35,091 nucleotides of DNA, taken from assembly GCA_020629935.1 (NCBI GenBank), contig JAHDCJ010000048.1, positions 2,076 to 37,166 on the forward strand. Reading direction: 5' to 3'. Positions 1 to 35,091 of this stretch are shown here, in pieces. The translations under genes were made by a program, and so were the position numbers. Positions within the stretch are counted from its first letter, which is position 1, and every line of letters begins with the position of its first letter. The DNA is from Saprospiraceae bacterium. GTDB lineage: Bacteria > Bacteroidota > Bacteroidia > Chitinophagales > Saprospiraceae. The notes under the pieces were generated by a model. That model saw only the letters and a program-made list of their open reading frames with translations, was not told where the DNA came from and searched no databases.

Positions 1-510
1 CGGAAAAATAGAACCTCTGTAGCTATTTTAAACGGAGAAGAAACAGAAGAAGATTTGATGGAGTTAGGCAAGGATATATTTCGATATTTTGGTTTAGGAT
101 GTCGAAGTATTTCCAAAATTTATGTGCCTGAAGGGTATGATTTAGTTCAATTCTTAGACCAGTTAGAGTATTTTAAAGATTATATGAATCATCATAAATT
201 TAAAAATAATTTTGACTATAATTTGTCTATTTATATGCTTAATAGAGTAAAGCATTATCAAAGTAGTTCCATCCTTTTAGTTGAAGATCAAGATTTACAC
301 TCTAGAATTGCTTGTCTTCATTATGAGTTTTATAAAGATGAGGAAGACTTAATAAACAAAATAAAACCTTCTTTGGAGGCGATTCAATGTATTGCTGCCA
401 ATAGATCAATTAGTGGTTTATCTACGGTAAAATTGGGCACCACCCAGATGCCAGCCATCAATGATTATGCAGATGATAAAGATACAATGCAATTTTTAAT
501 GGACTTATAA
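1..510 (+). CDS. Acyl-CoA reductase (LuxC-like), 3' part only
   Basis: The reading frame is open from the first base, so the 5' end lies outside the window; 169 codons remain. The visible part matches the C-terminal half of LuxC-fold acyl-CoA reductases, aldehyde-dehydrogenase relatives that reduce acyl-CoA to aldehyde. The segment NRTSVAIL followed by an acidic stretch and YFGLGCRSISKIYVP is characteristic of the Bacteroidota versions; by position the Cys of GLGCRS is the likely acyl-accepting nucleophile (inference). The tail ends in DYADDKDTMQFL, also typical. A small terminator follows immediately, so this is the last gene of its transcript. The family call rests on recognition of conserved segments without the N-terminal half. 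Confidence 0.72.
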   Translation, partial: RKNRTSVAILNGEETEEDLMELGKDIFRYFGLGCRSISKIYVPEGYDLVQFLDQLEYFKDYMNHHKFKNNFDYNLSIYMLNRVKHYQSSSILLVEDQDLHSRIACLHYEFYKDEEDLINKIKPSLEAIQCIAANRSISGLSTVKLGTTQMPAINDYADDKDTMQFLMDL

Positions 511-518
511 GTTAAATT

Positions 519-540
519 AGTAGAAAATCTACTTTTTTTT
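519..540 (+). terminator. Intrinsic terminator after acyl-CoA reductase
   Basis: A 6-bp perfect stem AGTAGA/TCTACT with an AAA loop runs directly into eight T residues, 8 bases past the stop codon. The stem is short but the T-tract is good. Confidence 0.6.
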
Positions 541-660
541 ATCCATCAAAATTGTAGCTATTTAGAATTTAGAATATATTGTACAAAATTTATATCCGAG
601 ATATTATTTGAATTCAGAAATCATTGGATTTGGGTATATTTCAAAAAAACAATTAAAATT

Positions 661-1446
661 ATGAAACGATTTGCACTTCCTATTTTATTTTTACTTTCTA
701 CCATTCTCTTTTCAAGTTGTTTAGATATTGTAGAAGAAATTTTTCTAAAGAAGAATGGAAAGGGAACCTATAAACTAAGCATCGATATGTCTAAAATGAT
801 GCAAAATGAAATGATGAAATCCATGATTGAAGGTTCGCTTGGTTTAGAAGGAGATGATTCAAAACCTTCAGAGCCTAAAAAAGAAAGAGATATGATGGTA
901 ATGGATACGATCATGTACTTTAAAGATGCGCCTGCAGATATGAAAGAAGCATTTGCGGATCGCAAACATTTGGGAGAAAGTTTAAATATTCGCATGAAAG
1001 TGGATGAAAAAGCAAAGGAACTTTTTATGGTCTTTAATATGAAGTTTGAGAAGGTTGATGATATTAATTTTTTTATGCAAAACCTGAGTAAGATGTCGGA
1101 GCAAGGTAGTGGTGCTTTAGGTGGCGCAGGTGGAGGAATTGATGGATTGATTCCTGGTGCTGGAAAAGATGTAAGTATCTATAACGCTTCAAAACGATCG
1201 TTTGAACGAAAAGAAACACCAAGTGGTAGTGAGGAAGTAAATGAAGAAGAAATGCAAATGGCGAAAATGTTTTTTGCTGATGCTTCTTATTCTACCATTT
1301 ATCATTTTCCAAAAAAGGTGAAGAAGATGTCTAACAAGAAAAATGCAGAATTAAGTAATGGAGGAAAAACGGTAACCACTACTGTCGATCTTTTAGATCT
1401 TATGGGAGAGAGTGGATCTACCCTTGCAAATAAGATTAAATTCTAA
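661..1446 (+). CDS. Lipoprotein of unknown function
   Basis: The 261-residue product starts with a basic-hydrophobic signal and a lipobox (LFSSC) that places the lipidated Cys at residue 20, so it should be membrane-anchored after export. The mature part is rich in Lys, Glu and Met, with a Gly-rich linker near residues 145-165 (GALGGAGGGIDG). The region just after the Cys (EEIFLKKNGKGTYKL) looks like a beta-strand pair. I do not recognise a family. The gene stands alone between terminators. Upstream, a TTG at 579-581 lies 20 bases before TATTATTTG, a near match to the promoter pattern used elsewhere in the window but with one extra base inside the -7 element. Confidence 0.8.
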   Translation: MKRFALPILFLLSTILFSSCLDIVEEIFLKKNGKGTYKLSIDMSKMMQNEMMKSMIEGSLGLEGDDSKPSEPKKERDMMVMDTIMYFKDAPADMKEAFADRKHLGESLNIRMKVDEKAKELFMVFNMKFEKVDDINFFMQNLSKMSEQGSGALGGAGGGIDGLIPGAGKDVSIYNASKRSFERKETPSGSEEVNEEEMQMAKMFFADASYSTIYHFPKKVKKMSNKKNAELSNGGKTVTTTVDLLDLMGESGSTLANKIKF

Positions 1447-1469
1447 AGAATAATTTAAGCTATATAAAT

Positions 1470-1510
1470 GAGCCATAAACGTCACTTTCGTTTATGGCTC
1501 TTTGCTTTTT
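1470..1510 (+). terminator. Strong intrinsic terminator
   Basis: A perfect 12-bp stem GAGCCATAAACG/CGTTTATGGCTC with a 7-base loop is followed by TTTGCTTTTT. It starts 24 bases after the lipoprotein stop codon and should end that transcript. Confidence 0.85.
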
Positions 1511-1689
1511 ATCATTGACTAAATTTTCGTTAAAACCCAATTATATCGTCACAATTGTTTCATTGAGTGGAATGTTTGGTATGTGCAAATGGACTAATAT
1601 GTCATTGTATTTAAATATACAAATGAGCGATTCAAAGAAGGGTTTAACGTAGGTTTATCATAAAATATACTTAATATCCTTCTATAAAT
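1511..1689. other. Gene-free stretch between two terminators
   Basis: Between the lipoprotein and the coiled-coil gene (1447-1902) there is no convincing gene. A 27-codon ORF at 1572-1655 exists on the plus strand but has no good start context or coding signature. No clear TAnnTTTG element was found inside. The stretch is bounded on the right by a second strong terminator, which leaves an unexplained transcript end; a small RNA is possible but nothing here shows it directly. Confidence 0.4.
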
Positions 1690-1723
1690 AAAAAGCTGTC
1701 TAATACCATTTAGGCAGCTTTTT
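1690..1723. terminator. Bidirectional-looking terminator hairpin
   Basis: A 13-bp stem (one G-T pair) AAAAAGCTGTCTA/TAGGCAGCTTTTT with an 8-base loop carries an A-run before and a T-run after it, so it can work on either strand. No recognised gene ends next to it on either side. Confidence 0.75.
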
Positions 1724-1788
1724 ACGTTTATTATAGGTCATTAAATGATTTCTTACATACTTTAAAAACTAATTTTCACGTATTTATG

Positions 1789-1819
1789 TTGAATAATTAA
1801 AACAAATTGTGCAACTTTG
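1789..1819 (+). promoter_or_regulatory. Bacteroidota-type promoter for the coiled-coil gene
   Basis: TTG at 1789-1791 is separated by exactly 20 bases from CAACTTTG at 1812-1819, one mismatch from the TAnnTTTG -7 element. Transcription would begin near 1826, giving a leader of about 77 bases. Confidence 0.6.
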
Positions 1820-1902
1820 ACTAGGTTAAAGTATATAGACATGAGGTGAATAGGCGTTTGAAATTCTTATTCCCTTTATTTTTTTCAATAAAATTTGAGT
1901 AG

Positions 1903-2931
1903 ATGAAACCAATGTATAGGATCATTCCTATCCTCTTGTTGTTTCTTCTTATTGGTGCTATTGGCTTCGGAGTTTGGAAGGCAAAGGAAGCTATGGAGAC
2001 CAAGAAACAATTAGATGAATATGAGTATTCAAGTAAAGATGCTCGTAAGGAAAATGAAGAGTTAAGAGGTGACAACCGTAAACTTCAAGCTCAAAATCGA
2101 CAATTAGAAGATAGTATTCAGGTTTTAAATGCCGAAATTCAAGCGCTTAAAAAGGAGCTTAGAGAGAAGGTGACTGAAATCCGTGCTAATCGTAAACTTA
2201 TTCAACAACTTAAGGAGGAATCCAATCGTTTGTTAACTCAAATTAATAGTTTGAAACAACAAAAGAATGTAGACATGGCGAAAATAAAACGCCTTGAAGA
2301 TGATCGTTTCGCACTTGATGTAAAATTAGGTGATCTCTTCCTACAAAATGATTCGTTAGAAAATGTAAATTCTACCTTGCTAGAGGATCTCGTTATTAAA
2401 GAAACCGCAAAGGATGATATCATCAATAGTGATACAACTTCTACTCCTACAGCTGTATTAACCAATACAGGGAAAATAATGGAAACTACGGGAAGTTCTA
2501 AAGAAGAAGCTATTGATCCTCCTAAAATGTTACCTTTTTCTTCTGAAAAAATTGGTGTAACATTCAGTTCTTTAATTCCTATTACGAAAAGTAATAAAGC
2601 CTCTAAAAATGCTAGGAAATGGAATGGTACATTAATTGATTTTCGGATTAATTACGACGGGGAAGATGTATCTAGATTGTTCGGAAAAAATTTCGTTGTA
2701 CAAATAAAAGATAAGAAAACCGGAGAAATATTGAGTCCTCGTGAATCTGGCGGTTCTGGAGATACTAAAGGTTTAACCTTTTCATTTCTTCAAAATCCTG
2801 TTTCTGTTACTTATGTAAACTATCAAAAGAAAACAAGTGATGAATTTGCCGTTTATGTCTATTATAAAGACGAAAATGGCGAGTTAGTTAACATTCCTAC
2901 TGGAATGAAAGATGTAAAATTTGGTGAATAA
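1903..2931 (+). CDS. Membrane-anchored coiled-coil protein, unknown function
   Basis: The product has 342 residues: one N-terminal membrane helix (about residues 5-24), a long coiled coil (about 33-165, heptad-like with many Lys/Glu/Leu/Gln), a Ser/Thr/Pro-rich linker (about 170-205), and a compact C-terminal domain (about 215-342) with beta-strand character and motifs such as FVVQIKDKKTGEIL. The N-terminal helix lacks a cleavage site, so the coiled coil and C-terminal domain should be held at the membrane, probably on the periplasmic side. Architecture resembles cell-envelope scaffold proteins, but I recognise no family. It is a single-gene unit with its own promoter and terminator. Confidence 0.82.
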   Translation: MKPMYRIIPILLLFLLIGAIGFGVWKAKEAMETKKQLDEYEYSSKDARKENEELRGDNRKLQAQNRQLEDSIQVLNAEIQALKKELREKVTEIRANRKLIQQLKEESNRLLTQINSLKQQKNVDMAKIKRLEDDRFALDVKLGDLFLQNDSLENVNSTLLEDLVIKETAKDDIINSDTTSTPTAVLTNTGKIMETTGSSKEEAIDPPKMLPFSSEKIGVTFSSLIPITKSNKASKNARKWNGTLIDFRINYDGEDVSRLFGKNFVVQIKDKKTGEILSPRESGGSGDTKGLTFSFLQNPVSVTYVNYQKKTSDEFAVYVYYKDENGELVNIPTGMKDVKFGE

Positions 2932-2960
2932 AAATATATTTTCTAAACCCGCATTATACT

Positions 2961-2992
2961 ACAGGCAATAACTAAGTTATTGCCTGTTTTTT
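2961..2992 (+). terminator. Strong intrinsic terminator
   Basis: A perfect 12-bp stem ACAGGCAATAAC/GTTATTGCCTGT with a TAA loop is followed by TTTTT, 29 bases after the coiled-coil gene stop. Confidence 0.88.
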
Positions 2993-3043
2993 ATTGAGAA
3001 GGATAAGACTTTATGTTCTGGAATATGATTAGGAATGAGAAGT

Positions 3044-4468
3044 CTACATTTTTTCTAAAACCATATTGATATCTTCTTTTGCTCCACCTTCACTTGGCTT
3101 TCTTGCTGGATTTTTAACAATTATTCCATTGTGATCAATAAGGAAGAAATTGGGAAGTGCTTTTAGGTTATAATCTTTAGCAATTTTTGATTCGTAAACA
3201 CCATCTGCAAATAGATGTACTCCTTTTTTTATAGCAGGATTACTTTTTAGATAGTTTTTCCATACGGTTTCATTCACATCTAAAGAAACATAAATAAAAA
3301 CCACATCTTTATTACCTGCAAAATAATTATCACGTAATCGCGCACCATAGAAAAGTTCATGAATACAAGGAGGGCACCAAGTCGCCCAAAAGTCTAAATA
3401 CACCACTTTCCCTTTAAAATCAGATAATTGGACTACATTTCCCTTAATGTCTTTCAATTCAAAACTGGGAGCAAATTGGCCAGCCTGTAATACTTTACTT
3501 TCTTCATAAACCACAGAAAGTATTTCTGTATATTTCTTAAATGGCGATTCTTTTAAAAATTTTTCAATCTCGTACTTTGAAGTAAAGGCTCTTCTGCTTT
3601 TTATTTTTTTATAAAACTCTACGGTTTTGATAAAAGATAAGACTTGACCATCAAAATATTTTTCCGCATTTTTATAAGGGTAAATAATTGTTTTGCCTGG
3701 CGTTTCGGATCGTTCCATTTCCAATTGATAGTCGAGATATTCATTAAGGAAATAAGTGTAATTAAGATTGGTTAATGCCAACGCATTATTTAATTCAATA
3801 TTTTCTAAAAATTTAAAATAACTACTACTTACAGGGAGTGGTTCGGTTAAACCAGAAGCAAAACCTTTTTCCCATCGATATTGAAAAAGCTGATACGCAT
3901 ACCAATAATCAATTTCGGATTGTGCATAAGCTAGGAAATAACTCGAAAAGGATTTGGTAGCATGTTGATTGAAAAAATTTAATTTATCATTTCGTAAAAC
4001 ACCAAGAAATTTTTGAAATTCTTTGGGTTCGAGTTTCGTCATTTGAGATCGAATAAAGGCTGGGGTAAATTTGAAAAACATTTTGGCAGACTTGGCCAAA
4101 TAATTATTGTGTAATGCCCCTTTACCTTCATAGGTGATCAGACTTTGGTTAAACTTCGCATCAAGATTCATTACCAAATCATCGCCAGGTTCTAAAAACA
4201 TAGCATCTTCCCGATAACCATGCGTAAAAGTCAAGGCTTTGGGTTCTGAAATATATAAGGTAAGTTTGAAATAACCGTCAGGTTCAAGCTTTAAAGAAAA
4301 TTGCTTTTCTTCAAAATTGATGAAATTATCAAAAAACTGAATATGGATATATTCAGAAGCTTTGTTGTTGATAATCCCCGTAATATGGGTTTCTTTTCTT
4401 GGAGTATTGTGACCAAATAGCGGTAAAGAAAGGAAGACCAAAAACAGAATGATGTTGGGTACTCTCAT
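3044..4468 (-). CDS. TlpA-family thioredoxin-like protein, exported
   Basis: The 474-residue product has an N-terminal signal (hydrophobic to about residue 18, ending LPLFGH), a long N-terminal region of the type seen before redoxin domains in Bacteroidota (beta-rich DUF4369-like at about 28-120, then helical), and a C-terminal AhpC/TSA-TlpA domain from about residue 335. The redox motif is WCPPC with cysteines at 365 and 368, inside the classic FWATWCPPC. These proteins act in the periplasm as thiol-disulfide reductants, often for cytochrome maturation or oxidative stress; the exact partner cannot be read here. It lies 76 bases downstream of tsaD on the same strand. The redoxin domain is certain; the N-terminal assignment is tentative. 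Confidence 0.88.
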   Translation of the reverse strand: MRVPNIILFLVFLSLPLFGHNTPRKETHITGIINNKASEYIHIQFFDNFINFEEKQFSLKLEPDGYFKLTLYISEPKALTFTHGYREDAMFLEPGDDLVMNLDAKFNQSLITYEGKGALHNNYLAKSAKMFFKFTPAFIRSQMTKLEPKEFQKFLGVLRNDKLNFFNQHATKSFSSYFLAYAQSEIDYWYAYQLFQYRWEKGFASGLTEPLPVSSSYFKFLENIELNNALALTNLNYTYFLNEYLDYQLEMERSETPGKTIIYPYKNAEKYFDGQVLSFIKTVEFYKKIKSRRAFTSKYEIEKFLKESPFKKYTEILSVVYEESKVLQAGQFAPSFELKDIKGNVVQLSDFKGKVVYLDFWATWCPPCIHELFYGARLRDNYFAGNKDVVFIYVSLDVNETVWKNYLKSNPAIKKGVHLFADGVYESKIAKDYNLKALPNFFLIDHNGIIVKNPARKPSEGGAKEDINMVLEKM

Positions 4469-4544
4469 TATTTATATCGGATTTTGGACGATAAATATAA
4501 TGAAAATACATTGAAAAACCTAAGTTATAGCCTAAAAATTGTGA

Positions 4545-5549
4545 CTAAAATTTATAACGCGCTAGTGGAGCGATATCTTGATTGGCAAATTCTTTTCGCA
4601 AAAACTTGTAATAGCCTGTGATGGCAATCATTGCCGCATTGTCTGTACAATATGCCATTTTGGGAATATAAGTATTCCAATTTTCTTGTTCACCAAGGCT
4701 TACTAAAGAGGTTCTTAATTCTGAATTTGCGGAAACTCCTCCTGAAATGGCAATCTCTCGAATTCCTGTTTGTTTACTTGCCAATACCAATTTGTTCATT
4801 AAAATACGAATAATGCGATCTTGAACCGAAGCGCAAATATCGTGTATGTTTTCTTGGATAAAATTAGGATTCTCTTTTTCTTTTTTTCGAACAAAATATA
4901 AAATCGAAGTCTTTAAACCACTAAAACTGAAATCAAGCGCCTCTATTCGAGGTTCTGGAAAATCAAATACAGGTTTTCCTTGTTGTGCTAAACGATCTAT
5001 TATTGGTCCCGCAGGGTAATCTAAACCTAGTAATTTACCTGTTTTGTCGAAAGCTTCTCCTGCCGCATCATCAATTGTGGTGCCCAATACTTCCATTTCC
5101 AAATAATTATTGACTTGAACAATTTGAGTATGTCCACCGCTCACTGTTAGGCAAAGAAAAGGGAAATTCGGTTTCGGATCATCAATAAAATGGGCTAAGA
5201 TGTGTGCTTGAAGATGATTGACTTCAAGCATAGGAATATCCATTCCAAGTGCAAATGCTTTTGAAAAAGAGACTCCAACCATCAAAGAACCCATAAGCCC
5301 TGGACCTCGCGTAAAGGCAATTCCTGAAATATCTTCTTTCTTGACTCCAGCCTGTTTTAATGCTTCATCTACCACTGGAACAATATGTACTTGATGCGCT
5401 CTCGAAGCTACTTCGGGTACCACACCTCCATAGGCTTTATGTACCTCTTGACTGGCCACTACATTCGATAACATTTGAGTCCCATTCCAAATTGCAGCAG
5501 CCGTATCATCACAAGATGATTCAATTCCTAAAATTATAATTGGTTTCAC
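4545..5549 (-). CDS. tsaD: tRNA N6-threonylcarbamoyladenosine transferase
   Basis: This is TsaD, which transfers the threonylcarbamoyl group from its AMP adduct to A37 of tRNAs reading ANN codons, working in the cytoplasm with TsaB and TsaE. At 334 residues it has the normal length. Visible signatures are IESSCDDTAAAI at 9-20, the metal-binding pair in NHLQAHILAH (His112 and His116), the SGGHTQ segment, and TDNAAMIA near the C-terminus with the conserved Asp. It is divergent from tamB, with about 210 bases between them, an arrangement I believe is common in Bacteroidota. Confidence 0.97.
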   Translation of the reverse strand: MKPIIILGIESSCDDTAAAIWNGTQMLSNVVASQEVHKAYGGVVPEVASRAHQVHIVPVVDEALKQAGVKKEDISGIAFTRGPGLMGSLMVGVSFSKAFALGMDIPMLEVNHLQAHILAHFIDDPKPNFPFLCLTVSGGHTQIVQVNNYLEMEVLGTTIDDAAGEAFDKTGKLLGLDYPAGPIIDRLAQQGKPVFDFPEPRIEALDFSFSGLKTSILYFVRKKEKENPNFIQENIHDICASVQDRIIRILMNKLVLASKQTGIREIAISGGVSANSELRTSLVSLGEQENWNTYIPKMAYCTDNAAMIAITGYYKFLRKEFANQDIAPLARYKF

Positions 5550-5831
5550 TATATCAGGTCATTTAAAACCACTAATTTAGCAGTTAGTTTAAATATGAAG
5601 GATTGTTGCAAGAATACTTAATTTATCAGTAAATTTAAAGCAATTTTATCCAAAGGCATTAAAAAAAACTTAAAATCTGATTTATTCGTACCAATGGCTT
5701 CATATTTGTTTTATATACGATAAAGAGTAAAGAAAATTAACGAGGAGCAGTCACATATAAACAATGAAAAACAAAAGGTTAGCAAAGCACCAAAAAAGAA
5801 AAATCGATTTTGGACTTTCCTTCGACGTCTA

Positions 5832-8800
5832 TTGATATTTTTATTCGTTTTTATTTTGCTTGCAGGTATTATTGGTTGGATTTTGCTCCAGCAAGAAAGT
5901 ACCCAAAATTATTTAATCCAAAAAGTCTCTAATTATCTCGAAAGAGAATTAAATGTAGAAGTCAATATTGATCATGTCAATATTGATTTTTTCGATAAAT
6001 TAGTGCTCGATGGCTTTTTTATTGAAGATCAAAAAAAGGATACCTTGCTTTATGTAAAACAACTGAAAGCAGATATTGGTCTTTTTAATATTCTACGTAA
6101 AGAAGTCAAAGTAGATGCCATTTATTTAGATCATGTGGTATTCAATTTACAACGCTATACTCCTGAAGAACCCTTTAATGTTCAATTCATTATTGATCGA
6201 TTTTTTGCTCCTTCAGAAGGCAATGGAGAAAAGAAAGATTTTTCTTGGCTGTTAAATGCAGATGATCTTTATTTAAATCATACGCGTTTTAAACTCAATG
6301 AACAACGTAGTGGAGATCAGGTAGAAGTATTCTTGCCTAAGGGACATTTGCATTTTAAATCAATAGATATCCAGAACCTATTGATTGATATTGAATCAGC
6401 CAAACTATCAAATCCTAATGTTTATCTTAAAAAACTGAGACGGTCAGTAGCGGACGAAATTTTGGGTGAATTGGAAGAGGAAATTGAAGTGCCTGTAGAC
6501 TCCGCACAAAAAACACTCCGACTTCAAGTTGCAGATTTTAAACTATTGGGAGGTCAATTTAAATTTGATAACTTCCTCCATGAACCTAAAAATCATCAAG
6601 GTATCGATTTTAATCGCTTAAGACTTCAAGGTATAGATGTGGAAGTAAGTAATTATGACTATCAAGATTTTTATCATAATGGAATGATTGATAAAATTAA
6701 TTTTGTTGAGCAAAGTGGATTTGTCTTGGAAAAAGGACATGGACTGACGAAGATAAAACCAGGAAGTATTGGCGTCTATGATTTTAAATTAGAAACCCCC
6801 AATAGTAGTATAGGCGACACCATTATTTTTAAATATCGAAGTTTCTATGACATCACAGAATTTGCCGATAAATTTAGATTGACTAGTCAAATAAATAATT
6901 CGGTGGTTGCGGTAGAAGATATCATGGCCTTTGCTCCAAAGTTGAGAGAAAATCTTTTCTTTAAAGAGATAAAAGACGAACGTATCCTTGTAGATGGTTA
7001 TTTTAAAGGGAAGATCAATAACTTTAAAGCAAAGGAACTAGATATAAAATTAGGCGAACGATTATTCTTAAAAGGGAAAATGGATGCTCGGGATATTACC
7101 ATTCCTGAAGATGCTTTTTTTCAAGTAGATATTGAACAATTAATTACTACTTCAGATGACCTTAAATTAATTTTGCCACAAGCCAATTTTCCTGATAATT
7201 TCCAAAAGCTAGGCAACTTAGATTATAATGGATGGTTTACCGGTTTCTTGTTTAATTTTACAACAGAAGGAGCCTTACGTACCGATTTAGGAAGAGTAGG
7301 ACTTAATCTGAATTTAGATGTTCGAGATGGTCTAGAGAAAGGAGTGTATAAAGGATTACTTTCTGTAGACGAATTTGATCTTAGGACTTGGACGGAAAAT
7401 GACCTATTTGGAAAAGCAAGTTTTACCACAAATGTAAAAGGAACAGGGGTAACAGGTGAAACGATTAAAGCAGATTTGGATGGAGAAATTCAAAGTTTTT
7501 TCTTTAAAGATTATGAATACAAGAAAATAAAAATTGATGGTATTTTCGATAAAAAGTTATTTACAGGAAAACTGATCGCAGATGACGAGAATATTGACCT
7601 TACCTTTGATGGAACCATCAACTTTAATGAAGAAGTACCTAAGATAAAAGTAAGTGCAGACATTACCAATGTCGATCTCCAAGCATTGAATATTTCTAAA
7701 ACACCACTAGCGTTAAGAGGAATTGTAGAAATTGACCTTTCTGGAGATAATGTAGATAATATTGCAGGAGATGGTGCTATGTTTCGCTTTGATATTATCC
7801 AAGGAGAAAATATATATCACTTAGATTCCATCTTATTTAATTCTACTATTGATCCTATATCTGGGGCTAGAGAGATCAATATGAATTCTGAAATTGCAGA
7901 AGCTCAGATTAAAGGATATTTTAATCTGATTCAAATGAATGGGGCCTTTGTTAATTATCTAATTGATTATTATCCGAGTTATGCAGACAAATTGGACTTA
8001 ACTCCAATGGAGCCTAAATGGGAAAAAGATACCGTGAATTTGGTCGGTGGTGCTTTTACTATTGTTGAAAAACCTGTTCCTTTTGATAAGCAGGATTTTA
8101 CGTTTAGTGTCAAGGTTAAAAAAGCAAATAACTTATCTCAACTCTTTGACATCAATCTGAAATCTGTAGGAGAATCTTCGGTAACGGGGTATTTTAATAA
8201 TGAAATAGGACAACTGACTTTGGGAGTGAGTGTTCCCTCACTCAAATATTTAAATTTTGATGTTACTGATTTCTTATTATCTACTACTGCTTCTAGAGAA
8301 GAAACCTCTGTGAATATGCGCGTCGGTTCGGTAGGCCTTGGAGATAGTTTACAAATTCCTTCAGTTTATTTTGATGGAGAAATGGTGAACGATACCTTAC
8401 GCTTTGGATTGAACGTATCCAATTTTACAGATGTCTTCACCAACTTAAATATAAATGGGATGCTTTTCCCTGAAGCAGAATATTTTGAAGCTCGATTCTT
8501 ACCTTCCAATTTTTATATTTATAATGAAGAATGGATTGTATCAGGAGATAATCATATTCGCTTTAATAATAAATACATTAAAACGAAAAACGTATTTATC
8601 AATAATGGAACCCAACGAATTTCACTTAATGGCATTGGCAATAATGGCTTAATGCTCAATTTGCAAAACATTCTACTTGATCCCATTAATGATTTTATTC
8701 CTGGAGAAAAGTTTGATGTGTATGGCGCAGTTTCAGCAGATATTTCTATTCAAAATATTTTCAAATTACAGGATATCAATGCCCATGCTTTTATTGATAC

Positions 8801-10742
8801 CGTCAAAATTGCCAATCGAAATTGGGGCGCAATGGATATACTCTTAGAAGCCAATGACATTAATGATTTGGTCAACGCCCGTATAAAAGTCTTAGATGAT
8901 GACCATGAACTTTTTGTTTCTGGAACTTATGTGTCTCCAATGCATGCGAAAAAAACAGGTTTAAATAATCCAAATTATTTCGATGTGCAAGTAGAAACCA
9001 ATCGATACCCTGTTAATTTTGCAGAACATTTTCTAAAGCAAATATCTGATACAGAAGGTTGGTTTAAAGCCAATATTCGACTTAATGGAATACCTTCCGC
9101 GCCCAATATTTTTGGTACGCTTGAAGTATTTGATGCGTCTACAAAAGTGGATTATTTGCAAACTAGATATTATCTAAAAAAGGTAGAATCACTAATAACC
9201 AATACTGAATTTAATTTAGATGGTAATATCGTTTATGATGAAAATGGGAAAGCAGCAGTTATCTTTGGTGGGATTTTACATGAGCGTTTGCGGAATTTCT
9301 CTATGGATGTGACGGTAGATACCAATACCGACAATGATCAAGATTATACCAATGATGAGTTTATGTTATTAAACACCACTCAAAAGGATAATCCCGATTT
9401 TTATGGTAAGGCTTTTGGAGGAGCAAAAGTCAATTTTAAAGGTCCTTTTACACAAATCAATATGCGCTTAGATGCGTATAATAATGAAAACACAGAAATA
9501 TTTATTCCCGTAATTAGTACAGGAGAGGTCAAGAAAGCTTCTTTTATTGAGTTTGTCCAACCCGAAGATGATATAGATCCTAATGAAGTCGTTTCTTCTC
9601 CTGATTTACGAGGCATCAACGTTGACATGAAATTAAATGTCAATAATAAGGCAACCATAAATTTGATTTTTGATGATCGTACAGGGGAGGTGATGAAAGG
9701 AAAAGGGGAAGGTAGTATGGAGATTGCAGTAACTCGAACTGGCGATTTTACTATTGATGGACAGTTTATTGTAGAGGAAGGAGAGTACTTATTTATTTAC
9801 CAAAACTTTATTAATAAGGGTTTTGCGGTAAGTAAAGGCGGAGTGATCAATTGGGATGGTGACCCTTATGATGCGCAGATCAATTTGAATGCGTATTATG
9901 AAGGTTTAGAAACACCGGTGTATAATTTTATCTTTGAGTATCTCAGTGTAGAAGATAACTCTACGACTGCCTTGGCTAGAAGATCCACGCCTGTTAAATT
10001 ACTGATGGCTTTGGAAGGTCAATTGTCTCAACCAAAGATTACCTTCAATATGGAGTTCCCTGAAATTGACTCTAGATTAAAAGGTGCAGTAGATAGTAAA
10101 ATGTCGGCCATATCTGGTGATGATAATGAATTGAATCGTCAAGTATTTGGATTGATCGTTCTAGGAAACTTTCTACCTTCTGAAGGTTCAGGCCAATCGA
10201 CCAATCAATTTTTAACCAGTGTAAATACACTCACCGAACTTTTATCCAATCAATTTTCTAGTCACTTGACTGATTTATTGACAGAGTTTGTTGATGGGGT
10301 AGGCTTTATTTCTAATATTGAATTTGATGCAAGTTATCGACTATATTCAATTCAAGATATTGAAGGTTTGGAAAACCCCTATACGGCAAGTCAACTTCAA
10401 CTAGGACTTAAAAATTATTTCTTAGATGATCGATTAATAATTAATATTGGTGGAAATATTGACTTTGCCAATGAATCATTAAGTACCAATAATCAAGGCG
10501 CCTATGTGGCTGGTGATTTTGTAATTGAGTACTTACTTACAGAAGATGGACGATTCCGTATTCGAGCTTATAATAGAACGGAGTCCGGTTATGAAGAAAT
10601 TGGTGGTTCTCAACGAAATCGAACAGGGATCGGTATTTCATATTCTAGAGAATTTGATACCTTTAAAGAATTTATTAAGTCATTTTTTGATGGAGTAGGA
10701 AAAGGGAAAAAGAAGAAAGAAAAGGAAAATGATATTCGATAA
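5832..10742 (+). CDS. tamB: TamB/DUF490 family translocation-assembly protein
   Basis: The giant 1636-residue product has one N-terminal membrane helix (about residues 1-19), then repeated beta-rich AsmA/TamB-like segments, and a C-terminal DUF490 domain (roughly 1150-1600). Family knowledge: such proteins span the periplasm as hydrophobic beta-grooves and move lipids or assist outer-membrane assembly. The C-terminus ends in a Lys-rich tail. The given start is the TTG at 5832, which lies inside the expected membrane anchor. The same frame is open back to 5724 and encodes a basic stretch (KKKNRFWTFLRR) typical of a TamB N-terminus, but contains no ATG, GTG or TTG; the real start is therefore unsettled. 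A CATATTTG element at 5701-5708 could be its -7 box. The next gene follows 15 bases after the stop. Confidence 0.9.
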   Translation: MIFLFVFILLAGIIGWILLQQESTQNYLIQKVSNYLERELNVEVNIDHVNIDFFDKLVLDGFFIEDQKKDTLLYVKQLKADIGLFNILRKEVKVDAIYLDHVVFNLQRYTPEEPFNVQFIIDRFFAPSEGNGEKKDFSWLLNADDLYLNHTRFKLNEQRSGDQVEVFLPKGHLHFKSIDIQNLLIDIESAKLSNPNVYLKKLRRSVADEILGELEEEIEVPVDSAQKTLRLQVADFKLLGGQFKFDNFLHEPKNHQGIDFNRLRLQGIDVEVSNYDYQDFYHNGMIDKINFVEQSGFVLEKGHGLTKIKPGSIGVYDFKLETPNSSIGDTIIFKYRSFYDITEFADKFRLTSQINNSVVAVEDIMAFAPKLRENLFFKEIKDERILVDGYFKGKINNFKAKELDIKLGERLFLKGKMDARDITIPEDAFFQVDIEQLITTSDDLKLILPQANFPDNFQKLGNLDYNGWFTGFLFNFTTEGALRTDLGRVGLNLNLDVRDGLEKGVYKGLLSVDEFDLRTWTENDLFGKASFTTNVKGTGVTGETIKADLDGEIQSFFFKDYEYKKIKIDGIFDKKLFTGKLIADDENIDLTFDGTINFNEEVPKIKVSADITNVDLQALNISKTPLALRGIVEIDLSGDNVDNIAGDGAMFRFDIIQGENIYHLDSILFNSTIDPISGAREINMNSEIAEAQIKGYFNLIQMNGAFVNYLIDYYPSYADKLDLTPMEPKWEKDTVNLVGGAFTIVEKPVPFDKQDFTFSVKVKKANNLSQLFDINLKSVGESSVTGYFNNEIGQLTLGVSVPSLKYLNFDVTDFLLSTTASREETSVNMRVGSVGLGDSLQIPSVYFDGEMVNDTLRFGLNVSNFTDVFTNLNINGMLFPEAEYFEARFLPSNFYIYNEEWIVSGDNHIRFNNKYIKTKNVFINNGTQRISLNGIGNNGLMLNLQNILLDPINDFIPGEKFDVYGAVSADISIQNIFKLQDINAHAFIDTVKIANRNWGAMDILLEANDINDLVNARIKVLDDDHELFVSGTYVSPMHAKKTGLNNPNYFDVQVETNRYPVNFAEHFLKQISDTEGWFKANIRLNGIPSAPNIFGTLEVFDASTKVDYLQTRYYLKKVESLITNTEFNLDGNIVYDENGKAAVIFGGILHERLRNFSMDVTVDTNTDNDQDYTNDEFMLLNTTQKDNPDFYGKAFGGAKVNFKGPFTQINMRLDAYNNENTEIFIPVISTGEVKKASFIEFVQPEDDIDPNEVVSSPDLRGINVDMKLNVNNKATINLIFDDRTGEVMKGKGEGSMEIAVTRTGDFTIDGQFIVEEGEYLFIYQNFINKGFAVSKGGVINWDGDPYDAQINLNAYYEGLETPVYNFIFEYLSVEDNSTTALARRSTPVKLLMALEGQLSQPKITFNMEFPEIDSRLKGAVDSKMSAISGDDNELNRQVFGLIVLGNFLPSEGSGQSTNQFLTSVNTLTELLSNQFSSHLTDLLTEFVDGVGFISNIEFDASYRLYSIQDIEGLENPYTASQLQLGLKNYFLDDRLIINIGGNIDFANESLSTNNQGAYVAGDFVIEYLLTEDGRFRIRAYNRTESGYEEIGGSQRNRTGIGISYSREFDTFKEFIKSFFDGVGKGKKKKEKENDIR

Positions 10743-10757
10743 AAATAATTAAACGTG

Positions 10758-11312
10758 ATGATAAAGAAAATAATTTTTGCTTGTAGTTTATCTCTATTTT
10801 TGTTTGCTTGTTCTTCTAATGAAAATCAAGTAGAAAATAAACCTACCGTAAGTAATGAAGAAACGGTAAGGGTTTCTCTTGTAGATCTCATTTCCTTAGA
10901 AGATTTTGAAGGAAGAATAAAAGGAGATGATGACGGCTTAGTCGTTTATAATTTTTGGGCCACTTGGTGTAAACCTTGCATTGCCGAAATGCCTTATTTT
11001 GAAAAAGTTTATGAAGAAAATAAAGCGGCTGGATTGAAGTTGGTTTTCGTAAGTATAGATAAGCCCAGTCAACTAGAAAGTCGATTAATTCCTTTTTTAG
11101 AAAAACAAAAATTATTAGGAGAGGTCATTTTGCCTGATGCTAAAAAAACATCAGAGATCACGAAAATTGTTTCTCCAGATTGGAAAGGAAATATACCTGC
11201 CACCTTAATTGTAGATCCATCAAATGATACCTATCTTTTTTATAGGAAAGAATTTGATTATGAACAATTGAAAGCCATACTTCTTCCTTTAATGGCTGCA
11301 CGTACCATGTAA
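10758..11312 (+). CDS. TlpA-like thioredoxin-fold lipoprotein
   Basis: From the ATG at 10758 the product has 184 residues. A lipobox (LFAC) puts the lipidated Cys at residue 18. A thioredoxin-fold domain follows from about residue 42, with FWATWCKPC (cysteines 71 and 74). After that comes the TlpA-type segment KLVFVSIDKPSQ and a cis-Pro region (NIPATLIVD). It should be a periplasmic, membrane-tethered thiol-disulfide oxidoreductase. A GTG one codon upstream is less likely as start. It follows tamB by 15 bases, probably cotranscribed, and is convergent with the envelope cassette. Confidence 0.88.
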   Translation: MIKKIIFACSLSLFLFACSSNENQVENKPTVSNEETVRVSLVDLISLEDFEGRIKGDDDGLVVYNFWATWCKPCIAEMPYFEKVYEENKAAGLKLVFVSIDKPSQLESRLIPFLEKQKLLGEVILPDAKKTSEITKIVSPDWKGNIPATLIVDPSNDTYLFYRKEFDYEQLKAILLPLMAARTM

Positions 11313-11367
11313 TACAAAAAGGACGGAAAAATGAGGATGAAATTTTTCTTGGGATTATTGAAGTGTA

Positions 11368-12087
11368 CTAAAATAACAGTATCCCCACTCGAAGATTTAC
11401 AGTCAAACCAATACCTCCTTGATTTAAGCCCCATTCACCAAAGCTGTACACATTAGGACCATATCGATCACCAAAACCTCCATGGACAAAATTAAAGTCT
11501 TGACGATTAATGGTAAATTTTTCGCTGGCATTTAAGGCACCAAGAGTCAGTCCAAAATCAAAATCAAGGGTAATGAAGTTAAGTAATACCTCTTGGTAAC
11601 CAAAACCCGCAGTGAATTTTCTAGAGCGAATATTTTCACTTGAATAACTTAATAAAGATTCATTTTCAGGATTTACATTATCTACTTGATAATAATTTCC
11701 TTTTATATCAGCCCGGCCTAAGTGAATTTGAGCAAAGGCATAAGAGCCTTGAGGCGCAGGAATCGCATTATTTAAAAATAATTTAGCTACCGCATAAACT
11801 TGAAAATCTTTTAGTGTGGCTTTTTCTTCTGGGTAACTCCCATAACGAAATTTATAAGACTCTAGTTTCTGTTTATAATCGCGACCGGTGAAGTTAAAAC
11901 CAGCACCAACTACTACTGTTCGAAAAATTACATATTCTGTGCTTATATCCACTCCTTTATCCACCAAAGGAGCCATTAAATCCGTTTTAAGGATGAAGCG
12001 TTTTCCTTGAAATCCAGTATTGGCTTGACCAAATATGGAATAAGTGAGAAAAAGAAAACCAGTAAGTAGAGTAAGTCTGCGCATCAT
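11368..12087 (-). CDS. Outer-membrane beta-barrel-like protein, unknown
   Basis: The 239-residue product has a signal peptide ending near FGQA (residue 22) and alternating aromatic/polar strands throughout, and it terminates in a hydrophobic-aromatic strand (VNLRVGILLF), the usual C-terminal signature for BAM-assembled outer-membrane barrels. It is the last gene of a four-gene minus-strand set; its start codon directly follows the stop of the lipoprotein gene upstream (no gap). A specific family is not recognised. Its context suggests it partners the lipoproteins and protease of the same operon. Confidence 0.78.
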   Translation of the reverse strand: MMRRLTLLTGFLFLTYSIFGQANTGFQGKRFILKTDLMAPLVDKGVDISTEYVIFRTVVVGAGFNFTGRDYKQKLESYKFRYGSYPEEKATLKDFQVYAVAKLFLNNAIPAPQGSYAFAQIHLGRADIKGNYYQVDNVNPENESLLSYSSENIRSRKFTAGFGYQEVLLNFITLDFDFGLTLGALNASEKFTINRQDFNFVHGGFGDRYGPNVYSFGEWGLNQGGIGLTVNLRVGILLF

Positions 12088-12825
12088 TTATTTAGATATA
12101 ATATGAAAACTATCGTAAAGTAATGAGTTTAAATTAGCTTCAGTGGCACGTAAATTTACCTGACGAACTTCTCTGTAAATGATCTCTGCACTTCTTACAT
12201 CAGCAATTATTGTGTAATAATACGTATCTACATCTTGAAAGAAGAAACTTGCAATGCCCACAGGCGGAATAGTAAGCAAAAGTAATAGTTTTCCTTTCTT
12301 TGGTTTTTTATGTGTAGCAATACCATTGATCGAGAAAAACGGGGTACCATAAATGTCTGCCAAATAACTAAAGCGTGGAGAAATTAAAGGGCCTTGTTCG
12401 TGTTTGCCAATGACTTTACCTAATCTGAATTTTGAGGTATTATTTCTAACATTATCAAAATTTTGAAGATAGCTTACTTGAAGTAATTCTTGTTTTAAAG
12501 GAGCAAGGTCATTGAAAAAACTAGCATCATGCTTATTCAAATCTTCATTGTCTATAATCTGTAATTGAATGCCATTTTTTCGAGCATTACGATCTAGCAT
12601 CTTATTGAACGTAGATTCTTTAGACGCCGATTTTTGATAGCTTTTTTGTGTCTGATCTTTGGTACTTATTAATACTTCATAATCAGGATTTAGACAAACG
12701 ATACGTTTGACGTTATTCCCTTTTCTCCCCATCATTTTGGTTTGATCAATACGAAGTATACCTCTACAAGAAGAGAGGAATAATGAAGCCAGTAAAAGGA
12801 GAATAAAGTAACGTTTTTTATTCAT
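12088..12825 (-). CDS. Lipoprotein of unknown function
   Basis: The 245-residue product has a lipobox (FLSSC) with the lipidated Cys at residue 20. The mature domain is mixed alpha/beta, with a hydrophobic segment at about residues 176-192 (KLLLLLTIPPVGIASFFF) that could be a buried helix or membrane contact. The C-terminal part reads like a stress- or secretion-linked beta domain (YYYTIIADVRSAEIIYREVRQ). I recognise no family. It overlaps the M48 protease gene by 8 bases and abuts the barrel gene, so the products are probably made together. Confidence 0.78.
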   Translation of the reverse strand: MNKKRYFILLLLASLFLSSCRGILRIDQTKMMGRKGNNVKRIVCLNPDYEVLISTKDQTQKSYQKSASKESTFNKMLDRNARKNGIQLQIIDNEDLNKHDASFFNDLAPLKQELLQVSYLQNFDNVRNNTSKFRLGKVIGKHEQGPLISPRFSYLADIYGTPFFSINGIATHKKPKKGKLLLLLTIPPVGIASFFFQDVDTYYYTIIADVRSAEIIYREVRQVNLRATEANLNSLLYDSFHIISK

Positions 12826-14221
12826 TCAATTTTCGCTTTACGTAGACGTTATACTTTCCGCCTGGAAAATTTTCTAAATAGGTATTATAATAAGATTTTG
12901 CATCTTCCATCCCATAAGAAATCTCACGGAGTCTAGGATACAAAAATCCTATGGTTTCATTTTTGTCGCCAAATTTTTCAAACTGTTTTTGGATATATCC
13001 ATAAGCGGTAAACCAAATATCTTCTGTTTGCATTTTACTAAACATACAATACAAAGCGGCATAATCTTCTTCTTCTATTTTTTGAAAATCAACAAGCAAT
13101 CGATCAATGTTGCCCATTTCACTATATTGCGCGATGTAAAATAAATTTTCTGCTAATTTACAATTTAACCAGCTATTTTCTGGATATGATTTTAATAGTT
13201 TTAAACTTAAATAAATGCTTCGATAAAAGTTGGCATCTCGAAACGCATTTTCTACCTCTTCAAATCCAGAGATTGCTTGAATATAATCAAATTCTTCTTG
13301 GCTAAAAATATTTAACTCACCCAAACCTAAAGCCATTGTTTGACTAGTCAAATTATGATATCTGATATCTAAATTTTCCGTTTTCTTTTGATAAGGAATT
13401 TTTTCATTGTACAAAGCTTTGAAATACTTGTACTCATTCTCTTCACATTTAAAGCGTGTTGAGACGGGCAAACCTAAAGATGGAATTTCTTCAAATTCAA
13501 CTTGAGTGTTTCTTTTTGCCTTTAAAAAATCAATCACTTTAACTCCTTCCTTGGGTTGGTATCCGGCTCTACGAACCATATCAATTGCTTTACGATCTGC
13601 TTCGAGTTCTTGTTGATTGGAGAAATTGATTCTTGACTTTAAATTTTCTAAAGTTCTTTTTTGTATCGCATCCAATTCGTTAGAATTTGCATACTGTTCA
13701 TAAGGATGTTTTTTTACATAATGTGTGGCTTCATGAGCGATTACAAAAGCCAGCTGCGATTCATTTTCTAGCAAAGCTAAAAGACCCACATTAATGATTA
13801 AGGTTCCATCCATCCAAATATTGGCACTAGGGTAGGGTTGCCTTCCTACAAAAACACGAATTTCTTGATCTAAACCGTTAGGCAAAAGCACGGTTTTCGC
13901 CACCTTTTGTACATATGCACTTAGCGTATCATTAAAATAAATGTTTCCGCTGACAAACATTTCTTTTATAGAAAATGAAGTGGTGGTAATAAATTCATCG
14001 TCTTTATTCAATAAAGCTTTATCTGAAACATCAATTTCTATTTGAGCATCAGCTAAGATGCCTTTCATATATTCTTCAGGTATTTCCCCTTTGATCTCAA
14101 TAGGAGTATAATTGTTCATAAACACAGATACCTGTCCTAAACTCCATTTGTTAGAGAAGAGAAATACAATAAAAACAAGACCCCAAATTTTATTTCCAAT
14201 CAATATCTTCAATAGATTCAT
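12818..14221 (-). CDS. M48-family zinc metalloprotease, exported
   Basis: The 467-residue product has a signal peptide (hydrophobic core about 13-23, cleavage near SLGQ at 30) and an M48 peptidase domain at about 85-240. The zinc site is intact: HEATH at 163-167 and the downstream ELEADRKA, in which Glu205 should be the third ligand. The rest (about 290-467) is helical with TPR-like character, as in BepA-type periplasmic proteases that look after outer-membrane protein assembly (family knowledge). It overlaps the preceding beta-propeller lipoprotein gene by 32 bases and the following lipoprotein gene by 8, which implies translational coupling. An envelope quality-control role is inferred. Confidence 0.9.
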   Translation of the reverse strand: MNLLKILIGNKIWGLVFIVFLFSNKWSLGQVSVFMNNYTPIEIKGEIPEEYMKGILADAQIEIDVSDKALLNKDDEFITTTSFSIKEMFVSGNIYFNDTLSAYVQKVAKTVLLPNGLDQEIRVFVGRQPYPSANIWMDGTLIINVGLLALLENESQLAFVIAHEATHYVKKHPYEQYANSNELDAIQKRTLENLKSRINFSNQQELEADRKAIDMVRRAGYQPKEGVKVIDFLKAKRNTQVEFEEIPSLGLPVSTRFKCEENEYKYFKALYNEKIPYQKKTENLDIRYHNLTSQTMALGLGELNIFSQEEFDYIQAISGFEEVENAFRDANFYRSIYLSLKLLKSYPENSWLNCKLAENLFYIAQYSEMGNIDRLLVDFQKIEEEDYAALYCMFSKMQTEDIWFTAYGYIQKQFEKFGDKNETIGFLYPRLREISYGMEDAKSYYNTYLENFPGGKYNVYVKRKLNE

Positions 14222-15074
14222 TTGAAACAGATAATATCCGATTTAAAAAGTGATTTGTTAAATTTATTATTCTAATAGATGAGGAGCCAGGCATAATAAT
14301 GGCTACTTCTGTTCCGTTGGGGTTGATTGCATATTGTGCTGCGGCATCTTCAGAAACAATAGTAGGTGCTTCTGCATTCACGACATCCCACATATACATC
14401 TGTTGGTTCGTAGAGAAAATAAGTATAGACTTATCTCTTGCCCATTTAGGCTGGTATATTGGGTTTATAGAATTAAAGGTTTTTACATTGCCAGGCATAC
14501 TAGCCACTTTTAATTCCAATTTATAGTTTGTGCTGCATTTGATCGCATAAGCAAGGTCATATTGTGTAGAAATTGCGAAAAATTGAATCCCATTTTCGCC
14601 TATGGTGTCTAAAGGATAATCAATAGAAGGAATTTCAGTATTTAATGCCTCATTTAATGGAAAAAAAAGATCTTCCAAAAATAGATAAATATCATTATTA
14701 AATAAGTAATCAAAACTTTTTACCGATTGGTAGGCACTAAGCGGGATAGGTAATTTTTCTTCAAAATTAATCACATACATTTCTTCTGTATCGGTGAGAA
14801 ACAGGGCTTGCCTTAAATTTGGTTTTAAAGATAGTCTTTTCTTTGTAATAGTATCTGAAGAAAACTTTAAGGTTTCAAACCCTAAAGGATCTGTAGTAAA
14901 TAATTGATTCCCAGCTACAAATCCTATGGTACCTACCGAAGCCTCCAAAAAGCGAGGATCACTTAATGAGACAATAGAAGGATCGGAGTTGAATACTTTG
15001 CATCCAGAAATTATACTAGATAAAAGTAATATAACTACAAGCTGAAAAAGGTATTTTATTTTAACAATTCGCAT
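14190..15074 (-). CDS. Beta-propeller-like lipoprotein
   Basis: The 294-residue product carries a lipobox (IISGC) with the lipidated Cys at residue 25. The rest shows repeated strand patterns with TolB/WD40-like turns, for example PKWARDKSILIFST and YAINPNGTEVAI, in which a D or N before a hydrophobic strand marks propeller blades. Such domains act as protein-binding platforms in the periplasm. It is the first gene of the four-gene envelope cassette and its end overlaps the M48 protease start by 32 bases. The propeller assignment is by repeat pattern only, moderately sure. Confidence 0.75.
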   Translation of the reverse strand: MRIVKIKYLFQLVVILLLSSIISGCKVFNSDPSIVSLSDPRFLEASVGTIGFVAGNQLFTTDPLGFETLKFSSDTITKKRLSLKPNLRQALFLTDTEEMYVINFEEKLPIPLSAYQSVKSFDYLFNNDIYLFLEDLFFPLNEALNTEIPSIDYPLDTIGENGIQFFAISTQYDLAYAIKCSTNYKLELKVASMPGNVKTFNSINPIYQPKWARDKSILIFSTNQQMYMWDVVNAEAPTIVSEDAAAQYAINPNGTEVAIIMPGSSSIRIINLTNHFLNRILSVSNESIEDIDWK

Positions 15075-15489
15075 TTGTAACTAGTGAAAATATTTGCAAA
15101 ATAAAGAATAAATGTAAGTATAATTTTTAGTAAATTTTAATCATTTATTCTTAATGAATAAAAATGAATAATTATTCATAATATTGACTTCAATTTAAAA
15201 TTTGATATTCTAATTTTAAAATTCAAATCTAACCTCTAAATCAAAAGGTAATAAACTTTTTCTATTTATATTTCCTTAGTAAACAGGCGTTTGATACTAA
15301 GGTGCTTTTTATATTATAAATTTGTACCTTGAATAAACAATTGGGCCCAATATTTGTCATATATTTAATAGATGTAGATGAAAAGAAAAAAATAAATAGT
15401 AATTTCTTAACTTTGCAACTTTATTAAAGCAAAAACGTTATGCTTTATATACAAATACCTATTTTTTACAATTTTTAAATTTATTTCTA
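15075..15489. other. Divergent intergenic region before trxA
   Basis: This 415-base AT-rich spacer lies between the envelope cassette (minus) and trxA (plus). It holds two plus-strand -7 type elements, TAAATTTG at 15317-15324 and TAACTTTG at 15408-15415; the second is correctly placed for trxA, giving a leader of about 70 bases. Neither has a TTG at the ideal 20-base distance (the first has one at 23). No ORF, tRNA or structured RNA is evident. Confidence 0.5.
15408..15415 (+). promoter_or_regulatory. -7 promoter element for trxA
   Basis: TAACTTTG matches the TAnnTTTG element exactly and is about 75 bases before the trxA start codon. No clear -33 TTG accompanies it. Confidence 0.5.
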
Positions 15490-15807
15490 ATGGCAATGCA
15501 ATTAACAGACGATAACTTCAAAACTTCAGCAATAGAAACAGATAAATTAGTCCTTGTTGACTTTTGGGCTGCATGGTGTGGACCTTGTAAAATGCTAACT
15601 CCTATTATCGACGAATTAGCTGAAGATTATAAAGATACTGCTGTAATTGGTAAAGTAGACGTGGATAATAATCCACAAGTTTCTAATCAATTCGGTATCC
15701 GAAGTTTACCTACTATTCTTTTCTTAAAGAATGGGGAAATCGTAGACAAACATATTGGTGTAACTAGTAAAGCAGTGCTTGACAAAAAAATTCAAGCACA
15801 TTTATAA
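15490..15807 (+). CDS. trxA: Thioredoxin
   Basis: This is a classical single-domain thioredoxin of 105 residues. The active site is WCGPC with Cys30 and Cys33, preceded by VDFWAAW, and the cis-Pro lies in SLPT (Pro74). It is cytoplasmic and receives electrons from thioredoxin reductase to reduce ribonucleotide reductase, peroxiredoxins and other targets. Two in-frame ATGs (15490 and 15496) are possible; the first is used here. It has its own upstream -7 element and a terminator, so it is monocistronic. Confidence 0.96.
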   Translation: MAMQLTDDNFKTSAIETDKLVLVDFWAAWCGPCKMLTPIIDELAEDYKDTAVIGKVDVDNNPQVSNQFGIRSLPTILFLKNGEIVDKHIGVTSKAVLDKKIQAHL

Positions 15808-15827
15808 TTTTTTCACCAAAAAAAGAT

Positions 15828-15865
15828 TAAACCTCTATCTTAACAATTTGTAGGATAGAGGTTTA
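15828..15865 (+). terminator. Hairpin terminator after trxA
   Basis: A 12-bp stem TAAACCTCTATC/GATAGAGGTTTA with a 14-base loop lies 21 bases after the trxA stop and is followed by TTTATTT. The T-tract is interrupted, so efficiency may be partial and the DUF58 gene could be reached by read-through. Confidence 0.72.
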
Positions 15866-15885
15866 TTTATTTAATTTGTACTCCT

Positions 15886-16815
15886 ATGGATTTTTTCGAA
15901 CAACATGATGTGCGTCAACTCGGTAACCTTGAATTGCTTGCCCGACAAGTAGTGGAAGGTTTTATTATTGGTTTACATAAAAGTCCATTCCATGGATTTT
16001 CTGTAGAATTTGCCGAACATAGACTCTATAACCAAGGAGAATCTACCAAAAATATTGATTGGAAAGTCTATGCCCGATCAGATAAACTCTTTTCTAAACG
16101 TTTTGAAGAAGAAACGAATCTACGGTGTCAAATTGTAATTGATGCTTCTTCTTCTATGTATTTCCCAGAAAATAAATCAGATACAAAATCTCAACTTAAT
16201 AAATTAGAATTTTCTTCCTTAGCTGCGGCTTCTTTAATGACTTTGTTACGTAAACAAAGAGATGCATTCGGCTTGAGTCTATTCTCCGATTCTGTATTTC
16301 AACATACACGTTGTAAATCGAGTACAGCACATTATAAGCTACTCTTGACTTATCTGCATAATTTAATTGATAATCCTGAACGAAATAAAACGACTTCGGC
16401 TGCTGCCGCTCTCCATGAAATTGCGGATAGTGTACACCGACGATCTCTTATTGTGGTATTTAGTGATATGTTTGAATATTCAGAAGATACGGAAAAACTA
16501 TTTGCTGCCTTACAACACCTAAAACACAATAAACATGAAGTAGTCTTATTTCATGTCGTCGATAAAAGCAAAGAAATTGATTTTGAATTCGAAAATAGAC
16601 CTTACCTTTTTATAGATATTGAATCTGGTGAAAAAGTTCGACTACAATCGAATCAGGTGAAAGATTATTATGTAGAACAAATGCACAAATTTAGAAATGC
16701 ATTAGAGATGAGATGCCTACAATACAAAATTGACTTTGTAGAAGCAGACATCAATCAGGGATTTCGACAAGTCCTGATGCCTTATCTTGTAAAACGTAGC
16801 AAAATGGGTACTTAA
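15886..16815 (+). CDS. DUF58 domain protein
   Basis: The 309-residue product is a full DUF58 protein: the N-terminal signature (GLHKSPFHGFSVEFAEHR) and KNIDWKVYARSDKLFSKRFEEE are diagnostic, followed by a von Willebrand A-like half with a DASSSM motif (a MIDAS-like DxSxS). Family knowledge: DUF58 proteins usually sit beside a MoxR AAA+ ATPase and BatA/BatB genes and are thought to work with them in envelope stress or protein maturation. Here no MoxR or Bat gene is adjacent. It starts 20 bases after the trxA terminator. Confidence 0.93.
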   Translation: MDFFEQHDVRQLGNLELLARQVVEGFIIGLHKSPFHGFSVEFAEHRLYNQGESTKNIDWKVYARSDKLFSKRFEEETNLRCQIVIDASSSMYFPENKSDTKSQLNKLEFSSLAAASLMTLLRKQRDAFGLSLFSDSVFQHTRCKSSTAHYKLLLTYLHNLIDNPERNKTTSAAAALHEIADSVHRRSLIVVFSDMFEYSEDTEKLFAALQHLKHNKHEVVLFHVVDKSKEIDFEFENRPYLFIDIESGEKVRLQSNQVKDYYVEQMHKFRNALEMRCLQYKIDFVEADINQGFRQVLMPYLVKRSKMGT

Positions 16816-16882
16816 GCCAATCGCATCAATTTCTTAATTCATTTTTTTAGGATAAAATATACACAACTTAGCTAAAACCACT

Positions 16883-17647
16883 ATGACTAAACTTAATAAA
16901 ATTTCTACCACCGCTCCAGATGAATTGAGCAAAAAAGAGGTTAAAAAAGAATTTAATAACCTTTGTGAACGAATTGGCGAACTACAAAATTTAATGTACG
17001 CTGGAGGAAAACACAGTTTACTCGTCGTTTTGCAAGGGATGGACTCTAGTGGAAAAGATGGCGTTACTCGAAATGTATTTAAAGACTGTGCGCCTTATGC
17101 CATTTCGGTAAAAGCATTCAAAAAACCTTCTAAAGAAGAAATGGGACATGACTTTCTTTGGCGTGTACATCAAGCTGCTCCCGAAAAAGGACAGTTCGTC
17201 GTTTTTAATCGATCTCATTACGAAGATGTACTCATCCAACGAGTACATGGATGGATAGACGAAGATCGGGTTAAGGTTCGATTCAGAGCAATCAATGCTT
17301 TTGAAGAACTTCTTAAAGAAGATAATAATACCACGATTCTAAAATTTTATCTACACCTATCTAAAGATCGCCAAATCGAAAAACTTCGAGAACGGATCAC
17401 AGAACCCACAAAAAATTGGAAGCATAATGATGGCGATTGGGAACAACGTAAACATTGGGATCAATACATGGATTGCTATGAAGATGTGCTCGATAATTGT
17501 AATCACATTCCTTGGGAAATCATTCCAGCAGACAATCAATGGTATCGAAATTATTTAATCGCTAAAAAAATCTGTGCTACTTTGGAAGCCCTAAATATGG
17601 AATTCCCAAGATTAGATGAAGATGAAATAACGGCTGATTGGAAATAA
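16883..17647 (+). CDS. PPK2-family polyphosphate kinase
   Basis: The 254-residue product is a single-domain PPK2 enzyme, which uses polyphosphate to phosphorylate nucleoside mono- or diphosphates (family knowledge). Visible parts are the Walker A segment GMDSSGKDG at 52-60, the Walker B-like FNRSHYEDV at 108-116 with the conserved Asp, the lid with RITEPTKNWK, and the DNQWYRN segment near the C-terminus. Single-domain length fits the class I or III forms, but preference for AMP or ADP cannot be decided by eye. It is followed 12 bases later by the S4-domain gene, so the two are probably cotranscribed. Confidence 0.93.
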   Translation: MTKLNKISTTAPDELSKKEVKKEFNNLCERIGELQNLMYAGGKHSLLVVLQGMDSSGKDGVTRNVFKDCAPYAISVKAFKKPSKEEMGHDFLWRVHQAAPEKGQFVVFNRSHYEDVLIQRVHGWIDEDRVKVRFRAINAFEELLKEDNNTTILKFYLHLSKDRQIEKLRERITEPTKNWKHNDGDWEQRKHWDQYMDCYEDVLDNCNHIPWEIIPADNQWYRNYLIAKKICATLEALNMEFPRLDEDEITADWK

Positions 17648-17659
17648 AATAAAATCGTT

Positions 17660-18070
17660 TTGGATAAGATAAGAGTAGACAAATGGCTTTGGAGTGTGCG
17701 TATTTTTAAGTCCCGCTCTATGGCAACCAGTGCTTGTAAAACTGGTAAAATATTTTTAGATGTAGAAGGGGAGAAAGAAAAAATAAAACCTTCCTATCTC
17801 CTGCGTCGTGGTTCCATTATTCATATCAAAAAAAATGGATTCAATCTGACTTTTAAAGTGGTAGACTTATTGGCAAAAAGAGTATCTGCTAGTTTAGCTC
17901 AACCTTGCTATGAAGATTTGACTACCCCTGAAGAACTTAATAAATATAAAGATTGGTTTGTAGGGAAGAGTCGCCCAGAGTTTAGAGAAAAAGGAGCAGG
18001 ACGACCTACGAAAAAAGAACGAAGAGAACTGGATGAATATAAAGGAAATATTTACGATTTCGAAGATTAA
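17660..18070 (+). CDS. hslR: S4-domain RNA-binding protein, Hsp15-like
   Basis: The 136-residue product starts with an S4 RNA-binding domain (RVDKWLWSVRIFKSRSMATSA at about 5-25, with IKPSYLLRRGSIIHI later) and ends in a basic-acidic tail with GAGRPTKKERREL, the hallmark of Hsp15/HslR. Hsp15 binds dissociated 50S subunits carrying stalled peptidyl-tRNA and helps recycle them. No ATG is available; the start is a TTG at 17660 right at the beginning of the domain. The gene follows the PPK2 gene by 12 bases. Confidence 0.88.
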   Translation: MDKIRVDKWLWSVRIFKSRSMATSACKTGKIFLDVEGEKEKIKPSYLLRRGSIIHIKKNGFNLTFKVVDLLAKRVSASLAQPCYEDLTTPEELNKYKDWFVGKSRPEFREKGAGRPTKKERRELDEYKGNIYDFED

Positions 18071-18122
18071 GTCTTTTCCTTCTATCCTCCTTTTTTTTCC
18101 AAAAAATAATCTTGATTCTCTA

Positions 18123-18153
18123 TTGATTTATTGCTTATGGAAACCTATCTTTG
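18123..18153 (+). promoter_or_regulatory. Bacteroidota-type promoter for the aminotransferase
   Basis: TTG at 18123-18125, a 20-base spacer and TATCTTTG at 18146-18153 match the TTG-N20-TAnnTTTG pattern exactly. Transcription would begin near 18160, about 47 bases before the start codon. Confidence 0.75.
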
Positions 18154-18206
18154 CAGCAATTTTTCAACCAAATTTCCAATATCAGCGCAATCTAAAATAG
18201 AACCTC

Positions 18207-19406
18207 ATGACTAAAACAATGCTTTCCGATCGAATTTTAAGAATGCAAGAATCTGCAACCATTAAAATGGCTAAAATGGCGAGAAAATTAGCAGCCGAAG
18301 GTCATGATGTGATTAGCTTAAGCTTAGGTGAACCTGATTTTGATACGCCAAAGCACATTAAAGATGCCGCAAAAAAAGCATTGGATGATGGCTTTACTAA
18401 ATATACGCCTGTGCCGGGCTTAGTCGAATTGCGCCAAGCCATTTGTAATAAATTTAAAAGAGATAATAACTTAGATTTTGATCTAAGTCAAATCGTGGTG
18501 TCTAATGGAGCAAAACAATCCATTGCCAACCTTTCTCTTGCTTTACTCAACGAAGGTGATGAAGTCATTGTACTTGCCCCATTTTGGGTTTCTTATTATG
18601 AAATTATTCGCTTAGGTGGTGGGGTACCTGTCGTGTTGCACTCTGGTGTAGAAGACGATTATAAAGTAAGTGCCGAAGCGATTGAAGAGGCAATTACGAA
18701 TCGAACAAAATTGATCATTTTCTCTTCTCCTTGTAATCCTTCGGGTTCTGTTTATTCTTACGACGAACTTAAAGCTATTGCTGGAGTGGTAGAGCGTCAT
18801 AAAAATGTACATATCATTTCAGATGAAATCTATGAGTACATCAATTTCGATGAAAAGCACGTAAGTATTGGTACATTTGAGTCGGTTAAAGATCGTACCA
18901 TTACCATCAATGGTTTTTCTAAAGGCTTTGCCATGACCGGATGGAGATTGGGTTATATGGGAGCGCCAGAATGGATAGCACAAGCTTGTGCAAAGATGCA
19001 AGGGCAATTTACTTCGGGGGCGAATGCATTTGGACAAAAAGCCGCAGCTTATGCCTTAGAAGCTGATATGGCACCTACTAATGTGATGCGAGAAGCTTTC
19101 CTTAAACGTAGAGATTTGGTCATCAATGGACTCAAAGAAATTCCAGGATTTATTGTAAACTATCCTAAAGGAGCATTTTATGTTTTTCCAGATGTCAGCG
19201 CACATTTTGGTAAAGTGATTGATGGTTTTGAAATAGAAAATTCGGCTGATTTTGCAGAATATTTATTGCAAAAAGCCCATGTAGCTATTGTGGCGGGTTC
19301 TGCATTTGGTTGTGAAGGTTGTATTCGTCTTTCCTATGCTGCGGCAGAAGAAACCCTTATCGAGGCTGTAAAGCGAATTAAGGAAGCTGTTTTAAAATTG
19401 GGCTAA
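18207..19406 (+). CDS. Class I PLP-dependent aminotransferase (aspartate type)
   Basis: The 399-residue product is a fold-type I aminotransferase of the aspartate aminotransferase Iγ/Ib group. It has the N-terminal SLSLGEPDFDTPKHI, the cofactor-anchoring NPSG (in SSPCNPSGSVYS), the DEIYEYI segment, and SKGFAMTGWRLGY with the Schiff-base Lys239; the substrate-carboxylate Arg is in CIRLSYA near the C-terminus. It most likely interconverts aspartate/oxaloacetate and glutamate/2-oxoglutarate, although related enzymes also take prephenate or aromatic substrates. It has its own promoter and is followed by a separately promoted lipoprotein gene. Confidence 0.93.
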   Translation: MTKTMLSDRILRMQESATIKMAKMARKLAAEGHDVISLSLGEPDFDTPKHIKDAAKKALDDGFTKYTPVPGLVELRQAICNKFKRDNNLDFDLSQIVVSNGAKQSIANLSLALLNEGDEVIVLAPFWVSYYEIIRLGGGVPVVLHSGVEDDYKVSAEAIEEAITNRTKLIIFSSPCNPSGSVYSYDELKAIAGVVERHKNVHIISDEIYEYINFDEKHVSIGTFESVKDRTITINGFSKGFAMTGWRLGYMGAPEWIAQACAKMQGQFTSGANAFGQKAAAYALEADMAPTNVMREAFLKRRDLVINGLKEIPGFIVNYPKGAFYVFPDVSAHFGKVIDGFEIENSADFAEYLLQKAHVAIVAGSAFGCEGCIRLSYAAAEETLIEAVKRIKEAVLKLG

Positions 19407-19427
19407 TTCTTTTAATGTCCTTGGCAT

Positions 19428-19435
19428 TATGTTTG
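19428..19435 (+). promoter_or_regulatory. -7 element for small lipoprotein
   Basis: TATGTTTG matches TAnnTTTG and lies 26 bases before the ATG at 19462, leaving room for a short leader. No TTG stands at the 20-base distance. Confidence 0.45.
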
Positions 19436-19461
19436 ATCTTTTTTTTATAAAATGATCTAAT

Positions 19462-19893
19462 ATGAAAAATTTAAGTCTTATCGTTTTAATGATTGGCTTG
19501 TCCCTCTTTTTCTTCACTTCTTGCGAAAAAGAAGAAGCCACCCTTAATGATCATCTGATTGGAACTTGGAATGTCGTCGAAGTACAAGCCACAGTTTATT
19601 TGTTTGGTATTCCACTTTCAGACACAGATCAAGATCCAACAGGCACCATGACTTTTAATGATACCGGATGGGCTACACAAGATTATAGCTTTTCCATTTT
19701 AGATTCTATGTATACCCAAACAGGTTCATTTACTTGGAGACCAGACGGAGATCAAGTCTTTGTCAATGAAAATTTTTCTAATCCCTTAATTTGGAATCGA
19801 AGTATTAATGAAGCGAATATGCAAAAAGCAACCTACAGCGATACCATTTCAATCAATGATATTCGAGAATTTACCCTAACATTTACGCGCTAA
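19462..19893 (+). CDS. Small lipoprotein, lipocalin-like
   Basis: The 143-residue product has a lipobox (FFTSC) with Cys21 and a mature domain beginning LIGTWNVVEV, a pattern of the lipocalin-like beta-barrel lipoproteins common in Bacteroidota. The rest alternates short strands (TMTFNDTGWATQ, GSFTWRPDGDQVFV). Ligand and role are unknown. It is convergent with the arginine deiminase gene and their stop codons overlap, so the two coding regions share 4 bases. Confidence 0.8.
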   Translation: MKNLSLIVLMIGLSLFFFTSCEKEEATLNDHLIGTWNVVEVQATVYLFGIPLSDTDQDPTGTMTFNDTGWATQDYSFSILDSMYTQTGSFTWRPDGDQVFVNENFSNPLIWNRSINEANMQKATYSDTISINDIREFTLTFTR

Positions 19894-21161
19894 ATACTTT
19901 CGCGTTCGATTGGACAAGTCATACAGTGACTTCCTCCTCTTGCTCGCGATAATTCGCTTGAAGGCAGTGTGATAATGGTTTGTTTGACCTCGTCAATATT
20001 AAAACCTTCTTTCCTTGACTGCGCAATTAAATCTTCTGCGGAAAGAATTTGATAGCCCTTTTCTTTGAAAGCTTCAATGGTTAATACATTTCGATCGTAC
20101 ATTAGGGCGATGCCCGGTTTTAAGGCTACTAGATTGCAACCGTCAGTCCATTGCTCACGCTCTTGGTAAGGAGAAACGCCTTTACCGCTAAAAACAAAAT
20201 CCATCTTTTCATTGAGCTCCTGAATCATAAAATCACGAATGGAATTATAGATTCTTTGGCTCCCATCATGAGAATATACAATGGCATTACTACTAATCCC
20301 ATCAGCAACTAATGGCTTAAAAGCAGCTACATGATCAAAATTGACTTGCGTAAAAATTGTATCAATATGCATAAATGATCGGTCTGCAGGGATATTGATT
20401 TGAACAACATTTTTTACTACACCTTTTTTAAATAAGACTTCACTCAATAATTTTATGGCATGTCCGCTGCTACGTTCACTACAGCCAACCAATAAATAAT
20501 CAGGATGGATCATCATGATATCACCTCCTTCTATAGAAACCATCTCACCTTTTCTAGAAGGTGGGAATTCATCAATTTGATTGAGATTAATAATTTTTCC
20601 TTCCTCTTTTAAGCTGGTAAAAATAGGGTGGGACCAAAAAATAAATCTAGTCAATAAATTTTCTCTGAAACGAGCCGACTTGGCTGCTTTGGTAATGATC
20701 ACATGATCATTTACCACCACCGCTATATCTCTGGTAAAGATAAAATTAGGAATAGGATCAAATAAAATGCAATCTTCTTTTTTACAAAATCCTGTAATTA
20801 AAACATCTCTTAATTCTTCATCGCCCAAACTAGAAAGGATTTTGGCATCTCGTTTAGGAAGTTCTTCAAAATCAACCACCATTGAAATAATCAAATCTTT
20901 GGTTTCTTTATCATGTTGAATAGACTCTAAAAGCAAGGTTTCAATTTCAAGGACATTATCTTCGCCTAAAAATAGGGCTAATACATTTTTAAAGATGTCA
21001 TGTTCTTTTTGCATTTGTTCCAAAAAGACGATGTCATCAAATAAAAGTTCTTCTGCACGCTTTGGAGAAATTCTTGCAATCCCTGCATCAGGACGATGTA
21101 CAATTACTCGTTTGAGTTTTCCAATTTCAGAAGATACAAATACACTACCTTTAGTTGTCAT
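19890..21161 (-). CDS. arcA: Arginine deiminase
   Basis: The 423-residue product hydrolyses arginine to citrulline and ammonia. All catalytic residues are visible: Asp145 in FTRD, Glu211 in SIEGGD, His265 and Asp267 in MHIDTIFT, and Cys413 in GGSHCMTCP close to the C-terminus. The length is near the family norm. No arcB, arcC or arginine/ornithine antiporter is next to it, so it is not a classical ADI operon here; related guanidine-modifying enzymes share the fold, but the full motif set favours arginine deiminase. It is divergent from the sulfur-carrier operon leader. Confidence 0.92.
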   Translation of the reverse strand: MTTKGSVFVSSEIGKLKRVIVHRPDAGIARISPKRAEELLFDDIVFLEQMQKEHDIFKNVLALFLGEDNVLEIETLLLESIQHDKETKDLIISMVVDFEELPKRDAKILSSLGDEELRDVLITGFCKKEDCILFDPIPNFIFTRDIAVVVNDHVIITKAAKSARFRENLLTRFIFWSHPIFTSLKEEGKIINLNQIDEFPPSRKGEMVSIEGGDIMMIHPDYLLVGCSERSSGHAIKLLSEVLFKKGVVKNVVQINIPADRSFMHIDTIFTQVNFDHVAAFKPLVADGISSNAIVYSHDGSQRIYNSIRDFMIQELNEKMDFVFSGKGVSPYQEREQWTDGCNLVALKPGIALMYDRNVLTIEAFKEKGYQILSAEDLIAQSRKEGFNIDEVKQTIITLPSSELSRARGGSHCMTCPIERESI

Positions 21162-21326
21162 TTCATTTTATTTTGAGCGGTAAAGATAGCGTTCCTGTTT
21201 TTATATTCCTTAGTAATTCTAAATTATTTATAGACATAATCCATATCATTTTTTTGCTAATCTAAACAACTTGTTAATATAAAAGCTTTAAGGTCAAGGA
21301 ACTAAAAGGATTTTTTATAAGAAAAC

Positions 21327-21357
21327 TTGATTTTTTCCAAAAATGTTATTATGTTTG
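21327..21357 (+). promoter_or_regulatory. Promoter of the cysteine-leader/sulfur-carrier operon
   Basis: TTG at 21327-21329, a 20-base spacer and TATGTTTG at 21350-21357 match TTG-N20-TAnnTTTG exactly. Transcription should start about 21364, some 16 bases before the first leader ORF, so the leader peptides lie at the very 5' end of the mRNA as expected for attenuation. Confidence 0.75.
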
Positions 21358-21379
21358 GGTATACAAAACAAATTAAGAA

Positions 21380-21445
21380 ATGAGTTACAATATTCAAATT
21401 ACTTTTCCTCTTCCAAATTGTTGTTGCTTTGCTAATCTCAATTAG
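21380..21445 (+). CDS. Leader peptide 1 with three consecutive Cys codons
   Basis: A 21-codon ORF starts at ATG 21380 and ends at TAG 21443. Residues 14-16 are Cys-Cys-Cys (TGT TGT TGC at 21419-21427), in the context PNCCCFAN. It begins about 16 bases after the predicted transcription start and is followed by a strong terminator 31 bases after its stop. Cysteine is normally rare, so a run of three in a 21-residue ORF at the head of a sulfur-metabolism operon points to a regulatory leader peptide whose translation senses Cys-tRNA. A functional metal-binding micropeptide is the alternative but less likely given the paired RNA structures. Confidence 0.78.
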   Translation: MSYNIQITFPLPNCCCFANLN

Positions 21446-21489
21446 ATAAGGAAGTAGAATATTGTAAAACGTACTTAAACGGTCTTCCT
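21410..21489 (+). promoter_or_regulatory. Competing RNA pairings of attenuator 1
   Basis: Segment 1 (CTTCC, 21410-21414, just before the Cys codons) can pair with segment 2 (GGAAG, 21450-21454). Segment 2, extended by one base to AGGAAG (21449-21454), can instead pair with segment 3 (CTTCCT, 21484-21489), which is the left arm of terminator 1. A ribosome waiting at the Cys codons would cover segment 1 and free segment 2 to block the terminator; a ribosome reaching the stop codon would cover segment 2 and allow termination. Confidence 0.6.
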
Positions 21490-21510
21490 AGTTATAGGAA
21501 GACCGTTTTT
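21477..21510 (+). terminator. Attenuator terminator 1
   Basis: A perfect 13-bp stem AAACGGTCTTCCT/AGGAAGACCGTTT with an AGTTAT loop ends in TT and continues TATTTT. It stands between the first Cys leader and the second, upstream of the whole operon, so it must be conditional for the genes to be expressed from the promoter at 21327. Confidence 0.88.
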
Positions 21511-21523
21511 ATTTTAATAAAAA

Positions 21524-21592
21524 ATGATCAATTTAATCACTTGTTGCTGTTGTGGAATAACCTTTAATACCAAAGGGAGCATTGGCATGTAA
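21524..21592 (+). CDS. Leader peptide 2 with four consecutive Cys codons
   Basis: A 22-codon ORF starts at ATG 21524 and ends at TAA 21590. Residues 7-10 are Cys-Cys-Cys-Cys (TGT TGC TGT TGT at 21542-21553), in the context ITCCCCGI. It begins 14 bases after the first terminator and is itself followed by a second terminator before the first structural gene. The sequence is unlike leader 1 outside the Cys run, so the pair looks like independent evolution or strong divergence around a conserved functional core (the Cys codons). Confidence 0.78.
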   Translation: MINLITCCCCGITFNTKGSIGM

Positions 21593-21633
21593 TTGAATAT
21601 AAAAAAATAGTTTTCATGAAGCCTTTCCTTTGG
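21561..21633 (+). promoter_or_regulatory. Competing RNA pairings of attenuator 2
   Basis: Segment 1 (CCTTT, 21561-21565) can form a 5-bp hairpin with segment 2 (AAAGG, 21572-21576). Segment 2 in its longer form (21570-21579) can instead pair with 21624-21633, giving ten pairs including two G-U, seven of them an uninterrupted Watson-Crick block CCAAAGG/CCTTTGG. That region is the inner left arm and loop of terminator 2. A ribosome held at the Cys codons (21542-21553) would shadow segment 1 and leave segment 2 free; a ribosome at the stop would cover segment 2. Confidence 0.65.
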
Positions 21634-21647
21634 GAAAGGCTTTTTTT
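21619..21647 (+). terminator. Attenuator terminator 2
   Basis: A 10-bp stem AAGCCTTTCC/GGAAAGGCTT with a TTTG loop runs into seven T residues. It lies 27 bases after leader 2 and 42 bases before the first structural gene. Confidence 0.88.
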
Positions 21648-21688
21648 ATTGGTAATAATCCTATTTAATTAACTAAAAGAATAACAAA

Positions 21689-22135
21689 ATGTTGCAATCC
21701 AATTTAATAATTCAACCGAATGTAATCGAAAAAATAAAAAGCCACTTAAGGCATCATTACCCAGAAGTAGGCGTAGGTTTTTTATTTGGAAATGAAAAAA
21801 ATGCACGCACCGTTTCCTACGCTTATCCAGTACAAAATATCCGAAAAAATAATCATTTAAAAGGTTATCAAATTGATCCCTTGGATTATTTAAAAGCCGA
21901 ACAATTTGCAGAAGAAAAAGGATTGCAAATCCTTGGTATTTATCAGTCTTCGGTCGATCAACCCAACCATCTTTCTAATTTAGATCAACATTATGCCCTT
22001 CCTTTTTTCTCTTATTTGAAAGTGGCAGTTTATAAAGGAGAAATCAAAGAAATCACCTCTTTTCGTTTTCATGATCAATTGAAACGATTAGCAGAAGAAC
22101 CCATTTTTTCCCCTAAAGCACAACTTAATTATTAA
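21689..22135 (+). CDS. Mec+-like JAMM-fold protein with a degraded metal site
   Basis: The 148-residue product aligns along its length with Mec+, the JAMM peptidase that frees cysteine from the CysO-Cys adduct in mycobacteria. Matching landmarks are HYPEVGVGFLFG (Mec+ has HPDEACGVLAG), IYQSSVDQPNHLSNLD (Mec+ has IYHSHTATEAYPSRTD) and FSYLKVAV for the following strand. The catalytic Glu is replaced by Val27, and the two zinc-binding His by Gln86 and Ser88; the Ser87, Ser96 and Asp99 positions are kept. It therefore looks like a non-catalytic member, perhaps a binding or scaffold protein for the sulfur carrier. It is the first structural gene after the tandem attenuators; the sulfur-carrier gene follows after 25 bases. 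Confidence 0.75.
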   Translation: MLQSNLIIQPNVIEKIKSHLRHHYPEVGVGFLFGNEKNARTVSYAYPVQNIRKNNHLKGYQIDPLDYLKAEQFAEEKGLQILGIYQSSVDQPNHLSNLDQHYALPFFSYLKVAVYKGEIKEITSFRFHDQLKRLAEEPIFSPKAQLNY

Positions 22136-22160
22136 ATAACTTTTTGTAAAAATATCACTT

Positions 22161-22433
22161 ATGACAAAGATAAAAATACCTGCCCCGCTTCGAAAATACA
22201 CCAATGAAGAATCGGTTATTTCTACCAAGGCACAAAACCTTTTTGGTATATTTGAATACCTCGTATTTAAATATCCACAGATTAAAACACATCTTTTTAA
22301 TGAAAAAGCGGAGTTACATGCTTTCCTCCGTATATTTGTTGGAGATAAACCAAATGAAGTTAATGGAAAAGAAGATGTCTTATTAGAAAAAGATCATCTC
22401 ATAAGAATTATTCCAGTAATTAAAGGCGGTTAA
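22161..22433 (+). CDS. CysO/ThiS/MoaD-family sulfur carrier protein
   Basis: The 90-residue product has the ubiquitin-like fold of small sulfur carriers and ends in Gly-Gly, the residue pair that is adenylated and converted to a thiocarboxylate by an E1-like enzyme. The segment AFLRIFVGDKPNEVNG followed by HLIRIIPVIKGG resembles CysO and MoaD more than the shorter ThiS. The partner enzyme is the next gene, 17 bases downstream. With a Mec+-like neighbour and cysteine leader peptides upstream, a CysO role in cysteine synthesis is the best inference; supply of sulfur to molybdopterin or another thio-compound is the alternative. Confidence 0.88.
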   Translation: MTKIKIPAPLRKYTNEESVISTKAQNLFGIFEYLVFKYPQIKTHLFNEKAELHAFLRIFVGDKPNEVNGKEDVLLEKDHLIRIIPVIKGG

Positions 22434-22450
22434 CATTACAATAATCATGT

Positions 22451-23587
22451 ATGGAAGACCAATTATTTTCTAAAGAAGAATTTGCTCGATATAACCGACA
22501 TATCATCATTCCAGAGTTTGGTTTGGAAGGGCAACAAAAATTAAAAGCCGCCAAAGTATTAGTCATTGGATCGGGTGGTCTGGGTAGCCCTATGCTTTTA
22601 TATTTGGCCGCAGCAGGAGTAGGTACCATTGGTATCGTTGATTTTGATGTCGTTGAAGATAGTAATCTCCAACGACAAGTTCTTTTCGGAACAGAAAGTA
22701 TTGGAAAACCAAAAGTACAAGAAGCAAAGAAACGATTATTGAGTTTAAATCCTTATATTAAAGTGATTACTCACGAACTTGCTTTAAGCGCAGACAATGC
22801 CTTAGCCATTTTTAAAGATTACGATTTAGTAGCAGATGGAACCGATAATTTTCCTACAAGATACCTAGTAAATGATGCTTGTGTATTGACAGGTATTCCC
22901 AATGTTTTTGCTTCGATCTTTCGTTTTGAAGGACAAGTTTCGGTGTTTAATTTTCCTTTAGAAAATGGAGAACGAGGGCCCAATTATCGAGATGTTTTTC
23001 CAGAACCGCCACCTCCAGGTTTAGTGCCAAATTGTGCAGAAGCAGGGGTTTTAGGTGTTTTGCCAGGAATAATTGGCAGTCTTCAAGCGAATGAAGTAAT
23101 CAAAGTGATTACAGGAATAGGAAGCCCGTTGGCAGGTAAGCTTTATATTTTCGATGCCTTATCTTTTCAATCTAGAATACTTAAAATTAAACGAAATTCC
23201 AATCGTGCACCTATCGAAAAATTAATTGATTATGACGCTTTTTGTGGAGCTAAATCTAAGAATGATTCCATTCCTGAAATTACAGTACAGGCCTTTGACC
23301 AATTGAGGAAACAAGGCGATGATTTTCAATTAATAGATGTTCGTGAACTGATGGAATATGAGCATGTAAATTTAGGGGGTACATTAATTCCGCTAGGCAG
23401 TCTATTGCAAAAGGTCGATCAAATTGAACGCGACAAACAAGTTATTGTCCTTTGTAAAAGTGGTATTCGATCTGCTAAAGCCATAGAAGTGCTCAATGAA
23501 AAATTTGGTTTTACCAACCTCTATAATTTAAAAGGAGGAATCATTGCTTTTGCAAAAGAGATTGATGCTACTTTGCCTACCTATTAG
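22451..23587 (+). CDS. MoeZ/MoeB-like E1 adenylyltransferase-rhodanese
   Basis: The 378-residue product joins an E1-like adenylating domain (about 1-250) to a C-terminal rhodanese domain (about 275-378). Visible are the nucleotide loop GSGGLGSP, the DNFPTRYLVNDAC segment, Cys195 in PNCAEAGVLG, and the rhodanese active-site Cys335 in VLCKSGIRS. The first zinc-binding cysteine pair of E. coli MoeB is absent (FPEPPPPGLVPNC), as in MoeZ of mycobacteria. Such enzymes adenylate the C-terminal Gly of a carrier and deliver rhodanese-borne sulfur to it, here presumably to the product of the preceding gene. It is the last gene of the operon. Confidence 0.93.
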   Translation: MEDQLFSKEEFARYNRHIIIPEFGLEGQQKLKAAKVLVIGSGGLGSPMLLYLAAAGVGTIGIVDFDVVEDSNLQRQVLFGTESIGKPKVQEAKKRLLSLNPYIKVITHELALSADNALAIFKDYDLVADGTDNFPTRYLVNDACVLTGIPNVFASIFRFEGQVSVFNFPLENGERGPNYRDVFPEPPPPGLVPNCAEAGVLGVLPGIIGSLQANEVIKVITGIGSPLAGKLYIFDALSFQSRILKIKRNSNRAPIEKLIDYDAFCGAKSKNDSIPEITVQAFDQLRKQGDDFQLIDVRELMEYEHVNLGGTLIPLGSLLQKVDQIERDKQVIVLCKSGIRSAKAIEVLNEKFGFTNLYNLKGGIIAFAKEIDATLPTY

Positions 23588-23625
23588 GTAAGATGTAAAA
23601 CTTAAAGTATCTAAGTAAATATTTT

Positions 23626-23717
23626 GGGGCTTGCACTATCGTGCCGGTCCTTTCCAGACTCGGCATTCGCCTCGGTGCTGCGCACTTCGCTGCGCTCATC
23701 CTCCAAGCACCTAAGCC
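23626..23717. repeat. GC-rich intergenic element, possible dispersed repeat
   Basis: This 92-base block has 58 G or C (63%), in sharp contrast to its AT-rich surroundings. It contains a hairpin at 23643-23664 (GCCGGTC/GACTCGGC, one bulged T) and another at 23680-23695 (GCGCA/TGCGC). Its ends are weakly inverted (TTGGGGCTT and, on the other strand, TTGGCTTAGG). It lies between the convergent moeZ-like and mqnD genes. This combination is typical of mobile intergenic repeats such as REP- or MITE-like elements, but a single copy cannot prove it. Confidence 0.45.
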
Positions 23718-23727
23718 AATTTAGTTT

Positions 23728-24567
23728 TCAGCTTAAAGACTGTTCTATAAAAAGCGGATAATCTTCAATTTTTATCCCTTGTTTTTTTGCTTCTTCAAAA
23801 AGGGTCGTAATCGCTTTTTTACCGTTTTTCCCCAAATCTAAGGTATAGTCATTGACATATAGTTTGATATGTTTTAGCATGACCTCTAAATCCATTTCCT
23901 GCGCATGAGGTTTAACAAAATCATATGTTTTTTCTGGATTTTCTAATGCAAATTTCACGCTTCTTTGCATTACTCGATCTACCTTTTGTTGAATACTCAA
24001 TGGTAGATTTCTTTTGATTACGATACCACCTAGAGGAATAGGCAGCTTTGTCTTTTCTTCCCAAAACTCACCCAAATCAATAATCTTATGCAATCCTTTT
24101 TCTTGGTAAGTAAATCGGTTTTCATGGATAATAAGTCCAAGTTCAATTTTTTCTTCTAAGAGTTGATGCTCAATATCAGAAAAGAGCATACTTTCTTTGT
24201 TCTTTGCTTCGGGAAAAGCAATGCGTAATAAGAAATTGGCAGTTGTAAATTTGCCCGGAATACCAATTCGTTGATTGCTAACTTCATTGGACTTAATAGG
24301 ATGTTTACTAATTAATAATGGCCCACAATTATTGCCCAAGGCGCTACCTCCATTTAAAAGAATATAATCTTTTACTAAATAAGCATAGGTATGATAACTC
24401 AATTTGGTAATATCCAGCTCATTTTGAAAGGCTCTTTGATTTAAGTCCTCTACATCCGCCAAGATTAATTCGAATTCTAGACCTTCCGTATCTATTTTAT
24501 GATGGATCATAGCATCAAAGATAAAAGTGTCATTCGGACAAGGAGAAAAGCCAATACGAAGTTTCAT
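23728..24567 (-). CDS. mqnD: 1,4-dihydroxy-6-naphthoate synthase (futalosine pathway)
   Basis: The 279-residue product has the MqnD signature at its start (FSPCPNDTFIFDAM) and the periplasmic-binding-protein-like fold expected; further matches are DITKLSYHTYAYL, GPLLISK and LGLIIHENRFTY. It converts cyclic dehypoxanthine futalosine to 1,4-dihydroxy-6-naphthoate, a late step of the alternative menaquinone route. With mqnB at 32869 it shows that the organism uses the futalosine pathway. It is divergent from the rluA-type gene, with 70 bases between. Confidence 0.93.
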   Translation of the reverse strand: MKLRIGFSPCPNDTFIFDAMIHHKIDTEGLEFELILADVEDLNQRAFQNELDITKLSYHTYAYLVKDYILLNGGSALGNNCGPLLISKHPIKSNEVSNQRIGIPGKFTTANFLLRIAFPEAKNKESMLFSDIEHQLLEEKIELGLIIHENRFTYQEKGLHKIIDLGEFWEEKTKLPIPLGGIVIKRNLPLSIQQKVDRVMQRSVKFALENPEKTYDFVKPHAQEMDLEVMLKHIKLYVNDYTLDLGKNGKKAITTLFEEAKKQGIKIEDYPLFIEQSLS

Positions 24568-24637
24568 TTAAATATGTGTTTGAATAGAAATATAAATTAC
24601 GAGAACAAAATTGTAAATTGCACCAAAATTTAAGCGC

Positions 24638-25327
24638 ATGGATTTAAGTGATTTAAAAGTGTTGTACGAAGATAACCATCTTATTGCAGTAAACAAACCT
24701 GCAGGCTGGTTGGTTCAAGGGGATGAAACAGGAGATGCTCCTTTGTCGGATTATGTAAAATGGTATATCAAGGTGCGATTCAAAAAACCAGGAGATGTCT
24801 TTTTAGGGCATATTCATCGTTTAGATCGACCAGTGAGTGGAGTGGTATTGTTTGCTCGGACCTCAAAGGCTTTAGTACGGATGAATAAAGCTTTTAAGGA
24901 TAGGGAAGTGAAAAAGACTTATTTGGCAATTACAGGCAACCGCCCAAATCCTTTTAATGGGACTTTAGTCCATTATCTTTTGAAGGATAAAACACGGAAT
25001 TATGTGAATGCATCTAAGAAACCTTTTTCAAAAGCCAAACGATCGGAGCTACATTATAAATTAAAAGCTTCCATTGATACACAGCATCTTTTAGAAATTA
25101 ATCCGATTACTGGTAGACCGCATCAAATACGGGTGCAACTTTCCCAAATCGGTTGCCCGATACGAGGAGACTTAAAATATGGATATACGTTGCCTAATGA
25201 AGATGGATGTATTAGTTTACATGCACGTTCTTTATCATTTATACATCCAGTAAAAAAAGAGCCTGTTCGAATAGATGCTGCAATACCTGATGATCCTATA
25301 TGGAAAAAATTTAAGGACTTTAAATAG
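24638..25327 (+). CDS. RluA-family pseudouridine synthase
   Basis: The 229-residue product has the catalytic motif HRLDRPVSGVVLFART with Asp63, the N-terminal DNHLIAVNKPAGWLVQ, and the later GRPHQIRVQL and GDLKYG motifs. There is no S4 domain, so it is a short RluA-type enzyme that isomerises uridine in rRNA or tRNA; the target position cannot be read from sequence. It leads a three-gene run with a YjbR-like gene (8 bases later) and an FAD oxidoreductase. Confidence 0.92.
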   Translation: MDLSDLKVLYEDNHLIAVNKPAGWLVQGDETGDAPLSDYVKWYIKVRFKKPGDVFLGHIHRLDRPVSGVVLFARTSKALVRMNKAFKDREVKKTYLAITGNRPNPFNGTLVHYLLKDKTRNYVNASKKPFSKAKRSELHYKLKASIDTQHLLEINPITGRPHQIRVQLSQIGCPIRGDLKYGYTLPNEDGCISLHARSLSFIHPVKKEPVRIDAAIPDDPIWKKFKDFK

Positions 25328-25335
25328 TTGTCATT

Positions 25336-25704
25336 ATGCATATAGAAACCTTCCGAACCTATTGCTTGGCTAAACCGGGTGTAACCGAAGAATTCCCATT
25401 TGATGAAGTTACGTTGACTTTTAAAGTGATGGGGAAAATATTTGCAATTACTGGATTGAATCGAGAAGATTTTCAAGTAAATTTAAAATGTGATCCTGAA
25501 CGTGTAGATGAACTTCGCGCCGATCATCCTCAAATTTTACCCGGTTATCATATGAATAAAAAGCATTGGAATACCGTGCTTTTTGAAGACGGATTATCAG
25601 AGAAATTACTGAAAGAGTTAATTGATCATTCTTATGAATTAGTGGTTAAAAAGCTTAAAAAAGCGGATAGGGAATTATTAAAACAATGGGAAAGTGAAGG
25701 TTGA
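25336..25704 (+). CDS. MmcQ/YjbR family protein
   Basis: The 122-residue product has the whole YjbR/MmcQ domain: YCLAKPGVTEEFPF near the start, KVMGKIFAIT, VNLKCDP, and the PGYHMNKKHWNTV segment. The family has a CyaY-like fold and is annotated as DNA-binding, but its function is poorly known. It starts 8 bases after the pseudouridine synthase and overlaps the FAD oxidoreductase gene by 11 bases. Confidence 0.9.
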   Translation: MHIETFRTYCLAKPGVTEEFPFDEVTLTFKVMGKIFAITGLNREDFQVNLKCDPERVDELRADHPQILPGYHMNKKHWNTVLFEDGLSEKLLKELIDHSYELVVKKLKKADRELLKQWESEG

Positions 25705-26776
25705 TTATCTTATCGTAGGTCAAGGCGTAGCGGGTTCATTATTAAGCCATTTTTTAATTAAAAGAGGACAAACAATTGCTGTCTTTGATCCTGGGAAAAC
25801 ACCGAACGCTTCTCAAACCGCGGCCGGAATAATCAACCCAGTAACAGGAAGACGCATTGTCAAAAGTTGGCGTATTGATGATTTACTTCCCTTTGCCAAA
25901 AAGACCTATCGAGACTTAGAAAAGAGCTTGGATATCGCTGTTTATTTTGAAGGAAATATTCTACGTGCCTTTCAAAATCAAAAACAAGAAACGGATTGGT
26001 TGGTCAAGACAGAGAATGAATCTTACCAAAAATATATTGACTCTACAGAAGCAGTAGATAAATATAATGAATTGCTGTTTCCAGTCTTTGCTTGGGGAGA
26101 AATTAGAGGTGCTCGGTTAGATATTCCTCGATTAGTCAATCGATATAAAGAACATCTAAAAGTGAGTAATCGCTTAGTAGAAGAGCAATTTGATTTTAAT
26201 GCCATTGAATATTTAGAAGATGGGATTCGATACAAAGCATATGAAGCAAAGAAAATTTTGTTTTGCGAAGGCTATCAAAGTCAGCTGAATCCATATTTTT
26301 CATATCTTCCGAATCAAGCAGCGAAAGGGGAGTGTTGGATAGTAGAAATAGATGGACCTATGCCTGAGTCGATGATTAAAAATAAAGTATTTTTGGTTCC
26401 TTTGACAGAAAATAAATATTGGGTTGGCTCTACCTATTCCTGGTTTGATATTTCAAAAAATATTACAGAAGAAGGACAAGCTACATTAAAAAAAGGATTG
26501 GAAGGGTTAATAAAAAGACCATATAAAATTCTAGAAAAGAAGGTGGGCATTCGTCCAGTTTTTAAAGATCGACGACCTATGGTTGGCCTTCATCCAAAGT
26601 ATCCACAATTAGGCATTTTAAATGGAATGGGGACAAAAGGCGCTTCCTTATCTCCTTGGTGGGCGAATCATTTCGCGGCCTTTCTGACAGGAGAATTAGC
26701 GCAATTAGATGAAGAAGTCAATGTAAGTCGTGTGGCTAATCTTTTTGGACAAGATTCGCCAAACTTGCCTGAGTAA
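25694..26776 (+). CDS. FAD-dependent oxidoreductase (DAO family)
   Basis: The 360-residue product begins with a dinucleotide-binding loop (DYLIVGQGVAGSLLSHFL), followed by SQTAAGIINPVTGRR, which is typical of D-amino-acid-oxidase-type flavoproteins, and a C-terminal GIRPVFKDRRPMVG with the GTKGAS segment near the FAD. The substrate is unknown. The start is a GTG inside the end of the YjbR gene (11-base overlap), indicating translational coupling. Its 3' end overlaps the convergent ybaK gene by 41 bases. Confidence 0.9.
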   Translation: MKVDYLIVGQGVAGSLLSHFLIKRGQTIAVFDPGKTPNASQTAAGIINPVTGRRIVKSWRIDDLLPFAKKTYRDLEKSLDIAVYFEGNILRAFQNQKQETDWLVKTENESYQKYIDSTEAVDKYNELLFPVFAWGEIRGARLDIPRLVNRYKEHLKVSNRLVEEQFDFNAIEYLEDGIRYKAYEAKKILFCEGYQSQLNPYFSYLPNQAAKGECWIVEIDGPMPESMIKNKVFLVPLTENKYWVGSTYSWFDISKNITEEGQATLKKGLEGLIKRPYKILEKKVGIRPVFKDRRPMVGLHPKYPQLGILNGMGTKGASLSPWWANHFAAFLTGELAQLDEEVNVSRVANLFGQDSPNLPE

Positions 26777-27212
26777 CTTGAATTAAATCAGTCACTTTGA
26801 TTTTAATTAAGAGTCCTCTTTTTCCAGCATTGATGTATAGGTGATTTAGCTTTTCAGCATAACTGTCTAAATAAATAATTGCGGGTTTTTTTATACCAAT
26901 TGGCGAACAGCCCCCACGAATATAACCTGTAAAAGATTCAATTTCTTTTACAGGAAGCATCGTTACTTTTTTATTATAACTGGCATTAGCAAGGGATTTA
27001 AAAGACAAGTTTTTATTGCCCGGAATTAAGGCACAAATCAATCCTGTTTTATTTCCCTTTAGCATAAGCGATTTGTAAATCAAATGGAGATCAATGCCAA
27101 GGTTTGAAGCTATTTGTTCGACTTGAAGATTAGTCTCATCATAAGCATACGGTACTAATTCATATTCGATTTTTTGTTGATCTAGAATCCGTATCGCATT
27201 TGTTTTTTTCAT
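26736..27212 (-). CDS. ybaK: YbaK/EbsC family Cys-tRNA(Pro) deacylase
   Basis: The 158-residue product is a YbaK-type editing protein that hydrolyses Cys mischarged on tRNA(Pro). The conserved Lys lies in IYKSLMLKG (Lys47), and GYIRGGCSPIGIKK carries the Gly-rich signature. Its start is 19 bases after the stop of the ABC-F gene on the same strand, so it may be cotranscribed. The 41-base antiparallel overlap with the FAD oxidoreductase gene at its 3' end is notable. Confidence 0.9.
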   Translation of the reverse strand: MKKTNAIRILDQQKIEYELVPYAYDETNLQVEQIASNLGIDLHLIYKSLMLKGNKTGLICALIPGNKNLSFKSLANASYNKKVTMLPVKEIESFTGYIRGGCSPIGIKKPAIIYLDSYAEKLNHLYINAGKRGLLIKIKVTDLIQVTQASLANLVQKD

Positions 27213-27231
27213 AAATAATCCTCAGGAAATA

Positions 27232-29169
27232 CTAATGTTTACTTTCGAAAGCATCTAAGTTTTCTTGTGCTTTCTCCCAAGCAGACATGATATCATCCAT
27301 GCTGTTTTTTAGCGTTTTATACTCAGCCATTATTTTGTCAGCATCTGAAGATTGGTAGAAACTTGGGTCTGCCATTTTTAGTTCGATTTCCGCTATTTCC
27401 TTTTCTGCTTTTTCAATTTTTCGTTCGCTATTTTTAACCGCTTTTTCTAATTTTCTTTTTTCCTTTTGTGCTTCGTAAGAAAGCTTTACCGATTGATTTT
27501 TTTGTTTTGATTTGTTCGATTCAGAAGCATGACCAGAGAGACTAATTTCTCTCATATTATCGGCTTTTCTTTTTTCAAGGAAATAAGTAATGTCTCCTAA
27601 ATAATCAAACAGTTTTTTGTCTTTAAACTCGACAACCTTACTGGTCAAGCCTTGAAGAAATTCCCGATCGTGAGATACAATTAATAGAGTACCATCATAT
27701 TTCATAAGCGCATCTTTGAGCACTTCTTTTGATAAAATGTCTAGGTGGTTAGTCGGCTCATCCAGTACCAATAAATTGATGGGACGTAAAAGTAAACAGG
27801 CTAAGGCAACGCGGGCACGTTCACCTCCTGAGAGGACACTTGCTTTTTTCTCTGCATCTTCTCCACTAAACATAAAGCTTCCTAAAATACGTCGAACTTT
27901 AGGAATTAAATCTGGAGGAGCAGCGCCTTCTACAATTTCTAAGACGGTTTTACTAAGATCGAGTTCGTCTGATTGATTTTGGGCATAATAACCAATTTGG
28001 ACATTGTGACCAAGCGTAACGGTCCCTGATGTTTTGTCTAAATTATTGATTAATATTCGAGTGAAGGTTGTTTTACCTTGGCCATTTTGACCGACAAAAG
28101 CGACTCGTTCTCCCCGGTTTACCGTAAAGTCAACTCCGGACAAAATTTCTGCATCTCCATATTGTTTGATTACCTTTTTGGCATCGACCACAACTTGACC
28201 AGACCTTGGAGCAGGAGGGAATGAAATCCGCATCGAACTGTTATTCTCTTGGTCAATCTCTATCTTATCCATGCGGTCTAATTGTTTGATAAGCGATTGC
28301 GCCATTTTGGCTTTACTTGCTTTTGCTCTAAATTTATCAATCAATTTTTCCGTTTCGGCAATTTGTTTTTGTTGATTTTTAAATGCGGCTTCCTGCTGCT
28401 CTCTACGCTCTAATCGCATCTCTAAATATTTGGAATAATTGGCTTTATATTCGTAGAGCCTTCCAAATTCAATTTCAGCAGTAAATTTGGTGACTTGATC
28501 CAAAAACATTTTATCGTGCGAGATCACGACAACGGCACCTTCATAATCTCTTAAGTATTGTTCTAGCCAAATAATAGATTCAATATCTAAGTGGTTGGTA
28601 GGCTCATCTAACAATAAAAAATCGGGACGAGTAAGTAATAATTTTGCAAGCTCAATACGCATTTGCCAACCGCCACTAAATTCGCCAATTTTACGGTATA
28701 AATCTGGTGATTTGAAACCAAGCCCGATTAAAACCTTTTCGGTTTCTGCTTCCATGGTGTATCCACCCAACAACTGAAATTGATCATTAAACTCAGAAAG
28801 TTCATTCAATAATTTTTCGTAAGCGGCAGATTCATAATCGGTTCTTATGGATATCTCTTCATTGATTCGATCAATCTTATTTTTTAAATTGATGGCTTGT
28901 TCGAATGCACCGAGTGCCTCATCCATTACTTTTTTATCTTTATCTAAAGATATTTCTTGTTTTAGATATCCTAAAGTGGTAGAACCTGAGCGACTAACTT
29001 CGCCAGCATCTGGGGAAATTTCTTTGGCAATAATTTTTAGTAAGGTAGATTTACCAGCTCCATTTCTTCCAACGAGCCCCATTTTGATTTTCGGCTTGAT
29101 GACGAAATTGAGGTGATTGAAAAGAATTCGATCCCCATATTTGATATAAATGTTAGATGCTGTAATCAT
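27232..29169 (-). CDS. ABC-F family ATPase (Uup/EttA type)
   Basis: The product has 645 residues from the ATG at 29169 and contains two ABC domains with no membrane helices. Walker A motifs are GRNGAGKST and GQNGQGKTT, signature motifs are SGGWQMR and SGGERAR, and both Walker B segments read LLLDEPTNHLD or LVLDEPTNHLD. A charged linker joins the domains and a Lys/Glu-rich coiled coil closes the C-terminus, as in Uup. ABC-F proteins bind the ribosomal E site and modulate translation. The frame is open to a GTG at 29196, but that overlaps the -7 promoter element, so the ATG at 29169 is preferred. Confidence 0.93.
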   Translation of the reverse strand: MITASNIYIKYGDRILFNHLNFVIKPKIKMGLVGRNGAGKSTLLKIIAKEISPDAGEVSRSGSTTLGYLKQEISLDKDKKVMDEALGAFEQAINLKNKIDRINEEISIRTDYESAAYEKLLNELSEFNDQFQLLGGYTMEAETEKVLIGLGFKSPDLYRKIGEFSGGWQMRIELAKLLLTRPDFLLLDEPTNHLDIESIIWLEQYLRDYEGAVVVISHDKMFLDQVTKFTAEIEFGRLYEYKANYSKYLEMRLERREQQEAAFKNQQKQIAETEKLIDKFRAKASKAKMAQSLIKQLDRMDKIEIDQENNSSMRISFPPAPRSGQVVVDAKKVIKQYGDAEILSGVDFTVNRGERVAFVGQNGQGKTTFTRILINNLDKTSGTVTLGHNVQIGYYAQNQSDELDLSKTVLEIVEGAAPPDLIPKVRRILGSFMFSGEDAEKKASVLSGGERARVALACLLLRPINLLVLDEPTNHLDILSKEVLKDALMKYDGTLLIVSHDREFLQGLTSKVVEFKDKKLFDYLGDITYFLEKRKADNMREISLSGHASESNKSKQKNQSVKLSYEAQKEKRKLEKAVKNSERKIEKAEKEIAEIELKMADPSFYQSSDADKIMAEYKTLKNSMDDIMSAWEKAQENLDAFESKH

Positions 29170-29195
29170 AAATTTAGTACAATTTAAATTTAGCA

Positions 29196-29203
29196 CAAAA
29201 GTA
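29196..29203 (-). promoter_or_regulatory. -7 promoter element for the ABC-F gene
   Basis: On the minus strand this reads TACTTTTG, an exact TAnnTTTG match, 26 bases before the preferred ATG. No good -33 TTG accompanies it. Confidence 0.5.
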
Positions 29204-29356
29204 CGTTATTTATGGGAGAAGGTAAACATCTAAGATAAAAAATAGATGAGGAAGGTAGGCCTTATAGAAACATCTTCTCCTAAATAAAAAGAAAAGAATG
29301 AAATTGTTCGATTAATTTCTAAATGCACTCAGTTTTCAAATTGCCAATCATTGGCT

Positions 29357-29364
29357 TATCTTTG
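29357..29364 (+). promoter_or_regulatory. -7 promoter element for the outer-membrane barrel gene
   Basis: TATCTTTG is an exact TAnnTTTG match, with a TTTT run (29333-29336) 20 bases upstream in the -33 place. It lies inside the longer open frame that begins at 29323, which argues that translation starts at the ATG at 29404. Confidence 0.55.
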
Positions 29365-29403
29365 ATGGTAGAAGCATTCAAAACACTTAATGCAATCCTT
29401 ATT

Positions 29404-30189
29404 ATGAAATTGAAAAGTATACTTATTCTCATTGTTTTTCCTTTAATCACCTATGCTCAAATGGGCCCCCAACAAGTAATCTATGGAGGCGGTTCTTTTG
29501 GAATTAGCGCAGCGTGGATAATAAACCAAACGAATTATGGCTTTGCGGAATTGGATTATGTTCCTGAAATCGGTTATTCCTTTGGTGCATCTGGTGGGAT
29601 GATTATTAATCGTGGAAATGCCATAGAAGTTGATTTATTATATACTCGACAAGGGCAAAAATATGAAGATGTAATTGAGTTTTTTGTAGATTCCTTTAAT
29701 CGGGTAAAAAAAGAAGTTCGTTTGCATTATCTTCAAGTTCCAGTAGTTTTTAAGCATATTTTTGATTTACAGCACGGAGATTTTGATAAAGAAGATCCAA
29801 AGTTTTTTCTAGGTGCAGGCTTGCAATTTGGCTTTTTAACAAAAGCTAAAGTACAATATTATAGAGATGGGATAGAAGAGAATTTTGCTTTAGCTCAAGC
29901 CACCAATAGCAATATAGAAGAACCTCCTGCTAAATCATCTAATTTGTTTAATAAAATAGATATATCCTTGGTGGGTACGATGGGGGTGCGACGCTATCTA
30001 ACAGAAAAGTTGATCGTCTCTATTGAGGCTAAGGGCGGATTAAGTATGACTGACATGAATCAGAAAAATTGGCAATTTGAAAATCCTGATGGAATTTATA
30101 AACCCAGTCGGAATATGTTATTGACTCTAAAACTTAGTGCTTTTTATGAATTAAGCTCAAGTAAGTCAGTGATTCCTTCTGATCAATAA
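29404..30189 (+). CDS. Outer-membrane beta-barrel (PorT-like) protein
   Basis: From the ATG at 29404 the product has 261 residues: a signal peptide (KLKSILILIVFPLITYAQ, cleavage near residue 18) and about ten amphipathic strands typical of the PorT/OmpW-like outer-membrane barrels of Bacteroidota, with YGFAELDYVPEIGYSFGA and LHYLQVPVVFKHIF as examples. The open frame extends 27 codons upstream, but that part lacks a signal sequence and contains the -7 element. Function is unknown; such proteins are often of the porin or type IX-associated groups. Confidence 0.8.
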   Translation: MKLKSILILIVFPLITYAQMGPQQVIYGGGSFGISAAWIINQTNYGFAELDYVPEIGYSFGASGGMIINRGNAIEVDLLYTRQGQKYEDVIEFFVDSFNRVKKEVRLHYLQVPVVFKHIFDLQHGDFDKEDPKFFLGAGLQFGFLTKAKVQYYRDGIEENFALAQATNSNIEEPPAKSSNLFNKIDISLVGTMGVRRYLTEKLIVSIEAKGGLSMTDMNQKNWQFENPDGIYKPSRNMLLTLKLSAFYELSSSKSVIPSDQ

Positions 30190-30215
30190 AAAAGCTACTC
30201 TTTAAGGAGTAGCTT
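30188..30215 (-). terminator. Convergent-gene terminator
   Basis: A 9-bp stem AAGCTACTC/GAGTAGCTT has, on the minus strand, a run of six T after it, suiting the end of the yqgE transcript. Its A-run touches the stop codon of the plus-strand barrel gene; on that strand the trailing T-tract is weak. Confidence 0.68.
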
Positions 30216-30271
30216 ATAAATGTGATTTACTGGGAAAATATTTTTTATTTATTCAATTGGCTTTAGTAAAA

Positions 30272-30835
30272 TCAATTCCAATTGGCATAATCTGGTACTT
30301 GGGAAATTACGGTAAATCGATCTCCTTTTTCTTTTAACACATCAGACCATAATTCCATACCTTTAGGTTCAAAAACAAATTTTTCGTTAGCTTGGCTTAA
30401 TATCCAAGACCCGGAGCCCATTTCATCAATGAGTTGTCCTTTATCCCATCCAGAATAACCTACGAAAAATCGAATATTGGTATTGTTAATTTGGTCCGTA
30501 CTAATTAGAAATTTTAGTCTTTCAAAATCTCCTCCCCAATAAACGCCATTACATACCGCCTGACTATCATCTAATAAATGTCCTACATTATGAATATAGT
30601 GGATGGTATCCGTTTGCACAGGGCCACCAAAGTAGACTTCACTTTTAAATTCAGGAAAATCAGCAAGTAAATCATTGATTTCCATTTTTACTGATTTATT
30701 TAAAATAAAACCTACCGTACCTTCTTGATGGTGATCGCATAACAACACCACAGATCGTTTAAAATTAGGATCAGCCATAAAGGGTTCAGCCAATAATATT
30801 TGGCCCGTTTCGATGTTTCGATTTAGATTGTTCAT
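30272..30835 (-). CDS. yqgE: YqgE/AlgH family protein
   Basis: The 187-residue product is a complete UPF0301 (YqgE/AlgH) protein: GQILLAEPFMADPNFKRSV, the HHQEGTVGFILN segment, VYFGGPV and FVGYSGWDKGQL are all present. The role is not settled; AlgH was tied to alginate regulation in Pseudomonas. It is the last gene of a probable folE-fabD-yqgE run, 120 bases after fabD. Confidence 0.93.
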   Translation of the reverse strand: MNNLNRNIETGQILLAEPFMADPNFKRSVVLLCDHHQEGTVGFILNKSVKMEINDLLADFPEFKSEVYFGGPVQTDTIHYIHNVGHLLDDSQAVCNGVYWGGDFERLKFLISTDQINNTNIRFFVGYSGWDKGQLIDEMGSGSWILSQANEKFVFEPKGMELWSDVLKEKGDRFTVISQVPDYANWN

Positions 30836-30955
30836 AGGATAGCCTTTTCGTTATAAGATAGATAAAAAACTATTTCCGTTGCGTAAGTGTTAAACTTTAA
30901 CAGATAAAATTTTAACTTCTATGTTTATTGTAAAACAAAAACAATTCCAAAATCA

Positions 30956-31837
30956 TTAAGACAGTGTTTCTGTTGGTAGGGTTCTGTCAATTTTTCGTAT
31001 CATTCCTCGCAATACTTTTCCTGTACCACCTACTTCTGTAAATGAAGTGGTTCCGTCTTCAATCATCCTTTCAATGGTTTGGGTCCATCGAACTGGAGCC
31101 GTTAATTGTTGGATAAGATTTTGTTTAATAATTGATACTTCGGTATGTGCTTTTGCATCGACATTTTGGTATATCGGGCATTGTATTGGATTAAATTGAA
31201 CCGCATTTATTGCTTCTGCTAGTTCTGCACGTGCAGGCTCCATAAGCGGAGAATGGAATGCTCCACCGACAGGAAGTATTAATGCTCTTTTGGCTCCTGC
31301 TGCTTTGAGTTGTTCTACAGCTATTTCAATTCCTTCCATACTTCCAGAAATGACCAATTGTCCAGGACAATTATAATTGGCAGGAACAACGATTTCTTCA
31401 ATACCATTACAAATGTTTTCTACCTCTATATCAGGAAGACCAAGAATAGCGGCCATAGTGCTCTGGGTAGTTTCACAAGCCTTTTGCATTGCTAAAGCTC
31501 TTTTTTGTACTAAAAGAAGTCCATCTTCAAAAGAAAGCGCACCACTAGCACATAAGGCAGAAAATTCGCCTAAAGAATGACCAGCTACGATTTCTGGTTT
31601 AAACTCGTCTGCTTTGATTTTTGAGGTAATAACTGAATGTAGAAATATGGCAGGTTGTGTAACTTTTGTTTGTTTTAGTGCATCCGCATCCCCATCAAAC
31701 ATGATGTCAGAAATTCGAAAACCCAATAATTCATTCGCTTGTTCGAAAAGTTCTTTGGCTAATGGAAATTCGTTATATAGGGCTTTGCCCATTTCTAGAA
31801 ACTGAGCACCTTGGCCTGGAAAAACATAAGCTTTCAT
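30956..31837 (-). CDS. fabD: Malonyl-CoA:ACP transacylase
   Basis: FabD loads malonate from CoA onto acyl carrier protein for fatty acid elongation. The 293-residue product has PGQGAQFLEMG at the start, the nucleophile Ser88 in GHSLGEFSAL, and the catalytic His195 in GAFHSPLM, with normal length. It lies 49 bases downstream of folE on the same strand. Confidence 0.97.
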   Translation of the reverse strand: MKAYVFPGQGAQFLEMGKALYNEFPLAKELFEQANELLGFRISDIMFDGDADALKQTKVTQPAIFLHSVITSKIKADEFKPEIVAGHSLGEFSALCASGALSFEDGLLLVQKRALAMQKACETTQSTMAAILGLPDIEVENICNGIEEIVVPANYNCPGQLVISGSMEGIEIAVEQLKAAGAKRALILPVGGAFHSPLMEPARAELAEAINAVQFNPIQCPIYQNVDAKAHTEVSIIKQNLIQQLTAPVRWTQTIERMIEDGTTSFTEVGGTGKVLRGMIRKIDRTLPTETLS

Positions 31838-31886
31838 AATTGTTAATTTAGATGAATGTGTAGGAAAAATAAAACCCGAAAATGCA

Positions 31887-32483
31887 TTAAGACAATTGTT
31901 TGTTAATTAAATTTAAAAATTCATTTCGAGTCTCCACATTTTTAAATTCTCCTGTAAAAGCTGAGGTCGTAGTAATGGAATTTTGCTTTTGTACTCCTCG
32001 CATCATCATACACATATGACGAGCTTCAATTACAATGGCTACTCCTAATGGATTAAGCGTGTTTTGAATACAATGAAGCACCTCATGGGTGAGTCGCTCT
32101 TGCACTTGCAAACGGCGAGCAAAAATATCTACGACTCTTGGAATTTTACTTAAACCTACGATGTGTCCATTCGGAATGTAAGCAATGTGGGCTTTTCCGA
32201 AAAAAGGTAATATGTGATGTTCACAAAGTGAATAGACTTCGATATCTTTCACGATGACCATTTCACTATAATCTTCTTTAAACATCGCACTTGTTAAAAC
32301 CTCTACAGGATCAATAGTATATCCTTGGGTTAGATATTGCATCGCTTTGGCCGCACGTTCTGGAGTTTTTAATAATCCTTCTCGTTGTGGATCTTCACCT
32401 AGACCAGATAAAATACCATCATATTTTATTTTGAGTTGATCAGTAAGTTCTTTATTATATTCTTCCTTTTTTATATAATGCAT
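31887..32483 (-). CDS. folE: GTP cyclohydrolase I
   Basis: FolE opens GTP to 7,8-dihydroneopterin triphosphate, the first step to folate and pterins (and, by other branches, queuosine). The 198-residue product keeps all zinc ligands: Cys87 and His90 in [10 protein letters not shown], and Cys158 in [10 protein letters not shown], plus the GQ-type VGLSKIPR and ERLTHEVL segments. Its upstream region is long (about 240 bases to the nearest exact -7 element), which leaves space for leader regulation. Confidence 0.97.
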
Positions 32484-32868
32484 GATAGCCTTTATTTTTG
32501 ATTGAAAATTATTTCATTTATGAAACAAAAAACGGATTTATTTCGTCTCTATTTTGTTCATAATATTGAAGATTTGTATATTCCTTTTTATAAAGTTGTT
32601 AAAAAAATATCTTACGATCTAGAAGTAAATCATTGAAAGTCAGATACTTCTTTTTTTTGTATTGACTGTCAAGCATTTGCCTTCGATTTACAACATAAAT
32701 ATTAAACAAATTTTATTACTTCAAAGATAAGATTGTAGTTAATTTTATTTTTTTTCAATTTGTCTATTTATTCAATTAAATTTGAAGCGCAAAAGTACAA
32801 AGAAAAAAAACAAATTTTTATAAAAACGAGGGGAAACCATTTGGAAGATCCACTGCTAGGAAATTATT
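32484..32868. other. Divergent folE/mqnB intergenic region
   Basis: This 385-base very AT-rich spacer contains two minus-strand -7 matches, TATCTTTG (32722-32729) and TACTTTTG (32790-32797), neither with a TTG at 20 bases. Either would give folE a leader of more than 200 bases. No ORF or clear stable hairpin was seen in it, and no plus-strand TAnnTTTG for mqnB. Confidence 0.4.
32722..32729 (-). promoter_or_regulatory. Possible -7 element for folE
   Basis: Reads TATCTTTG on the minus strand, the same octamer as in the aminotransferase and barrel-gene promoters, but without a matching -33 element. Confidence 0.35.
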
Positions 32869-33570
32869 ATGAAATTGCTCATCTTATCTGCTACATTTAA
32901 AGAAATTCGTCCCTTTGTTTTAAAACTTAAAAAAGAGGCTAAAGAAATCAGTGAATTTGTATTTCAATGGAATAACACAGAAATTAGTATTTTACTTGGA
33001 GGGGTAGGGATGATGTCTACTACTTTTCATTTGAGTCAATACCTGCTCACTAAACCTTGTGATTTAATAATACATGCAGGAATAGCAGGAAGTCTTGATC
33101 CTGATTTAGCAATAGGAGAAGTGGTACAAATTGTAAATGAACAATATGGTGATTTTGGTGCTTCGGAAAAAGATGGAAGCCTTTTAGATGTGTATGACCT
33201 TGAACTAAATGATCCAAATGCATTTCCTTTTGAAGCAGGAAAAATAGAAAATTTAGAGGCTAGCAAATTTAATTTTTTAAAGTCTGCAAGAGGGTATACT
33301 GTACAACGTACTACAGGTACTACTTTGGAAGTTGAATTATTGCGGAAAAAATATAAAGACATCCAGATAGAATCTATGGAGTCGATGGCTACTTTTTACA
33401 TTGGAAGAAAACTAAATAAATCGTTTCTAAGTATTCGCTCCATTTCCAATTATGTAGAATCTAGAAATAGAGCAAATTGGAATATTCCTTTAGCCTTAAA
33501 AACATTGAATGAAGTCCTTTTTGATATGGTAGAAATGCTTTCTGATATTGGAGAAAATAAAGCTCAATGA
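32869..33570 (+). CDS. mqnB: Futalosine hydrolase
   Basis: The 233-residue product is a nucleoside-phosphorylase-fold hydrolase that splits futalosine (or aminodeoxyfutalosine) to dehypoxanthine futalosine and the base. Signatures are LLGGVGMMST, HAGIAGSL, YGDFGA, and ESMESMATFY with the conserved Glu pair, then RSISNYVESRNRANWNI. Together with mqnD it supports futalosine-route menaquinone synthesis. Its TGA overlaps the ATG of the next gene by two bases (ATGA), so the two are translationally coupled. Confidence 0.92.
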   Translation: MKLLILSATFKEIRPFVLKLKKEAKEISEFVFQWNNTEISILLGGVGMMSTTFHLSQYLLTKPCDLIIHAGIAGSLDPDLAIGEVVQIVNEQYGDFGASEKDGSLLDVYDLELNDPNAFPFEAGKIENLEASKFNFLKSARGYTVQRTTGTTLEVELLRKKYKDIQIESMESMATFYIGRKLNKSFLSIRSISNYVESRNRANWNIPLALKTLNEVLFDMVEMLSDIGENKAQ

Positions 33571-34835
33571 TCCATTTTCTTACGATATTATTTACATGGA
33601 TTTTTATAAGTACATTGTACTATGTATTGGGAAAACTATCGGTTCATAACCTTGATGAATACCAACAAAAAGATCTTTTGGGAGGAGTGATTTTTAAGAT
33701 GGGTCGAGAGTTGAAAAAGATGGAATCTGTGCTTATAGTTTGTACTGTAATTGGCTCGGTGTTTATATTGTTCTCTTGGTATCAATTCTTTGTTTGGATG
33801 AAAAAGCGCTTATATATAGCCCAAGAAGAGTTGATTTTTTTACATGATGATTTTATCTTTTTTGCAATTGCTTTCTTTTTAGCTTTAGGTGCTTCTTTTA
33901 TTATTTTTTGTTTCTTATCAAGAATATTTGCTCAACCATCAACGCCTGATAAATGGGAAAAGATGCCCATGATGTGGCAGATCAATCGAATTAAAAAAAG
34001 GGTAAAGCGTTTTGCTGTGTTAATGAATGGTTTGTTATTGCTAATGTTTATTATTGGTATGACTTGGCATACTCGTATCTCAAATGAGCAAATAATTTAT
34101 TGTCCTCCTGGCTTGGCCTTACCAATAGACATCCCATTTGAAGAGATAGGGAAAATTGAGGTACGTCTAAAAAAAGTAATCCGAAGGACAAAATCCTCTA
34201 CTACGGAGTATTTAGTTCCTGCCTACGAAATTTGGACCAAAGGAATGATCATAGATATTTGGGAAGATAGAAAATTACAACAAGAGAATTTGGAAAATTT
34301 ATATGCTGCAACAGAATACTTTAATAATAATGAGGTCTTTATTAAAGTTGACGAAATAGGCATCATGGAAAAAGTAGAATTGAATAAAGAATTTTCAACG
34401 GAAAAAACAGCAAAAATTATTGCGGCATTCTCTGCTATTCGACTATTGTCAGAAGGAAGCAAAAATCTATATAAGATACAAGAAAAGGCTTCGATTGATG
34501 AGCTTGATTTATGGGTAGATCAAGTGGAGAAAATACAAAAAGCAAATTTTTACAAAGCTTCTGAAACTCACGACTTACTAAAGGTACATTTAAGGATAAA
34601 AAATAACCGTTCAGAATCCTATCATATAAGAGATCATATGGGGCTTTATTTAAAAGATAAATTGGGAAAAAAATATCAGCCTATTTTATTAGAAAATACA
34701 CTAGCTGATAAAGTACCCCAAAACGAAGAAAGTAAAGGTTCCATTATTTTTAAAGTGCCTAAAAAAAATCATCCTTTCACACTGCACTACGAATTAGATT
34801 ATAGCAAATCAAGGATTTGGAAAGTTCAGCTTTAA
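33567..34835 (+). CDS. Four-helix membrane protein, unknown
   Basis: The 422-residue product has four predicted membrane helices (about 2-22, 53-77, 97-120 and 148-167). A large soluble part of about 250 residues follows. Its last 90 residues (LRIKNNRSES to FTLHYELDY) resemble the immunoglobulin-like DUF4352 fold, with the sequence order Asp-Gly-Tyr, proline-rich turn, then a FKVP motif; this is a pattern impression only. No known family is recognised. The ATGA overlap with mqnB ties it to menaquinone synthesis genetically, but no functional link is shown. Confidence 0.78.
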   Translation: MIHFLTILFTWIFISTLYYVLGKLSVHNLDEYQQKDLLGGVIFKMGRELKKMESVLIVCTVIGSVFILFSWYQFFVWMKKRLYIAQEELIFLHDDFIFFAIAFFLALGASFIIFCFLSRIFAQPSTPDKWEKMPMMWQINRIKKRVKRFAVLMNGLLLLMFIIGMTWHTRISNEQIIYCPPGLALPIDIPFEEIGKIEVRLKKVIRRTKSSTTEYLVPAYEIWTKGMIIDIWEDRKLQQENLENLYAATEYFNNNEVFIKVDEIGIMEKVELNKEFSTEKTAKIIAAFSAIRLLSEGSKNLYKIQEKASIDELDLWVDQVEKIQKANFYKASETHDLLKVHLRIKNNRSESYHIRDHMGLYLKDKLGKKYQPILLENTLADKVPQNEESKGSIIFKVPKKNHPFTLHYELDYSKSRIWKVQL

Positions 34836-34968
34836 AAGCAAACCTGATTTATAGTGTTAAACGAGCATATTTTTAATATAAAAAATATGTCAATTTATAA
34901 GGTTGGAATAAAGGGATTTCCCTATTTTGTGTAATTAGCCTTTTAAAATTTTTAAAATTAGAAAAACA

Positions 34969-35091
34969 ATGAAATCAGTTTTAACTCTTTTGATTTTATT
35001 CGTGTTCTACTTTAGCCCATCTTCAATGTTTGCCCAATCTGAAGAATGTAGTGGAACCACCCCAATACCGAATCCTGTAAATTATTGTTCA
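34969..35091 (+). CDS. Secreted protein, 5' part only
   Basis: The last 41 codons of the window encode a clear signal peptide (KSVLTLLILFVFYF, cleavage near SMFAQ at residue 23) followed by a Pro/Cys-containing start of the mature protein (SEECSGTTPIPNPVNYC). The gene runs off the window, so the family cannot be named. It lies 133 bases after the membrane-protein gene. Confidence 0.75.
   Translation, partial: MKSVLTLLILFVFYFSPSSMFAQSEECSGTTPIPNPVNYCS

Follow-up and report, generated by a model that had tools for sequence, protein, structure and literature searches.

Ribosome-mediated transcription attenuators of the trp/his type are known from the Enterobacteria. Bacteroidota rarely use Shine-Dalgarno starts, and the cysteine pathway of M. 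tuberculosis is made up of Mec+, CysO, CysM and MoeZ. A study of 2005 drew attention to polycysteine leaders in Actinobacteria, and its passage dealing with Mycobacterium reports no conserved terminator hairpins there (PMC1262725). A polycysteine leader before cysA2 in mycobacteria is mentioned in the relevant part of another report (PMC4633059), and cysteine-responsive attenuators were treated by Canestrari (2020), as cited in PMC13236596, under a title that speaks of leaderless ORFs. In Rhodobacterales the uORFC-8-2 motif upstream of cysS combines tandem Cys codons with an intrinsic terminator, and the section describing it proposes attenuation through Cys-tRNA (PMC8632094). The leader of Salmonella mgtCBR carries tandem attenuators for different signals (ATP and proline), which its authors, in the passage on this arrangement, called a singular example (PMC3641672). 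For amino-acid operons of F. psychrophilum, control through leader peptides and attenuation was suspected in a passage that does not mention cysteine (PMC9723704). The leading matches obtained from the open-access literature contained no description of polycysteine attenuators, or of a cysteine terminator/antiterminator switch, in Bacteroidota.

The window, the whole stretch of 35,091 nucleotides of Saprospiraceae DNA analysed here, contains an intergenic region bordered by a divergent arginine-deiminase-like gene (19890-21161, minus strand) on one side and by a JAMM-family gene (from 21689, plus strand) on the other. On the plus strand a promoter sequence is followed, in this order, by a short ORF with three consecutive Cys codons, an intrinsic terminator, a second short ORF with four consecutive Cys codons, a second terminator with its T7 tract and the JAMM gene (Table 1). 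The promoter (TTG-N20-TAnnTTTG), the two leader ORFs with their lengths and Cys runs, and the sulfur-carrier operon behind them are present as described in the initial annotation; the two terminators and the T7 tract were likewise found, with stems of 14 and 11 pairs in place of the 13 and 10 claimed. This arrangement very probably works as a series of two ribosome-mediated transcription attenuators, each of which senses charged tRNA-Cys.

Table 1. Features of the leader region and of the operon behind it; positions are counted from the first nucleotide of the window.
Feature	Position	Strand	Remarks
Promoter, Bacteroidota type	21327-21357	+	TTG 21327-21329, 20 nt, TATGTTTG 21350-21357
Leader ORF 1, MSYNIQITFPLPNCCCFANLN, 21 aa	21380-21445	+	Cys codons 21419-21427 (CCC); position and Cys run conserved in relatives
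Unit 1 segment 1	21385-21413	+	21385-21395 pairs with 21457-21467; 21402-21413 partly pairs with the antiterminator 21445-21454; fold 21361-21510
Unit 1 antiterminator GATAAGGAAG	21445-21454	+	complementary to the left arm of terminator 1; weak alone, p 0.18
Intrinsic terminator 1	21477-21508	+	14 pairs counting A/T ends; -21.6 kcal/mol, z -7.9
Leader ORF 2, MINLITCCCCGITFNTKGSIGM, 22 aa	21524-21592	+	Cys codons 21542-21553 (CCCC); conserved in relatives
Unit 2 antiterminator CAAAGGGAG	21571-21579	+	complementary to the left arm and loop of terminator 2; p 0.02
Intrinsic terminator 2, then T7	21618-21643	+	11 pairs; -16.9 kcal/mol, z -4.0
JAMM-family protein, probable pseudoenzyme	21689-22135	+	without the metal-binding His and the aligned Glu; Prok-JAB E 2.5e-4, under the curated cut-off
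CysO/ThiS/SAMP-like sulfur carrier	22161-22433	+	ends exactly in Gly-Gly
MoeZ-like ThiF + rhodanese adenylyl/sulfur transferase	22451-23587	+	

Like the trp/his attenuators, the locus combines a short leader ORF, a run of regulatory codons, alternative pairings and an intrinsic terminator before a biosynthetic operon. It differs from them in its Cys codons, which stand in place of Trp or His, in its occurrence in Bacteroidota, often with two units in series, and in its compactness, the antiterminator being placed within the ORF or at its end. Like the mycobacterial and actinobacterial leaders as the passages cited above describe them, the leaders found here carry runs of Cys codons ahead of cysteine and sulfur genes; unlike in those leaders, about 20 nt separate the -7 element from the ATG, and in most units an intrinsic terminator is present along with an antiterminator that matches it. 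The independence from mycobacteria assumed in the initial annotation fits with this difference, conserved terminators being denied for Mycobacterium in the passage concerned (PMC1262725). uORFC-8-2 likewise combines tandem Cys codons and an intrinsic terminator; the section describing it gives two Cys codons, a single unit and an aminoacyl-tRNA synthetase gene in Alphaproteobacteria, whereas a JAMM-family gene and not cysS follows in the window. As in the part of the mgtCBR study cited, two ORF-containing attenuators share one leader, but both units of the window carry the same codon in place of two signals. The four activities of the M. tuberculosis pathway recur in the downstream operon of the relatives; unlike there, they form one conserved operon under proposed attenuation, and the window copy is without CysM and has a degenerate JAMM. 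The class of mechanism is already known; new within the reach of our searches are the lineage, the terminator-based cysteine version on these operons, the serial layout with one signal and the regulon.

The position of the transcription start was predicted from the promoter sequence. The predicted -7 element ends at 21357 and the first ATG stands at 21380, about 20 nt further on, so that the leader would not lie at the 5' end of the transcript. The pattern TTG-N17-23-TAnnTTTG occurs within 150 nt of the first leader at 18 of the 75 loci from which the 97 units described below were taken (the window included), against 0.65 expected from letter shuffles. As far as promoter sequences can tell, this recurrence 5' of unit 1 in the relatives speaks against a start downstream of 21650, one of the outcomes which the initial annotation had named as refuting its reading. 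A reading in another frame, as a poly-Leu ORF with its ATG at 21343, was rejected, since this ATG precedes the predicted start and interrupted runs in the relatives hold the Cys frame (CCPTCC, CCCCNCCC, CCAACC).

In each unit, the initial annotation had proposed, a segment after the Cys codons can pair either with an upstream segment or with the left arm of the terminator. The upstream part of this claim was borne out in unit 1, where the post-Cys segment sits in a long, very stable hairpin with the first half of ORF 1 (z -8.05 for the whole fold, 21361-21510); the pairing of its antiterminator with the terminator arm was no better than in shuffles (-9.1 vs -7.2, p 0.18). In unit 2 it was the terminator-arm pairing that stood out (-13.0 vs -8.4 kcal/mol in shuffles, p 0.02), and no convincing leader hairpin hiding the antiterminator was seen (z +0.3). 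Terminators 1 and 2 were the only terminator-like sites between 20500 and 22500, a number which is unremarkable since shuffles gave 1.0 (sd 0.9). The 3' end of terminator 2 lies 45 nt upstream of the JAMM gene start. Both terminators outrank the competing pairings in stability, thus switching would have to be kinetic. Taken one by one, the units of the window are suggestive, and the case rests on the comparative set.

According to the mechanism proposed, the ribosome would pass the Cys codons and reach the stop codon when Cys-tRNA is ample, and it would there cover the antiterminator or leave it in its own hairpin. With the antiterminator covered or self-paired, terminator 1 or 2 would form and transcription would end before the operon. 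When Cys-tRNA is scarce, the ribosome would stall on the Cys run, the segment beginning about 12 nt downstream would be free and would pair with the terminator's left arm, and the polymerase would read on. Since the polymerase must pass both units, the operon would be fully on only if both sense the shortage, and the effects of the two units would presumably multiply.

The JAMM gene was found at E<=0.001 in 10 of 60 genomes, its own included. In eight of the nine other genomes the gene order is cysM-JAMM-cysO-moeZ, with the carrier and MoeZ fused in one of them (L009), and the same eight loci have a polycysteine leader with a terminator upstream, which in two stands ahead of a peroxiredoxin-like gene. 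The ninth genome (G040) has a divergent JAMM, and neither cysM nor a leader was found within the stretch seen. The scan of named genomes comprised 80 loci, the best 80 of 551 relatives, some of them from genomes already included among the 60. In these best 80 of 551, cysM lies 5' of the JAMM and carrier genes at every locus (partial at cut contigs), and moeZ is also present at 76, the exceptions (L051, L059, L107, L113) being short contigs. The presence of cysM in the operon of the relatives gives cysteine, as the signal, a firmer basis than the window could provide by itself.

Upstream DNA was usable at 75 of the 80 loci, the other five (L046, L066, L084, L102, L108) being cut by the contig end at cysM. 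A polycysteine leader with an intrinsic terminator was present at 69 of these 75 loci from the best 80 of 551 (66 passed the strict scan for leader and terminator, and L098, L103 and L109 were added on inspection), a polycysteine leader without terminator at four (L089, L099, L100, L115), and neither was found at two loci with the operon (L083, L086). The initial annotation had proposed such a search of related genomes, naming a lack of conservation of the Cys codons and pairings as one of the outcomes that would refute its reading; both were found to be conserved. On the operon strand of the 80 loci (best 80 of 551), 87 units were counted, including three non-leaders by eye, and on the other strand three, all in the Fodinibius loci L089 and L099. 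A chance occurrence of leader plus terminator was rejected on these numbers, and conservation places the arrangement beyond chance. Codon-run ORFs, intrinsic terminators and an exclusive antiterminator beyond the stalled ribosome, which characterise amino-acid-leader attenuators, are all found at the level of sequence and fold; downstream genes making the sensed amino acid are found in the relatives (cysM, 80 of 80, best 80 of 551) and not in the window. Among cultured genera, carriers are Saprospira, Fulvivirga, Paraflavitalea and Agaribacillus.

Some of these loci deserve separate mention. The leaders of the four terminator-less loci belong to the Fodinibius group, which we take to be of the phylum Balneolota; they end in CCCCCS or CCCCCCS at the stop codon, about 110-230 nt before cysM, and in some of them a TTACCGG/CCGGTAA-like hairpin with no U tract follows, perhaps a different, terminator-less control. 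On the minus strand of L089 (3552-3662), L099 (3459-3575) and L115 (3471-3578) there is a divergent leader in which Met and Cys codons are mixed (e.g. MPMCMCCMCCMC). Its terminator was scored in L089 and L099, the gene following it resembles a thiosulfate sulfurtransferase by eye, and a joint Met/Cys sensor is possible. The contig of L073, filed under a Gammaproteobacteria MAG, has the same operon, leader and terminator and may be misbinned or transferred. In L122, L121 and L062 a peroxiredoxin-like gene (with a 1-cysPrx_C domain in L007) stands between the leaders and cysM, thus the regulon may include this gene.

The pairings were evaluated over 97 distinct units, i.e. the 100 listed minus three non-leaders (L067 and L097, far from the operon, and the minus-strand unit of L122); the minus-strand units of L089 and L099 are outside this set. 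Only identical peptides were removed, and the close relatives which remain are not independent. In each unit the segment from the last Cys codon to the terminator was paired with the left arm and loop of the terminator and compared with 100 dinucleotide shuffles. The mean pairing with the own arm was -15.4 kcal/mol, against -9.0 in the shuffles and -10.4 with the arms of other units, both Wilcoxon tests giving about 1e-17 on units that are in part related. The pairing exceeded the shuffles at p<=0.05 in 76 of the 97 units and did not in 21, and the own arm was among the best tenth of all arms in 58. The left arm was preferred (-11.4 vs -7.4 for the right-arm control), and the longest uninterrupted helix had a mean of 8.4 bp vs 5.4 in shuffles, helices of at least 8 bp being present in 67 of the 97 units and in 6.7% of the shuffles. 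Over the 97 units as a whole, the three-way logic put forward for the window holds statistically, but either unit of the window displays just a part of it clearly.

The pairing starts at a median of 12 nt after the last Cys codon if the whole duplex is considered and of 13 nt (interquartile 10-15) for the core helix, compared with 20 nt (8-32) in shuffled segments. A distance of 12-13 nt past the last Cys codon should be approximately that of the leading edge of a ribosome with this codon in its A site. In 91% of the units the antiterminator segment has already begun where the stop codon ends, so a ribosome at the stop would cover it. The left-arm base near the apex of the terminator varies (C, A, G, T) with matching partners in the antiterminator and the right arm; these positions were taken from the best duplex, for which shuffles are the proper control.

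Folded without the terminator, leader and spacer were more stable than their shuffles (mean z -1.47 over the 97 units), the shuffling also breaking the codons. Antiterminator bases were paired upstream in 74% of cases vs 54% with the upstream part shuffled, and the upstream partners were located at the position of the stalled ribosome in 72% vs 59%. When a narrower test considered just the core of the antiterminator, the effect was small (z between about -0.4 and -0.6, p 0.004 and 2e-5); it was clearer in the folds of the whole leader region. The protector pairing (1:2) appears enriched over the set, to this small extent in the narrower test, and it is clear in unit 1 of the window and not in unit 2. 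Covariation, which the initial annotation had suggested looking for, was examined in an alignment of 14 units picked out of 19 listed, with the segments ACCATTCC, GGAAAGGC, GCCTTTCC and GGAARGGC. Pairing was high (87% of the cells for 1:2, 93% for 2:3 and 98% for 3:4), yet compensatory changes affected no more than 1 to 2 pairs per helix, with G-U exchanges making up many of them; the covariation score was equalled by 51 (2:3), 25 (1:2) and 13 (3:4) of 500 shuffles.

The doubling described in the initial annotation recurs in the relatives. Two polycysteine leaders are present at 28 of the 75 loci (from the best 80 of 551), in a looser count made by eye which omits weak second ORFs in L073, L097, L114 and L119, and both terminators were scored in 21 of these 28. 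Among the family-level loci L231-L251, a set overlapping the named loci, 18 of 21 have a leader and 14 of those 18 have two; the three leaderless ones have a short or gene-interrupted upstream stretch. A MoeZ tree with 74 rows requires 12 changes of the two-leader state, vs 21.5 in shuffles, at least 5 being forced by starred branches, thus the doubling was gained or lost repeatedly. A -7 element within 120 nt of the second unit was found in none of 22 cases, which is weak on its own since just 1.96 were expected. At the 22 loci with two scored units, the median number of residues after the last Cys is 4 in unit 1 and 11 in unit 2, unit 1 being the shorter in 20. Because of this systematic difference the two units may form a gate of two stages that differ in threshold.

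The polycysteine ORFs might instead encode small functional proteins, co-transcribed with the operon and binding metals or acting in redox binding, with hairpins that are ordinary terminators. Cys-rich peptides can bind metals, and the conserved position of the leader ORFs would suit such a role. However, the peptide is highly variable outside the Cys run while the post-Cys codons remain complementary to the terminator, and the pairing keeps a near-fixed distance from the Cys run; we therefore regard this explanation as very unlikely. Cysteine-responsive translational control or redox sensing as in mycobacteria, in which the hairpins would be secondary, agrees with the four Fodinibius-group loci that have a polycysteine leader and no U-tract terminator. 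It agrees also with the mycobacterial leaders, which have no conserved terminators in the passage of PMC1262725 and the control of which is named translation attenuation where PMC13236596 cites Canestrari 2020. An intrinsic terminator nevertheless follows the leader at 69 of 75 loci (from the best 80 of 551), its left arm matches the antiterminator in most units, and terminator 2 of the window ends 45 nt before the gene start, all of which makes translational control or redox sensing very unlikely.

The hairpins could also belong to a protein- or metabolite-binding leader (PyrR-like, riboswitch or T-box) in which the Cys codons are incidental. A known Rfam element was discarded, the search with Rfam 15 having given 0 matches at the gathering score in the window and four related loci. 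The sub-threshold matches, among them PyrR with 34.8 bits against a cut-off of 54, would favour a leader of this kind and may reflect a layout resembling terminator and antiterminator. The Cys run, on the other hand, is the feature common to the leaders, and its interrupted forms stay in the Cys frame, so that a binding leader appears extremely improbable. Attenuation by a ribosome stalled for want of Cys-tRNA is the explanation we prefer.

The operon of the window departs from those of its relatives in several respects. Both His of the HSHP motif are replaced in its JAMM protein, by Q and S, and Glu is missing at the aligned site, whereas HSHP and Glu are kept in eight of nine aligned JAMM relatives, the ninth (L010, G040) also departing; judged from these residues, the protein is a probable pseudoenzyme. 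The carrier stops at Gly-Gly, where five aligned relatives have one to three extra residues. That of L006 likewise ends in Gly-Gly beside an intact-looking JAMM, thus the lost tail need not accompany a lost JAMM. The MoeZ of the window is the longest branch of the MoeZ tree (0.89), and cysM is absent from the window operon. For CysM, the searches of its own genome (an assembly 94.7% complete) gave no more than a CBS-type enzyme, distantly related, and two PLP-enzyme matches that were weaker; they gave no second carrier gene at E<=1 and no siroheme reductase homologue. The 38 runs of four Cys codons scanned in the same genome (30 loci plus 6 stretches) included a leader with a terminator only at the window locus. 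With the degenerate JAMM, the Gly-Gly carrier and the missing cysM, the cysteine-releasing step has perhaps been lost in the window. The attenuators are retained despite the missing cysM and the degenerate JAMM, and we infer that the operon has changed its function with cysteine or sulfur supply still being the signal.

A search for runs of five Cys codons in 30 genomes, with 80 stretches scored, yielded 13 units of leader plus terminator, six of which were judged to be attenuators (L134, L136, L157, L201); the other seven were set aside, mostly as chance. The attenuators of L136, L157 and L201 precede siroheme sulfite/nitrite reductase genes, followed in two cases by a gene that by eye is uroporphyrinogen-methyltransferase-like. 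When the genes were searched first, 13 strong reductase loci were obtained from 60 genomes. A polycysteine leader and terminator were present at 11 of the 13, once in a weak form (L219), and no leader was found at L218 and L220; after removal of the three loci first met by the codon search, eight of ten remained. Nine further units, without the three reductase loci already counted, gave a pairing of -16.3 vs -10.4 (Wilcoxon p 0.004) with starts at 8-16 nt, and five of the nine reached p<=0.05 singly. The reductase is nearest to NirA in NCBIfam, below the cut-off, and since a Cys leader precedes it, sulfite rather than nitrite would be its substrate. The JAMM operon and a strong reductase never occurred together in one of the 60 genomes, a count to which no significance test was applied, and the two could represent alternative routes for sulfur that share one type of control. 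In L134 (271-1474, plus strand) a seven-Cys leader and terminator stand before a gene for an ATP-grasp, RimK-like ligase, under the family cut-off. L182 (minus strand), one of the seven set aside, has a 16-residue ORF with five Cys at 280-330 in reversed coordinates and a terminator of -25.4 kcal/mol before a gene for a small membrane-like protein, and may be a real attenuator.

In a wider view, which we hold with evenly balanced confidence, the Bacteroidota would possess a cysteine regulon controlled through polycysteine attenuators and comprising CysM-JAMM-CysO-MoeZ, the siroheme reductase and possibly others. Its attenuators would often stand as two of the same signal in series, forming a gate that perhaps has two stages of unequal threshold; in the lineage of the window the gate would have persisted after the loss of the enzyme it once controlled and would now govern a carrier and a MoeZ protein that serve sulfur transfer in another role. 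The spacing between the last Cys codon and the antiterminator, nearly constant at about 12-13 nt, looks like a ribosome ruler, and the natural series with one and two units could be used to ask why identical sensors are stacked in evolution. The locus and its relatives offer a directly testable account of how these Bacteroidota may control their cysteine and sulfite metabolism.
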